64,000 bases of DNA. It comes from Hydrococcus rivularis NIES-593. GTDB taxonomy: Bacteria > Cyanobacteriota > Cyanobacteriia > Cyanobacteriales > Microcystaceae. Under the pieces are notes generated by a model. It was not told where the DNA came from and ran no database searches. It worked only from the letters and a program-made list of their open reading frames with translations. The position numbers and the translations under genes are program-made. This document shows, piece after piece, positions 1-64,000 of this stretch (position 1 is its first letter; every line of letters starts with the position of its first letter). The stretch lies in NCBI RefSeq assembly GCF_001904635.1, contig NZ_MRCB01000007.1, positions 1 through 64,000 of the forward strand, written 5' to 3'.

Positions 1-333
1 GGGTTTCGTCCAAGCGACTGGTTCGCTGGTATCGCCATCAGCCAAAATCGACTTTAAGTAACTGATTTAAGTTAGTACCGATTACTTAGGGTTATTATAG
101 GATTAACAAGAATTCCCAGTTTAAAGCATGTATCGGTATTGTGCAATCACAATTCGTCAATCTAGCTTCAGTGTTGGCTCTCAGTGTCCACCCTAAAACT
201 GCTTTTTTAATTTTTACTAAATGGGCAATTAATAGCTTCGTCATTGCCTGACCAATTAGTGCAATTAAGCAATACTGACTAATTCTGATTCTCAGACTTT
301 AGTTTCTATAGTAGTTTTAGGAAACTTTAACCG
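1..333. other. Intergenic stretch at window edge, no gene supported
   Basis: All three forward frames stop within the first 65 bases. The very beginning could be the 3' tail of a gene that starts outside the window, but there are too few residues to identify one. The rest is AT-rich and contains no recognisable RNA gene. It presumably contains the promoter of the truncated prfC that starts at 334. Confidence 0.5.
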
Positions 334-603
334 ATGCAAACAAATATAAATTCGACAATTTTGTCGAAAAATTCTGTTGTTGAACAGATTTACCAAGAAG
401 TCTCTCGTCGTCGTAACTTTGCCATTATTTCCCACCCCGACGCAGGAAAAACCACGCTTACCGAGAAATTACTGCTTTACGGCGGAGCCATTCAAGAAGC
501 CGGAGCCGTTAAAGCCAAAAGGACACAGCGTAGCGCGACTTCTGACTGGAATGTATTTAATTTTCTTCATGATGCTAAAAGTTCTTTTTTAATAGTTAAA
601 TAA
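334..603 (+). pseudogene. prfC: 5' fragment of peptide chain release factor 3 (prfC)
   Basis: RF3 is a translational GTPase of over 500 residues that removes RF1/RF2 from the ribosome. This frame has only 89 codons. Residues 20-72 match the RF3 N-terminus, including the P-loop [19 protein letters not shown] and the RF3-typical [13 protein letters not shown]. At codon 72 (base 549), just where RF3 would continue into the switch I region, similarity stops, and the last 17 residues are antisense read-through of the 3' end of a DUF2254 gene. The G2-G5 motifs, domain II and domain III are absent, so this cannot be a functional release factor. The rest of prfC was probably lost in a deletion; whether a complete copy exists elsewhere cannot be seen here. 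Confidence 0.88.
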
Positions 604-1138
604 CGCTCCTCAATATCTTTTTTGTCCATTTCTTCCGATATCGCTTGCTGGCTATCGCGTCTAATCATTTCGGCATGACGCAACAGTATTTCGCGTTCTT
701 TTGGGTTTGAGGTATAACGAGCTACCGTTGCGATCGCTTCTAACAAACGAATAGTAACTGCGACATCACTAAGGAATAGATGAACGTGCTAATGAAGGTG
801 CCAAGAACGAGTTGATTTCCTATGTCCTGCATAAAGTTACGCAGCAACCTGGGACCGAAATTGGAAGCAGCTAACTGAAGTGCCACAACGGTAATTGAAA
901 AGGCTGTACCAGCAACGCCAATAGTGGAACTAGCCACCGATGAAAGCACCTCACGCGCCCCATCAGTTCCGCCAGTGTAAATCCAACCCCATTTCTCAAT
1001 CGGGCCGTAATAACCTTGGCGATCGAGCCATAACATCGTAAATGCTAGCGCGATCGCGAGCAGTGCAAAAATGGTTGGCAAAAACCAGTAACTAGAATGG
1101 AGCGTGTCCCAAATTTTACCGAATTTGACATTTTTCAT
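567..1138 (-). pseudogene. DUF2254 membrane protein gene with internal deletion and frameshift
   Basis: The 5' part (132-codon frame, 1138 to 740) gives the DUF2254 N-terminus: two predicted membrane segments and the motif GTAFSITVVALQLAASNFGP, then LGTFISTFIYSLV. Directly after this the family sequence is lost. In another frame, from about 769 to the TGA at 567-569, the typical DUF2254 C-terminus is readable (DVAVTIRLLEAIATVARYTS ... LLRHAEMI ... EERYLTI). DUF2254 proteins have about 400-450 residues, so roughly 200 or more central codons are missing and the two ends are joined out of frame near 765-772. The start ATG overlaps the stop of the upstream mscS gene (ATGA), which implies the two were once co-translated. 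The 3' end is antisense to the tail of the prfC fragment. Confidence 0.85.
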
Positions 1139-2151
1139 GGTTCGTCATGCTCGGCTTGAGCCTGCTTGGTATTGTCATTTCTCGACGAGCGCATTTGAGC
1201 GAGTTTTATTAAAGAATCGCTGATGCTGCGCGGTTTTGGGACTTCTTTCTTTCCAGAAGGCCAACCTTCTCTTTGAGATTTGCGATCGCCATCTGTCTCT
1301 TCGGTTTGGTCGTGGAATAAAATTTGTTGGGTTGGGAAGGGTAGATCGATTCCGTTTGCTGTTAGCTTATGCTTAATGGCAGTTAAAACGCGATCGCGCG
1401 AGTCGAGATCGTCTGCTCGTCTTGGCGGTTTAATCCACCATCGGGCACGAATATTAACGGTACTTTCTGCTAGTTCCATTACCAGCACGTCAGGAGATGG
1501 ATCTCTTAAAACTCCTTCAACACTATGAATCGCTTCTAAAATTAAACGCTTCGCTTCGTCAAGATCGTCGCCATAGCCGATGCCAACATCGTATTCCATG
1601 CGACGACTTTCAAAAGCGGTATTTACAGTAACTGAATTAGTAAACAATTCTGAATTAGGAATCACAATTCGGCGACCGTCGTAGGTTTTAATTGTCGTCG
1701 CGCGGGTTTGAATATTTTCAACCGTTCCCTCATATTCTTTAAAAACTATCTGGTCGTCAATTTGAAATGGTTCGGTTAAAAGAATTAAAATTCCTGCCAG
1801 AAAATTTTGCAAAATATCGCGAAAAGCGAAGCCAATGGCAACACCACTAATTCCGAGTAATTGGATTAAATCCCCTGCTTTGAAAGTCGGGATAACAATT
1901 GACAAAGCCACAAATAAACCGATGAGAATAACAGTTCCTTGCGCTAATCGTCCTAAGACCATGCCCAGATTTCTCGCTTGTCGATGCCTTCTCGTGAGGC
2001 GTTTAACCAGTATCTTCAGCCATCTGGCGGCGAAAAAAAACGCGATCGAGACGATTCCGGCTAAGATAATATTTGGCAGCAAAACAATTAAACCATTAAT
2101 TAGTCCACTAATTTTTGCCCATGCTGCCGCAATTGATTCCTGAAAGTTCAT
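1135..2151 (-). CDS. MscS-family mechanosensitive ion channel
   Basis: Small-conductance mechanosensitive channel of 338 aa in the cytoplasmic membrane, releasing osmolytes on hypo-osmotic shock. Three hydrophobic segments lie at about residues 18-45, 65-90 and 92-122. The pore helix carries the glycine/alanine-rich MscS signature GISGVAIGFAFRDILQNF, followed by the beta domain (FQIDDQIVFKEYEGTVENI; IPNSELFTNSVTVNT) and the alpha/beta C-terminal domain. A charged tail after about residue 275 (EETDGDRKSQREG onward) is longer than in E. coli MscS. The start ATG at 2151 is well placed before the first membrane helix. The stop overlaps the start of the decayed DUF2254 gene by the 4 bases ATGA, indicating an operon with translational coupling. 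Confidence 0.92.
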   Translation of the reverse strand: MNFQESIAAAWAKISGLINGLIVLLPNIILAGIVSIAFFFAARWLKILVKRLTRRHRQARNLGMVLGRLAQGTVILIGLFVALSIVIPTFKAGDLIQLLGISGVAIGFAFRDILQNFLAGILILLTEPFQIDDQIVFKEYEGTVENIQTRATTIKTYDGRRIVIPNSELFTNSVTVNTAFESRRMEYDVGIGYGDDLDEAKRLILEAIHSVEGVLRDPSPDVLVMELAESTVNIRARWWIKPPRRADDLDSRDRVLTAIKHKLTANGIDLPFPTQQILFHDQTEETDGDRKSQREGWPSGKKEVPKPRSISDSLIKLAQMRSSRNDNTKQAQAEHDEP

Positions 2152-2296
2152 GGTATTTCATGCCATTTTTTGCTCGTTTTCATTATTTGCTTTTTTAAGA
2201 AAATATCGAGCAATTTACGAGCATCATAGTCAAAATCTCTTCGTTATTACTCTGTCTAGAGTTTGATTTTTAAGAGCAAATTTACAAATTATTTTG

Positions 2297-2578
2297 TTAG
2301 CGAAGCTCCTCTGTAGGAGGCACGCCATTTTCAATTTGAATAGGTGGAAAGCCGACAACATTGTATCTAGTAGTGGCAATGCCAATTCCCGCTTTGTCAA
2401 AACCTTTGAGAATATCTCGACTGACAGCATCTTTAAGATCGCGAGTCGCTCTTTCTCTGACGACAAAACGAACGGTCAGTTCTAGCCAATTGTTAGTAAT
2501 GCGATAGTAAACTTTGGGTGTTAAATCGTGTGAATGCAAAAATACCGATCGCGCATGATTCTTAACGATTCCTGACTC
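2297..2578 (-). pseudogene. C-terminal remnant of a second MscS-like channel
   Basis: The open frame encodes only the cytoplasmic end of an MscS-type channel: a beta-strand stretch LTPKVYYRITNNWLELTVRF and the helix RATRDLKDAVSRDILKGFDK, ending in VVGFPPIQIENG. No membrane helices or pore motif are present, and the frame is closed upstream by a stop near 2580. An 80-aa version beginning at a TTG (2539) could be postulated, but similarity to the family begins before that codon. It lies just upstream of the intact mscS and in the same orientation, so an old tandem duplication with loss of one 5' end is a simple explanation. Confidence 0.7.
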
Positions 2579-2640
2579 ATTTCGTTTTATTTCTCAAACT
2601 CTCAAATCGAAAAAGCTTTTTTTGCTAAAAATTTAAAAAG

Positions 2641-3834
2641 CTAAATCATTTGCTTGATTGCCTCAACTAATCGATCGATTTCTGCCGACAATGTAAAATA
2701 ATGAACGCAGGCACGAATGCAATCGGGTTCGGCAATGGTTCTGAGTAACAAACCTTGTTTCTCTAATTGTTGTACCAGTTGTTTGTGAGAACTATTATTG
2801 GTTACTCGAAAAGAGACTAAGCCCGCTTGGGGAGGGGAATTTTTTAAACACTCAATCCCATTAATTTTCGATAAACTTAGCCAGAGATATTCGCTTAATT
2901 GACAGATTTGTTGATAGCGTTCATGTGGCGTTCCCCATTGTTGATGAAGCGCGATCGCGGCTCTCAACCCTTCATATTCTGGATAAGCAGAAGTAGCGAT
3001 CTCAAAACGCTGTCCGTCACCTTTCCATCCGATTAATTCGCCTTTTTCATTGGTATTAACGCCGCGCCAGCCAATAAATGTGGGTTGAAGTTTCTCAAAA
3101 GCTTCGGGACGAATATATAATCCTCCTACTCCCGCCGGACCGCACAACCATTTATGACCGGTAAACGCATAAAAATCAACGCCAATTTCGGTTAAATTTA
3201 GTGGCAGAGAACCGACCGATTGGGCGGCATCGACTAATACTTGTACGGGTTTATTACTGCCAGAATAATTATGGCAAACTCCTACGATTTCAGCTAATGG
3301 TAACACCTGACCCGTATTCCATAATAAATGACTCAAAACGACCAAACGAGTTTTGGGATGTAAATGTTGAGAAATAACTTCAATCGGATCTCCTTCATTG
3401 AGCGTTGCCATTATCGGACAGAGATCGATGTCTACTCCAAAACGCCGCGAAATTTCTTTGACAATAGCGATGACTCCAGGATGTTCGCAATCGGTTATTA
3501 AAATGCGATCGCCCACTTGCCAGTCAATGCCCCACAGAACGATATTGCAGCCAGCCGTCACGTTTTCCGTCAACGCGATCGTTTTGGGAGAAACGCCCAG
3601 TTCGCTTGCGATCGCACTTCGCAGAGAAGCTGTCTTTTGCACGATCCAAGCATTGATCTCCACAGAAAAAGGTCCGCGTTCTTGTAAATATTTGTGAGTC
3701 TCAATAATGGCTCCCAACGCAATGCGAGACAATGTGCCTTGTCCCCCAAAGTTCAAATAAACTTTATGCGCCAGTGCGGGAAACTCTTGTCGATATTTTT
3801 CTAAGCGAGCCGTTGCAGAAAAAGCGTCGAGCAT
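2641..3834 (-). CDS. L-cysteine/cystine lyase, C-DES type
   Basis: PLP-dependent enzyme of aminotransferase class V, 397 aa. The pattern of the whole chain matches cyanobacterial C-DES, which splits cystine or cysteine to give sulfane sulfur or sulfide, pyruvate and ammonia, and can feed Fe-S cluster assembly. The PLP lysine is K228 in FTGHKWLCGP; the PLP-binding aspartate is in VLVDAAQS (D202); H118 in CEHPG stacks on the cofactor. The catalytic cysteine loop of true cysteine desulfurases (SufS/NifS) is not visible, favouring C-DES over SufS. The N-terminal YLNFGGQGTLS is also typical. It is transcribed alone, divergently from the nuclease gene at 3946. Confidence 0.82.
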   Translation of the reverse strand: MLDAFSATARLEKYRQEFPALAHKVYLNFGGQGTLSRIALGAIIETHKYLQERGPFSVEINAWIVQKTASLRSAIASELGVSPKTIALTENVTAGCNIVLWGIDWQVGDRILITDCEHPGVIAIVKEISRRFGVDIDLCPIMATLNEGDPIEVISQHLHPKTRLVVLSHLLWNTGQVLPLAEIVGVCHNYSGSNKPVQVLVDAAQSVGSLPLNLTEIGVDFYAFTGHKWLCGPAGVGGLYIRPEAFEKLQPTFIGWRGVNTNEKGELIGWKGDGQRFEIATSAYPEYEGLRAAIALHQQWGTPHERYQQICQLSEYLWLSLSKINGIECLKNSPPQAGLVSFRVTNNSSHKQLVQQLEKQGLLLRTIAEPDCIRACVHYFTLSAEIDRLVEAIKQMI

Positions 3835-3945
3835 GGGAATTATGTAGTCAAGTAAGCGAGAGAGAGGATATCTTCTATATTGAGGGTTCTGAGTGTCCCC
3901 AAGTTTATCCTATTGTCTAGGAAAGCTTAACTTTTCCTAAAAGTA

Positions 3946-5442
3946 ATGCTGCTGACTGATGCCCTGCTACTAGATTATAAACGCTGTCCGCGTCGTGCCT
4001 TTTTAAATCTCTATGGAGATAGTAACGAACGAGAACCGGAACGAGATTTTCTTCTGAAACTCCGACAAGAAAGCCAACACCACGTTGCTACCGTGCTTGC
4101 CGAGTTTTATCCCAACTCTCAGCAGCCTCAAGCTTCTGATGAGGACTGGCAGACAAAAGCCAAAGAAACGGAAGTATTAATGCAGCAGGGCGTAGATTGT
4201 ATTTACCGTGGGGTTTTAATCCAGCCTAACTACCGAGATTGGGGATTGGTATCCGAGAAGGTTTTAGGTACCCAAGGCGATGAACCAATTCTCTTTGGGA
4301 CCCCTCATTTACTGGTAAAACAGTCAGGACTCTCAAAGTTTGGCAATTGGTGCTACATGCCGATTAGCATTCAATTAGGTCGCCGTCCGAAACCAGAATA
4401 TAAGCTGATCGCCGCCTTTTATGCTCAATTGCTGGCAACTATCCAAGGCGTTTTACCCACTACTACCGAGATTGTCTTGCGTCGTCAGAATCGCTACGCA
4501 GTCGATCTCGCCGAATGGCTTCCTCGCATGCGAGAGACTTTGGCAGAATGCCTGCAAATGCTCTTAGCGCGTCAAGAACCCGAAGTTTTTATTTCTCGCC
4601 AGCGATGCGGCTTATGTCATTGGTACGGTCACTGTTATACCCTTGCTCAATCGCAGCAGCATCTCTCTCTCGTTCCCGGCGTAACTCCTAGTCGCTACGA
4701 ATATTTACAAGCAATCGGCGTAGACACGGTGGCTTCTCTAGCCGATGCTTGTCCGATTAATCTGGGCGAGACAATGGGGAGGGAAGTTGCCACTCAGTTA
4801 AAACAACAAGCTAAAGCCATTGTCGAAAATCGAGCGATTCGCAAATCTAATGGGTTTTTAGACGTTTGCAAGACAATTCCCACTGCTTCTATTGAGTTAT
4901 ATTTCGATATCGAAGCAGAACCAGAACGCAATCTGGATTATCTGTTGGGAATTTTACTGGTCGATCGCCAAAAAAATAGCAAATGTTTTTATCCATTTTT
5001 GGCAGAAAAACCGGAAGAAGAAGAAATTATTTGGAATCAATTTCTAGCCGTCGTTAATTTCTACGAACATGCCCCCATTTTTCACTTTTCTGAATATGAA
5101 GTAGAAACGATTAAACGCCTTGCTCATTTATATAAAACGCCGAGAAAGCAAATAGAATCATTATTATGGCGCTGCATCGATCTTCATAAGCGAGTGATTC
5201 ATTCTGTTACTTTTCCAGTGGAAAGTTATTCTCTTAAAGCATTAGCTAATTGGATAGGATTTCAATGGCGCGATCGCGGCGCAAGTGGCGATCGCTGCGT
5301 TTGTTGGTACGATCGATGGCTAAAAACGGGCGATCGCAGCTTTTTAGAAGCAATTTTACGCTATAATGAAGACGACTGCCGCGCTACTTTTGAACTAAAA
5401 GATTGGCTAGTCGAGTTTTTGGGAAAAAGCGAATCAATCTGA
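3946..5442 (+). CDS. TM0106-family RecB-like nuclease
   Basis: Protein of 498 aa. The N-terminal half resembles RecB/Cas4-type PD-(D/E)XK nucleases. A first cysteine in YKRCPRRAFLNLYG and a downstream cluster CGLCHWYGHC (about residues 223-232) have the arrangement that binds a 4Fe-4S cluster in Cas4 and AddB. A helix-hairpin-like segment follows (LVPGVTPSRYEYLQAIGV). The C-terminal half has an RNase H-like exonuclease fold: ELYFDIEAEPERNLDYLLG holds the DxE pair, and the end has YNEDDCRATFELKDWL. This two-domain layout is that of the TM0106 family. The biological role is not established; DNA repair or RNA processing are guesses. No cas genes are nearby. It is divergent from C-DES. Confidence 0.75.
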   Translation: MLLTDALLLDYKRCPRRAFLNLYGDSNEREPERDFLLKLRQESQHHVATVLAEFYPNSQQPQASDEDWQTKAKETEVLMQQGVDCIYRGVLIQPNYRDWGLVSEKVLGTQGDEPILFGTPHLLVKQSGLSKFGNWCYMPISIQLGRRPKPEYKLIAAFYAQLLATIQGVLPTTTEIVLRRQNRYAVDLAEWLPRMRETLAECLQMLLARQEPEVFISRQRCGLCHWYGHCYTLAQSQQHLSLVPGVTPSRYEYLQAIGVDTVASLADACPINLGETMGREVATQLKQQAKAIVENRAIRKSNGFLDVCKTIPTASIELYFDIEAEPERNLDYLLGILLVDRQKNSKCFYPFLAEKPEEEEIIWNQFLAVVNFYEHAPIFHFSEYEVETIKRLAHLYKTPRKQIESLLWRCIDLHKRVIHSVTFPVESYSLKALANWIGFQWRDRGASGDRCVCWYDRWLKTGDRSFLEAILRYNEDDCRATFELKDWLVEFLGKSESI

Positions 5443-5698
5443 ATTCAGAGATCGTAGCTCTGCAATCTTCTCAAGATTTGACTTTTTCCAAGTTGGCGAC
5501 AAGAATAACAAAACTAAACATTTATTCGATCGAGCGATCTTTAATTTAAAGTTCTGCAAAGATTTCTAACAAAATTTCAGTTTTGTAATCGATTTATCCA
5601 TTCTCTTGAAAAGAGAATGCTATGGTGAAAAGCGAAAGCCTTGATGACTTAATTGAATAAAGTCTTTGAGACGCTCCACTTTACCAAGCGACTAAAAG

Positions 5699-5944
5699 GT
5701 GATGGATATGATGCTCCCCATGTTTCCGGTCTTATTATTAATCGTCGCAGTAGGAAGCGTTCTTTGGTATCAGCACACAAATAATGATATTTTTTGGGTT
5801 CTAGCCGTTGCCAGTGCTATTGCTTGTCTAATTTGGGGGTTGGTTATTGCCCATTGGTCGATTCTATTGGTCGGCTTGTTGGCTTTACTCAAGTTTAGAG
5901 CGCCGATGGTAAGACCAGTTCGAGTCGAAACCAACAATAAATAA
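5699..5944 (+). CDS. Small hydrophobic membrane protein
   Basis: Up to 81 aa with three closely packed hydrophobic stretches (about residues 6-24, 30-48 and 50-66) and a short basic tail (MVRPVRVETNNK). I do not recognise a family. The start is uncertain: GTG at 5699 and ATG at 5702 lie too close to the AAAAGG at 5694-5699, whereas ATG at 5708 is spaced well from it and is the most likely start (78 aa). It stands alone between the nuclease gene and the coiled-coil protein gene, all on the plus strand. Confidence 0.6.
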   Translation: MMDMMLPMFPVLLLIVAVGSVLWYQHTNNDIFWVLAVASAIACLIWGLVIAHWSILLVGLLALLKFRAPMVRPVRVETNNK

Positions 5945-6039
5945 ATTCTGCCAAAAGCAGGAGGGCATAGTTTCTGAATAAATAGCTAAGCTGGAAAATA
6001 AATAGAGCGATCGCCGCTCAATTTCTTCTGGCTAAAACT

Positions 6040-6432
6040 ATGAAAAGATCTTCTTGGCTGGGTCGATCGATTGTCAAATTCTCGCTGATTTTACTTGTTG
6101 CGTTCTCTATTGGAATTACCATTCACTTTATTAGCTCTCAAAGGGTTTTGGGTCAATCTGATACCACCGTTCGCTCGGAAATTCAGGATCTTAAAAGGCG
6201 TATAAATAACTTAGAAATCGAATCTTCTAGGCGAGTGGGCGTGCGAACGATTCAACCAAGCCTTCCCTCTCAACCCGCTCAGATTACTACTCCACAAGCG
6301 ATTGATGGAAGAATCGTCGGACGCAGCGACCCCTTGTTTGAACGGTTGGCTAATTTGACGATTGAATTGAGAGAGCGAGTAGCAAAATTAGAAAAGCGAG
6401 TCAAGCAGCTCGAACAAAAAAACCTATCTTAG
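6040..6432 (+). CDS. Membrane-anchored coiled-coil protein, unknown function
   Basis: 130 aa. Residues 11-31 form one hydrophobic segment (FSLILLVAFSIGITIHFIS) after a basic N-terminus, acting as signal anchor or signal peptide with a possible cut after VLGQS. Two short heptad-like stretches follow (SEIQDLKRRINNLEIESSR and the C-terminal TIELRERVAKLEKRVKQLEQ), separated by a proline/glutamine-rich linker. This suggests a periplasmic dimeric helper protein. No enzymatic motif is visible, and no family is recognised. Confidence 0.6.
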   Translation: MKRSSWLGRSIVKFSLILLVAFSIGITIHFISSQRVLGQSDTTVRSEIQDLKRRINNLEIESSRRVGVRTIQPSLPSQPAQITTPQAIDGRIVGRSDPLFERLANLTIELRERVAKLEKRVKQLEQKNLS

Positions 6433-6441
6433 AGAAAAACT

Positions 6442-6600
6442 TTACTCTAACTGACGGGCAACTCCTCCGTGTTTTTTAGCCATTATCTCTGCCATTTGTT
6501 GAGAGACGAATTTGCTGGCTCTCTCTAATCCAGGTTGAAAGGTGCCAGAGGGAGTCAAATAATGCGTAAATAGACCGACTTGCTTGCAGACTATCCACAT
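6442..6600 (-). CDS. Possible small protein of 52 aa
   Basis: On the minus strand an ATG at 6600 opens a frame of 52 codons beginning MWIVCKQVGLFTHYLTPSG and ending KKHGGVARQLE with TAA. Composition is protein-like (amphipathic stretch ERASKFVSQQMAEIMAKK) and the frame is closed by an in-frame TGA 24 bases upstream. I do not recognise a family. It could be a genuine small protein or the 3' remnant of a larger gene. It lies between the coiled-coil protein (convergent) and ndhF. Confidence 0.4.
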   Translation of the reverse strand: MWIVCKQVGLFTHYLTPSGTFQPGLERASKFVSQQMAEIMAKKHGGVARQLE

Positions 6601-6767
6601 AGAGGTTCGTTCGGTAATTTGTCAGATCTTATTACATTACGATAGTTTTTGACCGAGCCAATGTTGAAACAATGGTAAACTCATCGCCCGCGATCGCGAA
6701 CGGGGGATAAAAGCTTTGCTTGGGAAAAGGTAAAAAGAAAAGGACTTTTGACAAGTGACAAAGGACA

Positions 6768-6804
6768 AAGGACAAAAAAATAACGGGAGCAAAATGCCCC
6801 CGCA
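6768..6804 (-). terminator. Rho-independent terminator of ndhF
   Basis: Read on the minus strand just after the ndhF stop, CGGGGGCATTTTGCTCCCG folds into a GC-rich hairpin and is followed by TTATTTTTTT. It is in the correct orientation and distance to end ndhF transcripts. Confidence 0.75.
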
Positions 6805-6826
6805 ATTGCTAGCGTCGCTCACAACT

Positions 6827-8878
6827 TTAGACAACACTAAACAAAATGACAAAGCCCAAAACGGCTGCAAAAATGATTAGGGCATAGAATTGGGCGCGAC
6901 CGTTTTCTAGGTATTTCAATCCTTCTCCACTAAGGATGGTGGCTAAACCCGTTAAGTTGACCGCACCGTCGATGACGCGATAGTCCACTTCCATGATTTG
7001 TCGGGCAAGACGACGGCATCCTTGCACGAAGACGCGATCGTAAATGTCATCGAAATACCATTTATTGAGAGAGAATTGATAGAGAGCGGGATATTTCTTG
7101 GCGATCGCGGCTGGATCGATTTTCTTCTGGAGATACATTAGCGAGGCAATAGTGATGCCAATCAGAGCGATCCCGACAGAACTGCCTGCCATAATATAGA
7201 ATTCAGTCCAGTCAAAGTGAGTGACTTTTTCTAGTGCTTCGCCTGGGGCATAAATAAATTCCTCAAAAACATTATCCCAAGGTTTACCAACCAAGCCAAC
7301 CAAAACGGATGGAACTGCTAGAAGCACCAGAGGCAGCGTCATCGTTATGGGAGACTCGTGGGGGGATGTGCTATGACCGCGAGAATGAGATCCGCGAGCT
7401 TCATGTTCCAATTCCTTGACATCCATCGCCCCAGGACCAAAAGCAGGAGTTGCCACGCCCGCGGCAGCTAAAAGTTTTTGCTTGATGGACGCATCGTTGC
7501 CACGAAATCCGCCTTCAAAGGTCATGAAGTACATGCGGAACATATAAAATGCCGTCAGTCCTGCCGTAAACCAGCCAATAAACCATAAAAACGGATTGGC
7601 GTTAAAAGCAAGTCCGAGGATTTCATCCTTCGACCAGAATCCTGCAAAGGGCGGAATTCCGCAAATCGCCAGCGTTCCAATCAGAAAAGTCAGAGCTGTA
7701 ATGGGCATATACTTGCGCAAACCGCCCATCAGGCGCATATCTTGCGCCAAAACGGGATCGTGCCCGACAACTCCTTCCATTCCGTGAATCACAGAACCGG
7801 AACAGAGGAACAGCATCGCTTTGAAATAGGCGTGGGTCATTAGGTGAAATAAACCTGCCGTATAAGCCCCAAATCCCATTGCCATGACCATGTAACCCAA
7901 CTGGGAAATGGTGGAATAAGCCAAGCCTTTTTTAATGTCATTCTGGGTAAGGGCGATGGTTGCTCCCAAGAAGGCGGTGAAGGCCCCCGTCCAAGCAATG
8001 ACATTCATTGCGGCAGGAATCGGTTCAAACACCGGATACATGCGAGCGATCAAAAAGACCCCAGCAGCTACCATCGTCGCGGCATGGATGAGGGCAGAGA
8101 TGGGCGTAGGACCTTCCATCGCGTCCGGCAGCCAGACGTGGAGGGGAAATTGAGCCGACTTAGCCACGGGTCCCAAAAAGACCAGTATGGCAAAGAGAGC
8201 TGCTAAACCAGACCCTAACGCGCCAGAGGATACTAATCCTTCTAAGCGTTCTCCGATGATGCCAAAGTCAAAGCTGCTCGTTGCCCAGTACAAACCGAGG
8301 ATTCCTAACAATAAGCCGAAGTCGCCAACGCGGTTGACGACAAAAGCTTTTTGAGCAGCATCGGCAGCTGATTTGCGATCGTACCAGAAACCGACCAGAA
8401 GGTAGGAACACATGCCAACCAGTTCCCAGAAGATGTAAATCTGTACTAGGTTGGGACTAATCACCAGCCCCAGCATCGAGGAGGCGAAAAGGCTCAAATA
8501 AGCATAGAAGCGTACATAACCCGGATCGTGAGCCATGTAACCATCGGTATAGACCATCACCAGAAAGGCAACCGTAGTCACGATGACTAGCATCAGGGAA
8601 CTGAGATGGTCGATAACGTATCCCATTGAGAGATGGAAGTTTCCCGCTGCTGCCCATTCAATTGAGCGGCTATAATCGGCGTGACCGTGAATTTGGCTCC
8701 ACAGTAAGGCAAAGGATAGTACCATGCTCGCTCCGAGCAAGGAGACGATGAATACGGAATTAACTCGCCGGAGACGATTGGTAGCTTGATTTAGAGAGAT
8801 TAGACCCGATCCGACCACCATCGCTCCTACCAAGGGGAGGAAGGGAATCAACCAGGCATATTGATAAAGCCATTCCAT
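6827..8878 (-). CDS. ndhF: NAD(P)H-quinone oxidoreductase subunit 5, NdhF (NDH-1L type)
   Basis: 683-aa polytopic protein of the thylakoid NDH-1 complex, one of the antiporter-like proton-pumping subunits; NDH-1 takes electrons from ferredoxin to plastoquinone in respiration and cyclic flow. About 15 or more hydrophobic segments are visible. Typical motifs are FWELVGMCSYLLVGFWYDR, ending KAFVVNRVGDFG, and PLHVWLPDAMEGPTPISALI with HAATMVAAGVFL. The long C-terminal extension with KWYFDDIYDRVFVQGCRRLA and a final amphipathic/membrane stretch fits the respiratory NdhF1 class rather than the CO2-uptake paralogues NdhF3/F4. No ndhD or CupA/CupB gene lies next to it, which also favours NdhF1. Transcribed alone, with a terminator immediately downstream. 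Confidence 0.95.
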   Translation of the reverse strand: MEWLYQYAWLIPFLPLVGAMVVGSGLISLNQATNRLRRVNSVFIVSLLGASMVLSFALLWSQIHGHADYSRSIEWAAAGNFHLSMGYVIDHLSSLMLVIVTTVAFLVMVYTDGYMAHDPGYVRFYAYLSLFASSMLGLVISPNLVQIYIFWELVGMCSYLLVGFWYDRKSAADAAQKAFVVNRVGDFGLLLGILGLYWATSSFDFGIIGERLEGLVSSGALGSGLAALFAILVFLGPVAKSAQFPLHVWLPDAMEGPTPISALIHAATMVAAGVFLIARMYPVFEPIPAAMNVIAWTGAFTAFLGATIALTQNDIKKGLAYSTISQLGYMVMAMGFGAYTAGLFHLMTHAYFKAMLFLCSGSVIHGMEGVVGHDPVLAQDMRLMGGLRKYMPITALTFLIGTLAICGIPPFAGFWSKDEILGLAFNANPFLWFIGWFTAGLTAFYMFRMYFMTFEGGFRGNDASIKQKLLAAAGVATPAFGPGAMDVKELEHEARGSHSRGHSTSPHESPITMTLPLVLLAVPSVLVGLVGKPWDNVFEEFIYAPGEALEKVTHFDWTEFYIMAGSSVGIALIGITIASLMYLQKKIDPAAIAKKYPALYQFSLNKWYFDDIYDRVFVQGCRRLARQIMEVDYRVIDGAVNLTGLATILSGEGLKYLENGRAQFYALIIFAAVLGFVILFSVV

Positions 8879-9136
8879 TATGTAATGCCTACTTTATGTC
8901 GCTTCACTATTTTGTTAATAACGCTAACAATTGTGACACATGAAATTCCTTAATGAAGTGTTTATGCTTAGTATTAATTATTCCAATCAAGCCTGTCTTC
9001 TTACTGTGGGTCGAAACCCGTGTCATCGGATTCTTACCAAAGCGCGATCGCATTATCGTTGGCTTTAAAAAAACTTGGTTGCTGGTTCCCCCTTCGCTGA
9101 TAATTGATAACTAATCACCGATAACCGATAACTGCT

Positions 9137-10165
9137 ATGAGTAACACCCAGACGCGCAAAGCCGATCACTTGCGGATTTGTCTGGAAGAAGACGTTCAAG
9201 CTTGCCGGATTACCAATGGATTTGAACGCTATCGCTTTACCCACTGTTGTTTGCCAGAGTTAAATCTGAGCGAGATCGATATTACGACGACCTTTTTGGG
9301 CAAGTCGCTGGGCGCACCGCTGCTAATTTCGTCCATGACGGGAGGAACCGAGCAGGCAAAAACGATCAACTATCGACTTGCTCAAATCGCTCAGATTTAT
9401 AAGTTGGCGATGGGAGTCGGTTCCCAGCGAATTGCCCTGGAAAAACCAGAAGTCGCCGATACGTTTGCCGTGCGATCGCTCGCTCCCGATATCCTTCTGT
9501 TTGCCAATCTCGGAGCCGTACAACTCAACTATACTTACGGTTTAGAGCAATGCTTGCAGGTGGTCGATTTTTTAGCGGCAGATGCTCTCATTTTGCATCT
9601 CAATCCCCTACAAGAGTGCATTCAATCTAAAGGAGATACCAATTTCAAAGGGATTCTTGACAAAATTAACACTTTGTGCTCAAAAATATCAGTACCCGTA
9701 ATTGCCAAAGAAGTTGGAAACGGGATCTCGGCGACAATGGCGCAAAAGTTGATCGAGGCGGGCGTGAGCGCGATCGATGTCGCTGGGGCAGGCGGCACTT
9801 CTTGGGCGAAAGTAGAAAGCGAACGTGCCGAGAAGCCCCTACAGCGAGAATTGGGAAGAACCTTTGCCGATTGGGGCATTCCGACCGCAGAATGCATCGT
9901 CGATATCCGTCAGCATTACCCGACCATTCCCCTGATTGCCTCTGGGGGACTGCGTAACGGTCTCGAAGCAGCCAAAGCGATCGCGCTGGGGGCAGACATT
10001 GCAGGTTTAGCCCTACCCTTTTTGCAAGCAGCGTCTCAATCAATAGAGAGCCTTCACGAAACCGTGCAACTGCTGATGGCAGAAATAACCACCGTGCTAT
10101 TCTGTACGGGCAATGCCAATCTCAGAGCGCTAAGACGCGCCAATGCCCTACAAAAGTTAGCATAA
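9137..10165 (+). CDS. fni: Isopentenyl-diphosphate delta-isomerase, type 2
   Basis: 342-aa FMN- and NAD(P)H-dependent enzyme interconverting IPP and DMAPP at the end of the MEP pathway, supplying carotenoid, phytol and quinone side-chain synthesis. The N-terminal [15 protein letters not shown], the flavin-binding [28 protein letters not shown], and the C-terminal [20 protein letters not shown] are diagnostic of the type 2 (Fni) TIM-barrel family. Start ATG 9137. The upstream 260 bases hold HIP1 sites and short AT-rich repeats. The following sppA starts 42 bases after the stop and may be co-transcribed. Confidence 0.95.
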
Positions 10166-10207
10166 GAATAATCTTTCACAATTCAACTGCTAGAATTCAT
10201 CATTCAA

Positions 10208-12013
10208 ATGGGTCAATTTCTCAAACAAATCTATGCCAGTCTAATCGGCAGTTTTGCCGGACTGATTCTTTTTTTTGCTCTTGGGACGAGCGGATTAGTT
10301 TTACTATTAATTGCAGCTGTCCTAACAGAGAGCGGACCGACGGTTAAAAATAAAACGGTTCTGGTTTTTGACCTATCAACGCAGATTAGCGATACCCAGC
10401 CTCCGTCTACTCTCTCTCAAGCTTTTTCAGAAGAACCAACGCCAACTGTAACGCTGCGCCAAGTCCTCGACGCGATCGACAAAGCAACGAAAGATCCGCG
10501 AATTGTGGCGATTTTCCTAGATGGGAGAAAGGCGGGCACCAGTAATGGCTATGCTACCCTCAAAGAAGTCCGCATGGCTTTGGAGCGTTTCCGCGCTGCC
10601 GGCAAAAAAATTATTGCTTACGACGTAGATGTCAGCGAGCAAGAGTATTATTTAACCTCAGTTGCCGATACCAGTACTCTCAATCCAATGGGAGCGATCG
10701 AAGTTAACGGACTGAGTTCGCAACCTCTATTTTTAGCCGATGCTTTTAAAAAATATGGGATTGGCGTGCAAGTGGTTCGAGTCGGCAGTTACAAATCAGC
10801 CGTAGAACCCTACACAAGACCAAATCTCAGCCCGGAAAATCGACAACAAATCAAAGCTCTACTCGACGATCTTTGGGGGGACTTTCTCAATACTGTCGAG
10901 AAAAGTCGAAAAGTCCCCGCGCAAAAGTTACAGCAATTTGCCGAAACGAAAGGGATTTTAGACCCAGAAGAGGCTCGCACGGCAGGACTGATCGATCGCG
11001 TTGCCTATTTCGATAACGTCCTAGAAGACCTCAAACAAATGACTGGCGAAGAGAAAGAAGAAGGGTTAAAAACCTTTCGTCAGATAGATTTGCCAGCTTA
11101 TGCAGGCGCTAAGGTCACAGAAGCCCAAAAGAAATCTTCTCGCAATAAAATTGCCGTTCTCTATGCAGAAGGAGCGATTGTTAGCGGCGAAGGAGCCATA
11201 CAAGAAATTGGGGGCGATCGCTTTGCCAAAGAATTGCACAAACTTAAACAAAACGAGGATGTCAAAGCTGTCGTCTTGCGAATCAATAGTCCGGGAGGCA
11301 GTGCCACCGCTTCCGAAATTATTCTACGCGAAGTTCAACTGCTGCGCGAGCAAAAACCCGTTATCGTCTCTATGGGAGATGTAGCGGCTTCTGGCGGCTA
11401 CTGGATAGCCACTGGCGGCAATCGGATTTTTGCTGAGGGAAGCACGATTACGGGTTCTATTGGCGTTTTTGGTCTTTTGTTTAACTTGCAGGAAATTGCC
11501 AACAACAACGGCATTAGCTGGGATATCGTCAAAACCGCACGTCTAGCCGATCTAGATACGGCAACTCGTCCGAAAACCAAAGAGGAGTTAGCCATTCTTC
11601 AGCGTTCTGTTAACCAAATCTATGAAATGTTTCTCGACAAAGTAGCCAAGTCTCGCAACATGCCCAAAGAAAGAGTCGCCCAAATTGCTCAGGGACGGGT
11701 TTGGTCGGGAGAAGATGCCAAAAAAATTGGCTTAGTAGACCAAATTGGCGGCATAGAGGCAGCCATTCAAGAAGCTGCCAATCAAGCCAATCTCGGCGAC
11801 GATTGGGAAGTAGAAGAATATCCGGCTAAGCGCAGTTTTGAAGCCGAATTGCTCGAAAGGCTATTGGGTACCGAGCAAACAAAAACCGCACCATCTCATG
11901 ACCCGCTAACGGTTGAATTTCTCAAGTTTAAAGAAGAGCTGGCAACTCTCCAAACTCTTAACGATCCTCAAGGAATCTATTCTCGTCTTCCATTCAATTG
12001 GTCGATAAAATAA
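10208..12013 (+). CDS. sppA: Signal peptide peptidase SppA, 67K (double-domain) type
   Basis: 601-aa membrane-anchored serine protease of family S49 that degrades cleaved signal peptides. One N-terminal membrane helix (about residues 12-40) is followed by two tandem S49 domains. The catalytic lysine is in the first domain (VGSYKSAVEPYTR) and the serine in the second (GDVAASGGYWIATGG), the same split arrangement as E. coli protease IV. NSPGGSATASE and GSIGVFG are further family motifs. The window holds a second, short SppA at 19397, so the organism has both classes. The C-terminal 60 residues are poorly conserved and charged. Confidence 0.92.
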   Translation: MGQFLKQIYASLIGSFAGLILFFALGTSGLVLLLIAAVLTESGPTVKNKTVLVFDLSTQISDTQPPSTLSQAFSEEPTPTVTLRQVLDAIDKATKDPRIVAIFLDGRKAGTSNGYATLKEVRMALERFRAAGKKIIAYDVDVSEQEYYLTSVADTSTLNPMGAIEVNGLSSQPLFLADAFKKYGIGVQVVRVGSYKSAVEPYTRPNLSPENRQQIKALLDDLWGDFLNTVEKSRKVPAQKLQQFAETKGILDPEEARTAGLIDRVAYFDNVLEDLKQMTGEEKEEGLKTFRQIDLPAYAGAKVTEAQKKSSRNKIAVLYAEGAIVSGEGAIQEIGGDRFAKELHKLKQNEDVKAVVLRINSPGGSATASEIILREVQLLREQKPVIVSMGDVAASGGYWIATGGNRIFAEGSTITGSIGVFGLLFNLQEIANNNGISWDIVKTARLADLDTATRPKTKEELAILQRSVNQIYEMFLDKVAKSRNMPKERVAQIAQGRVWSGEDAKKIGLVDQIGGIEAAIQEAANQANLGDDWEVEEYPAKRSFEAELLERLLGTEQTKTAPSHDPLTVEFLKFKEELATLQTLNDPQGIYSRLPFNWSIK

Positions 12014-12102
12014 ACATCTCTGTCTTCGGCGCGATCGCTCGTCGCATGATAACGATAACCTCTCCGAACAGCGCGATCGCTAATGGTTTCGTCAAGAGAA
12101 CG

Positions 12103-12809
12103 CTACTTGCTAGTAATTTGCTGCCAAGCTTTTTCCACAGCCCATTTAGCCCATTGTTTGGGTCGATTGAGGTCATACTCAATGCTTGCCCAGTGCTGTT
12201 GTACAAATTCTGTTGCTTCAGCGAGAGCGTTTTTGTCGTACCGACCAGAGATTGCCAGTTCCTCGCTGACAATTTTAATTTTGATGCGGACAACTTCGGG
12301 ACGATCGTCTGAAGAAACGAGAGCATATAAGCGATCGCTCAAGCACTTAACTAATCGTCTAACCTGCGATTTTTTTGCGCTCAAGAAGCCCTTAAGTCCC
12401 TCAGATTCACTTTGAAGGCGTTTTTCGGCACCGTCTTTAAGAACAATCGCTTCAGCTTGAATTCCCTCTATATCCTGGGGAAATAATACTGCCCGTCCGC
12501 TAAAGAAAGCGGCAAGATCGCCCTCTAAGACGAAAGCAGCAATTTCTCCCGTTTGCCCGTTAAAGAGGAAATCTTCTACCAACGAAGATGGGCGGGAGAT
12601 TCATCTCGCCAGCAATCATGAACGAATACTGTATCGGCATCTATGTGTGAGATTTGCTGCACGCGCGTATATCCCTTAGTACAAGCTAAATACGCTACTC
12701 GCCCTGTCGGATCGCTCCAGACTTCTTGCACGCGATCGAAAGGGGAATTATCTTCGTTTTCTTTTGTTATTAAGCCAATGATTTGGCTACGACGAATTAT
12801 CTTTAACAT
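12103..12809 (-). pseudogene. PRC-barrel domain protein gene, frameshifted
   Basis: Two overlapping frames read as one protein. The first (12809-12576, 77 aa) has a PRC-barrel-like start (RRSQIIGLITKENEDN, FDRVQEVWSDPTGRVAYLAC) and ends HLRW-stop. The second (12582-12103, 159 aa) begins, without a plausible start codon of its own, VEDFLFNGQTGEIAAFVLEG and continues through a second barrel (GRAVLFPQDIEGIQAEAIVL) and a helical tail (ATEFVQQHWASIEYDL). They meet at TTGGTAG: one extra G (TGG-GTA) would restore a continuous frame across 12576-12582. From memory of cyanobacterial relatives there may also be about 25 residues missing between the barrels. Each half might still fold, but a single intact product is not encoded unless this is a sequencing error. 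Confidence 0.65.
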
Positions 12810-13476
12810 CGTTTGTTATCCTTTCTATTTATTTTTCAGAATAGATTAATGGTTTGAGGAACTTGTGAGGAAGCCATTGCCGATTGTCGGCTACTTATAT
12901 TGAGAAAATTCGATAAAAGTTGTGACTTCTATAAATGCAACTTTGTATTCTCTTAAAGGCAAAATGTAAAAAACTACACTCATAAACGCATAAACGGTCT
13001 GGCTCGCTTTTCTCCGGTTATACCAATTTTCAGGTTTTCGCGATCGACATCTTTTTCCCCTCTCCCAAACTGGGAGAGGAGTTGGGGTGAGGGCGATCGA
13101 CTATCTGTGTCATTAATGAATGAAAAATGGTATTAGTATTCGAGAAAGATTCCAGTTAAATTTCGCGCTTTTGCCATCATATCTAAAAATCGACTTGAGC
13201 AAGTTTTTGAAACCTGTTTGTGGAATTTTCGCTTTTTTACCCTCTTACCCATCCTTTTTTGTCTGTTGAGTCCTTTAAACTTTTTTGTCCTGGGAAGCCT
13301 GGAAATTTTCCACGGAATTCGTCTTAATTTTTGTTTTAATGAAGGAAAATGTGGTCAGGTTGCTGAGATAGTTGGCTACATTATCGGCGGAGTCGATCGT
13401 TACTTAATTAGATTATTATAAAAATCGCCGTCTTTAAGGCTAATTTACAATCAAAAAACGGAGGAAAATTAGCTCG
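12810..13476. other. Intergenic stretch with a dispersed repeat, no gene supported
   Basis: Apart from the repeat annotated at 13021-13132 the stretch is AT-rich with no convincing coding sequence. An open frame of 67 codons at 13218 is mostly phenylalanine and leucine runs, lacks a ribosome binding site and resembles no family. GGAGG at 13460 belongs to the hydrolase gene that starts at 13477. Confidence 0.6.
13021..13132. repeat. Dispersed repeat family A, copy 1 (MITE-like)
   Basis: About 112 bp beginning TACCAATTTTCAGGTTTTCG and ending ATGAATGAAAAATGGTA, so the ends are imperfect inverted repeats (TACCAATTTTC / GAAAAATGGTA). The middle has the palindrome CCTCTCCC...GGGAGAGG next to GTTGGGGTGAGGGCGATCGA. 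Two further copies lie at 26466 and 44494. It encodes nothing. TA flanks CC...GG at both ends, compatible with, but not proof of, an IS630/mariner-type TA target. Confidence 0.75.
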
Positions 13477-14355
13477 ATGTCTGTACTAGAAGGATCTTGG
13501 AAACACGATTTTATTACCACTAATGGAATCAAACTCCATTACATTACTCAAGGGGAAGGTCAATTAATTTTAATGTTACATGGCTTCCCTGAATTTTGGT
13601 ATTCCTGGCGGCATCAAATTCCTGAATTTGCCAAAGACTATAAAGTCGTTGCTCTCGACTTGAGAGGGTATAACGAGAGTGATAAACCTAAAGAAGTAGA
13701 AGCTTATGTGACCAAAGAATTACTCAAAGATATAGAGGGAGTAATTAAAGGATTGGGCTACGAAAGTTGCATTTTAGTCGGACACGATTGGGGTGGATTA
13801 ATTGCTTGGAATTTTGCTTATGATTATCCTCAAATGGTCGATAAATTAATTGTTCTAAATATTGCCCATCCAGCAAAAATTAGTGATGGACTTCGCACAC
13901 CTCAACAATTACTAAAAAGTTTGTATATGTTCTTCTTCCAAGTACCTTTCTTACCAGAGTTTGTTTTACAAGCAAACGATTATCAACTCATTGGTTCTAT
14001 TTTTACCAATACGATGGTTGATAAAAGTGCCTTTACTCAATCCGATTTAGAAGCCTATAAAGATGCTGCTGCTAAACGAGGAGCTTTAACAGCTATGTTG
14101 AATTATTATCGAAATATTTCTAGGGAAATATTTCAAAATTTTCAAAAAAGCTGGGGAGTTTTAGAAGTACCAACTTTAATGATTTGGGGAGAAAATGATG
14201 CTGCGTTGGGAAAAGAATTAACCTATAAAACGGAAGCTTTTGTAAGAAATTTAACGATTAAATATATTCCCAATTGCAGTCATTGGGTGCAACAAGAACA
14301 GCCGCAATTAGTCAATCAGTATATACGAGAATTTTTGGAAAGTTCTCAAGGATAA
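13477..14355 (+). CDS. Alpha/beta hydrolase, epoxide-hydrolase-like
   Basis: 292 aa, alpha/beta-hydrolase fold. The oxyanion motif is HGFPEFWYSWRHQIPEF (HGxP as in epoxide hydrolases and haloalkane dehalogenases); the nucleophile is the aspartate in LVGHDWGGLIAWNFA; the charge-relay region is MIWGENDAALG and the catalytic histidine is in PNCSHWVQQEQP. Asp rather than Ser in the nucleophile elbow points to hydrolysis of epoxides or halides through a covalent ester; the physiological substrate is unknown. A strong GGAGG precedes the ATG. A small gene follows 17 bases later, also with GGAGG, so the two probably form an operon. Base composition is lower in GC than in neighbouring genes and the HIP1 octamer is absent, a mild hint of acquisition. 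Confidence 0.85.
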   Translation: MSVLEGSWKHDFITTNGIKLHYITQGEGQLILMLHGFPEFWYSWRHQIPEFAKDYKVVALDLRGYNESDKPKEVEAYVTKELLKDIEGVIKGLGYESCILVGHDWGGLIAWNFAYDYPQMVDKLIVLNIAHPAKISDGLRTPQQLLKSLYMFFFQVPFLPEFVLQANDYQLIGSIFTNTMVDKSAFTQSDLEAYKDAAAKRGALTAMLNYYRNISREIFQNFQKSWGVLEVPTLMIWGENDAALGKELTYKTEAFVRNLTIKYIPNCSHWVQQEQPQLVNQYIREFLESSQG

Positions 14356-14372
14356 ATTCGGAGGAAAAAGTT

Positions 14373-14555
14373 ATGGGAAAACAATCTAAACTTAAAAAAA
14401 TGAGAAAATCCGGACAAGAAGAGTCAATAGCTCAGCCGCCAGAACCAGTCGATCGCGATCGCTTTGTGCAAGACATAGAAAAACAAGGCTATTCGATCGA
14501 GCGAATTCAACGCGCTCCCGAAGTGCCTATAAAACGAACAGAACCGCTAGTTTAA
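14373..14555 (+). CDS. Small hydrophilic protein, unknown function
   Basis: 60 aa from ATG 14373, which sits 7 bases after GGAGG; an apparent longer frame from 14274 overlaps the hydrolase and is not supported. The N-terminus is strongly basic (GKQSKLKKMRKSG), followed by a proline-rich linker and RDRFVQDIEKQGYSIERIQR. No family recognised with certainty. It is probably translated from the same mRNA as the upstream hydrolase. Confidence 0.65.
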   Translation: MGKQSKLKKMRKSGQEESIAQPPEPVDRDRFVQDIEKQGYSIERIQRAPEVPIKRTEPLV

Positions 14556-14690
14556 TCGACGGGTTAGCGGCGATTATCGATCCTACTTTGAATTTTAGCG
14601 CTGCTCGGATTGTATCTTCCCGAACAATTATAAAGTTGTCTGCAATCAAATCTCTGATTAGATTAGAAAAAGCATTGAGGAAAAACAATC

Positions 14691-16091
14691 GTGAGTAAAC
14701 TGCCCGACGGATCTGAAAGTTTTGCTTGGTGGGAACTAATTAAATGGATTGCAGATCCGCTAGCTTATTTAGAAGCAGGAGCAAGACGCTACGGAGAAGT
14801 ATTTACCATAAAATTGAGAGGATTTGCTCCCTTCGTAATTATCAGCAATCCTCAAGGAATTCAGGAGATTTTAAGCGTCGATGCCAAACTATTCGATTCG
14901 GGGAGTGCAAATAACATTGTACGACCCCTAGTAGGGGATAACTCTTTATTATTGCTCGACGGCGATCGCCACAAGCGCCAGCGCAAGTTATTAATGCCGC
15001 CTTTTCATGGAGAAAGATTGCAAGCTTACGGTCAAATCATCTGCGAGATTAGCGAAAAAGTAGCCAGTCAATGGACGGAGGGAAATTCATTTATTGCTCG
15101 CTCGGCAATGCAAGATATTACCTTAGAGGTTATCTTACAAGCCGTATTCGGTTTATATGAAGGCGAGAGATACCAACAACTCAAGCCACTTTTGGCAGCT
15201 ATGCTCGATCTGACGGGTTCTCCGCTACGTTCGAGCATTTTATTTTTCAAATTCCTACAGCGAGATTGGGGCGCGTGGAGTCCTTGGAGAAGAATGGAGC
15301 AGCGCAAACAGGAAATTTACGACTTGCTGCAAGCGGAGATTGATGAAAGACGCGCTGACAGGGAAATTCCGGGCAATGACATTCTCAGTTTAATGCTGTT
15401 GGCTCGCGATGAGAATGGAGAGCCGATGAGTGATGAAGAATTGAAAGATGAAATGATGACGCTGTTAGTAGCGGGACATGAAACGACTGCTACAGCATTA
15501 GCATGGGCGTTTTACTGGATTCATAAGTTGCCGGAGGTGCGCGAAAAACTTCTGCAAGAACTCGATAGTTTAGGAGAGAATCCAGATCCGATGGCAATTT
15601 ATCAACTTCCCTATCTGAGTGCTGTCTGTCAAGAAACGCTGCGAATTTACCCAATCGTCCCCATTGCTTTTTTCCGCTTGCCCAGAAAGCCAGTAGAAAT
15701 TATGGGACGTTCCTTTGCCCCCGGAACGATGTTAGCATCGTGCATTTATCTCGTCCATCATCGAGAAGACCTTTATCCTCAATCGAAACAATTTAAACCA
15801 GAGCGATTTTTAGAACGGCAGTATTCTCCTTACGAATATCTTCCCTTTGGGGGCGGAAATCGCCGCTGTTTGGGCTATGCTTTGGCACAGTTAGAAATGA
15901 AATTAGTATTGGCGACGATTTTATCTCGCTATCAACTGGCTTTGGCAGACAACAAACCCGTCAAGCCCCAACGTCGCGGTTTAACCATTGCGCCCGATAG
16001 TGGGGTTCGGATGGTGCTGACAGGAAAACGCGATCGCGCTACGCGAGCGATCGAACCCAAACCAGTAAAAAAAGAGGCAGTGGCGCAATAG
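14691..16091 (+). CDS. Cytochrome P450 (CYP110-like)
   Basis: 466-aa haem-thiolate monooxygenase. Visible landmarks: the oxygen-activation helix I motif LLVAGHETTATALAW, the K-helix ETLR pair, the PERF motif (FKPERFLE), and the haem-binding loop FGGGNRRCLGYALAQLEMK with the axial cysteine. No N-terminal membrane anchor is present, so it is a soluble class P450 needing ferredoxin or flavodoxin partners; none is encoded nearby. Overall pattern resembles cyanobacterial CYP110 enzymes, which oxidise fatty acids or terpenes; the true substrate is unknown. GTG at 14691 follows GAGGAAAAACAATC and is the likely start (SKLPDG fits the family's N-terminal proline-rich region). A HIP1-rich linker makes up the C-terminus. 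Confidence 0.9.
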   Translation: MSKLPDGSESFAWWELIKWIADPLAYLEAGARRYGEVFTIKLRGFAPFVIISNPQGIQEILSVDAKLFDSGSANNIVRPLVGDNSLLLLDGDRHKRQRKLLMPPFHGERLQAYGQIICEISEKVASQWTEGNSFIARSAMQDITLEVILQAVFGLYEGERYQQLKPLLAAMLDLTGSPLRSSILFFKFLQRDWGAWSPWRRMEQRKQEIYDLLQAEIDERRADREIPGNDILSLMLLARDENGEPMSDEELKDEMMTLLVAGHETTATALAWAFYWIHKLPEVREKLLQELDSLGENPDPMAIYQLPYLSAVCQETLRIYPIVPIAFFRLPRKPVEIMGRSFAPGTMLASCIYLVHHREDLYPQSKQFKPERFLERQYSPYEYLPFGGGNRRCLGYALAQLEMKLVLATILSRYQLALADNKPVKPQRRGLTIAPDSGVRMVLTGKRDRATRAIEPKPVKKEAVAQ

Positions 16092-16121
16092 TAAAGCTTT
16101 TTATAGACGCGACGCGTACAC

Positions 16122-16451
16122 CTAATTGCCAAAAATGCCAAGTGCTTGCAACTCTTGAATCTTACGCGGGCATTTCTGCGCCATATGAACTCCCAAGCGA
16201 TCGCCAACCGCTTCTCCCAGGGCTTGATTATTTGCCTCATCTTCTACTTCTTCGATCGTCACGCTGCCGCTGTTAATCCATTTGTTAAATTCTTCGATAA
16301 ATACCTTTTCGTAGTCTTGTGGGGAGGCGCTTTCTAATTGGCAAAAGCGTTCGGCTAAAACAGCAATTTCATCATCCGATGGAAATGCCCCAGCAGGCAA
16401 TGGCAGCACTCCTAACAACAGTGGCACTAGCCAGATTAGATGGCAACTCAT
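16122..16451 (-). CDS. Secreted protein of unknown function
   Basis: 109 aa with a clear signal peptide (about residues 1-22, LIWLVPLLLGVLPLPAGAF, AxA-type cut). The mature part is acidic and helical and contains two cysteines (RFCQLESAS, AQKCPRKIQEL) that could form a disulfide in the periplasm. No catalytic motif is visible. GAGG precedes the ATG. The gene ends 30 bases from the convergent P450 stop. The structured intergenic stretch at 16562-16830 lies upstream of its start. Confidence 0.65.
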   Translation of the reverse strand: MSCHLIWLVPLLLGVLPLPAGAFPSDDEIAVLAERFCQLESASPQDYEKVFIEEFNKWINSGSVTIEEVEDEANNQALGEAVGDRLGVHMAQKCPRKIQELQALGIFGN

Positions 16452-16561
16452 GAAAAACCTCCTCTAATTTCAGAATCGTTTTATTGCTAGAAACTAAGCT
16501 CGAAAATTTCTAGCTATCCGAGCAAAAAACTGGACTAAAATCCTAGTTTTAGAAGCACTCG

Positions 16562-16830
16562 GCAAACTCGGCATCCCGTAAAAGGGTGCAATCTCGATTT
16601 GGGGGGAAACGATTAATTTCATCGTAGTAACCCTACCAGTCCTTCTAGGAATCGTTAGAGAAGAATTTAGAATTCCAATGGGAGGTAGGATAGTGCGATC
16701 TCAGATCTGGCACCATGTAGAGAAAACCTGAAGGCAGCAGCCCTGTTATCGAGAAGAACGAGGTTCTACCTCGACAAATTAAGTTCGCTCCCCTTCAGTA
16801 GAAATCCACCAGCTAGCAGAGTTTTTCCGG
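16562..16830. ncRNA. Highly structured intergenic region, candidate non-coding RNA
   Basis: Several local stems line up on one strand: GCATCCC/GGGTGC (16571-16591), ACGAT/ATCGT (16608-16625), CCTACC/GGTAGG enclosing GGAAT/ATTCC (about 16632-16689), and a long hairpin TCGAG-AGAAC/GTTCT-CTCGA (16749-16774). Between them lies TGAAGGCAGCAGCC (16729-16742), which resembles the GGAAGGxAGCAGCC of SRP RNA, but the matching 5' strand of the SRP loop is not present. I could not match the whole to RNase P RNA, tmRNA or SRP RNA; 6S RNA remains possible since I cannot recall its cyanobacterial sequence well enough. No coding frame exists. Strand of transcription is undetermined. Confidence 0.35.
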
Positions 16831-16959
16831 AATCGCTAACTGATTAGACTTCTTGCAAAAGTCATGATTTTATCTTAATCCTTTGCGCCTTTGCGTCCTG
16901 GCATGAGATCGAATCACATTTATGCCAGAAATCTATCTATTGTTGAAGGTTCTGTAGAA

Positions 16960-17691
16960 TTATACTGTCGCCATCGGCATTGCTTGGCTCGTGCCTTCGT
17001 AGAGTTCTCTAAGTGCTGATTCTAGCGCGTTGGTTAGCGCTTGCGAGCTTTTCTTAATTGAAGCGCTGCTGTAATCGGCAACATCGATGGGTTCGCCAAT
17101 CGTAACGGCGACGTTGCTTCCCCAGCTCGGATATGGCTGACTGTACTTAATAGCGATCGGTAAAATTTTAATCCCACTGCCCGGTTGAGCCAATTCTACT
17201 TCTAGGGCAATGCGAGCAACACCGCGTTTGATAGGATGGACCGTTTCCCCTCGATAAATTTTACCGCCAGGAGCGCCTTCTGGAAAAATTACCAGCATCT
17301 CACCCGCCCGCAGCAGCTCGACGCTATGATGCAAGCTGCTAATTCCTGGGCGCTTGGTATCGATGGGAAATCCTCCCAGTTGTCGAATAAACCAGCCTTG
17401 TACGGGTCTGTGATATTCATCAATCGTAACCATAAACCGCAAGTCGCGCCCGCTCGCCAGACGACCAATAGCATATGGAACAATAAGAGCATCCCAGCGA
17501 GAACGATGGGTTGGTGCGACTAGGACGGGGCCTGTTTGAGGGACATTTTCTCGTCCTATAACTTCTATCCGTCCGAAAAATAGCGGCATGACAACATAGC
17601 ACCCTAGCGGATACGCCAAGCGAATCAAGCAAGGGTTAATGCGAGAATTAATTAGCTCTGAAGGTTCCGGTGAAGAGACGAATTGTACCAT
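16960..17691 (-). CDS. 1-acyl-sn-glycerol-3-phosphate acyltransferase family protein (PlsC-type)
   Basis: 243-aa acyltransferase of the LPLAT superfamily. The catalytic HX4D motif is THRSRWDAL; the glycerophosphate-binding motif is FPEGAPGG; the third conserved block is HPIKRGVARIALE with PILPIAIKY-like context. A hydrophobic N-terminal part suggests peripheral membrane attachment. It probably adds the second acyl chain in phosphatidic acid synthesis, though cyanobacteria have several paralogues with different acyl preference and the histidine motif here is THR rather than the usual NHR/NHQ. Transcribed alone. Confidence 0.82.
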   Translation of the reverse strand: MVQFVSSPEPSELINSRINPCLIRLAYPLGCYVVMPLFFGRIEVIGRENVPQTGPVLVAPTHRSRWDALIVPYAIGRLASGRDLRFMVTIDEYHRPVQGWFIRQLGGFPIDTKRPGISSLHHSVELLRAGEMLVIFPEGAPGGKIYRGETVHPIKRGVARIALEVELAQPGSGIKILPIAIKYSQPYPSWGSNVAVTIGEPIDVADYSSASIKKSSQALTNALESALRELYEGTSQAMPMATV

Positions 17692-18107
17692 TGGTGACTT
17701 GACTTGGGGTTCCTATCTCTACCTTAAGTTGTTGGAACAGAAATGGCATATTCCATAGGGACAGTTCTATGGGTGTCAACTCAATCTAAAAGAATAAATT
17801 TAAATTGCAAAACCGGGTTATATCGAGTTCGGATCGGGTTGACTGACAAATCTTTGTTTCCTCATCCCTAAATCCCTTCTCCCACAAAGAGCGAAGGGAT
17901 TTCAGTCTAAAGTCTTAACTTGAGAGCTACTCTCCCAGAGCGGGAGAGGGGTTGGGGTGAGGGCGATTTGAGTTCTGTCAGTCAACTAAGTTCGGATAAT
18001 TAATTGTCATTCCCAACGAAGTGAAGATCTGCCAGCTTCTTCACTTCACTGCGTTGCGATCGGTATGAGACAACGAGCTTTTGATAAGTATTCAAACTAA
18101 TCCGATC
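17692..18107. other. Intergenic stretch with inverted-repeat element, no gene
   Basis: No coding frame is supported. The stretch holds the terminal-inverted-repeat element at 17838-17986 and a palindromic-looking segment with GAAGTGAAGA near 18020-18050. Confidence 0.55.
17838..17986. repeat. Terminal-inverted-repeat element, family B (MITE-like)
   Basis: About 149 bp bounded by GTTGACTGACA at the left and TGTCAGTCAAC at the right, a perfect 11-bp inverted repeat. Inside are CCCTTCTCCCACAAAGAGCG and the GAGAGGGGTTGGGGTGAGGG core shared with repeat family A, but the ends differ. It has no coding capacity. The shared core with different ends suggests related elements with swapped termini. Confidence 0.7.
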
Positions 18108-19112
18108 TTATCGGTATTCAGCTTTTTCGGAGCTGAGAAAGGAAGGTATTAGTTTCCAGGAGCGCAATTGCCGAGCGATTTTCTCTCGTTGGTTGATGAG
18201 ATAAATGCTAATCAGGGTTAAACAAACACCAATCCATTGCAAGGGACTGAGAACTTCCGATAAAAAGAGGTTGCCAAAAGAGAGGGCAAAAACAGGAGTT
18301 AGAAAAGTAAGGGCACTGAGACTGGTGAGATTGCCTTTAGAGGCGAGGAAGAAAAAGATCCCGTAGGCGATCGCGCTGCCAAAGATCGTTGCATATCCTA
18401 ATGCTAGCCAACCTTCTGGGTTAATCTGCGTCCACTGTTGCGATTCGTAAATTCCAGAGAGAAAAAATAGCGGCAATCCCCCTAACACCATATGCCACCC
18501 CGTAGCCGTTACGGGATCGGCATGGCGACAGACGAAGCGAATACTAACCGTTCCCACTGCCATTGACAGCGAAGCTAGCAGCATCAACCACTCGCCGCTA
18601 TCAAAGAGATTTTGCCAGCTAAAGGACGAGAGAAAAGATTGAACTGGCAATCCATGCAAAAACCACTCGTCGGGCAACCCAATTAAGCTAATGCCTGCAA
18701 TGCCAATGACTAATCCAAGCCAACCCCATAACCCGATGACTTCTCCAAACAACCAACTCGACATCAGTGCCACGGCTAGGGGTTGAGAATCGATAATCGT
18801 CGAACCCAAACCAGCCCCCGTTCTCACTAACCCCTCGGCAAGAAAGCCTTGAAACATGGCTCCGTCGAGCAAAGCGAACAAACCGATCCACAGCCAAGCT
18901 TTCCAGCCTTTGGGTTGCGGTCGTCCCAAAATGGCTGCCATGGCTAGGACGAGCAATCCTGCTGGTAGCAAGCGCACGCCAGCTAGGAATAGCGGCGTTG
19001 TATTAGCGAGGGTACCTTTCATCGCTACCATCGCAGTTCCCCAGAGAAAGAAAGGAGAAATTAGCAAGATTGGCGATTCGATTAAGTTGGGTTTTGAGAG
19101 CTTCCGGTTCAT
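18108..19112 (-). CDS. EamA/DMT-family transporter
   Basis: 334 aa with ten hydrophobic segments in two homologous halves (EamA repeats), the drug/metabolite transporter layout. The first half starts SPFFLWGTAMVAMKGTLANT and the second WLMLLASLSMAVGTVSIRF. It is an inner-membrane permease, probably for an amino acid, metabolite or drug; substrate cannot be derived. In the second half the final helix pair ends in LINQREKIARQLRSW. Transcribed alone; a HIP1-bearing 280-base gap separates it from the divergent sppA. Confidence 0.85.
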   Translation of the reverse strand: MNRKLSKPNLIESPILLISPFFLWGTAMVAMKGTLANTTPLFLAGVRLLPAGLLVLAMAAILGRPQPKGWKAWLWIGLFALLDGAMFQGFLAEGLVRTGAGLGSTIIDSQPLAVALMSSWLFGEVIGLWGWLGLVIGIAGISLIGLPDEWFLHGLPVQSFLSSFSWQNLFDSGEWLMLLASLSMAVGTVSIRFVCRHADPVTATGWHMVLGGLPLFFLSGIYESQQWTQINPEGWLALGYATIFGSAIAYGIFFFLASKGNLTSLSALTFLTPVFALSFGNLFLSEVLSPLQWIGVCLTLISIYLINQREKIARQLRSWKLIPSFLSSEKAEYR

Positions 19113-19396
19113 TAGTCTCGGTTGGATGAGGTTGGCGATCGAACAACAAATAATTTTTAATTTTATTTAATCGATCTTAACTAATTGTATATTTTTGTTA
19201 ATCATAACTCGCTCAAACTCCGATCTTTGTACGATGTGCGATCGCAACCTGCCACACAAAACCGAACAGATTAGAGTATATATAGGCATAAGCTTAAGTT
19301 TGGCTTTCTTTTGAACGATCTCAACCTTCCGTCCGAACTAATTCGAGCGGCTGCGTTGAGCTAGCTCAACCTCACAACATAGTTTCTGAATAACGC

Positions 19397-20218
19397 ATGA
19401 TCTGGCCCTTTAAACCCAAAACAACAAAGAAAATTGCACGGATAGAAATTACAGGAGTAATCGCAGGAGATACTCGCAAACGAGTTCTCAAGGCTTTAGA
19501 AACCGTTAAAGAAAAGAAATTTCCCGCCCTGCTGTTGCGGATCGATTCACCTGGCGGTACGGTGGGCGATTCCCAGGAAATTTATGAAGCTCTCAAGCGT
19601 CTGCGAGAGAAAGTCAAAATTGTTGCTAGCTTCGGCAATATTTCTGCCTCTGGCGGCGTTTACATCGGCATGGGAGCCGAACACATTATGGCAAACCCCG
19701 GCACGATTACGGGCAGTATTGGCGTGATTCTGCGCGGAAATAACCTAGAACGTTTGCTCGATAAAGTCGGCGTTTCCTTTAAAGTCATCAAATCCGGTCC
19801 CTACAAAGATATTCTGGCTTTCGATCGCCAACTAACTGCCGAGGAACAAAATATCCTTCAGGAAATGATCGACACCAGTTATCAACAATTTGTAACAACA
19901 GTCGCCGAGGCTCGCAAACTAGCAATAGAAACGGTGAAAAACTTTGCTGACGGTCGCATTTTTACAGGTCAGCAGGCAGTAGAATTGGGAGTTGTCGATC
20001 GCCTGGGAACGGAAGAAGATGCTCGCCGCTGGGCAGCCGAGTTAGCCGGACTCGATCCCGAAAAAACCGAGTATCAAACCATTGAAGAACCCAAACCCCT
20101 ACTCAATCGGATTTTAGGAGGCAGAAATCAATCTAAAACTGCGATAGGCGCGGCGATAGATTGGCTAGAATTTGAACTGGCGACTAGCGGTCAGCCATTA
20201 TGGTTATATAGACCGTAA
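19397..20218 (+). CDS. sppA: Signal peptide peptidase SppA, 36K (single-domain) type
   Basis: 273-aa S49 protease with a single domain. The serine lies in FGNISASGGVYIGMGAEHI and the lysine in KVIKSGPYKDILAFDR, so both members of the dyad come from one domain, as in bacillary and archaeal SppA; the active form is expected to be an oligomer. The N-terminus is short (MIWPFKPKTTKK) without a clear membrane helix. RIDSPGGTVGDSQEIYEAL and GTITGSIGVILRG are family motifs. It is followed after 66 bases by the chorismate mutase gene, probably in one transcript. Confidence 0.93.
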   Translation: MIWPFKPKTTKKIARIEITGVIAGDTRKRVLKALETVKEKKFPALLLRIDSPGGTVGDSQEIYEALKRLREKVKIVASFGNISASGGVYIGMGAEHIMANPGTITGSIGVILRGNNLERLLDKVGVSFKVIKSGPYKDILAFDRQLTAEEQNILQEMIDTSYQQFVTTVAEARKLAIETVKNFADGRIFTGQQAVELGVVDRLGTEEDARRWAAELAGLDPEKTEYQTIEEPKPLLNRILGGRNQSKTAIGAAIDWLEFELATSGQPLWLYRP

Positions 20219-20284
20219 TGAGCGGAAAAATTAGATTTTGGAGATCTTTAAGATTTAAACTCTAAAAACAATTGTCGGAGGAAC

Positions 20285-20791
20285 ATGACAGTGGAGTGGA
20301 AAGTGCGAGCGATTCGGGGAGCGACGACGGCTTCAGAGAATACGGTAGAAGCAATTAGAGAAGTTGTCACGGAACTGCTTGACGAAATCGAAACGCACAA
20401 CCAACTCGATCCAGAAGATATCATCAGCGTTATTTTTACCGCAACGCCGGACTTAAATGCGATTTTCCCAGCCGCGATCGCAAGAGAGCGCCCTCACTGG
20501 GAAAATGTTCCTCTACTAGACGTACAGCAAATGTCCGTCAAAGGCAGTATCGAACGTTGCATTCGGGTTTTAATTCAAGTCAATACCTTCAAACGCCAAG
20601 TCGAGATTCATCATTCCTATCTACGCGGTGCCAAAAATCTCAGACGCGATTGGAGTTTAGCCCAACTCAGCACGCCCGCTTCAACTTCTTTTCCCTTCTC
20701 TTTCCCATCGCCAATAGAGCTGTTGCATAAGTTTCTGACTTTCTGGCAGTCGGAGACAACAAGAAAATCGCTCGACAAGATTGATGCCTGA
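20285..20791 (+). CDS. aroH: Chorismate mutase, AroH class
   Basis: Converts chorismate to prephenate in phenylalanine/tyrosine synthesis. The trimeric AroH-class fold is indicated by VRAIRGATTASENTVEAIRE at the start, PEDIISVIFTATPDLNAIFP, and RCIRVLIQVNT near the end of the core, which carries the active-site arginine. The core takes about 125 residues; a 45-residue extension (LRRDWSLAQLSTPASTSFPF onward) goes beyond the usual length and looks poorly structured. GGAGG directly precedes the ATG. Confidence 0.9.
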   Translation: MTVEWKVRAIRGATTASENTVEAIREVVTELLDEIETHNQLDPEDIISVIFTATPDLNAIFPAAIARERPHWENVPLLDVQQMSVKGSIERCIRVLIQVNTFKRQVEIHHSYLRGAKNLRRDWSLAQLSTPASTSFPFSFPSPIELLHKFLTFWQSETTRKSLDKIDA

Positions 20792-20975
20792 AGGAACGGA
20801 AAGTTAATCGAATTTATCGCTATTATTCAGAGTTGCCGATCGGTGACTGACTGGTAACCGATCGCTAGCTTCTGAATTTATATCTTTTTAATTTTCTTCA
20901 AATTAATGTTATAATTAGAGACTGGTTTTTTAGGATAAAATCCCGATCGAATTGCGTTAAGGAGGAAATAATTAC

Positions 20976-21113
20976 GTGACTCGGCGAACGCTAGAAGGTA
21001 CCAATCGCAAACAAAAGAGAACTTCGGGCTTCCGCGCTCGGATGAAGACCAAAAATGGTCGGAAAGTTCTCCAAGCCCGACGTAGAAAAGGACGGCATCA
21101 GCTAACAGTTTAA
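20976..21113 (+). CDS. rpmH: 50S ribosomal protein L34
   Basis: 45 aa, very basic: [20 protein letters not shown] ... [20 protein letters not shown], the universal L34 pattern. Start is GTG at 20976, 9 bases after GGAGGAAATAA, a strong Shine-Dalgarno site. It heads the conserved rpmH-rnpA-yidC-jag cluster; the AT-rich leader with TTATAATTAGAGA near 20908 may contain the promoter. Confidence 0.97.
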
Positions 21114-21125
21114 GCGGCTGTTATT

Positions 21126-21515
21126 GTGGGATTGCCTAAAGTTCATCGGCTCAAGCACTGGAAAGACTTTCAGAAAATTTATCAGCAGGGGACTCGCTAC
21201 AGTAGTTCTCACCTAAGCTTATTGGCACTGTCGGAAACCGAACCAGACAATTCACTTCGAGCGGCAGCAACTCGCATTGGCATTTCTGTTAGCCAAAAAG
21301 TCAGCAAAAAAGCTGTCATTCGCAATCGTATCAAGCGGCAAATCCGGGCAGCGCTTATAGAGTTACTTCCCGACCTTTCACCGGGATGGAAAATAGTTGT
21401 TGCCGTGCGTCCCAAGGCATTGGAGTGCAAATATGAACATTTTTTGCGAGAATTGAAACAGTTGTTAGTTGAAGCCGATATTATCAATGGGCATAAGAGA
21501 GAATACGTTTTATGA
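21126..21515 (+). CDS. rnpA: Ribonuclease P protein component
   Basis: 129 aa, basic protein that binds RNase P RNA for 5' maturation of tRNAs. The start [16 protein letters not shown] is typical for cyanobacteria and begins at GTG 21126. The RNR signature is [16 protein letters not shown]. It begins 12 bases after rpmH and overlaps the next gene at its 3' end, so expression is coupled. Confidence 0.96.
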
Positions 21516-21882
21516 AGGCGGTCCTCATATTGGCGATTTAATTGTCAATATCTTGCTGGGCTTTACAGTAATTTGTTTGCCGCTAACCATAGGAGCTATC
21601 GTTCGGTCGATTTGGTTGCGCTATAGGATTACCGATCGCCGCATCTCGGTGACCGGGGGATGGATGGGACGCGATCGCACCGATATCATCTATTCAGAAA
21701 TCGTTAAAATCGTTAAAGTGCCCCGCGGAATTGGATTGTGGGGCGATATCGTCGTGACGCTAAAAGATAAAAGCCGCCTAGAGCTGCGATCGCTGCCACG
21801 ATTCCGAGAAATCTACGACTACATAGCCCAAAAAACTTCTGCTAAAACGGGTCGCTCTGTAGAAGCGATTACCAGTTCGTAG
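21487..21882 (+). CDS. PH domain (bPH2-like) membrane protein
   Basis: 131 aa from ATG 21487, within the end of rnpA. One hydrophobic region (about residues 13-40, [20 protein letters not shown]) is followed by a bacterial PH-like domain with [20 protein letters not shown] and the strand-rich [18 protein letters not shown]. The family often sits between rnpA and yidC in cyanobacteria; a role in membrane biogenesis is inferred from this context only. The start at 21469 is possible but its extra residues are the rnpA tail read in another frame. Confidence 0.85.
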
Positions 21883-22006
21883 ATTGTAGATTAAAGATAA
21901 CAAGAGACGATGGGATAAGGAGACAATAAACAATTTTTCCATCTCCTATCTCAATCCCTAACAGAATTACAGAGGAAACGTTACAAAAAGGCATAAATTT
22001 AGAAGA

Positions 22007-23161
22007 ATGGATTTTGGTGTCGGATTTATTTCCACAAATATCATGCTGCCAATCCTGGACTTTTTCTACGGGATTGTCCCCAGCTATGGCTTTGCGATTA
22101 TTGCGCTTACATTAGTCATTCGCCTTGGTCTCTATCCTCTCAGTGCCGGGCAGATTCGCAACATGAGAAAAATGCGCATCACCCAGCCCTTGATGAAAGA
22201 GCGGCAAGAACAAATCCAGAAACGCTATAAAGACGATCCGGCAAAACAGCAGGAGGAAATGGGAAAACTCATGCAGGAGTTTGGCAATCCCCTAGCCGGA
22301 TGCCTGCCCCTGCTGTTGCAGATGCCGATTCTTTTCGCGCTATTTGCTACTTTACGGGGATCGCCATTTGCCGATATTAACTATACCGTTGACGTTCAAA
22401 TCTTGCCTAGAGAGCAAATTGCCCAAATTCAGCCCCAAACTTTTGCCACCAAACCCCAAAATATTTATGTCAGCGATGGCGTCCACTACCCGATCGCTGC
22501 CATACTGCCTGGTGGCAATAAATTAGCCGTTGGCGACAAGACAAAAGTTGAGTTTCAAACGGTTGAAGGCAAGTCCTTAGAGCAGTTAGCAGCAGATTAC
22601 CCAGAAAGCCAAATTCAACCTAAATGGCAAGTTATCAAAGGCTCCGAACGCATCAAAATCAATGAGGACGGAACCATCGAAGCGCTAGCTCCTGGAGAGG
22701 CAACCATTCAGGGAACAATTCCGGGAATTGCTGCCAATACCGGATTTCTCTTTATTGAAAAGCTAGGGCGCGTGGGCGTAACGTCAGAGGATGGCAGCAT
22801 TAACTGGGATATCTTGGGCATGGTAATCTTTTTTGGGTTGAGTATCTATATCAACCAAGAACTGTCCGGTTCTTCCCAAGGCGGCGGTGGAGCTAATGCT
22901 CAGCAACAGCAAACCGTTAACAAGATTACGCCAGTTATTTTCAGTGCTATGTTCCTCTTTTTCCCCCTTCCGGCGGGAGTGTTGATGTACATCGTAGTGG
23001 CTAACCTCTTCCAAACCCTGCAAACGGTAATATTAATGCGAGAACCCTTGCCGGAAAACCTCCAAAAACTGGTAGAACAGCAAGAAAAAGCCCAAAAAGG
23101 ACGAGAAGAACTGCCCTTTGAAAAGCGTTCTAAGAAGAAGGAAAAGGAGAAAACATCTTAA
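22007..23161 (+). CDS. yidC: Membrane protein insertase YidC/Oxa1/Alb3
   Basis: 384 aa. Inserts membrane proteins, in cyanobacteria also thylakoid proteins such as the D1 precursor. The first conserved helix pair is [19 protein letters not shown] with the hydrophilic-groove arginine, then the cytoplasmic hairpin [18 protein letters not shown] and [21 protein letters not shown] soluble stretch of about 130 residues (125-250) with a Big-2-like sequence ([20 protein letters not shown]) interrupts the core, as in other cyanobacterial YidC. Last helices are near [20 protein letters not shown]. Basic tail [10 protein letters not shown] for ribosome contact. Confidence 0.95.
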
Positions 23162-23201
23162 ATTTTAAATTCTGAATCGGAATGAGGGGGCGATCGCGGT
23201 A

Positions 23202-23693
23202 ATGATGGAGGAAACAATCCAGCGAGGTCAGCAGTGGTTAGAAAAACTATTACAGCTAATGGGGTTTCCTACCCAGGTAAAAATTGGGCAAGGAGAGCTT
23301 TACGGGGCAGATGTAAATGCCTGCTGGCTCATTATTGATGAAACCAATTTAACGCCAGAACAGATAAAAATTCTGCTCGGTCAAAAAGGAGAAGGGATTG
23401 ATGCGATTCAATACCTTGCCAACACTATACTGAATCTGGGGTTAGCGCCAGAAGACCAACGGGCGTTTACAGTAGAACTCGTTGGCTACCGGATCAAGCG
23501 TCAAGAGGAACTTCTGACTCTCGCTAAGGAAGTTGCCCAACAAGTGCGTCAGACCGGACAAGAAGTAGAAATGAAATCCCTTTCCTCAGCTGAACGCCGC
23601 CAGATTCACACTTTTCTTAAAGATGCCGAAGATTTAGAAACCGAAAGTCGAGGTCAAGAACCCGATCGGCGATTAGTCGTTCGACTACGTTGA
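23202..23693 (+). CDS. jag: Jag/KhpB-type RNA-binding protein (KH + R3H)
   Basis: 163 aa. Residues 60-95 form the KH-like domain with GQKGEGIDAIQYLANTIL; the C-terminal R3H domain has LSSAERRQIHTFLKDAED. The Jag-N domain of Gram-positive homologues is lacking. The protein likely binds small or messenger RNA. It starts 40 bases after yidC, preceded by a HIP1 site and with GGAGG just inside the beginning, and is the last gene of the rpmH cluster, followed by a terminator. Confidence 0.92.
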   Translation: MMEETIQRGQQWLEKLLQLMGFPTQVKIGQGELYGADVNACWLIIDETNLTPEQIKILLGQKGEGIDAIQYLANTILNLGLAPEDQRAFTVELVGYRIKRQEELLTLAKEVAQQVRQTGQEVEMKSLSSAERRQIHTFLKDAEDLETESRGQEPDRRLVVRLR

Positions 23694-23721
23694 TTGAAAA
23701 AAATAACCAGGTAAACTTAAA

Positions 23722-23751
23722 CTTAAAACCCGCTTAGGCGGGTTTTTTGAC
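23722..23751 (+). terminator. Rho-independent terminator of the rpmH-jag cluster
   Basis: AAACCCGC-TTAG-GCGGGTTT followed by TTTT, 30 bases after the jag stop. The AT flank allows the hairpin to act in both directions, so it may also end the convergent gene at 23762. Confidence 0.9.
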
Positions 23752-23761
23752 TTCAACCGTT

Positions 23762-24223
23762 TTAATGATAAATTTCCAGGTGCAAGACATAGTGCCCTAA
23801 GCGAACATTCTGCGACCACAACTCGTACTCGACTCGCAAGTGCGTGGGCAGAGGAGAACCTTCTAGTTGCAAGCTGCGAGTATAGTTACGCAGGCGGAAA
23901 GATTGTCCGTCTCGATCGCCGCTGCCATTGAACCAATAGCGGCTAATGCCGTAAATTCCTTGTTCCCAATAATGACGGTAGGCTAACCGATCCTTTCCTT
24001 GCATCGTCATAATTGCTCGATAGGGGGAAATTTCCAACCAGAGTAACCTTCCGTTTTCCAGGGAGCGATCGACTGGTTGAGGTAGATCTGACTGATAAAA
24101 CAGCAGGTGAAATCTTTGTCGATCTTTCTGATATAAGGTTGCTGCCGCCTCAATCGTCGAACAAATAGGAAGATCGGTTGAAAAAAGAGATAGGCAGATA
24201 GGTCGGCGATGATGGGTTAGCAT
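23762..24223 (-). CDS. Conserved-looking hypothetical protein
   Basis: 153 aa, no signal peptide or membrane helix. Rich in aromatic residues and predicted strands (RAIMTMQGKDRLAYRHYWEQ, GISRYWFNGSGDRDGQSFRL, VEYELWSQNVRLGHYVLHLE), which suggests a beta-barrel or lipocalin-like fold. I do not recognise a family. No nearby partner. It ends at the shared terminator after jag. Confidence 0.55.
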   Translation of the reverse strand: MLTHHRRPICLSLFSTDLPICSTIEAAATLYQKDRQRFHLLFYQSDLPQPVDRSLENGRLLWLEISPYRAIMTMQGKDRLAYRHYWEQGIYGISRYWFNGSGDRDGQSFRLRNYTRSLQLEGSPLPTHLRVEYELWSQNVRLGHYVLHLEIYH

Positions 24224-24313
24224 AAAGAGTAATAATAAATAAGGCTATCTATCTAAGATAGACTCCAAAAGTAGAGGTGTAAGCTGCTTTTTCCTGCAAA
24301 AGAGAAAAAATTT

Positions 24314-24788
24314 TTAAGCGGATTTTTCATCGCGACCAAATGTTCTCTCTGCCTCTTGAATGAGCTACTGCCACGCGCCTTCTGGCTGCCAAATTTCTGC
24401 CATCGGATAGCGCGATCGCGCTTCGGGCAACTTTAAGACGTGCTTTTGAAAAAGATACAGAAAACAAGAGACTCTCATTCATATTGAGCGCGCAATGCAC
24501 CCACACCTTGCGATCGCTCAAAGATTTCATTACGTCAAAAAAGAGGCGCACGTCGTCGAGTTTTGGGGCTTCCCAAACGACGGGAATATGAAAGTAAGCC
24601 ATTCCCAAACCCGCGACGATTGTCCCTTCATCGGCTAGGGCATTTTTGGATGAAGGCAGCGCGAGATTGATAACCGACTCGTAACCCGCATCGGCGATTT
24701 TTTGAAATTGTTCCCGCGTCGGCTGTCCCGATGTGGCTATCTTGTCTGTGATTTGATAGTAATTAACGATTTCTTGCATAACGAACAT
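24314..24788 (-). pseudogene. Tyrosine-phosphatase-like protein gene, frameshift and nonsense
   Basis: The N-terminal 107 codons give a dual-specificity-phosphatase-like fold (YYQITDKIATSGQPTREQF, GYESVINLALPSS, VWVHCALNM), as in the BLH-type phosphatases common in cyanobacteria. The active-site loop should read HCALNMR, but ATGA is duplicated (ATGAATGA), shifting the frame just before the catalytic arginine. In the restored frame the expected C-terminus is readable: RVSCFLYLFQKHVLKLPEAR, MAEIWQPEGAWQ, then a TAG, then LIQEAERTFGRDEKSA to the TAA at 24314. Two independent lesions make a sequencing error unlikely. Without Arg the frame of 153 codons cannot be catalytically active. Confidence 0.85.
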
Positions 24789-24820
24789 AGATAGGATAGT
24801 AGTTAGTGGTTAGTTGGAGA

Positions 24821-24851
24821 ACTACTAACTACTAACTACTAACTACTAACT
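24821..24851. repeat. Heptamer tandem repeat
   Basis: The unit ACTACTA is repeated just over four times between the broken phosphatase gene and the lpdA stop. Similar A/T-type short words occur between atpA and the gamma gene. It is a simple-sequence tract that may vary in length. Confidence 0.85.
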
Positions 24852-26283
24852 AAACTGCTACTTCTGCCCGTTTATACGCCTCGTCGAGAACTTCAGAGAG
24901 GGTAGGATGAGTATGGACGTTAAAGGCGAGGTTTTGGACGGATTGACGTTCTGCGATCGCGTTAGCGGCTTCTTGAATCAAATCGGAAGCGTGAATGCCA
25001 ATAATATGAACGCCTAACACTTCGCCCGTATCTTGGCGATAGACGACCTTTGCCATCCCCTCGGTTTCGCCTTCTGCAAGGGCTTTAGAATTGCCTTTAA
25101 AGTAGGTTTTAACCGATGCTACCTCAAATCCTTCCTGCTGACCTAATTCTTTGGCTGCTGGTTCTGTCAGCCCCACATAGCTAATTTCTGGATGAGTGAA
25201 GGCGGCAGCGGGAATGCTGCGATAATCGATGTTTTTTTGACGACCGCAGATATTTTCGACAGCGACCACTCCTTGACCGGATGCCGCGTGAGCAAGCATC
25301 ATTTTCCCCGTAGCATCGCCGACTGCCCAGAGATGGGGAATTGGTTCTCCATTGCTTAAGACTGCCATACGATCGTCTACAGGAATATAGCCTCGGCGAT
25401 CGAGTTCTACGCCTACCGATTCTAACCCCAAATTCTTAGTAGCAGGAATGCGCCCCGTTGCCACTAAGCAAGCATCGACTTCTAGAACATCGATAATTTC
25501 TTTCGTTTGTGCATCTGCCAATTCGATAACCACGGGAGAACCCGGTTTTACGGTTTTCGCAAGCGTTCCTACATAGGTTTCAATGTCGCGGGGATCGATC
25601 AAAATCCGTTTGGCTATTTTAGAAATATCCGGATCGAATCCTGGCATGAGAGTATCTAGGGCTTCAATCATGGTAACTTCACACCCTAGCGCCGTATAAA
25701 TATCGGAAAACTCTAACCCGATATAACCGCTGCCGATAATGGCAACCCATTTGGGCAGGTTTTCTAATCTGACTGCTTCATCGCTAGTAAAGACGGTTTT
25801 GTGGTCGATTTCAATTCCTGGCGGTACGAACGGTACCGAACCGGGACACAGCATAATATCCTTAGCCGTAACGATCTTTTCGCCATCCTCTGTAATGACG
25901 CTCACTTTCTGGGGAGCGACAATTTTTCCCCAACCGCGAATCGTATCGACTTTAAGACGCTTAAGGCTGTTGGTGAGATCGCCGCGAATCTTTTCAACTA
26001 GATTAATAGCATGGTTGGCGATCGCTTGGCGATCGAAAGTTACACCGCCAACGTGGATTCCAAGACTGTCTAAATGGTGAGTATCGCGTAATTCTCTGAC
26101 TCTTCCCGATGCAGCTAGGAGGGCTTTAGAAGGGATACATCCCCGATTGACACAAGTCCCGCCCATATCTTTTGCTTCGACAATCGCGGTTTTCAATCCG
26201 CATTTGACTGCGTGTAGCGCCGCACCGTGTCCGCCGACGCCCGCACCAATAATTACTAAATCGTAATCAAACTGTTCGCTCAT
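24850..26283 (-). CDS. lpdA: Dihydrolipoamide dehydrogenase
   Basis: 477-aa FAD flavoprotein (E3) of the pyruvate dehydrogenase complex and the glycine cleavage system, re-oxidising lipoamide with NAD. FAD-binding [17 protein letters not shown], redox disulfide [13 protein letters not shown] (C44, C49), NAD-binding [11 protein letters not shown], and near the end the catalytic HTHPTLSE pair. Of the length and type normal in cyanobacteria. Starts at ATG 26283 preceded by GGAGCGTCTATG on the minus strand. Transcribed alone. Confidence 0.95.
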
Positions 26284-26698
26284 AGACGCTCCTTATAGGC
26301 GATCGCAACCTTATTTTAGAATTAATTGCGAAGAAGGAAAGGTTGATAAAGCAGGGCAACCTTACATTGGTCATCCTATCCGCGTCATGAATAATTTAGC
26401 AAATGTTGAGGAGAAAATTGTCGGCGTGCTTCGCAATGTAGTTGAAGAATTCCGGTCGAACCTTATACCATTTTTCATTCATTAATGACACAGATGGTCG
26501 ATTGCCCTCACCCCCAACCCCTCTCCCAAATAGGGAGAGGGGAGAAGAATGTCGCTCGCGAAAACCTGAAAATTGGTATAATTTTTGGAACCATTGATAA
26601 GTTTTAAGCTACCAGCCAATATATGGTCGGATTCATCTGTTAATTTAAGATTGGCAGGAATTCGCCCTTAGAAGCTTTCCCCCTACTTCTCCTATCTC
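26284..26698. other. Intergenic stretch with a dispersed repeat, no gene
   Basis: The 415 bases between ycf37-like and lpdA contain repeat family A copy 2 (26466-26578) and nothing else I can identify. No coding frame of convincing composition is found. Confidence 0.6.
26466..26578. repeat. Dispersed repeat family A, copy 2 (inverted)
   Basis: Same element as at 13021 in the opposite orientation: begins TACCATTTTTCATTCATTAA and ends CCTGAAAATTGGTA, with the central CTCTCCCAAATAGGGAGAGG palindrome. The core hairpin differs slightly (CAAATAGGG versus CAAACTGGG) while the flanking sequences are almost unchanged. Confidence 0.78.
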
Positions 26699-27229
26699 TT
26701 AATTTGAGCTTACAAAACGCTTGCGCAACGATTCAGCTCGACGCTTGGCAACGGCATTATTAGGCTCGAATTTGAGCGTTTCTTCATAGGTTTCTAATGC
26801 CTTGATTGCCATTTGTTTGCGCTCGTATACGTTCGCTAAATTATTGAGCGCGATCGCATACTCGGGGTAAAGTTTTAAAGCTTCTTTGTAGTTACGAATG
26901 GCTAATTCGTACTGTTCCTGAGAAAAATAGGCATACCCAAGCGCATTATAAATTAAAGCTTTGTTTTCTGGTTCTATTTCTTCATCGGTTTTTAAAGCTT
27001 TTTGCAGGAGATTGATTGCTTGGACAAATAATTTTTTATCTAAATAGATACTGCCTAGTTCGTAGTATTCTTTAGCAGTGCCTTTTTCTTTTTGCAGTTT
27101 CTTTTGCAGGCGAGAAAAAGTGCTTTCAACCTGACGAGTTTTGAAAACCTGACGCAATAAAAACAAGGCTGTACCGCCTAGCAGTATCAGCAACACAGAT
27201 AGGTAAATGACTGGAAGATATTCACTCAT
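26699..27229 (-). CDS. ycf37: TPR protein, Ycf37-like photosystem I assembly factor
   Basis: 176 aa. One N-terminal membrane helix (residues 6-27, VIYLSVLLILLGGTALFLLR) is followed by three tetratricopeptide repeats: AKEYYELGSIYLDKKLFVQA, ALIYNALGYAYFSQEQYELA and AIALNNLANVYERKQMAIKA. Helix plus three TPRs with a QVFKTRQVESTFSRLQ linker is the layout of Ycf37, a thylakoid factor that helps photosystem I trimer assembly and stability. A generic TPR protein is the alternative. Stands alone. Confidence 0.75.
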   Translation of the reverse strand: MSEYLPVIYLSVLLILLGGTALFLLRQVFKTRQVESTFSRLQKKLQKEKGTAKEYYELGSIYLDKKLFVQAINLLQKALKTDEEIEPENKALIYNALGYAYFSQEQYELAIRNYKEALKLYPEYAIALNNLANVYERKQMAIKALETYEETLKFEPNNAVAKRRAESLRKRFVSSN

Positions 27230-27274
27230 CGTTGGTTATTAGTTAGTTGTTATTAGTTATTTGTCCTTTGATGA

Positions 27275-27346
27275 AAGGATTTTAGATTTTGGCGAAGCCG
27301 CCGCATGCTCCTTGAACCGCTTCAAGGAGAACGGTGGATTTTGGAT
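27275..27346. repeat. Hairpin repeat family C, copy 1
   Basis: GGATTTTAGATTTTGGCGAA followed by GCCGCCGCATG, a hairpin CTCCTTGAA-CCGC-TTCAAGGAG, then AACGGTGGATTTTGGATTG. The second copy at 38240-38300 has CTCCCGGAA-CCGC-TTCCGGGAG. The two internal base pairs differ but stay paired. Confidence 0.7.
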
Positions 27347-27379
27347 TGATTCTTTCTTGTCCCCCAGTCTCCTCCGTCC

Positions 27380-28165
27380 TTAAAGAAGTCCCCAATAGGC
27401 GGCCCTTTCTCGCAACCAACCCGATTGTTGCCAACGAGCGATCGCTTGGTTGACGCGATCGCGCAAACTTGAGGATTGTAATCCTTTTGGGATCGCTACA
27501 CACAAAGCTTCACCGGAAAGACGGACGGGTAATTGTCGATACTGGGGATATTCTTGTACCCAGCCAGCTAAAACGCTATTATCTGCGGCAAAGGCATCTG
27601 CACCTCCTGCTTCCAAGAGCAACAAGGCCTCTTGATATGACTCTACCCCAATTAGTTGAGCCTTGGGTAGCTCGTATCGGACGACAGCAATCGTACTAGA
27701 GCCTTTGAGAATGGCAATTCTACCGGAAGCTAGATCGCTCAACTGTTTTACGGTTGGATTTTGGGTGACGATTCCCGTGCCATCTAGATAATAATAATGG
27801 CTAAAGTCTACCAATCGCGAACGAGCAGGAGTTGTCGTCACTCTAGCGATGACGAGATCTACCTCGCCATCGAGTGCGACTTGCAAGCGTTCTTGATTGG
27901 CGACGGGTTTGAAAACGACTGCATCGGGACTGCCTAATAATTCTTGCGCTAGACGCTTGGCAATGTCGATTTCTAGTCCTTGTAAATTGCCCCGTTCGTC
28001 GTAAAATCCAAGCGGACGTAAATTATCTTTAACGGCAACAACAAGCTTGCCCCGACGGACAATTTCCTCTAATTCGGCAGCGAGTGCTGAGGAAGAGGAT
28101 ATGAAAGAGTTAACCGCGATCGCGATCGCAAGACACGATTGCCATAGTTTCTTCTCAATTGCCAT
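27380..28165 (-). CDS. Periplasmic solute-binding protein, family 3 (amino-acid type)
   Basis: 261 aa. Signal peptide (about residues 1-29, ending SSSALAAE) and a type II periplasmic binding fold: IVRRGKLVVAVKDNLRPLGF, GLEIDIAKRLAQELLG, DLVIARVTTTPARSRLVDFS (substrate-carboxylate arginine in the ARxTxTPxR region), and the C-terminal hinge part ending RERAAYWGLL. It would capture a polar amino acid or similar solute. No permease or ATPase genes are adjacent, so its transporter is elsewhere, or it serves as a sensor-like orphan. Confidence 0.85.
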   Translation of the reverse strand: MAIEKKLWQSCLAIAIAVNSFISSSSALAAELEEIVRRGKLVVAVKDNLRPLGFYDERGNLQGLEIDIAKRLAQELLGSPDAVVFKPVANQERLQVALDGEVDLVIARVTTTPARSRLVDFSHYYYLDGTGIVTQNPTVKQLSDLASGRIAILKGSSTIAVVRYELPKAQLIGVESYQEALLLLEAGGADAFAADNSVLAGWVQEYPQYRQLPVRLSGEALCVAIPKGLQSSSLRDRVNQAIARWQQSGWLRERAAYWGLL

Positions 28166-28384
28166 GCTAATTTTAGGCTCTAGAAATACTATCTCAGACC
28201 GCAGTTAGTTATTATAGCCTCAGGAGCGAGTTATGCTAAAGAAAACTGTATCGCGATCGCCTTAAAATCTCAATGGCAACGCTCAATGAGGCACTGGGGT
28301 ACTAGGGTTAGGAACTAGCCTTATCAACTTGGAATCCAAGCTTTTTTCTAGAACCCTACAAAATTGTGGAAGTTTTAGACGAGA

Positions 28385-28882
28385 ATGAGAAAAATAACGA
28401 TCGGCGTGATGGGACCGGGCGAAAATGCGATCGCAAGCGATCTAGAAAATGCATACAAGCTTGGTCAATTAATTGCTGCCCAGGGATGGATCCTCCTAAC
28501 GGGAGGCAGAAATGTCGGCGTAATGGATGCGGCAAGTAAAGGGGCAAAGGCGGCGGGAGGGTTGACGGTTGGGATTTTACCGACAAAGAATCTTGAGGCT
28601 GTTTCCGAGGCAGTGGACATCGCCATCGTGACGGATATGGGAAACGCCCGCAATAATATTAACGTCCTTTCTTGTGACGCGATCGTTGCCTGCGGAATGG
28701 GAGCAGGTACGGCTTCAGAAGTCGCGTTGGCTTTAAAGAATGGCAAATCAGTCGTTTTATTAACCCATACTCAGGAGAGCATCCAGTTCTTTACCAGCCT
28801 TTGCCAGGAGCGAATTTTTGTGGCAGATAATGTCGAAACTGCGATCGCGCTAGTGAAAGCGATCTTGAGAAAATCTGTCTAA
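28385..28882 (+). CDS. SLOG-family protein (TIGR00725, LOG-like)
   Basis: 165 aa with a Rossmann-like SLOG fold: ITIGVMGPGENAIASDLENA, LLTGGRNVGVMDAASKGAKA (a GG(R)xGxM nucleotide loop instead of the PGGxGTxxE of cytokinin-type LOG), and GMGAGTASEVALALKNGKSV. It probably binds or cleaves a nucleotide-like ligand; no specific reaction is known to me for this subgroup. ATG 28385 is the start. The upstream space carries no repeat. Precedes sodB by 140 bases, with no sign of co-transcription. Confidence 0.85.
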   Translation: MRKITIGVMGPGENAIASDLENAYKLGQLIAAQGWILLTGGRNVGVMDAASKGAKAAGGLTVGILPTKNLEAVSEAVDIAIVTDMGNARNNINVLSCDAIVACGMGAGTASEVALALKNGKSVVLLTHTQESIQFFTSLCQERIFVADNVETAIALVKAILRKSV

Positions 28883-29021
28883 AGAGCGATCGCTTGGTCG
28901 AGATTCGCTTTTAAGGTAAAATCAAGCTGTTAAGTTTTATTGCATAAGCCAGGAAGCCGTACTTTGGGGGCAACTCTGAGTGACGGTACTCCGCAATAGC
29001 AATCAGAGAGGATTGAACACA

Positions 29022-29624
29022 ATGGCATACGAACTTCCTGCACTACCATACGACTACACGGCACTAGAACCAGTTATTTCTAAAAAAACCCTTGAATTTC
29101 ATCACGATAAGCACCATGCTGCCTATGTAAACAACTACAATTCGGCAGTTAAGGGAACCGAATTCGAGAACAAGTCAATCGAAGAAGTCATCAAAGCAGT
29201 TGCAGGCGATTCTTCTAAAACTGCAATCTTCAATAATGGTGCCCAAGCTTGGAACCACACTTTTTATTGGAATTGCATGAAACCCAACGGCGGCGGCACT
29301 CCCAGTGGGGCACTGGCAGACAAAATTAATGCTGACTTTGGCAGTTTCGATAAATTTGTCGAGGAATTCAAGACAGCAGGCGCTACCCAGTTTGGTAGCG
29401 GTTGGGCTTGGTTAGTACTCGACAACGGTACGTTGAAAGTCACCAAGACTCCTAATGCCGATAATCCGATCGTAGCCGGACAAGTTCCCCTACTCACAAT
29501 GGATGTGTGGGAACACGCCTACTATCTGGATTACCAAAATCGTCGTCCCGACTACATCAATGAGTTCATCAGCAAATTAATTAACTGGGATTTCGTCGCT
29601 CAAAATTTTGCAGCGGCTAGCTAG
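29022..29624 (+). CDS. sodB: Superoxide dismutase [Fe]
   Basis: 200 aa from ATG 29022; the longer frame from 28980 adds an N-terminus not seen in the family. Converts superoxide to oxygen and peroxide in the cytosol, protecting Fe-S proteins near photosystem I. Metal ligands are in LEFHHDKHHAAYVNNYN, AQAWNHTFYWNCM, and MDVWEHAYYLDYQNRRPDY. Iron is favoured by the glutamine of NNGAQAW placed in the FeSOD position and by overall similarity to SodB. Followed by a strong terminator. The upstream region has no visible Fur box. Confidence 0.95.
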   Translation: MAYELPALPYDYTALEPVISKKTLEFHHDKHHAAYVNNYNSAVKGTEFENKSIEEVIKAVAGDSSKTAIFNNGAQAWNHTFYWNCMKPNGGGTPSGALADKINADFGSFDKFVEEFKTAGATQFGSGWAWLVLDNGTLKVTKTPNADNPIVAGQVPLLTMDVWEHAYYLDYQNRRPDYINEFISKLINWDFVAQNFAAAS

Positions 29625-29632
29625 TTTTTTAA

Positions 29633-29665
29633 TAAAGGGAGTAGCGCCACTACTCCCTTTTATTT
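29633..29665 (+). terminator. Rho-independent terminator of sodB
   Basis: AAAGGGAGTAG-CGCCA-CTACTCCCTTT, a 10- to 11-bp perfect stem, followed by TATTTAT. Eight bases after the sodB stop. Confidence 0.9.
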
Positions 29666-29683
29666 ATCCCCTGTTTTAATCCC

Positions 29684-29908
29684 ATGGATAGCAAAGACTT
29701 AGCACGATATATCGAAGAAACTAACGGCATTTCTAAACCTTGGTTGTTAGTACAATTGCGCTTACAAAAATTGCATGAAAATCGCTCTAATCTTTCCCAA
29801 GAAGAATATATGCGCCAACTAGAAGATTTACACCAAGATTTGATGAATTTGGGCGAGTGGTGGAAAGGAATTGAAGATAAAGTTTTCAATCCTGAGAATC
29901 TTTTTTAG
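29684..29908 (+). CDS. Small helical protein, unknown function
   Basis: 74 aa, entirely hydrophilic and alpha-helical (IEETNGISKPWLLVQLRLQK, LSQEEYMRQLEDLHQDLMNL, WWKGIEDKVFNPENLF). The length, tryptophan positions and codon use suggest a real conserved cyanobacterial gene, but no function is known to me. It follows sodB's terminator, so it needs its own promoter. Confidence 0.65.
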   Translation: MDSKDLARYIEETNGISKPWLLVQLRLQKLHENRSNLSQEEYMRQLEDLHQDLMNLGEWWKGIEDKVFNPENLF

Positions 29909-30314
29909 AGGACATCTCATACCAATTAGCAATTATTAATTCGCAATTTACAATTATCAGTTCGCAATTAGTCAGCAGCTCTGTGTGTAAGGCTTTTTCA
30001 TTGGGTAAAAGAATTGATGAAAGCTAATCGCAATAATATCAAATCCGTTTGATTGACCGCAATATCGGTAGGGGCGGGTTTTGTTTTTAAGTTACTAATT
30101 TCATATCAAATCCGTCTAATTAGCCATAATTAGGTATTGCGGTTGTTTAACCGGATTTAATATCACTAAAAATCTTAGCCAAACCCGCCCCTACAAGCAA
30201 TTCTATTGGGCAATAACTGTGGTAATGATTCGTAAATTATGCTGAGATACTGACAGTTCCTCACACGCACAGCCTTATTCTCAAGAAATTTTTCGACATC
30301 GCACAGAAGAACTG
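29909..30314. other. Intergenic stretch of stacked repeats, no gene
   Basis: The interval between the small gene and the gene at 30315 holds ATTAG/CAATTA simple repeats and the compound element at 30036-30194. No protein-coding frame is supported. Confidence 0.6.
30036..30194. repeat. Compound repeat: family D element nested in a GGGGCGGG inverted-repeat element
   Basis: The outer element (30068-30194) has inverted ends GTAGGGGCGGGTTT and AAACCCGCCCCTAC. Between them lies a 61-bp element (30103-30163) with its own inverted ends ATATCAAATCCG and CCGGATTTAATAT. A further related end, ATATCAAATCCGTTTGATTG, is at 30036. A shorter form of the outer element is at 44274-44330, and another copy of the inner element is at 59167-59287. 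Confidence 0.7.
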
Positions 30315-32797
<2,483 letters not shown>

Positions 32798-32886
32798 TTA
32801 ATCTGTTACCAGTTACCGGTTACTGGTTATTAATTACTATTATTAACTATACTACCTAACATTTTAGTGTTTGCTGGTCGCTGAAT

Positions 32887-33345
32887 TTAAAACGGGCAAT
32901 CGTCGTCTTCATCATCGAGTTGTACGTCCCACCTGGCTGAAAGGACTTGCGCGACCATGGCTTCGAGGGTAGCTGCATCAATGTTGCTCGTAACTTCTGG
33001 ATCTTGCAAAGCGTTGGCAACAGGAATGAGGCGCAGTTGGCGATTGTCTTGAATGAGATCGAAGTAAGTTTCTTTTTCTAAAGATTGATGAAGCTGTAAA
33101 TAGTCAAAACTTAAAACGTTAAGATATAGCTTGCGGTTGGCTACGAGTGTGGCTCGATCTGGATCGACAAAAACTTCTAGAACCCATCCTTCTCCTTCGC
33201 TTTGTAGCTGACCGTCTAGAGTATGGATGTAACGAACGCGGCCCAAATCGTTAAGTAAACGTTGTATGTCGGCTTTATTGACAATCGTACCGGAATCGAT
33301 AATGCAAGGGGCGGGTAGGTGGTGCGCGGATTGTTCCTGACTCAT
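32887..33345 (-). CDS. Conserved-looking cytosolic protein, unknown function
   Basis: 152 aa without signal or membrane segment. N-terminal LPAPCIIDSGTIVNKADIQR, a middle sheet-rich part (GWVLEVFVDPDRATLVANRK), and an acidic C-terminus ending DDEDDDCPF. Cyanobacterial proteins of this type are common next to tgt/cobS, but no function is known to me. It ends 90 bases from tgt in the same direction and is divergent from cobS. Confidence 0.65.
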   Translation of the reverse strand: MSQEQSAHHLPAPCIIDSGTIVNKADIQRLLNDLGRVRYIHTLDGQLQSEGEGWVLEVFVDPDRATLVANRKLYLNVLSFDYLQLHQSLEKETYFDLIQDNRQLRLIPVANALQDPEVTSNIDAATLEAMVAQVLSARWDVQLDDEDDDCPF

Positions 33346-33489
33346 AGGAAATAGCCTTTAATGGTAATTGTCTTGACAGCCCAAGGGGGGAAATCTATGC
33401 ATATCCCGATCTTGAATCCGGTAGGCTACGACACAATCTTAGCCCAAGATGTCCTGACTGTTTCTTAAAGTTTTAGATAAAGATAATTT

Positions 33490-34281
33490 ATGAAGGGAGT
33501 GGATTGGAAAATCATATCGCGCTGGCGAGAACGACAAACAACCTCTTTTTTTGGTGCTGTTACCTTTTATACCATAATACGGCTCCCAAAAAACTGGCAG
33601 CTAGAATTTCGACGGATTGCTCGTTGGGCCCCTTGTATTGGGTTGCTCGTAGGAGGATTGTTAGGGCTAGCTGACGAGGTTTTGCAGCGACTGGGATTTT
33701 CGGTCTTAACTCGTAGCGTTTTGGTTATTACTCTTTGGATTGCACTGACGGGAGGACTTCACCTTGATGGCGCGATGGATGCAGCTGATGGGTTGGCTGT
33801 TGGCGATCGCGATCGCCGACTAGAGGTCATGAAAGACAGCGCGACGGGTGCTTTTGGCGTAATGGCAGCCCTCGTCGTATTGGCGATCAAAACGGCGGCT
33901 TTGTATGATTTGGAGTCTTACCGCTGGCTGGGATTGATGGGTGCCGCTGGATGGGGACGTTGGGGACAAGTAGCCGCGATCGCGCTTTATCCTTATCTCA
34001 GACCGACAGGAAAAGGAGCCTTTCACAAACCAAGTCTGCGCCTGCCCCAAGATCTTCTATTCGGTCTTGTCTTTTTATTGAGTCTTGGCGGACTTCCCTA
34101 TTTACTCGACCCTCATCAATGGTGGCTGGGATTGGCAATGACAGTAGTTGGAGGCGCGATCGCGCTTTTATCCGGTTTTTGGTTCTATCGCCAGTTTGGC
34201 GGACACACGGGCGATACTTACGGCGCAGTTGTCGAGTGGACGGAAGCGCTATCGCTTTGCTTTTTTACTGTCTTTTTTTAA
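33490..34281 (+). CDS. cobS: Adenosylcobinamide-GDP ribazoletransferase (cobalamin synthase)
   Basis: 263-aa integral membrane enzyme joining AdoCbi-GDP with alpha-ribazole to form adenosylcobalamin (or the pseudo-B12 form in cyanobacteria). Five to six membrane helices. Conserved motifs: FFGAVTFYTIIRLPK at the start, HLDGAMDAADGLAVGD (metal-binding DxxDG), RRLEVMKDSATGAFGVMA, and FGGHTGDTYGAVVEWTEALS at the C-terminus. No other cob gene and no visible B12 riboswitch are nearby (only 145 bases upstream). Confidence 0.93.
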   Translation: MKGVDWKIISRWRERQTTSFFGAVTFYTIIRLPKNWQLEFRRIARWAPCIGLLVGGLLGLADEVLQRLGFSVLTRSVLVITLWIALTGGLHLDGAMDAADGLAVGDRDRRLEVMKDSATGAFGVMAALVVLAIKTAALYDLESYRWLGLMGAAGWGRWGQVAAIALYPYLRPTGKGAFHKPSLRLPQDLLFGLVFLLSLGGLPYLLDPHQWWLGLAMTVVGGAIALLSGFWFYRQFGGHTGDTYGAVVEWTEALSLCFFTVFF

Positions 34282-34368
34282 CAGCAGCTTTTTCTTTCGA
34301 CTTCCCACTCCGCCGTTAAAAGACGAAAGTTAGAGCCGCGCCGAATTGAGAATTTCGACTTCCGACTT

Positions 34369-34830
34369 CTACTTCACTGGCCGCAAACGAGTCATTTTTA
34401 GCTTAAAATTGCCGCTTCCCGTTTCTCCAAAGGCGCGAACGCGAATGATGTAGTTTCCCGTCTCCGTAATTCGCGCAAACAGAAGCGAATTTGTCGATCC
34501 ATCCGGTCCGTCGTCATTTTCTGCTACCGTCGAACCGTCGGCGGCAAGCAGTACGATAATGCTATCAAAATCATCGGAAGTTAGGTCGATCGCTACCTGA
34601 TCCCCCTCTTCTAGCTGCACGAAATAATCGCGAGCAAACCCTCCTTCGCCTGTGGGGATATCTCGTTCGGTAAGCTTATCGGAGATTTCGGAATTGGTGG
34701 GCATGGGAAGCGGATTATATAGCTTCTCCTGTGCCTTCACTGGCACGGTTTTCAGTCCTATCAGTAGTGAAAGCGTCCCAAATACTAAGGGCAAATGCCA
34801 ACGATTGACGCAGAGGATAGCCATACACAA
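34369..34830 (-). CDS. Secreted PPC-domain protein
   Basis: 153 aa. A signal peptide (residues 1-33, LPLVFGTLSLLIGLKTVPVKA) precedes a bacterial pre-peptidase C-terminal (PPC) domain: FVQLEEGDQVAIDLTSDDFD, SIIVLLAADGSTVAENDDGP, SLLFARITETGNYIIRVRAF. No catalytic domain is present, so it is a stand-alone beta-sandwich of the periplasm or cell surface. PPC domains normally sit at the end of proteases; here it may bind a partner or be a former extension. Confidence 0.85.
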   Translation of the reverse strand: MCMAILCVNRWHLPLVFGTLSLLIGLKTVPVKAQEKLYNPLPMPTNSEISDKLTERDIPTGEGGFARDYFVQLEEGDQVAIDLTSDDFDSIIVLLAADGSTVAENDDGPDGSTNSLLFARITETGNYIIRVRAFGETGSGNFKLKMTRLRPVK

Positions 34831-35413
34831 TTCGGTCGCTCGATCTTAAACCTATTTATTTTGACACTCCCACCGATAAATTGGGGGATTCTTGCTTCAT
34901 CGGGTAAGGCGCGCTTAAAATCATCTTTGATTCCGAGCAACGTCCAGATTTCCCTCGGCAAGCTACTATTCAACGTCCACTGGCCGTCCGACAGCAGACA
35001 AAAAATTTAACTTTCTCTTCTTCAGACTATATCGCGACGGACACTCAAACGCCAGACGCACGTTCCAGCAACGTGTCCTCCCCTGTTACTAAGTATTTTT
35101 TCTTAGTTTGACTTTCTGACTACTGAGAATTAGTAATCTTGCCTCTCGTAGCACCCATGGATGCGTTGGTTTGTTCATTGTACCACGCCTGACCGTTATT
35201 CACGAGGCTCTTAAAGAGCCGTTCATTTTTTATCAAGCTATCAAGTGTCCGAGGAGCGGGAGAAGATAGAATTATATCGTTTTGAGAAATTCCTGCTATA
35301 AATCACCCTTTTCCCACACCTCTCACTCTTTTATCTTTCATCTTCTGCAAGGATTTACAGAAATCGATTTTAGGTTCTTCTTATTGACTTATAGCAAGAT
35401 AACTTAGCTCAAA
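34831..35413. other. Intergenic stretch with possible insertion-sequence end and orphan open frame
   Basis: Two things are visible. First, at 34860-34891 GACACTCCCACCGATAAATT followed by GGGGGATTC is, on the minus strand, like the GAATCCCC...GGGAGTGTC end that closes many IS605/TnpB-type elements; no transposase is present. Second, an open frame without normal start on the minus strand (35302-35120) reads RTLDSLIKNERLFKSLVNNG, then QAWYNEQTNASMGATRG; it resembles a protein tail but I cannot identify it. Also present: an inverted GAGGCTCTTAAAGAGCC near 35201. Confidence 0.4.
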
Positions 35414-36223
35414 TCAACCAAAACGACCGCTGACGTAATCTCTAGTCGCTTCTTGTAGGGGATTTTGGAAAATTGTTTCAGTTCGGTTATATTCGACTAA
35501 ATAACCAACTTTTCCTCCCTTGGGAGTAGCTTCTGCATTATAGAAAGCCGTGTAATCGGATACCCGCGACGCTTGTTGCATGTTGTGGGTGACGATGATA
35601 ATAGTATATTGCTGTTTCAACTCGTGAATTAACTCTTCCACCTTTAAAGTAGAAATGGGGTCTAGGGCGGAACAGGGTTCGTCCATTAAAATGACTTCCG
35701 GTTGAATCGCGATCGCTCTGGCAATACATAAGCGTTGCTGCTGTCCGCCTGAGAGGGCAAGTCCGCTTTCTTTGAGCTTATCTTTGACCTCATCCCACAA
35801 AGCAGCTTTGCGCAGGGAATCCTCGACTAACTCGTCCATATTGCCCCGATAGCCGTTAATTCTAGCCCCGAAAGCAATATTTTCATAAATAGACTTAGGA
35901 AATGGATTCGGCTTCTGAAATACCATGCCAATGCGGCTGCGCAACGCCACGGGGTCGACTTTTTTGTCATACATATCGCGTCCGCGAAAGGTAATTTTCC
36001 CTTCAACCCTTGCCCCTGGAATTAAGTCGTTCATGCGGTTAAAGCAGCGCAGAATCGTACTTTTTCCGCATCCAGAAGGTCCAATAAACGCAACGACTTT
36101 ATTTTCTGGTATGTCGAGGGAAGTATCGCGAACGGCTAAATTAGAACCATAGTATACAGAAACATTCTGAACTCTTATAATTGCTTCGGTGATGACATTA
36201 GTAGAAGAAGAATCGGATAGCAT
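35414..36223 (-). CDS. pstB: Phosphate ABC transporter, ATP-binding protein
   Basis: 269-aa ATPase driving phosphate uptake. Walker [21 protein letters not shown]-loop [23 protein letters not shown] signature [20 protein letters not shown], Walker [15 protein letters not shown]-loop VTHNMQQA: the typical PstB set. ATG 36223 is the in-family start, with [15 protein letters not shown]. It lies 72 bases after pstA in the same operon and is its last gene; no phoU follows. Confidence 0.97.
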
Positions 36224-36295
36224 AAGATTAAGCCAAAACTAATAGATGAGAAATAAATTCTAAATTTCTAAGTTAAAAGTTCCCAATTAATGAAT

Positions 36296-37216
36296 TCAAA
36301 CTCGCTTTTGGAACTTATTGCGTAAAATAATTGCCGTGGCATTCATTGCCAACAAAACAACCATCAAAACGATAATTCCCGCTGCTGCATTAACATGAAA
36401 CTCTTTTTGGGGACGAGAAACCCAGTTAAAGATTTGAATGGGTAGTACGGTAAAAGAACTCTGTAAATTCTCTGGTAAAAATGAGACAAAGGTCAGCGCG
36501 CCAATCGTAATCAGAGGAGCTGTTTCTCCAATTGCCCGTGCCAAAGCCAGAATTGTTCCCGTTAAAATCCCTGGGAGAGCCACTGGAAAAATATGGTCGC
36601 GGATCACTTGCCAGCGAGTTGCGCCCAAAGCAAAACCCGCTAGTCGCAAGCTGTCAGGAACGGCACGCAATGATTCGCGGGTTGTGACGATGATAATCGG
36701 TAGTACCAACAAGGCGATCGTGAGAGAACCTGCCAGAATACTCCGCCCTCCCGTAATGGGTGCCATTACCCGAACAAAAAATCCTAGCCCTAACAATCCA
36801 TAGATAATGGAAGGAACCCCGGCTAAGTTAGCAATATTGATTTCAATGACCTTGGCTAAAAAGCTATCTCGCGCGAATTCCTCCAAATAAATTCCAGCCC
36901 CAACTCCGACGGGAAAAGCCAATAGTGCTACTAACCCTAACATCCAAACGGTTCCTGCTAGGGCAGATAAAATGCCTGCCTGTTCCGGTCTGCGGGAGGG
37001 AAAACTGCTTAGAAACGTCCAATTAAGGCGAGGTAAACCATCAATAAACGTATCCAATAGTAAAACTGCTAATACGACTAGCGATACAAATGTCGCCACC
37101 CAAACCAGAATTTCAAAAAAACGATCCACTCCATAGCGTTGGGCGCGATCGCTCTGAAAAAGCTCTTGGTCTTGCTGGCTTTTTCCTGAAAACAATCGAG
37201 TATTTGGACGTGTCAT
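36296..37216 (-). CDS. pstA: Phosphate ABC transporter permease PstA
   Basis: 307 aa from ATG 37216, which overlaps the pstC stop as ATGA; a frame opening 11 codons earlier would lie inside pstC. Six membrane helices; conserved EAA-type loop near [20 protein letters not shown] and the PstA/PstC motif [17 protein letters not shown]. Together with PstC it forms the channel. An N-terminal cytoplasmic extension of about 35 residues ([20 protein letters not shown]) is longer than in E. coli. Confidence 0.95.
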
Positions 37217-38145
37217 TCGTACTTCTCCCGGAAACGGCGAACGAACCAAAAGCTAAAAATATTGAGTGTCAGGGTGATGAGGAACAGGGTCATACCCACA
37301 GCAAAAATGGTCTTATAAGCGAGGGATCCTGCTGGCGTATCTCCCAAACTGACCTGCACGATAAAGGCTGTCATTGTCATCACGGGAACGAAGGGATTTA
37401 GTCCCAACCGAGGATTTTGACCGGCAGCAATGGTCACGATCATTGTTTCCCCAATTGCCCTAGAGATGGCTAAAATAAGCGAAGCGACAATTCCTGAAAG
37501 GGCGGCTGGCAAGACGACGGCAAGAATGGTTTCTCGCTTGGTTGCTCCCAGGGCATAAGCTCCCTCTCGCAAGCTGCGAGGAACGGCATAGATAGCGTCT
37601 TCACTTAAAGAAGCGACTAATGGAGTGATAGAAATTCCTAAAACTAGCCCGGCACTCAAGGCATTGAATCCTTGCAAACCGGGGATAAAACTTTGCAATA
37701 GAGGAGTAACAAACAATAAGGCAAAGTAGCCATAAACAACTGTGGGCACGCCCGCTAAAATTTCTAGACCGGGTTTGAGCCACTTACGTACCTGGGGACT
37801 AGCATACTCGCTTAAGCAAATAGCAGCTAGCAAGCCTAACGGTAAAGCGATCGCAATAGCAATGACGGAAGTGAGAAATGTCGCACTAATCAGGACGAAA
37901 ATCCCAAATTGAGCGTTAGCAAACAGGGGAGTCCATTGCGTGTCGGTTAAAAACTTCCACAAGGGAACCGATTGGAAAAATTCAATCGTCTCAAAGATTA
38001 GCGTCAGGACAATCCCGATGGTGGTAGCGATAGAAACCAAGGCAAACAAAGCAAAAATTGCTTTGACAGCTAATTCTATCCGTTCGCTCAGTTGCCGCCG
38101 AGGTTGCCACAGGTTTGATTTAGACAACGGTAATTCTAAAGTCAT
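37213..38145 (-). CDS. pstC: Phosphate ABC transporter permease PstC
   Basis: 310 aa, six membrane helices. Contains [20 protein letters not shown], the EAA loop [20 protein letters not shown] and [14 protein letters not shown]. Forms the membrane channel with PstA, with which it is translationally coupled. The upstream 320 bases carry a repeat of family C, separating it from pstS; a continuous transcript is possible. Confidence 0.96.
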
Positions 38146-38466
38146 ACCATTTTGGATTTTGGATTTTGGCGAATTTGGATTTTGGTCGCCGTTGTGCTGG
38201 AAATCAATTCCAGCGGCGTGCGGCGACTGCGTTCCGCAGATTTTGGCGAAGCCGCCGCACGCTCCCGGAACCGCTTCCGGGAGAACGGCGGATTTTGGAT
38301 GAAAGGATTTTGGATTGGGAAACCCTTTCTACTTCTACGATTGAATTGTGTAAATTCATCTGTCGCCTTCTTATTTCAAATTGGTATCATAACGCGATAG
38401 ATAAGGGGTGAAAGGCGAAAGGGAAAAGCTCCCTTGCCCTCCAAGTTAATAGCGTCTTGTTACTTT
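38146..38466. repeat. Repeat-filled spacer with family C hairpin, copy 2
   Basis: Repeated words of the type GGATTTTGGATTTTGGCGAA occupy 38149-38316, containing CTGGAAATCAATTCCAG (perfect hairpin), GGCGTGCGGCGACTGCGTTC, and the hairpin CTCCCGGAA-CCGC-TTCCGGGAG at 38261-38283. It sits within the pst cluster between pstS and pstC. Apparent frames over it are low-complexity and not genes. Confidence 0.7.
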
Positions 38467-39555
38467 TTACTTCTCTTTGGCCAGAATATCGGCAAGTTTC
38501 ACGCCTACTGCGGGTTCTCCGCCAAAGACAGTACCTATTTTAGTGGTTTCTAAGCGCTCTTTTACTACTGCGAGAATATCATCGGGAAGCGGCACGTAGC
38601 CAGTCTCTTTAATCAGATTTTTATTGGCTGGATCGATCTGAAATTGAGCAAACGCTTTAACCGCAGGTTTGTCAAGGGAAGTTTTCTTGACGTAAATAAA
38701 TTCTGGACGAGACAAAGGTTTGTAGCTACCGTCAGCAATCGTTGTTTCGCTAGGTTCTACGCAATTGCCATCCCCGCTATCGATCGCGACTAGCTTCAGT
38801 CTATCTTTGTTTTCTTCGTAGTAAGCATAACCGAAGAAGCCAAGACCGCCTTCATCGGAGGCCACCCCTTGAACGATTGTGTTGTCATCTTCGCTAGCGG
38901 TGAAGTCGCCTCGACTTTCGCCTTCTTCACCGACAATAGCAGCCGTAAAGTAGTCGTATGTACCGGAGTCAGTGCCTGCACCGTACAAACCAAGGCGTTT
39001 ATTAGGAAAGCCTTCTCTAATTTGATTCCAGTTAGTGACTTTGCCTTGGGCAGCGGGTTCCCACATCTTCTTGAGTTCGTCCACTTTTAAGCAAGTCGCA
39101 TAGTCGTTTGCCGGATTGACCACTACCGATAGACCGTCAAAAGCTACGGGAAGTTCGACATATTCAATGCCATTTTTCTGACACAGTTCGATTTCTTCTT
39201 TTTTGATCGGACGAGAAGCATTGGAAATATCGGTTTCTCCAGCGCAGAATTTCTTAAATCCGCCGCCGGTTCCGGATACCCCAACGGTCACTCTCACGTT
39301 GGGATTTGCCTTCATAAACTCTTCTGCCATCGCCTCAGAGATCGGAAAAACGGTGCTAGAACCGTCAACTAATACTGCACCGCTTAGGTTAGAAGCGGTA
39401 GGTTGACTGCTTTGTTGAGTTCCTGAGGGACTTGAGGTGGAATCAGGAGTGGTGGTAGTTTGATTTCCTCCGCCGCAGGCGGCTAAAGTTAAAGCTAATC
39501 CGATAGACGATAAACGAATGGAAAGCTGGCGTTTAGTTTTCTTAGAAAGGGTCAT
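38467..39555 (-). CDS. pstS: Phosphate-binding lipoprotein PstS (copy 1)
   Basis: 362 aa from ATG 39555, giving a basic n-region and lipobox TLAACGGG (Cys lipidated); the longer frame from 39594 lacks a plausible signal. A Ser/Thr-rich linker is followed by the phosphate-binding core: [59 protein letters not shown]. These three loops supply the phosphate hydrogen bonds. Adjacent to pstC, so it is the primary binding protein of this transporter. A candidate Pho box lies upstream. Confidence 0.95.
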
Positions 39556-39594
39556 AAAGTTTTCTTCAGATGACGCATTTTTCAGGCAAGGCAT

Positions 39595-40080
39595 GTTTTC
39601 GTAAATTCGTAACTTTAAAAACTTTATTGATTCTACGACACAGCGTAACTCTTGTTGGTAAACAAGAGGTTAAGAAAATTGATTTGGATGTTAAGATTTT
39701 TTGGGGATTTGTTTAAATAGCTCAAATTAAACTTGTACTTTTGTCGTTAGCTTGAAGAACAATTAATCGTGTATGTGTATTGGTAAAGCGTAGTCTCTAA
39801 AGAAAAAGTTGGAATAGGCTATCAAAACTAGATTTTCTATTTGGAATCTTGTTGTCAACTTTTGATTTTTTAAAAATTAGAAAAGTTTTTGAAGCGGAGT
39901 TAACATTTAACTTTGCTATCGATAGAGTTCTCATATATCAATCTAAGTTTTAGACAATCTCTCCTCAGGAATAACTCAATTTTTAACTTAATCGATAGCT
40001 AGCTAAGAGAAAAGAAAAAAGCCGTCAATTCTTTTTTGAGAGGCAGTTGATGTTTGACAGCGAGTGAAAATTATTTTAGC
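39595..40080. other. Spacer between the two pstS genes
   Basis: AT-rich stretch of 486 bases with the Pho-box candidate near its pstS-proximal end. A GTTAAATGTTAAC palindrome lies near 39909. No protein-coding frame of note. The length and presence of a regulatory motif suggest that copy 1 has its own promoter. Confidence 0.5.
39656..39695 (-). promoter_or_regulatory. Candidate Pho box upstream of pstS
   Basis: On the minus strand CTTAACCT (39667-39674) and GTTTACCA (39656-39663) are 11 bases apart, that is 8-base direct repeats with a 3-base spacer, and a third similar word CTTAACAT is at 39688-39695. This is the spacing of cyanobacterial PhoB (SphR) sites. One box is degenerate, so support is moderate. 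Confidence 0.45.
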
Positions 40081-41100
40081 TTACTCTAATCGTTTCTCTC
40101 TCTTGAGCAGTTCCTGAAGCGTCAACTTTTCAGAATGTCCGGCAAAAGCAGTCCCGACTTTACGACTCTGGAAATGGTCGAGAGCAAGAGTATATGCTTC
40201 ATCGGATAAAGGTACATAACCTACTACCTTAGCCAGATTTTCGGCATTGACGAGATAGAATTGAACGAAGTCCTGCAATCCTGGCTTCTCTTCTAGCAAC
40301 TTAGCATTCACATAGATGAACAGCGGGCGAGCAAGAGATTTATACTGACCTTCAAGTACTGTCTCGCTTGAAGGCAATACAGGACCTCTGCCTTCGTCAA
40401 TGGCTACTGCCTTGAGTAGGGTTTGGCTTTCCTCATAATAAGCATAGCCAAAGTAGCCCAGACCATTGGGATCGTTCCTGACTCGTCGCATTAATTCGTA
40501 GTCATCCTCGCTGGCGATATAATCATTCCGACTGGCTCCTACTTTACCGACGACTATTTCGGTAAAGTAATCAAACGTCCCAGAATCTCTACCTGCACCA
40601 TATAGATTGAGAGGCTTGTCGGGCCACTCAGGACGAATCTGGTTCCAACGGGTAATTTTTCCCTGTGCTGCTGGTTCCCATATTTTTTTCAGTTCTTCTA
40701 GAGTAAGGCTTTGTGCCCAAGTATTGGAAGGATGTATGACTATTGTTAGGGCATCATAGGCAACTGGCAATTCAATGTACTTTACTTGATTGGCTTTACA
40801 AGCTTCTATCTCCTTATTTACAATCGGACGAGACGCATTGTTTATATCTGTTTCACCTGCACAAAATTTTCTAAACCCACCTCCCGTACCAGAGAAAGCA
40901 ACTGTAATCTCAGGAGCATCGCTGCGCTCAAATTGATACTCTTTGACGACTTCATCTGTCAAGGGGAAAACGGTACTGGAACCATCAATAACGATGGGCT
41001 GTTGCTGGATTTGAGAGGTTGATGTTGGCGGTACGCTACAGCCTGTCACCAGAGTAGAAAAACTCAGAGCGATCGCCCACCCACAAACTTTTATATTCAT
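40081..41100 (-). CDS. pstS: Phosphate-binding lipoprotein PstS (copy 2)
   Basis: 339 aa with lipobox LVTGCSVPP after a short signal. Core motifs [40 protein letters not shown] and [19 protein letters not shown] match copy 1, so the phosphate loops are preserved. The N-terminal linker is shorter. Two binding proteins with different affinity or expression serving a single permease are known in cyanobacteria (for example Synechocystis has more than one PstS); which one is high-affinity cannot be told. Same orientation as the pst operon. Confidence 0.94.
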
Positions 41101-41446
41101 TGTTTTATCTCCTTATTCCCATCAAGGAGTGTTTTCTAGAATATATTTCAAATAAATTTGATACATTAGGTCAAGTAAAAGCTTATGGTTTGATAAAAAT
41201 CTTAATATTTTTGTGCCGCGATCGCTCCTGCTCAAGATGTTTTTGTAATTTTAATATCAAAAATTTTTATTAATTTAATCTTAACCCGACTCTTAAAGGA
41301 CATCTGAAAAGCGAATTGGTATGAGATGTTTCGCTTCGCTATCGCTATGCTCAACATGACGAGACGGCGGAGTACCTTGCACATTCTCTACTTTTGGAAC
41401 GATCTCTCAGAAAGCGCTACATAGTTTTGCGCCATTTTCTCCTTCC
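41101..41446. other. Intergenic stretch upstream of pstS copy 2, no gene
   Basis: 346 AT-rich bases; on the minus strand near 41170-41190 the words CTTTTACT and CTTGACCT are adjacent and might be degenerate Pho boxes, but the spacing is not regular. No coding sequence is seen. Confidence 0.4.
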
Positions 41447-42634
41447 TCACTCCCCACTCTTCCATCTCTTATCATCTTCTGCAAGTATTGATGTAATTGA
41501 TATTACTAACTGCTGAATCTGGTTGGGTTCGTGAGTCGCCATAACTGAGAAGCGAATGCGGCTGGTGGGAACTGTTGGAGGGCGAATGGCTGGGGCAAAA
41601 ATTCCTCTTTCTTTGAGTTGTTTGGCTAGCGTTAATGCTTCAGCAGGCGTAGCCAAACCAAGACAAATAATCGGCGATTCGGAAGGCAATAAATTTAGTC
41701 CAGCTAGTTGCTGTTTGAGTAAATTAACATTGCGCCATAATTGTTGACGGCGATCGCGATCGGTTTGCACAATTTCAATAGCTGCCAATGCTGCTGCTGT
41801 ATCGGCGGGAGAAAGCCCTGTAGTATAGATCCAACTGGGGGCGCGATTGCGTAAAAAATCAATGAGAGTTGCCGAACCTGCAACATATCCTCCCAAACTT
41901 CCCAAGGCTTTACTCAGCGTCCCTACTTGAATGAGTTCTTTCCCCGTGCAACCGAAGTGTTCTACACATCCCGCACCCGTTTTTCCCATAACTCCGGTGG
42001 CATGAGCTTCATCAACTAATACCATGCAGTCAAAGGCTTCTGCTAGAGATAATAATTGGGGCAGGGGACACAAATCGCCGTCCATACTAAAGATGCTATC
42101 ACTCACAATTAAACAGCGACGATATTGTTGGCGATATTGCTGTAATTTTGTTTCTAAATCTGCCAGATTACAGTGAGAATAATCGATAACTTTTGCGCCG
42201 CTTAGTTTGGCTCCATTTTTTAAGCTAGAGTGATTGTATTGGTCAGAAAAAATCACGTCGCGCCGTCCAACTAAGGCGGAAATTGTTCCTATATTTGCAA
42301 GATAGCCAGAACTAAAAACTAACGCATCTTCTGTTTGTTTTAAAGACGCGATCGCGCTTTCTAATTTCTCGTGCAATTCTCGATGTCCGCTCAATAATCG
42401 AGAACCCGTACTACCCGTTCCCAATTCTTTTGTTGCTTCTATTGCTGCTTGAATTAAGCGATCGTCTCCTGCTAGCCCTAAATAGTCATTGCTAGCAAAA
42501 TTAATAAGCGATTGTCCTTCTAAATTTACAATCGCTCCCGGACGACCGTAAATTGTTTTTACCGAACGATACCAATCAGCGCAATGAATTGTTTCCAGAG
42601 ATTCTTCAATCCAAGCATAAGGATTCGAGGACAT
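41447..42634 (-). CDS. bioF: 8-amino-7-oxononanoate synthase (BioF-type)
   Basis: 395-aa PLP enzyme of the alpha-oxoamine synthase family. It joins pimeloyl-ACP/CoA with alanine in biotin synthesis. Motifs: [55 protein letters not shown], and the PLP lysine in [15 protein letters not shown]. Length normal. KBL or serine palmitoyltransferase are relatives, but this pattern fits BioF. No other bio gene is nearby, as is usual in cyanobacteria. Confidence 0.9.
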
Positions 42635-42798
42635 ATTTTGTCATATCAATAATCAAAGTATAAATCTTTTTTCTTAAATTTTATTCTATATTTTAAAGAT
42701 TTAATTCGCTTTGGATTGCGAGCCAAATTGCTTGAGAATAGATGGCATTTTGCTTCTTAGCGCAAATCTATTATTTTATGGTTTTGCAAGGCTATAAA

Positions 42799-43893
42799 TT
42801 AAATTAACAACGTTGCATGATTATCGATTAAATCGTTAATTCCATTGCCATTGATAGCACTAAATTGTTGAAAATAACGACAAACTAATGGCGGAAAATC
42901 AACAAAATCAAAAACCGCATCGCCCGCCGCAATATCTGCCCAGAAATAGCGCAACTGAGGAACTAATTTTTCTGCTTCTTCCATTGATAAATTCAAAGGA
43001 TGTCCGGTTAATAACCTTATCATAAAAGGATAAGAGCGATCGCCCATCCATTTTCGGGAAACTTTTGCTAAATCTTCCCATCCTGGTAGGGATTTTAGAC
43101 GATGAGATTCTATTTTTAACTCCCAATTTCCTCCTCTTTTGGCTTGCATTTCCAAGATACGATAGGGGTGAGGATAGCTGACCAAAGATCCAGTCGTAAT
43201 CTCATAAATTCCCTTTTCATAAGCCACATCTTGAACGTGTAAATGCCCGCTAAAAATTAGCTTAATGCCCGCTTCTCGAAGCATTTCTAGCAAAATAGGA
43301 GCGTTTTCAAGCATATAGCGCTTGCCGAGTTCGTGGTGAGATTGCCCTGGTAGATGCTCGATTACGTTGTGATGAATCATTACCAATACCAACTTATCTC
43401 GAACATCTGTAAGCAATTTTTCCAGCCATGCTAATTGTGCCTCATCTAAACATCCTAATTGCTTACCATGAGAATCGAATTGATTAGAATTAAGGGCAAT
43501 TAATTGAACCCCTGGTAAAAGTTCACAAGTATAGTAATGTTGTTGAGAATTCTGATAGCCAAACTGACGGTAATAGAGGGGAAAATCTTGAAATCCAATT
43601 GACTGTTCTGTTGGCAATAAAGTTGGGATGTCGTGATTACCAGGAACGACATAAACGGGAAAAGGCAAAGTTTCTAGGCGTTGTTGTAGCCATTGATGAT
43701 TTTCTGGTTCTCCATCTTGAGTTAAATCTCCTGGTAGTAAGAGAAAATCGAGATTTATTTGTTCTAGATGCTCTAATACAACCTCTAAAGCAGGAATACT
43801 GACTTCTACTAGATGAAACCGGTTGGAACGATTCCAGATAGTTGGGGGCACAGCGATATGGGGATCGCTGATAATTGCAAAACGAAAGTTCAT
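42799..43893 (-). CDS. Calcineurin-like metallophosphoesterase
   Basis: 364 aa. The two-metal site is complete: IISDPHIAVPP (DxH), LLLPGDLTQDGEP (GDxxxxG), VVPGNHDIPT (GNHD), VMIHHNVIEH and FSGHLHVQDVAY (GHxH). Class III cAMP phosphodiesterase (CpdA) is the nearest well-known relative, but the C-terminal 110 residues extend beyond CpdA, so the substrate is left open. No signal peptide, therefore cytoplasmic. Transcribed alone. Confidence 0.88.
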   Translation of the reverse strand: MNFRFAIISDPHIAVPPTIWNRSNRFHLVEVSIPALEVVLEHLEQINLDFLLLPGDLTQDGEPENHQWLQQRLETLPFPVYVVPGNHDIPTLLPTEQSIGFQDFPLYYRQFGYQNSQQHYYTCELLPGVQLIALNSNQFDSHGKQLGCLDEAQLAWLEKLLTDVRDKLVLVMIHHNVIEHLPGQSHHELGKRYMLENAPILLEMLREAGIKLIFSGHLHVQDVAYEKGIYEITTGSLVSYPHPYRILEMQAKRGGNWELKIESHRLKSLPGWEDLAKVSRKWMGDRSYPFMIRLLTGHPLNLSMEEAEKLVPQLRYFWADIAAGDAVFDFVDFPPLVCRYFQQFSAINGNGINDLIDNHATLLI

Positions 43894-44108
43894 CGCGAAT
43901 ATAAAAACACAAGCTTGTTTAAGAACTTTTAACTATTTGCCAGTATATTAGCGTAGCGTATCGGAGGCAAATTCTATTAAGATTGTTTTATTGTTAATTA
44001 AGCTCGGTCATAAATTGTAGTGAACTTGCAATACCCGCACTATAAATATTTTATTCTAAAGTTCGAAGTATATTCATTGCTATAGCAAGTCTATTTGATT
44101 GATGAAAA

Positions 44109-44158
44109 GTAGTGCGTTCGCGTGGCGTGTGCGTAAGCGCATACGTCTCGCTCGCGAC
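44109..44158. repeat. Repeat family E, copy 1
   Basis: GTAGTGCGTTCGCGTGGCGT followed by GTGCGTAAGCGCATACG and CTCGCTCGCGACC. A related sequence occurs at 59200-59266, inserted in a family D element. Rich in short palindromes, no coding capacity. Confidence 0.6.
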
Positions 44159-44273
44159 CAAGATGGTCTCACTACAAAATGATTTTACGATTTATTGAGA
44201 AACGCTATATTTCAGAAATTATCATAGCCACAATATCAAATCTGGTTGAAAGCTCGTAATCTTGGTAAGGGCG

Positions 44274-44331
44274 GATTTTAATGAAAGTTTCGATTGTGGC
44301 TTAGAAATGTCGGCTAAACCCGCCCTTACAG
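44274..44331. repeat. GTAAGGGCGG inverted-repeat element
   Basis: Ends GTAAGGGCGGATTTTA and GGCTAAACCCGCCCTTAC form an imperfect inverted repeat around about 25 bases. It is the simple form of the outer element at 30068-30194. Confidence 0.65.
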
Positions 44332-44493
44332 GCTTTATAGTTATTCAGTCGGATTCGATCTAAATTTCTTACAAAAACATTTTATTAGCCAAGAAATAAA
44401 TTTCTTGGCTAATATCAAAAGTCTACTTAAATGGACTTTTTTGATTAGCTTGGGAATTGATTTCTAAGTGGGAGTTTAGCTAGAATTTACTTA

Positions 44494-44607
44494 TACCAAT
44501 TTTCGGGTTTTCGCGATCGACATTCTTCTCCCTTCTCCCAAATAGGGAGAGGGGTTGGGGGGTGAGGGCGATCGGCTATCTCTGTTATTAATGAATGAAA
44601 AATGGTA
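44494..44607. repeat. Dispersed repeat family A, copy 3
   Basis: Same orientation as the copy at 13021: starts TACCAATTTTCGGGTTTTCG and ends AATGAATGAAAAATGGTA with the central CTCTCCC...GGGAGAGG hairpin. It ends only 12 bases downstream of the WD40 gene's stop codon and may serve as part of its 3' untranslated region. Confidence 0.78.
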
Positions 44608-44619
44608 TTAGCTCGATCG

Positions 44620-47046
44620 CTAAAAGGTTCGCCAAATTTTGAGAGTTTTGTCTTCGCTGCCGCTGACTAGAGTTTGTCCGTCTGGACTGATGGCGAGGAC
44701 GCTAACGGATTCTTGATGTCCTTTGAGTGTTTGCAGCAATTTTCCCGTACTCAGATCCCAGACTTTGATAGTTTTATCATGGCAAGCAGCGATCGCATAT
44801 TGGCTATCGGGAGTGATCGCGATCGCGCGAATTGCCCCCGAATGTCCTTTAAAGGTATGCAGGAGTTTACCCGTCCCTATCTCCCAAAGTTTAATAGTCG
44901 CGTCGTCGCTACCGCTGAGGAGCATCTGTCCGTCAGAACTTATGGCAAGGGCTTTTACACTACCATCGTGTCCGTTAAGCGTGTGTAGTAACTCTCCGGC
45001 AAATAAATTCCAAATTCTAATCGTTTTGTCTTTACTACCGCTGATCAGCGTTCGACCATCTGGGCTAATTGCCAGAGAATACACCCACTCTTTATGTCCA
45101 AAAAGCGTAAGAAATGGCTCTCCCGTCTGTAAATCCCAGAGTTTGATTTTATGGCTGCCACTGGCGATGAATTGCTTGTTTTCACTCTGCCAAACACCGA
45201 TCGCCAGAGAATGAATGGCTTGCTTGTGACCAAATAGAGTGCGATGGAGTTTTCCCGTTGGCAAGTTCCAAATTTTGATCTGACTTCTCTGGGCAGTCTT
45301 ATCGCTACTCGCTAGCGTCTGTCCGTCGGGACTAAAGGCGACTGTTAAAACTTTCCCCGCATGTCCGCCGAGTTTGTGACTCGAAGATAGTCGATCGCTT
45401 CCCTTATCCAAGTACCATAACTCCAGCGTGCTACTATTAACCTCGCTAACTAATTTTGGCTCGTCAGAACCAATGGCTAGCGAGGATACTTTCCCAGAAA
45501 TTCCTTTCACCGTATGGCACAGAGCAAACTTAATCCGCTTGCTTGCCTGAGTTATCTGTTTGTAGGGAACAATTGCATTTAGGAGGTTTTCTACCTGAGT
45601 TGCGCCCGACTCATCTCCCAGGATCGACAAACAGGCTTTAAGGCTTTCGAGGTAGTCTCTGTCTTGGCTAGTTAAGGTAGTTGGGATAGTTTCTGGGGTG
45701 GATAATCGAGGTAAATGGTGCTGTTGCAGCCACAACTGTAGCGAGTAATCTACTTGTTCTCTAAACAAAGATTTATCGGGGAAAGAAGCAAGACTGAGCG
45801 CAAGTTTCAAAGCTAATTCGGGAATGTCTTTAGGTCGTTCGTTTGCTAAGGCTTTAAAAATCTCTCGATAGATTAAAACTGTCGTGCGGACGATTTCGTC
45901 AATGGATGATCGATCTGCGATCGCCCCACTCAATTGAGGCAGCCATTCAGGTAAATTTGGGGGAGTATTGTAGTGGATAAGATAGTGAATGTCTGCTACC
46001 CAGCCCGCTATTAAACAATGACAGATACTCAAAAATTGACATAATGCTTCAACATCTTTGCGATCGATTTGATAGGAAAAGTTTAGCTCTCTCAAATCGA
46101 TACCAGCCGCTTGTAAAGCTTCTGCTTCTTCTAAAAGAGCGAGATTGACAGTGTTGTTTCCTCCCAGGCGCTTAACTTCTTCTCTGGTTTTTCCTATAGC
46201 GAGAAGTTTCTGGCGCGTTTCTTTCCATCGCAAAGCTCTCGCTTTTGCCGACTCTTGTAGAAACGTTTTGTAAGGCAGTTTAAAAATAGTTGCATAGCAA
46301 TATTTTTCTTGCTCAAATCCCCAATACGCTATGCGAAAATTAAGAAATTCTCCCTCAAGTTCTGACTCGATAATTAAAGTCGGTTCTGACTTTAGCACTC
46401 CAAAGATTGCCTTAATATTTGCTTCTCCATAAACGCCGCGATCGCTCCACGCTCCTCCTAAAAATTCTGTCGGTCTAACCTGAGAGTGTAGCGAATAGTT
46501 TTGGCTGAGAAATTCTCGCAGTTCCTGAGCTAAGATGGATTCGATTTCTTGCGTGCCTAGACTGGTTTCTTGGCTTTCTAAGCTTATTTTAGGAGGTGCG
46601 AGAATCACTCGTAATGGAGTAGGACTGCGATCGCCAATAGATTCTAAAAGTTGGGAGGGAAATAATCGTAGGGGCCAATGTTCTAATGTTTTTTGCAGTT
46701 CGGGAAATTTTAGCGTCGTTTCTAGGACGCGATCGGCAATTTTTGAAAATACTTCATTATTTCGATCGAGCGATTGCTGTTGTAGAATTTTATCTCTGTT
46801 ACAAGAGGATTGCCCATCTAAATTTATTAACTCAATACTTGAAGTAAAATCTACAATAGCCTCTCGAAGATAACTCGCTTGCTTTTCTCTAATTCCCAGT
46901 GAGTTTAATACCAGTTCGGTGCGCTCTTTTTGTCTGTTTGTTAGTTCTTCTTGTAGGCTACTTAGTAGCGTATTCGTCCCCGTATAAACTAAAGTTGAAA
47001 AGATAGGCTTAGCAACTTGAATGAATAAGTTAAACCATTTCTCCAT
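44620..47046 (-). CDS. WD40-repeat protein with an uncharacterised N-terminal region
   Basis: 808 aa. The C-terminal 290 residues form a beta-propeller with six clear WD repeats, each with GH and a WD-like pair (LGGHAGKVLTVAFSPDGQTL; LFGHKQAIHSLAI; LFGHKEWVYSLAISPDGRTL; LNGHDGSVKALAISSDGQML; FKGHSGAIRAIAITPDSQYA; LKGHQESVSVLAISPDGQTL) and a degenerate one before them (GKVSSLAIGSD ... LELWYL), consistent with seven blades. The first 510 residues are helical and mixed, with no P-loop, kinase or protease motif visible; an amphipathic start (KWFNLFIQVAKPIFSTLVYT) might touch membranes. It is likely a scaffold. I do not recognise the N-terminal domain. Confidence 0.85.
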   Translation of the reverse strand: MEKWFNLFIQVAKPIFSTLVYTGTNTLLSSLQEELTNRQKERTELVLNSLGIREKQASYLREAIVDFTSSIELINLDGQSSCNRDKILQQQSLDRNNEVFSKIADRVLETTLKFPELQKTLEHWPLRLFPSQLLESIGDRSPTPLRVILAPPKISLESQETSLGTQEIESILAQELREFLSQNYSLHSQVRPTEFLGGAWSDRGVYGEANIKAIFGVLKSEPTLIIESELEGEFLNFRIAYWGFEQEKYCYATIFKLPYKTFLQESAKARALRWKETRQKLLAIGKTREEVKRLGGNNTVNLALLEEAEALQAAGIDLRELNFSYQIDRKDVEALCQFLSICHCLIAGWVADIHYLIHYNTPPNLPEWLPQLSGAIADRSSIDEIVRTTVLIYREIFKALANERPKDIPELALKLALSLASFPDKSLFREQVDYSLQLWLQQHHLPRLSTPETIPTTLTSQDRDYLESLKACLSILGDESGATQVENLLNAIVPYKQITQASKRIKFALCHTVKGISGKVSSLAIGSDEPKLVSEVNSSTLELWYLDKGSDRLSSSHKLGGHAGKVLTVAFSPDGQTLASSDKTAQRSQIKIWNLPTGKLHRTLFGHKQAIHSLAIGVWQSENKQFIASGSHKIKLWDLQTGEPFLTLFGHKEWVYSLAISPDGRTLISGSKDKTIRIWNLFAGELLHTLNGHDGSVKALAISSDGQMLLSGSDDATIKLWEIGTGKLLHTFKGHSGAIRAIAITPDSQYAIAACHDKTIKVWDLSTGKLLQTLKGHQESVSVLAISPDGQTLVSGSEDKTLKIWRTF

Positions 47047-47285
47047 AAATTTTTTCTTGAGCCAAGAAGGAGTTAATCTCTTAAGAAGTTATCCTTGCAT
47101 TAGAATCTAGGTTCATCTCAACACTATATATACTTTAGAATTCTACCTATCTGCGATCGTAGCTTCTAAAACTTGCTTTAGACAAGAGAGATAGTTGCTA
47201 AATATTAAACCGCAGCAGGCTGGTTCCCAAGGTTATGGGAAATTAAAATTTTGGTTAGCATTTGGATAAGAAATTCGCGTCAGTT

Positions 47286-48677
47286 TTAAAACTCCGCATT
47301 TAAAGGAGTGCGAGGGAAAGGAATGACATCGCGAATATTGCCCATTCCTGTCATAAACTGTACCACTCTTTCAAATCCCAATCCGAATCCGGCGTGAGGA
47401 ACGGTTCCAAAGCGACGCAAGTCTAGATACCACCACAAATCTTTTTCCAGCATTCCTAGTTCTTTAATGCGTTTTTCTAAAACATCTAGTCGTTCTTCCC
47501 GTTGAGAACCGCCGATAATTTCTCCAACTTTTGGCACTAAAACATCCATGGCGGCAACGGTTTTGCCATCATCGTTCAAGCGCATGTAAAAGGCTTTAAT
47601 TGAGGCGGGATAATCTGTCACGATGACGGGTTTTTTAAACAGTTCTTCTGCCAAATAGCGTTCGTGTTCTGACTGTAAATCGACTCCCCACTCAACGGGA
47701 TATTCAAACTGACGATCGCTCTTCTCTAATAACTTAACCGCTTCGGTGTAAGTTATACATGCGAACTCATTGTTGATAATATTATCTGCCGTTGCCAGCA
47801 CGGTGTTATCGATGCGCTGGTTGAAGAATTCCATATCTTCGGGGCAGTTGTCGAGGACGGATTTGAAGATATATTTTAAGAAAGCTTCTGCTAACTCGCG
47901 ATCGCCTTTTAAGTCACAGAATGCCATTTCCGGTTCTACCATCCAAAACTCTGCCAAATGACGGGAGGTATTAGAATTCTCGGCGCGGAAAGTCGGTCCA
48001 AAAGTGTAAACTTTCTGGAATGCCATTGCCATGACTTCTGCTTCTAACTGTCCGCTGACAGTTAAATAGGCACGCCGTCCAAAAAAATCTTGAGCGAAAT
48101 CAATTTCTTGTTTTTCCGTGCGAGGAAGGTCGTTTAAATTTAAGCTAGTGACGGTAAATAACTCTCCCGCACCTTCGCAGTCGCTTGCCGTAATAATGGG
48201 CGTATGAACCCACAAAAATCCCCTTTCCTGAAAGAATTGATGAATGGCTTTAGCACAAGCGTTGCGGACTCGCATGACGGCACCCATGGTATTGGTGCGC
48301 GATCGCAAATGTCCGATAGTACGCAAAAATTCAAAGGAGTGGCGTTTCTTTTGCAGGGGATAGGTTTCGGGTTCTGACTCTCCGTAAATTTTTATAGAAG
48401 ACGCTTCCAGTTCGATTCGCTGCCCTTTTCCTGGCGAAGGGACGAGTATCCCAGAGACTTCGACGGATGCGCCTGTATTCAACTTTTTGAGCGATTCTTC
48501 GTAATCGGGGACATCGGGATTGAGAATGACCTGTAAATTTGCCATTGAGGAACCATCGTTGACCTCGATAAAAGCAAACCCTTTCAATTCCCGCTTGGTA
48601 CGCACCCAACCCTGAATCGTCACTGATTCGTCTGGTTGACTATTTTTCAATACTTCCCCAATCCGTCGAGTCATCAT
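47286..48677 (-). CDS. asnS: Asparaginyl-tRNA synthetase
   Basis: 463-aa class IIb enzyme charging tRNA-Asn directly with asparagine. An OB-fold (about residues 14-105, [20 protein letters not shown]) precedes the catalytic core with motif 2 [20 protein letters not shown] and motif 3 [13 protein letters not shown]. AsnRS rather than AspRS is shown by [19 protein letters not shown] content and codon use equal the neighbours. Start at ATG 48677 or the next codon (ATGATG). Transcribed alone, divergent from hli. Confidence 0.96.
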
Positions 48678-48922
48678 GTTTTTTTGCGATCGCTAATGAG
48701 TCACTAAACTAAGCGGCTACTTCTCATCCGCACTTTTTTTAGTTTAATCGCTATCTTGCCTGAGTTTGGAACCCATTAGAAACAAACTCGATGAGAGTCT
48801 TTCGCTAATCAATATTATAAGTAAAATTTATAGTAATTGGTTCTCAGATTGTTGCAGCTTTCCGAAATTTTAGTTACATTTATTAACATAATGCTTTACA
48901 AAACGTAACTCAAAGGGGAATT

Positions 48923-49075
48923 ATGGAGAACGAAAACCGCAACGAGTTCAAATTCGGCTTCACTCCCGGCGCTGAAAATTGGAACGGTCGCCTAGCCATG
49001 ATCGGTTTTGTAGCTGCTCTAATTATCGAGTTAGTTTCCGGTCAAGGCGTGTTGCACTTCTGGGGTTTGATGTAG
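48923..49075 (+). CDS. High-light-inducible protein (one-helix Hlip)
   Basis: 50 aa. A single membrane helix with the chlorophyll-binding motif [20 protein letters not shown] (ExxNxRxAM), the hallmark of the light-harvesting-like family; the end is [11 protein letters not shown]. Hlips bind chlorophyll and carotenoid, protect nascent photosystem II and dissipate energy under strong light or stress. The ATG follows AAAGGGGAATT, and a terminator lies downstream, so it is a monocistronic unit, consistent with light-inducible control. Confidence 0.95.
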
Positions 49076-49127
49076 TTTCTAACACAATCGCCCTTCGTCA
49101 ATCTCAATCAACTTAATCTCAAGAAAA

Positions 49128-49165
49128 CAACTGGGTCTCCTCACACAAAGGAAACCCAGTTTTTA
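49128..49165 (+). terminator. Rho-independent terminator of hli
   Basis: AACTGGGT-CTCCT...AAGGAA-ACCCAGTT followed by TTTA. Stem of about 8 bp plus an inner CCT/AGG extension, 52 bases after the hli stop. Confidence 0.85.
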
Positions 49166-49272
49166 TTAGGATAGGGATCGGTCAATTTAATTCGCAATTA
49201 GAGTCCGACAATTGCGAATTGCGAACTGTCAATTGTCAATTGTTTAAGACATATCTTACCCCTACCATCTAT

Positions 49273-50397
49273 TTAGCGGATATATTCTTTAAGAATGCTG
49301 TTGCGATTGGGGTGACGCAGCTTGCGTAACGCTTTGGCCTCAATTTGGCGAATCCGCTCGCGGGTAACATTGAAGATTTGTCCGATTTCTTCGAGCGTCT
49401 TCATCCGTCCGTCATCTAACCCGTAACGCAGTCGCAGCACGTCCCGTTCGCGGGGGCTGAGAGTGTCGAGGACGTTTTCCAAATCTTCGCGCAACAAATT
49501 TTTGGAGACTTCATCTTCAGGGGTTTCGCCGTCTGCTTCGATAAAGTCTCCAAGTCGAGAATCTTCTTCTTTACCAATAGGGGTTTCCAGGGAAATAGGC
49601 AGCTGAGCTGATTTAGCAATAAACCGCAATTTCTCGATAGTAATTTCCATTCTGGTGGCGATTTCTTCTTCGGTTGGCTTGCGGCGCATTTCCTGAGAGA
49701 GAATCTTAGTGGTTTTCTTGATGCGGGAGATGGTTTCGTAGAGGTGAACTGGGAGACGAATAGTGCGGGATTGATCGGCGATCGCGCGCGTAATTGCCTG
49801 CCGAATCCACCAAGTCGCATAGGTAGAGAATTTATAACCTTTCTCGTGATCGAATTTTTCGGCAGCCCTAATCAATCCGAGCGATCCCTCCTGGATTAAA
49901 TCCTGGAAAGATAAACCGCGATTCATATATTTTTTCGCAATAGAAACTACCAGACGCAGGTTAGACTGCACCATTTTGTCTTTTGCTCTTCTGCCCAGAT
50001 AGAGGCGGCGTTGAAACGCGGGCAATTCCATTTCCACAGCCTCTGCCCACTCGCGATCGTTGGGGAAGCGGCCCAATCGCTTTCTGAGTTGCTCGTAAAT
50101 GCGTTCTAATTCCAGCAAATCGGCGATTTTGCGAGCTAATTCTATCTCTTCTTCGGCTCTTAAGAGACGAATACGACCGATTTCTTGTAAATAGACGCGA
50201 ATTGAGTCTTCTGTATAGGGTTTCTTTTTACTTGTCTCGCGACGGCGAGAGCTACCCCTTACTTTCCTGTCTTCAGGTTCAGCAATAGCGTCTTCTAAGT
50301 CCTCCATGTTATCGCCATCGAGGTCTTCTTCTATGAAGGGTTCCCAATCCGTTTGAGGCTCAGTAATAGTTGCAAGTACTTCGTTGGCCTGCGTCAT
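49273..50397 (-). CDS. sigA: RNA polymerase principal sigma factor (group 1, RpoD/SigA)
   Basis: 374 aa. Region 1.2 begins [20 protein letters not shown], region 2 has [20 protein letters not shown] and [20 protein letters not shown], ending [20 protein letters not shown]; region 3 and region 4 ([30 protein letters not shown]) are complete. The acidic 80-residue N-terminus ([20 protein letters not shown]) and basic linker [20 protein letters not shown] are typical of cyanobacterial SigA. It recognises house-keeping promoters. Group 2 sigma factors are similar, but the length and linker fit SigA best. Confidence 0.92.
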
Positions 50398-51241
50398 GCC
50401 GTTTTCCTCTTACTCCTGCTGTGCAAAACGAGAAGATTTCTTGGTTAGTTTAACTTAATAAGTTTTAGGTGTTTAAGATGAGATTAGCTTTCTGGTTTGG
50501 CTCGACACGCTTCCTGACTTTTGTCGGAAAGGTTCGCCATCTATCGCCATCCTGCAAGACTTTGCGAGGATAACAATCTTCTGCCTTCGAGAAAATTGTA
50601 AGCCTTCCCGATTGTAGCTTTGATTACAACAAAATGGTTGGGGCTTTTGATTAAATTGCAAAAGAATAAAGCAACTTTTGCTGTGATTGAAATCTTTTCC
50701 TCGAACGCATTCATTATTCTGGCTTTCCTCAGAAAACTACCAGGTTGTAATTGCGGGTAGACTATTTTGTTTTAGTCTCGAACCCCTGATTTTATAGCTT
50801 AGCTTACAATCCTTGAAAACAGGATTGAGAGATTTTTTTCTCTCGATCGAGTTTATAGACTAACAAGCTAAGCGTAAGACGACCTAGCTGACCTTGACAC
50901 TCTCTATATAGATGAGCTAATAGCCAACAGTCCCGATCCTTAAGCGGGCGAGCTACTTTTTTTGTAGTCTCAAAATCTTCAGCTATTGTAATTAATTTCA
51001 CGTCAGAGTGCAGCTAAAACCAATAAAAAACAATTTAATTGTTTGGCTATAAATAGTACACATGTACCAGATAAGATTTTTTAAGATAACGGAATCGTTA
51101 CCTTACCTAAAGTTTAAATTTTCTGTTGAGAAGCATTGATAAATTTTGTAAAAAAATTTAGGATTTGAAGTTGAAACGTTACTCGCTATCAGATTTATAT
51201 GTAAACTAAGTAAGCGATCGCTGCCGATCTTGCAAAAGTTC
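50398..51241. other. Long leader/intergenic stretch before sigA
   Basis: 844 bases; the sigA-proximal half may include a long untranslated leader with promoter(s), as for house-keeping sigma factors. A 65-codon frame is listed separately at 50804. No repeat or RNA gene is recognised; TTTTTTTTCTCTCGATCGAG and AT-rich segments occupy 50820-51180. Confidence 0.5.
50804..51001 (-). CDS. Doubtful small open frame of 65 codons
   Basis: GTG at 51001 opens a frame starting KLITIAEDFETTKKVARPLK and containing DRDCWLLAHLYRECQGQLGR and LSLLVYKLDREKKI. The composition is protein-like, but there is no clear ribosome binding site and no recognised family. It might be a small protein or a remnant in the sigA leader. 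Confidence 0.3.
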   Translation of the reverse strand: MKLITIAEDFETTKKVARPLKDRDCWLLAHLYRECQGQLGRLTLSLLVYKLDREKKISQSCFQGL

Positions 51242-51916
51242 TTAAGGATGCTTCTGCCGCCAAAGTTCGTCGATGGTTACGAAACGATAACCTTTTTGTA
51301 AGAGACGGGGAATTAAATTAGCAGCGATCGCGCTTACGTCCTGTCCGCCACAACAACCGTCGTGCAAAACGATTATGGAGCCGTTGCCAATGTTCGCCAT
51401 AACTCGGTTGCTAGCGACAGCAATGCCGGGACGCACCCAGTCCTCTGGCACCACAGACCACATCACCGGACGATAATTGTTTTGGTGTAAAAGCTGTAGA
51501 ACTTTAGGAGTAAATAAACCGTTGGGAGGTCGAACGTCGCGGACGCGATCGCGATCGATCTGACAGGCATTGGCGATCGCGGTTTGCGTTTTCTGCAAGC
51601 TTTGTTTGAGTTCGTCTGGGGTTAGCAAAGGAAAAGAGTGATGGTGATACCCATGCAGTCCGATCCAGTGACCGCGTTGATGAATTTCTTTAGCAAGGGA
51701 GGGATTTCTGTCTACACAAACGCCCAACCAAAAAAAACTTGCCTCGATCTGGTACTCGTCTAAAACTTTTAGAAGTTGAGGAGTGTATTCGGGATGGGGA
51801 CCGTCATCGAAGGTGAGAGCAATTGTCGGTGAAGCTTCATCGCCATTCCAGAGGCAGGTAGGAAAGATCGGTTTGAGAATCCGATACAAAATCGGATAGA
51901 AAGGAGCCAATTGCAT
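51242..51916 (-). CDS. Polysaccharide deacetylase (NodB domain)
   Basis: 224 aa of carbohydrate esterase family 4. The metal site is complete: IALTFDDGPHPEYTPQLL (catalytic Asp and first ligand), HWIGLHGYHHHSFPLLTP (HxxxH), and RPPNGLFTPKVLQLL (motif 3, RxPxG). Removes N-acetyl or O-acetyl groups from a cell-wall or extracellular polysaccharide. No clear signal peptide is seen; the hydrophobic first 20 residues (LAPFYPILYRILKPIFPT) could anchor the protein. Transcribed alone, between sigA and the two tRNAs. Confidence 0.88.
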   Translation of the reverse strand: MQLAPFYPILYRILKPIFPTCLWNGDEASPTIALTFDDGPHPEYTPQLLKVLDEYQIEASFFWLGVCVDRNPSLAKEIHQRGHWIGLHGYHHHSFPLLTPDELKQSLQKTQTAIANACQIDRDRVRDVRPPNGLFTPKVLQLLHQNNYRPVMWSVVPEDWVRPGIAVASNRVMANIGNGSIIVLHDGCCGGQDVSAIAANLIPRLLQKGYRFVTIDELWRQKHP

Positions 51917-52023
51917 CAGAGCTTATTTCATCGGATGAGGCGCGATAATTCTACATCCTTATATATGCTAAATATATGCTAACAAGATAAGGGCAAGGCA
52001 TGACCCGGACAATTGACCATAGA

Positions 52024-52095
52024 AGCCCGTGACGAGGATTGAACTCGTGACCTCACCCTTACCAAGGGTGTGCTCTACCACTGAGCTACACGGGC
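52024..52095 (-). tRNA. tRNA-Thr (GGT)
   Basis: Minus strand: acceptor GCCCGTG/CACGGGC, D arm GCTC-AGTGGTA-GAGC, anticodon arm CACCC-TTGGTAA-GGGTG with anticodon GGT, T arm ACGAG-TTCAATC-CTCGT. All stems are perfect. The 3' CCA is not encoded. It follows tRNA-Tyr by 26 bases in the same orientation. Confidence 0.97.
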
Positions 52096-52121
52096 ATTTT
52101 AAGCTTTATTTAATCGTATTG

Positions 52122-52206
52122 TGGTGGGCCGGGCTGGATTTGAACCAGCGTAGGCATAGCCAGCGGATTTACAGTCCGCCCCCATTAACCACTCGGGCAC
52201 CGACCC
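52122..52206 (-). tRNA. tRNA-Tyr (GTA)
   Basis: Minus strand, class II tRNA with a long variable arm: acceptor GGGTCGG/CCGGCCC, anticodon arm GCGGA-CTGTAAA-TCCGC with anticodon GTA, variable arm GGCTATGCCTACG region, T arm GCTGG-TTCAAAT-CCAGC. The sequence after the discriminator A is CCA, so it is encoded here. Confidence 0.97.
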
Positions 52207-52503
52207 ATGAATGTCACGATTAATCATCATAGCACAACTTTCATCTCAATAAAAACTTTTTTGCCCAATCCTCAAAAATCAGGATTGTCAGCTTCGCGAT
52301 CGATGCGAGCATCTTCACTAGATTGTTTTTCCACTGGGCAACTTTAGCTTCGTTTATCCTAGAAAAATCTTGGCTTTTACAATTGTTTAATCTTGTTACT
52401 ATCCCATGATATGATGACTTCTGGCTTGGATTTAACCTTCCTCCATCATGGAAAATTAAATCTAGCAAGTTGTCCTTTTCTAATTAGCCTGTAACCGAGA
52501 AGC

Positions 52504-52947
52504 GTGACCCTTTCCCATCCATCTCTCGAATCTACGACCTTGACACAAGATCGTTCTCAAACCGATTCCCAAATGTCGGGAGCGGATAATTCAATGCAAG
52601 AATTCTACCAACTGCAACAAACCCTGTTGTTGACCACTCTTGTTTTGAGTGGGATGATTTGTGTCAGTGTCTGGATAGCTTACTCGCTTGACACAGCGCT
52701 AAATTATTTACTGGGCGCATGTGTCGGCGTGGTCTATTTAAAGCTACTTGCTAGAGATGTAGAAAGGGTGGGCAAACAGCCTGGACGAGTCGGAGTAAAA
52801 GGTCTAGCCCTTTTTGCAGCGCTAATTATCTTGGCCTGTAAGTGGCAGCAATTGCACATAGTGCCTGTTTTTCTTGGATTTCTAACTTATAAAGCCGCGA
52901 TCGTCATCTACATGCTGCAAAGCCTCGCGCAGCCAGCAAAAAAGTAG
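52504..52947 (+). CDS. atpI: ATP synthase protein I
   Basis: 147 aa, product of the first gene of the atp operon (called atp1 in cyanobacteria). Four hydrophobic segments ([73 protein letters not shown]). The protein assists c-ring assembly and is not part of the finished enzyme. The N-terminal 33 residues are hydrophilic and variable; the GTG start at 52504 could be replaced by ATG at 52573 or 52591 (shorter forms). Confidence 0.88.
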
Positions 52948-53010
52948 ATCGATTAGCTGTTGAGGAAATTCTAGAATTGCCTGTTTTAAAAACTAGGTGA
53001 ATCTCAGCAA

Positions 53011-53766
53011 ATGACAATGTTGGACGGTTTGAGCGTTTTAAATTCTCTTCCCCTCGCCGCTTTAGAAGTTGGTAAACACTTTTATTGGGAAATTGGTAAT
53101 TTAAAAGTACACGGACAGGTGTTTCTCACTTCCTGGTTTGTAATTGCACTTCTCATTATTGCTTCGCTAGCTGCAACGCGCAACGTTCAGCGAATCCCCA
53201 GTGGCATCCAAAACCTAATGGAATACGTTCTAGAATTCTTACGAGATTTAGCCAAAAACCAACTGGGAGAAAAGGAATACCGTCCTTGGTTACCATTTAT
53301 TGGCACGCTGTTTCTCTTTATCTTCGTGTCTAATTGGTCGGGTGCATTAATTCCCTGGAAACTCATTGAGATTCCCAATAGCGAACTCGCAGCGCCGACA
53401 AATGATATCAATACAACGGTTGCCCTAGCGTTACTAACTTCTTTAGCTTATTTTTACGCAGGTTTTAGTAAAAAGGGTTTGGGATATTTTGCTAACTACG
53501 TTCAGCCGATTCCCATCCTTTTACCGATCAAAATTTTAGAAGATTTCACCAAGCCTCTATCTCTCAGTTTCCGACTTTTTGGAAACATTTTGGCAGACGA
53601 ACTGGTTGTAGCAGTACTGGTGTTTTTAGTGCCGCTATTCGTTCCCTTACCGCTGATGGGGTTGGGGTTATTTACTAGCGCAATTCAGGCATTGGTATTT
53701 GCTACCTTAGCCGGAGCCTATATTCACGAGGCAATTGAGTCTGAAGGTGAAGAAGAGCATGAGTAG
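53011..53766 (+). CDS. atpB: ATP synthase F0 subunit a
   Basis: 251 aa, five to six membrane helices. Forms the proton half-channels beside the c-ring. The essential arginine lies in [20 protein letters not shown], and [20 protein letters not shown] and [19 protein letters not shown] complete the family pattern. ATG 53011 is 64 bases after the subunit I gene. In cyanobacterial naming this is atpI; the UniProt name atpB is used here. Confidence 0.97.
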
Positions 53767-53979
53767 ATGATTGGTTATTAATTATTCAGTTATCAGTTAT
53801 CAGTGACAGAATACATAAGTAATTGATAATTGATAATTGGTAATAGATAACCGATCTAGAAGCTCAGTAGATGACACTTTGGGAGTAATTTAGAAGAAGT
53901 CAACATAGATTGAGTTGCTTGGGGACTTCGCGCTCCTGACAATTAACTTGACGATTTGTTTTGTAATCAAAGGAAATAA

Positions 53980-54231
<252 letters not shown>

Positions 54232-54252
54232 AAGGTTATAGGTCAAAAAGAG

Positions 54253-54369
54253 GCGGAGAGGCACCGCTAAAATGGTAGAACCGATTCTGCCATTGGGCGA
54301 TCGCAAGCGAGCTGGCGACGCGGGTAAGTTCCTCTGGAATACTTGGCGAACGTCAGCCAGCCCCTCCGC
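54253..54369 (+). ncRNA. Structured RNA element between subunit c and b' genes
   Basis: A closing stem GCGGAGAGGC/GCCCCTCCGC (54253-54262 with 54360-54369, one mismatch) encloses two further hairpins. Hairpin 1 (54271-54294): AATGG-T-AGAA with loop CCGA and TTCT-G-CCATT. Hairpin 2 starts GCTGGC (54311) and closes with GCCAGC overlapping 54356-54361, with inner ACG/CGT and AAGTTCC-TCT-GGAATACTT. Nearly every base is paired. The flanks AAAAGAGGC and GCGCCTTTT offer an alternative outer pairing and the latter resembles a weak terminator. It could set the ratio of subunit c to the other subunits by attenuation or by protecting a processed 3' end, or be a mobile palindromic unit. Confidence 0.5.
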
Positions 54370-54483
54370 AAAGTTGGCGCCTTTTAATTAGGAGAGAGTC
54401 AAAACAAGATAAAACCGAGATAAGATGATAGGTTTGACTTGTAAAAGGCTTACTTTAACTAAAATTAATGGGAACTCGCAAAT

Positions 54484-54915
54484 ATGTTTGATTTTGATGC
54501 AACTTTGCCATTTATGGCATTGCAGTTCGTAATATTGGCTGTCTTGCTCAATGCCATTTTCTATAAGCCCCTCGGCAAAGTCTTAGATGAGAGAACGGAT
54601 TATATCCGTACCACAGAAGCTGAAGCCAAGGAACGAATCGCCAAAGCCGAAGCCTTGGCAAAAGAGTACGAAACTCAAATTGCAGAAGCTCGCAAGCAAG
54701 CGCAAGAAATGATTGCGGCGGCGCAAGCAGAGGCTAAAAAAATAGCCGATAGCAAGATTGCGGAGGCTCAAAGAGAAGCTCAAGCACAAAAAGAAGAAGC
54801 TGCTCGAGAGATAGAGAAGCAAAAACAAGAAGCTCTGCGAGAGCTAGAGAAACAAGTTGATGCTCTCAGCCGCCAAATCCTAGACAAATTACTAGGACCC
54901 GAACTGGTAAGATAA
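54484..54915 (+). CDS. atpF2: ATP synthase F0 subunit b'
   Basis: 143 aa. One N-terminal membrane helix ([20 protein letters not shown]) and a long charged coiled coil ending [11 protein letters not shown]. Together with b it builds the peripheral stalk; the presence of separate b and b' is characteristic of phototrophs. Named atpG in cyanobacterial usage. ATG 54484 is preceded by TGGGAACTCGCAAAT, with no strong ribosome binding site. Confidence 0.95.
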
Positions 54916-54946
54916 CTCCTTCATCGGTTGAGTTTTAAATTTAAAC

Positions 54947-55483
54947 ATGATGAGTACAATTTTATTATTAGCAGCTACAGAAGCGGTTGAGGAAGGAGGT
55001 TTCGGTCTAAACCTAGACATATTTGAAACCAACCTCATCAACCTTGCCATTTTAGTTGGGCTTCTGGTCTATTTCGGTCGCAAAGTACTCGGGCAGATTC
55101 TCAGCGAGCGCCGCGCCAAAATCGCTCAGGCGATTCAAGAAGCCGAAGACCGCCAAAAGAAAGCGGCGGCATTACTAGCCGAGCAGCAGAAGAAATTAGC
55201 CCAAGCTCAAGCGACGGCGGAACGCATTCGCAAAGAAGCCGAACAGAGAGCCAAAGACGCTCAAGCTGCGATCGCCTCTCAAACCGAAAAAGATATTCAG
55301 CGCCTAAAAGAGATAGCAGCGCAAGATCTTACGTCCGAGCAAGAGCGCGTTATCGCCGAACTCAGACAGCGTATCGCGGCGCTGGCAATCGAGCGAGCTG
55401 AGTCTCAACTGAAAGCTCAGTTAGACGAATCTGCTCAGCAAACACTTATCGAGCGCAGTATCGCTCAATTAGGAGGTCGTTAA
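54947..55483 (+). CDS. atpF: ATP synthase F0 subunit b
   Basis: 178 aa. Signal-like start followed by the membrane segment [20 protein letters not shown], the [20 protein letters not shown] pattern and a coiled coil of about 120 residues. The stop overlaps the start of the delta gene (TAATG), so the two are translationally coupled. Start either at ATG 54947 or 54950. Confidence 0.95.
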
Positions 55484-56037
55484 TGAAAGGAAGTGCGTTC
55501 GGGACGGAAGTCGCCGAGCCTTACGCTCAAGCTTTGATGGCTGTCGCTCAGTCTAACAATCTAACCGATCGATTTGGCGACGATATTCGCACTTTAATCG
55601 ATTTAATAGAAAGCTCCCAAGATTTAAGCGAATTTCTGGCCAATCCAGTTGTTAAAGATCCGGATAAAAAAGCGATTCTGCGACGGATTGCACGAGAGAG
55701 CCATCCCTATCTCGTTAACTTTCTCATGCTTATAGTCGATAAGCGCCGTGTTATCTTCTTAAAAAAAATTTGCGAGCAATACCTAGAACTATTGCGAAAG
55801 TTAAAAAACGCAGTTTTGGCAGAAGTTATCTCGGCAACCGAGCTAAACGAACGGCAGCGCCAAGCAGTGTCAGATAAAGTTAGAGCCTTAACAGGCGCAC
55901 AAGCAGTAGAACTAAAGACAAAAATCGATCCCGACCTCATCGGCGGCGTTATTATCAAAGTGGGTTCTCAGGTATACGATGCCAGCCTCAGAGGACAACT
56001 GCGTCGCATTAGCTATAGCCTTAGCAGCGCCACTTAA
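55483..56037 (+). CDS. atpH: ATP synthase F1 subunit delta
   Basis: 184 aa. N-terminal helical domain ([20 protein letters not shown]) that binds alpha, and the C-terminal domain [20 protein letters not shown]. Links F1 to the b/b' stalk. Called atpD in cyanobacterial naming. Starts in the stop codon of atpF. Confidence 0.95.
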
Positions 56038-56079
56038 ATTTTTTTCTCAATCTAAAATCTAAAATCCAAAATTCAGACT

Positions 56080-57591
56080 ATGGTTAGCATCAGACCCGAC
56101 GAAATTAGCAGCATTATTCGCCAACAGATTGAAGCCTACGACAAGCAAGTCCAAGTTTCTAACATAGGAACGGTTCTTCAGGTAGGAGACGGTACGGCTC
56201 GCATTTACGGGCTAGAACAAGCAATGGCCGGAGAACTGTTAGAGTTTGAAGACGGGACGGTCGGCATCGCCCTCAACCTAGAAGAAGACAATGTAGGTGC
56301 GGTGTTGATGGGAGAAGGCTTCGGAATCCAAGAAGGTAGCACGGTAAAAGCGACTGGAAAAATCGCTCAGGTGCCCGTGGGCGAAGCCCTGATAGGACGA
56401 GTAGTAGACGCTTTAGGTCGTCCGATTGACGGCAAGGGCGCGATTAACACCAGCGAAACTCGGCTGATAGAATCGCCCGCTCCTGGGATCGTAGCTCGTA
56501 AATCCGTTTGCGAACCCTTACAGACGGGAATTACCGCCATTGACGCGATGATTCCCATCGGACGCGGACAGCGCGAATTAATCATCGGCGATCGCCAGAC
56601 TGGAAAAACATCTGTAGCCGTAGATACCATCATTAACCAGAAGAGCGAAGATGTCATTTGCGTCTACGTCGCGATCGGACAAAAAGCTTCTACTGTTGCC
56701 CAGGTCGTCGATACCCTAGCATCTAAAGGCGCAATGGACTATACCATCGTCGTTGCTGCTAACGCCAACGACCCCGCCACCTTACAATATCTCGCGCCTT
56801 ACACGGGGGCTTCGATGGCAGAATACTTCATGTACAAGGGCAAGCATACCCTAGTGATTTATGACGACCTCACCAAGCAAGCACAAGCCTATCGTCAGTT
56901 GTCACTGCTGCTGCGTCGTCCACCCGGACGGGAAGCTTATCCTGGAGACGTATTCTACCTCCACTCTCGATTACTAGAACGTGCTGCTAAGCTAAGTGAC
57001 AAACTGGGTGGCGGTAGTATGACCGCGCTGCCAATTATCGAAACTCAAGCAGGCGACGTATCTGCTTACATTCCTACTAACGTTATTTCTATTACCGACG
57101 GACAGATCTTCCTCTCTTCTGACTTGTTTAACGCTGGTTTCCGCCCCGCCATTAACGCAGGAATCTCGGTATCGCGCGTGGGGTCTGCCGCTCAAACCAA
57201 AGCAATGAAACAGGTTGCAGGTAAGCTGAAGCTAGAATTAGCTCAATTTGCCGAACTCGAAGCCTTCTCTCAGTTTGCTTCCGATTTGGATGCGGCAACT
57301 CAGGCACAATTGGCACGGGGTCAGCGCCTGCGCGAGATCCTCAAACAGCCTCAAAACTCCCCCCTAGCAGTATGGGAGCAAGTAGCGACTGTATACGCGG
57401 GTCTGAACGGCTATCTCGACGATCTGCCAATCGATAAAGTGGTTGACTTTGCCAAAGGATTGCGGGAGTATCTCAAAACCAACAAGCCCAAATACTCCGA
57501 AATTATCGGCGAGAAAAAAGCTCTGACCGAAGACGCAGAAGCCCTGCTTAAAGAAGCAATTACTGAATACAAGCAGGCTTTTGCAGCATAG
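56080..57591 (+). CDS. atpA: ATP synthase F1 subunit alpha
   Basis: 503 aa, normal length. Walker [16 protein letters not shown], the conserved arginine region [16 protein letters not shown], and the C-terminal helical domain are complete. Forms the alpha3-beta3 hexamer; the catalytic beta subunit is encoded elsewhere, as usual in cyanobacteria. ATG 56080. Confidence 0.98.
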
Positions 57592-57712
57592 TTCGGCGAT
57601 TAGTTAGAAGTTATTAGTTAGTGGTTAGTGGGAATGAACGAGCAACTACTAACTAATAACCATTAACCCTTGATAACTGATTACTAATAACTAATAACTG
57701 TTTACTGAATTT
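57592..57712. repeat. Simple ATTAGTTA-type repeats between atpA and the gamma gene
   Basis: Words such as TTAGTTATTAGTTAGTGGTT on one side and CAACTACTAACTAATAACCA on the other are complementary, so the 120-base spacer can fold into a long AT-rich hairpin. No gene. Confidence 0.6.
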
Positions 57713-58660
57713 ATGGCTAATTTAAAAGCTATCCGCGATCGCATTCAGTCGGTCAAAAGTACGAAAAAAATTACAGAAGCGATGCGCCTCGTAGCAGCCG
57801 CTAAAGTCCGACGCGCCCAGGAGCAAGTCATCGCCACCCGTCCCTTTGCCGATGCCCTGACACAGGTTCTGTTTAACCTACAAAATCGACTTCGCTTTGG
57901 AGAAGTCAGTTTGCCCCTGCTGACGCAACGGGAAGTCCGTACAGTTGCCCTGCTCGTCGTTTCGGGCGATCGCGGTTTGTGCGGCGGCTACAACACCAAC
58001 GTCATTCGTCGCGCCGAACAACGCGCTCAAGAACTGAAAGCGCAGGGCGTTAACTATAAATACGTTTTGGTCGGACGCAAAGCCATTCAATACTTCCAGC
58101 GTCGCAATCAACCGATTCACGAGAAAACCTACATGGGGCTAGAGCAGATTCCCTCTGCTGCCGAAGCTTCTCAGATTGCCGACGAACTGCTATCGCTGTT
58201 TCTTTCGGAAACCGTCGATCGCGTCGAGTTAATCTATACTCGGTTCGTTTCTCTGATCAGTTCTCGCCCCATCGTCCAGACTTTACTTCCCCTGACTCCC
58301 CAAGGGTTAGAAGTTCAAGACGATGAAATTTTCCGCCTGATCACCCGTGAGGGCAGATTCCAAGTAGAACGAGAAAAAGTTTCTACGCCGAAGGTGGCTT
58401 TTTCTCAGGACATGATTTTTGAGCAAGACCCGGTGCAAATTCTGGACTCGCTCTTGCCTCTCTATTTAAATAACCAATTGCTCAGAGCGTTGCAGGAATC
58501 AGCCGCTAGCGAACTCGCAGCCCGCATGACTGCCATGAATAACGCTAGCGACAACGCCAGCGAGTTGATTAACACCTTGACTCTGTCATACAACAAAGCT
58601 CGTCAAGCAGCAATTACCCAAGAACTTCTAGAAGTTGTTGCGGGTGCAAATGCTTTGTAA
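57713..58660 (+). CDS. atpG: ATP synthase F1 subunit gamma
   Basis: 315 aa. N- and C-terminal coiled-coil segments ([20 protein letters not shown] and [20 protein letters not shown]) form the rotor shaft. The region near residues 196-235 ([20 protein letters not shown]) is the cyanobacterial insert relative to E. coli; the chloroplast regulatory cysteine pair is lacking, as expected. Named atpC in cyanobacteria. Last gene of the operon. Confidence 0.97.
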
Positions 58661-58696
58661 TTACAGTGGTTTTCAGTAACATGCCGCTGTAAATTC

Positions 58697-59101
58697 ATGG
58701 CACAGTCGCTAAAACGAGAGTTGGGGGTACCAGGCGCGATCGCCCTGGGACTGGGTTCGATTGTCGGGGCTGGCGTGTTCGTCAGTACGGGCATTGCCGC
58801 AGGGATTGCAGGTCCGGCCGCGATCGTTTCTGTTGCGATCGCGGTTGGGGTTGCTATCTGTAATGGCTTAAACAGCGCTCAATTAGCAGCCAGCTATCCC
58901 GTTAGTGGTGGAGCTTACGAGTATGGTCTTAACCCCTGGCTCGGTTTTACGGCTGGCTGGATGTTCTTGATTGCTAAGTCTGCTTCTGCCGCTACAGCTG
59001 CTTTAGGATGTGCGGGTTACTTGCTCAATGTTTTAAGTCTCGGCGATCGCATCAAGATTAAAGACGCGATCGCGTCTTCGGTTTTAATTCCTATAAATTA
59101 A
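58697..59101 (+). pseudogene. N-terminal fragment of an APC-family permease
   Basis: 134 codons encode the first part of an amino-acid/polyamine antiporter-like permease: GAIALGLGSIVGAGVFVSTG (helix 1 with the substrate-binding GxG), SAQLAASYPVSGGAYEYGLN and NPWLGFTAGWMFLIAKSASA (helix 3). APC permeases have about 430-500 residues and twelve helices; here similarity ends at residue 131 and no continuation is seen downstream in any frame. Non-functional unless the fragment has gained a new use. Confidence 0.85.
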
Positions 59102-59166
59102 ATATGAAAGTGTGAAAGCTGCAAAGCATATCTCGTCTCTTTTGTACGTTTAGGATAGCAAAAATC

Positions 59167-59287
59167 ATATTAAATCCGGTTAAACAACCGCAATACCTAG
59201 TAGTGCGTTCGCGTAGCGGGTGCGGAGCACCTTACATCCTGCTCGCGAGCGGGACGTATGCGCTTACTAATTAAACGGATTTGATAT
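59167..59287. repeat. Family D element interrupted by a family E repeat
   Basis: The outer ends ATATTAAATCCGGTTAAACA and TTAAACGGATTTGATATC are the inverted ends of the family D element also present at 30103-30163. Between CCTA (59196-59199) and CTAATTA (59267-59273) 67 bases of family E (TAGTGCGTTCGCGTAGCGGG... with CTGCTCGCGAGCGGG) are inserted, where the shorter copy has only ATTATGG. Confidence 0.7.
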
Positions 59288-59423
59288 CACTCAAACTTCA
59301 ATGCTTCTAGAGATAGAACAATCATTTTCATCAATCGCAACCAAATCTGACTGGAGAAAGAAGATAAGATCGCTTTGTCTGGCGTACCCTAAATCATAAA
59401 AATAAAAGAGGCAAAAATATTGA

Positions 59424-60101
59424 ATGCGTATCTTACTGGTTGAAGACGATCCAGAACAACTCGAACCACTGCACGAAGCTTTATCAAAAGTCGGGCATAT
59501 CGTCGATGGCGTACGGAACGGCGAAACAGCTCGATGGCTTTTAGGCGAGAAAGACTATGACTTACTAATTCTCGATTGGATGTTACCCGATCTTAGCGGA
59601 CTAAACCTATGTCAGCAGTACCGATATTTTGGGAAAACGTCGCCCGTGCTGATTTTGACCGCTAAAGACACAATTGCAGATAAAATTAGCGGATTAGATG
59701 CCGGTGCTGACGATTATATCGTTAAACCTGTAGACTTACTCGAACTCCTAGCGCGAGTGCGAGCATTAGGAAGGCGATCGCCGAATTGGCAAGGAGATTG
59801 TCTCGGCGTTGCCGACTTGCAACTAGACGCAACCTGCCTGACAGTAGAACGCGGTCAGGCATCAGTGCGACTATCGCCCCGCGAATTTCAGTTACTAGAA
59901 TACTTTGTCCGTCACCCCCGTCAAGTATTAAGCCGCAACCAAATCGAACAAGCTTTGTGGGAATGGGGAACTGAGCCGGAAAGTAATGCTGTATCGGCTT
60001 CGATCCGGCGTTTGCGGCAGCGATTGCAGCTAGTGGATGCGGCAGAATGGATAAAAACTATTTACGGAATGGGTTATCGTTTTGACCCTTGCAATAGCTA
60101 A
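59424..60101 (+). CDS. Two-component response regulator, OmpR family
   Basis: 225 aa. Receiver domain (1-120) with the acidic pocket LVEDDPEQ, the phosphoacceptor Asp in LLILDWMLPDL, the switch Thr in VLILTAKDT and Lys in DDYIVKPVDL. The C-terminal winged helix (135-225) has SPREFQLLEYFVRHPRQVLS and SIRRLRQRLQ. Resembles the RppA/NrsR subgroup of cyanobacterial regulators. Complete, unlike its neighbours. Its cognate kinase may be the interrupted one at 60420-61847. Confidence 0.93.
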   Translation: MRILLVEDDPEQLEPLHEALSKVGHIVDGVRNGETARWLLGEKDYDLLILDWMLPDLSGLNLCQQYRYFGKTSPVLILTAKDTIADKISGLDAGADDYIVKPVDLLELLARVRALGRRSPNWQGDCLGVADLQLDATCLTVERGQASVRLSPREFQLLEYFVRHPRQVLSRNQIEQALWEWGTEPESNAVSASIRRLRQRLQLVDAAEWIKTIYGMGYRFDPCNS

Positions 60102-60201
60102 TCTCTATCTAATTAATGGCAGCGATCGCCGCCATATATCTTAGGATTGGTTAACTTGACTAAAATTTTATTTGATGGAAGGGTGTAAATAATTAACTTT
60201 A

Positions 60202-60394
60202 ATGAGGCTATATCGACTTTTTTTACTGGGCAGTCACTGTTATTGTGCTTACGTCCTGTACTTCACAGGAGAATCAATTACAGCCGCCAGCCGATCGCGA
60301 TCGGTCAAGTCAAGCTCAACAAGTGATAACTTTAGATGAAAATTTCAAACGATCGTCAAACTCATCCGAACGGCGATTAGTCTCGTCCTGGTAG
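60202..60394 (+). pseudogene. Small lipoprotein gene with a frameshift in a T run
   Basis: ATG at 60202 starts MRLYRLF, but a run of seven T (60217-60223) leads into a frame with an early stop. If one T is removed the frame continues YWAVTVIVLTSCTSQENQLQ, followed by DEN and a stop at 60392-60394, a 63-aa lipoprotein with the lipobox LTSC. So either a phase-variable T tract or a decayed gene. No family recognised. It lies between the response regulator and the kinase. Confidence 0.5.
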
Positions 60395-60419
60395 AGTGAG
60401 AGAAAAAAGAATGCATAAT

Positions 60420-61847
60420 TTACGGACAAACAAACTCCTGTGGAATCTTAACAGTAAACGTCGTTCCAACTCCTTCTTTGCTTTCTACAAAAATCTCTCC
60501 TTGATGAAGTTCCAGACACTTTTTTACCACTGCCAATCCCAATCCAGTACCGGCGATATCTTTAACATTTTTGCTGCGATGGAATGGCTCATAAAGAGCT
60601 TGAAGGTCTTCTGAGGGTATTCCTATTCCTTCATCTTGGATCTGAAAAACTACTGCACCTGGTTCGTTCCTCAGCACAAAGCGAATTTTACCACCGCTAG
60701 GCGAATACTTGATGGCGTTGGAAAGCAAATTGCTCAGAATCGAATAGAGCAACTTTTCATCCAGATAGGCGTGGGTGAGCGATCCTTGACCGATCACCTC
60801 GATTGAGTGAGAAGACTCATCAAAAACCTGCATATCCTCCACTAGATTGAGACAGAAGGATTGAAGTTCGAGCAAATATGGCTTGCACTCCAACTTTCCC
60901 GCTTCAGCCCTAGTTAGGGTCAACAGATCGGCAAGCAATTTCGTCATCACCCTAGCTGAAGACTGAATGCGATCGAGATTTTTGCGCTCTTTGGGATCTA
61001 GCCCTTGTTGATGACTTGCTAGTAGCAGTTGCGCCGAACCGAGAATCAAGCTCAAGGGCGTGCGAAATTCATGGGAAACCATAGAAAAGAAATTGAGTTT
61101 CAGTTCGCTCAGTTCTTTTTCTTGAGCCAGAATTCGTTGTCGTATCTCTGCCTGCTGACGCTTTACCATTTGCTGGTAAAGCAGCGCATACACGGCTAAA
61201 AGTATGACAAACGTTAGAATAGTTCCCAGAATCTCGATCGACATTCTGCTATGAAAGCCGGACTGAGTTTGACTGACCTGTATCTGGAGTAATTGTTCTT
61301 CTTCAGTTTAGATTTGGGCAACGATTTGAAGAATTTCACGCTGATTTTGCTTGGTTTGGGCAATTAGTGAGTCTTGAGCCGCTCGCGATTTCTTGTTCTC
61401 GTATAGGTCACTAAGCTGCTGGAAAAAAGCTAACCTTTGCTCAATTAATGCGTCCAGTTTTGCTAGTCGCTTCTGTTGGTTGGGATCGTTGTCGAGCAAT
61501 TGCTGAAGTTGAGTAATTTTAGAATCAATGTCTTGAATAGCGAGATTATAGCGCTCTAACTCTTCCTCGTCCTCAAACAAAATATAGCCTCGCCGTCCGG
61601 CTTCTGCATTAGTCAGGGTAGCGACGACATCTGTCAGGGTTTTCAGGACTTGATGAGTCTGTTTCATTTGGTTAGCACTAGCAATTAATCGAGTGGCATT
61701 TTGGTAAGAAACCAAGCTGACAAAACCCATCAACAGCAATGCCAGACTTAACCCGCCTGCGATCCACTTGCCTTCAAGCGACTTTTTTATCACGATTGGA
61801 AATGTCAATTGTGGATTTATCTTGGTAATTAGCAGCTCACACTGCAA
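60420..61847 (-). pseudogene. CHASE3 sensor histidine kinase interrupted by one in-frame stop
   Basis: Two open frames are in the same reading frame, separated by one TAA at 61308-61310. The first (61847-61311) has a membrane helix (GGLSLALLLMGFVSLVSY) and a CHASE3 sensor domain (VVATLTNAEAGRRGYILFED). After the stop the frame goes on (TEEEQLLQIQVSQTQSGFHS) to a second membrane helix (LGTILTFVILLAVYALLY), the H box FSMVSHEFRTPLSLILGSAQ, N box LLSNAIKYSP, G1 DEGIGIPSEDL and G2 GTGLGLAVVKKCLEL. The ATG at 61244 lies just before helix 2 and could start a sensor-less kinase of 274 aa. Thus the kinase core is intact but uncoupled from its sensor. Confidence 0.85.
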
Positions 61848-61883
61848 TCGAGCCAGTCAATTATTTATACTCTAAGCTACCAA

Positions 61884-62198
61884 ATGCGTATTTTAGTCGT
61901 TGAAGATGATGTCCGGCTAGCAGAAATGCTGACAGAAGCGCTCACAGACTTTCAATACGTGGTCGATCTTGCCCAAGACGGGGAAACGGCATGGGATTGG
62001 GTTAGGGGACAAGAATACGATCTGATCGTGCTGGATTTAACTCTGCCCAAGCTAGATGGGGTCAGCTTTTGTCAGCGACTTCGCCAACACCGCCTTGCTC
62101 TTCCGATTTTAATGTTAACTGCCCGCGATACCATTGCCGACAAAATTACTGGTTTGGATGCGGGGGCAGATGACTACATGGTGAAAAAATTAAGCTAA
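61884..62198 (+). pseudogene. Response regulator truncated after the receiver domain
   Basis: 104 codons. Receiver motifs VEDDVRLAEM, IVLDLTLPKLDG (phosphoacceptor Asp), MLTARDT and DDYMVK are present, then the frame ends in KLS-stop where OmpR-type regulators read KPFDL and continue into a winged helix. No DNA-binding domain is found downstream. It is divergent from the interrupted kinase, a common layout for a cognate pair. It might still act as a stand-alone receiver, but the alpha5 helix is missing. Confidence 0.82.
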
Positions 62199-62379
62199 CT
62201 TTAACCAAAGCAGTTGGTTAGGGAACCCAGATGAATATGATTTCAGCTTGGTAAAAATTTTCCTGTTTGGAATGATATTCATCTTTCTTCTCAATTTTGC
62301 TCGAACTTAGCGATTTCTCAACCGTCACTTATCTACAGTGCCTTCGCTTGTATTATGTCCGTCACTTGATTGAGAGATT

Positions 62380-63633
62380 ATGAAGCAAACGATCGGTTGC
62401 GTTAATCAGATAAAAACGATTCAATTATTGCCGCAAAATCAGACTGCTAAATCGACCTACGCTTTGATATCGGTGGATGACGACCGATGCGAGCAACATG
62501 TCTACGTGCGATCGCTAGGACTGGCGCTAGCGCAACGAGGATGCCAAGTCGATATATTTACCCGCCGCCAAGACCCCGACCAGCCTGCCATTACCAATCG
62601 CGCGTCGGGATGTCGAATCATTCGCCTGACAGCGGGTCCCACTCGGTTTATTCCCCAAGATGAATTGTTCGAGCATTTACCAGCTTTTCTAGAAGCTTGG
62701 TTAGCCTTTCAAGGCTGCTGCGATCGCCATTACAGTCTGATTCATACCAATTATTGGCTTTCTGGTTGGGTGGGTTTACAACTCAAATCTCGGCTGAAAT
62801 TACCTCTGGTTCATACCTATCACTCCATCGGTTCTGTCAAATATGAAGATACAGAACCCATGCCTAGGATCGCTAGTGCCCGATTGGTAGTCGAATGGGC
62901 ATGTTTACAAGAAGCCGATTGCGTGGTGGCAACTAGTCCCCAAGAAAAGATCGATCTGCGCTGGTTAGTCTCTAGACGGGGACGAATTCGAGTCATTCCC
63001 TATGGGATTGACATACAACCTTTTTCCTCGCTGGTTAAAGCCACTGCTCGCCAACAGTTAGGTATTTCGCCAAAAACTAAAACCATTTTGTACGTGGGGA
63101 GTTTTGAGAGGCGCAAGGGGATTGAAACTCTTATCAAAGCCTGCGCTCAGTTACCTCGGCGATTTCAGCTGTATTTGGTAGACAGAAGCGAGCAGAGTAG
63201 CAGTGACGAGCAAGAGCGTATTAGAGCGTTGATTTGGGAATGGGGATTGGAAGGGATTACAACCTTTGCTAAGCCAATCCCGCCGCAACAGTTACCCGCT
63301 TACTACGCCGCCGCCGATGTTTGCGTGGTTCCCAGTGACTACGAATCCCTCGGACTGGTTGCGATTGAAGCAATGGCTGCGGGAATCCCTGTCATTGCTA
63401 GCCATGTGGGAGGACTGCGGCACGCCGTCATCCATGGCGAAACCGGACTGCTGGTTCCTCCTAGTAATCCTGAAGCTTTGGCATACGCGCTCTGGGCAGT
63501 GTTGAGCAATTCAAAATTAGCGCGGTCTTGGGGAGAAGCTGGCTCAAAACGAGTCCAGTTGCATTTCAATAGTGCTACAGTCGCCGCTCGAATCCATCAA
63601 CTCTATCGATCGCTTACCCAAATCTACCAATAG
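62380..63633 (+). CDS. Glycosyltransferase family 4
   Basis: 417 aa, GT-B fold. N-domain with DRCEQHVYVRSLGLALAQRG, a LIHTNYWLSGWVGLQLKSRL segment, and HTYHSIGSVKYEDTEPMPR. C-domain with LYVGSFERRKGIETLIKACA and the nucleotide-sugar EX7E motif CVVPSDYESLGLVAIEAMAA. The sequence around HTYHSIG and the overall pattern resemble the sucrose-phosphate-synthase-like branch, but the acceptor cannot be assigned. Start ATG 62380 with a less clear ribosome binding site (GAGA). A P-type ATPase follows. Confidence 0.88.
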   Translation: MKQTIGCVNQIKTIQLLPQNQTAKSTYALISVDDDRCEQHVYVRSLGLALAQRGCQVDIFTRRQDPDQPAITNRASGCRIIRLTAGPTRFIPQDELFEHLPAFLEAWLAFQGCCDRHYSLIHTNYWLSGWVGLQLKSRLKLPLVHTYHSIGSVKYEDTEPMPRIASARLVVEWACLQEADCVVATSPQEKIDLRWLVSRRGRIRVIPYGIDIQPFSSLVKATARQQLGISPKTKTILYVGSFERRKGIETLIKACAQLPRRFQLYLVDRSEQSSSDEQERIRALIWEWGLEGITTFAKPIPPQQLPAYYAAADVCVVPSDYESLGLVAIEAMAAGIPVIASHVGGLRHAVIHGETGLLVPPSNPEALAYALWAVLSNSKLARSWGEAGSKRVQLHFNSATVAARIHQLYRSLTQIYQ

Positions 63634-63796
63634 GAAGATGAAAATTATTATTGAACAAATATGAAATAAATAATGGCATAACTGTCATTTTTCCATCACA
63701 TTTACTTGGTAAGTTAACCGTTATGCAATCTGGCGCGCTCGCTTAATAACAAGCTTAGAAACTTTATCTGCCAGGATAAATCTTGGAGTAAAAAAT

Positions 63797-64000
63797 ATGA
63801 CAGCAACTACTCAAAAACCCTTGCCGTCGTACCAGTGGCATCATCTATCAATACGGGAAGTTGCCGGACATTTAGATAGTAATTTAGAAGCGGGTTTAAC
63901 ATCGGCTGAGGTAGCCAAGCGACGAGAGCGTTTTGGTGCTAACGAACTGGTGGGAAAACCGGGGAAAAGTCCCATCGTGCGCTTTCTTCTTCAATTTAAC
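63797..64000 (+). CDS. Cation-transporting P-type ATPase, N-terminus (runs off the window)
   Basis: The first 68 codons are visible: WHHLSIREVAGHLDSNLEAG and TSAEVAKRRERFGANELVGK match the cation-ATPase N domain that precedes the transmembrane part of P2- and P3-type pumps. The catalytic DKTGT and the ion-binding helices lie outside the window, so the ion is unknown (Ca, Mg, Na/K or H are possible). ATG 63797 follows GGAGTAAAAAAT. Confidence 0.82.
   Translation, partial: MTATTQKPLPSYQWHHLSIREVAGHLDSNLEAGLTSAEVAKRRERFGANELVGKPGKSPIVRFLLQFN

Follow-up and report, generated by a model that had tools for sequence, protein, structure and literature searches.

A hairpin behind the ATP synthase c gene of Hydrococcus rivularis, enlarged by a 114-base insertion, probably helps the cell to make more subunit c than its neighbour

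A hairpin located directly behind the gene for ATP synthase subunit c probably helps the cell to make more of this subunit than of its neighbour b′, and in Hydrococcus rivularis NIES-593 it appears to have been enlarged by an insertion of 114 bases. This view was reached from predicted folds and sequence comparisons of the window, i.e. the whole stretch of 64,000 nt analysed here, and of the corresponding spacers of other cyanobacteria. The original prediction offered two alternatives for a folded segment between c and b′, namely a control element that separates the expression of c from that of the downstream genes, or a mobile palindromic element that landed in a tolerant spacer. Both are partly supported, each for a different layer: a control element fits the site, which is common after c, covaries in one family, shows an excess of G-U pairs and recurs after the α and β genes, and an insertion fits the segment itself. 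The features of the window are as follows.

53986–54231, + strand: gene for ATP synthase subunit c (81 aa, by translation; close matches in 49 of 50 family genomes)
54248–54255, + strand: 5′ arm of the older hairpin (AAGAGGCG), as placed by alignment to the short hairpin that two congeners have
54253–54366, + strand: probable structured insertion of about 114 nt within the older hairpin, its ends uncertain by 2–3 nt
54253–54369, + strand: folded element of the original prediction, with a closing stem of nine pairs (predicted fold)
54265–54299, + strand: first inner hairpin, 10-bp stem, CCGA loop and four more pairs (predicted fold)
54311–54357, + strand: second inner hairpin (predicted fold)
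54378–54385, + strand: 3′ arm of the older hairpin (CGCCTTTT); A/T-rich AATTAG comes next (fold and congener alignment)
54484–54915, + strand: gene for subunit b′ (by translation; downstream of c in 219 of 220 distinct loci)
57589–57712, + strand: strong hairpin in the α–γ spacer, the same kind of boundary (−35.6 kcal/mol; z −5.11; none of 200 shuffles as good)

The folded RNA proposed at 54253–54369 is well supported, with a predicted energy of −53.7 kcal/mol against a mean of −38.88 kcal/mol for 200 shuffles (z −4.07; one of the 200 as good); together with its flanks (54232–54400) the z-score is weaker, −2.68. In the predicted fold the closing stem, which had been counted as 10 bp, consists of six plus three pairs flanking one mismatch, and the six outer pairs have a probability of at least 0.995. 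The core of the first inner hairpin (54271–54294) has the 10-bp stem, the CCGA loop and the U-G pair (noted as T-G) that had been described. Both long inner hairpins were correctly recognised, and an additional hairpin of 3 bp (54301–54310) is also predicted. The unpaired bases, 27 out of 117, are more than the “very few” that had been claimed. The element begins 21 nt after the c stop codon (54229–54231), and 114 nt separate it from the start of b′ (54484). It was not recognised as a known RNA family, with no family of Rfam 15 reaching the gathering threshold within it; the only matches in the window are two tRNAs, both elsewhere, and a permissive Rfam scan of the spacers gave six sub-threshold matches, all outside the element.

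Three further observations were made in the window. The a–c spacer contains A/T-rich repeats at 53777–53848 (TTATCAG, TTGATAAT) with weak sub-threshold matches to eukaryotic hairpin families, probably a plain inverted repeat. Directly before the b′ start lies ATGGGAACTCGCAAAT (54468–54483), nearly invariant across the four genomes of the genus, and a similar ATGGGAACCG.. precedes b′ in genus g13; it is possibly a start-site signal or a tiny overlapping frame. A strong hairpin on the minus strand (24783–24852; z −5.24, none of 100 shuffles as good) is located at a 61-nt spacer between two minus-strand genes.

How the segment came to its place can be read from the congeners. G002 and G003 have the same flanks as the window, but a short hairpin only, which in G002 is GAGGCGCAGTTGTTGCGCCTC followed by TTAAT. 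The alignment leaves a 114-column gap in these two genomes at 54253–54366, positioned inside the older short hairpin, whereas the segment is present in G000 and G001, i.e. in two of the four genomes of the genus; across 388 genomes of the order its carriers are the same two. The ends of the insert form the new closing stem, and the old arms (54248–54255 and 54378–54385) are mutually unpaired in the predicted fold. Nothing points to a switch in which the old outer stem and the new closing one alternate, since the old one is about 8 kcal/mol worse and has a probability of 0.0. An insertion is likelier than a deletion for these ~114 nt, because short hairpins are frequently found elsewhere in the family, though other large-loop forms with different sequences also occur there. 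The comparison shows that in this lineage some 114 nt of structured sequence lie inside an older hairpin and give a larger and more stable predicted fold. Between G001 and the window 5 of the 117 bases differ. Placed on the 169-nt fold, the substitutions of G001 change 5 of 57 pairs, of which three remain standard and two, at the apex of the second inner hairpin, are broken; the best fold of G001 itself is partly unlike that of the window.

The insertion part of the second alternative is thus retained, and the word “mobile” is not. A search of the segment and its flanks against its own genome (5.14 Mb in 67 contigs) gave no second copy, so that the suspicion of a genomic repeat fell away; the other 26 matches all have E values of at least 0.07, and 21 of them span the stretch GCGATCGC, an octamer which we take to be HIP1. 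With a single copy in its genome and one other carrier among the 388 genomes of the order, the segment was rejected as a repeat element, and it has neither the multiple copies of a MITE nor the high copy number of a REP; its nine-pair closing stem, which might be compared to the terminal inverted repeats of a MITE, is partly shared with the target sequence. A phage or plasmid origin was likewise rejected, no match to the segment being found in phages and plasmids and one exact 20-mer of it, the sole query, being absent from viral contigs.

The survey of the site covered 236 c loci (30 + 26 + 80 + 100), from which 16 with identical spacers were removed to leave 220. For the batch of 26 loci, 94 of 114 places without a locus were read and 20 left out; in the batch of 30, the main c genes of the family that lacked a locus include eight from genus g7 that were left out, and eight weak second matches were disregarded. 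The 80 named loci are the best of at least 487 relatives and are rich in Prochlorococcus, with 69 distinct spacers. Folding of the first 70 nt counted from the c stop codon gave a median z of −2.87; the best 5% of shuffles is reached by 145 of the 220 distinct c–b′ spacers (75 fail), compared with 13 of 220 before c, 8 of 220 at the end of c and 21 of 219 downstream in b′. Counted per similarity group, 45 of 87 pass after c versus 7 of 87 before c, 2 of 87 at the end of c and 9 of 86 in b′. Background co-directional spacers of 60–350 nt, taken from 20 stretches of 20 kb plus the window, pass in 14 of 64 cases.

A separate helix search, from which one spacer containing N was excluded, found a significant stem in 152 of 219 c–b′ spacers, with a median length of 14 bp and a start at a median of 18 nt (quartiles 14 and 25; n = 152), counted from the first base of the c stop codon. 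Loops are of at most 12 nt in 103 of the 152 and longer than 100 nt in 10. The best single stem of the window's spacer is an inner one, which makes this spacer borderline in the test (5 of 100 shuffles as good); the spacer of G001 narrowly fails (7 of 100). The named, Prochlorococcus-rich set passes the fold test in 46 and the helix test in 32 of its 69 distinct spacers, the other set in 99 and 120 of 151, respectively. A hairpin site directly after the c gene is therefore common in the sampled cyanobacteria, as judged from predicted structure, and its sequences differ between clades. At the c–b′ boundary of L054, L060 and L064 (genus g13), an outer stem of 14–15 bp (GTAGAGACG..) encloses loops of 104 to 170 nt made of unrelated sequence; these are further cases of long sequence within a c–b′ hairpin. 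An antisense terminator was considered and rejected as a general feature, an A-rich tract preceding 12 of 103 compact hairpins.

Other boundaries of the atp genes were compared by the same 70-nt fold test. For α and δ, 60 and 20 self-chosen genomes with the window and some overlaps gave 61 and 23 distinct spacers; for β, the best 30 of 60 genomes gave 29. Hairpins pass in 41 of 61 spacers after α, 20 of 29 after β and 44 of 55 after γ, the last atp gene of the window's cluster, compared with 23 of 122 after a, 40 of 217 after b′, 2 of 119 after b and 2 of 23 after δ; within the loci used for a, c passes in 84 of 122. After a and b′ about one locus in five passes, which is above the 5% expected by chance and near the background value given above. 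Spacer length was rejected as the cause: the a–c and δ–α gaps, with medians of 164 and 87 nt, carry few hairpins (α–γ, 114 nt; β–ε, 111 nt). In the genome of the window the β–ε spacer (L378, on another contig) is borderline, with 5 of 100 shuffles as good, and the α–γ hairpin at 57589–57712 is built of TTAGTTAGT-type repeats.

The c ring of cyanobacteria contains 13–15 copies of c. Subunits c, α and β are those made in more copies than the product of the next gene, and the stoichiometry of the enzyme is quoted as α3β3γ1δ1ε1a1b2c10 (PMC4423207). Since hairpins are common after c, α and β but seldom found after a, b′, b and δ, they appear by this comparison to mark the steps at which a multi-copy subunit gene precedes a single-copy one.

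We consider it reasonably probable that the c–b′ hairpin acts in the transcribed RNA as a 3′ barrier for selective RNA processing and stabilisation (SRPS). In this mechanism the polycistronic transcript would be cut downstream of the c hairpin, the hairpin would halt 3′–5′ exonucleases, the c mRNA would outlive the part that follows, and c would be made in excess of b′. The α and β hairpins would act in the same way at their 3:1 steps, and the insertion in the window would be tolerated because its product is still a hairpin. Strong 3′ hairpins that lack a U-tract and stand behind the genes of excess subunits correspond, by analogy, to the anatomy of SRPS. Such stem-loops were found in the proportions given above for c, α and β, and also in this window, and at least five T within the 8 nt past the stem occur in only 8 of 152 cases after c, 4 of 41 after α and 2 of 20 after β (for the latter two the stem end was read off the 70-nt fold), as opposed to 19 of 44 after γ.

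Known systems resemble this arrangement to varying degrees. In Clostridium cellulolyticum processing sites lie at either end of the F-type ATPase c gene, whose RNA is three to five times that of its neighbours, and 28 of 33 SRPS stem-loops have no U run (PMC4423207). The likeness lies in the same gene, c, and in stem-loops mostly without a U run; the differences are the other phylum, and that processing and RNA levels were measured there and structure alone here. A predictor of SRPS operons in Clostridium also names ATP synthases (PMC8219983). In Arabidopsis plastids one end of atpH mRNA maps to a stem-loop predicted downstream of the gene, and among the transcripts of the operon monocistronic atpH is the commonest by far (PMC3817242); as here, the stem-loop follows the c gene of the same operon, whereas b′ is encoded in the nucleus and the mRNA is additionally protected at a site for an RNA-binding protein. 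The main text of a paper on SRPS in E. coli (PMC10667835) makes no mention of atpE, ATP synthase, the atp operon or ATPase. An antisense RNA over a different atp spacer has been described in Prochlorococcus (PMC7368042). No prior paper on a cyanobacterial c–b′ hairpin was among the matches listed, a weak result with the cyanobacterial atp-operon work of the 1980s mostly outside the coverage.

The main rival to a 3′ barrier is partial attenuation of transcription, in which the hairpin would stop a share of the RNA polymerases after c, α and β and so lower the transcripts of the next gene. It would use the same boundaries, internal terminators are known to set ratios in ABC transporter operons of Clostridium (PMC9045158), and cyanobacteria are without Rho, most 3′ ends of Synechococcus elongatus being unlike known terminators and 22% of its transcription units ending like canonical ones (PMC13289151). 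The same data temper the preferred reading: only 75 of 163 defined 3′ ends lacking a U-tract are structured, which means that protection of ends by hairpins is not the general case in S. elongatus; a word search of that paper found no mention of atp genes. What weighs against attenuation is the scarcity of T runs past the c, α and β stems compared with γ. A promoter and terminator scan of 53700–54600 found no terminator-like site, and thus no GC-rich hairpin with a U-tract of the kind that marks an intrinsic terminator. On this evidence we give attenuation a small but real chance.

A second rival, which we regard as quite improbable, holds that the site carries a REP-like palindromic DNA repeat or other selfish insertion that is tolerated in the spacer and has no function as RNA. 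The core TAGAGACG..CGTCTCTA, found in many c–b′ hairpins, is indeed a palindrome that some genomes carry dispersed (G074 has 89 copies, G136 37, G102 18 and G108 17, among 15 self-chosen genomes), GTAG-tagged REPs have been reported from cyanobacteria (PMC3733652), and the window segment is itself an insertion. However, G089 has the atp copy only, and G014 has none by exact pattern (nor have G049 and G133, three of the 15), and both G089 and G014 carry a hairpin at the site. The GTAG REPs are likewise short intergenic palindromes for which mRNA stabilisation is a proposed role (PMC3733652), but the window segment occurs only once in its genome, and the common core is absent from many hairpins at the site. 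Compact hairpins with GAGA or GAGG in the 5′ arm make up 65 of the 152 significant ones, and some large-loop forms among the other 87 carry the same core. A tolerated repeat would also leave the concentration of hairpins after c, α and β unexplained. A hairpin seems to persist at the site through changes of its sequence, and the insertion in the window seems to be one more such change.

The composition of the stems bears directly on the same question. A palindrome in DNA should hold G-T and A-C mismatches alike. When stems were found with G-U and A-C scored alike and compared with stems of equal strength in shuffled spacers, the c–b′ stems contained 139 G-U versus 48 A-C, and the shuffled ones 267 versus 320, related spacers not being independent; with one spacer per similarity group the averages are 54.9 and 21.5. 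Ratios of G-U to A-C are 62:15 after α, 21:8 after β and 27:2 after γ. Because the stems show this excess of G-U over A-C, unlike the shuffled spacers, the sense RNA of the c–b′ hairpin appears to be selected; for a DNA palindrome or an antisense hairpin the excess would not be expected. The compensatory changes sought by the original prediction in related c–b′ spacers were found in 17 sequences of one family, picked for having a compact hairpin: standard pairs fill 91.7% of the pair cells, and in 20 cells both sides have changed, each value being reached in none of 500 shuffles. The number of pairs with double-sided changes, 5, is not unusual (reached by 102 of 500 shuffles).

More improbable still is a translational device, in which the hairpin would set b′ translation through coupling or start-site access and not mRNA stability: the title of Dallmann and Dunn 1994 (cited in PMC11124002) tells of a structure between the β and ε genes of E. 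coli (uncDC) that governs ε expression, and this is like the present case an RNA structure at a multi-copy to single-copy step of the ATP synthase genes, but by that title it acts via translation, in another phylum and at another boundary, whereas the c–b′ stems begin close behind the c stop codon and, with 114 nt between element and b′, the b′ start of the window lies outside the stem.

We return to the reading of the hairpins as 3′ barriers and to an old question, namely how one operon gives many c subunits per b′. Tentatively, and with somewhat more doubt than belief, we propose that cyanobacteria, being without Rho, encode the ratio of ATP synthase subunits in their transcripts by 3′ hairpins at each drop in copy number (c to b′, α to γ and β to ε), that the position of these hairpins is conserved whereas their sequences give way to others, including recruited palindromes or insertions such as that of the window, and that the 3′ hairpin of plastid atpH is an inherited or re-evolved counterpart. 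This would provide a concrete rule for cyanobacteria, with hairpins at the drops in copy number and not where the number stays or rises, and the rule is checkable in published 3′-end data and by hairpin swaps. The site would then be an RNA feature whose position and structure outlast its sequence.
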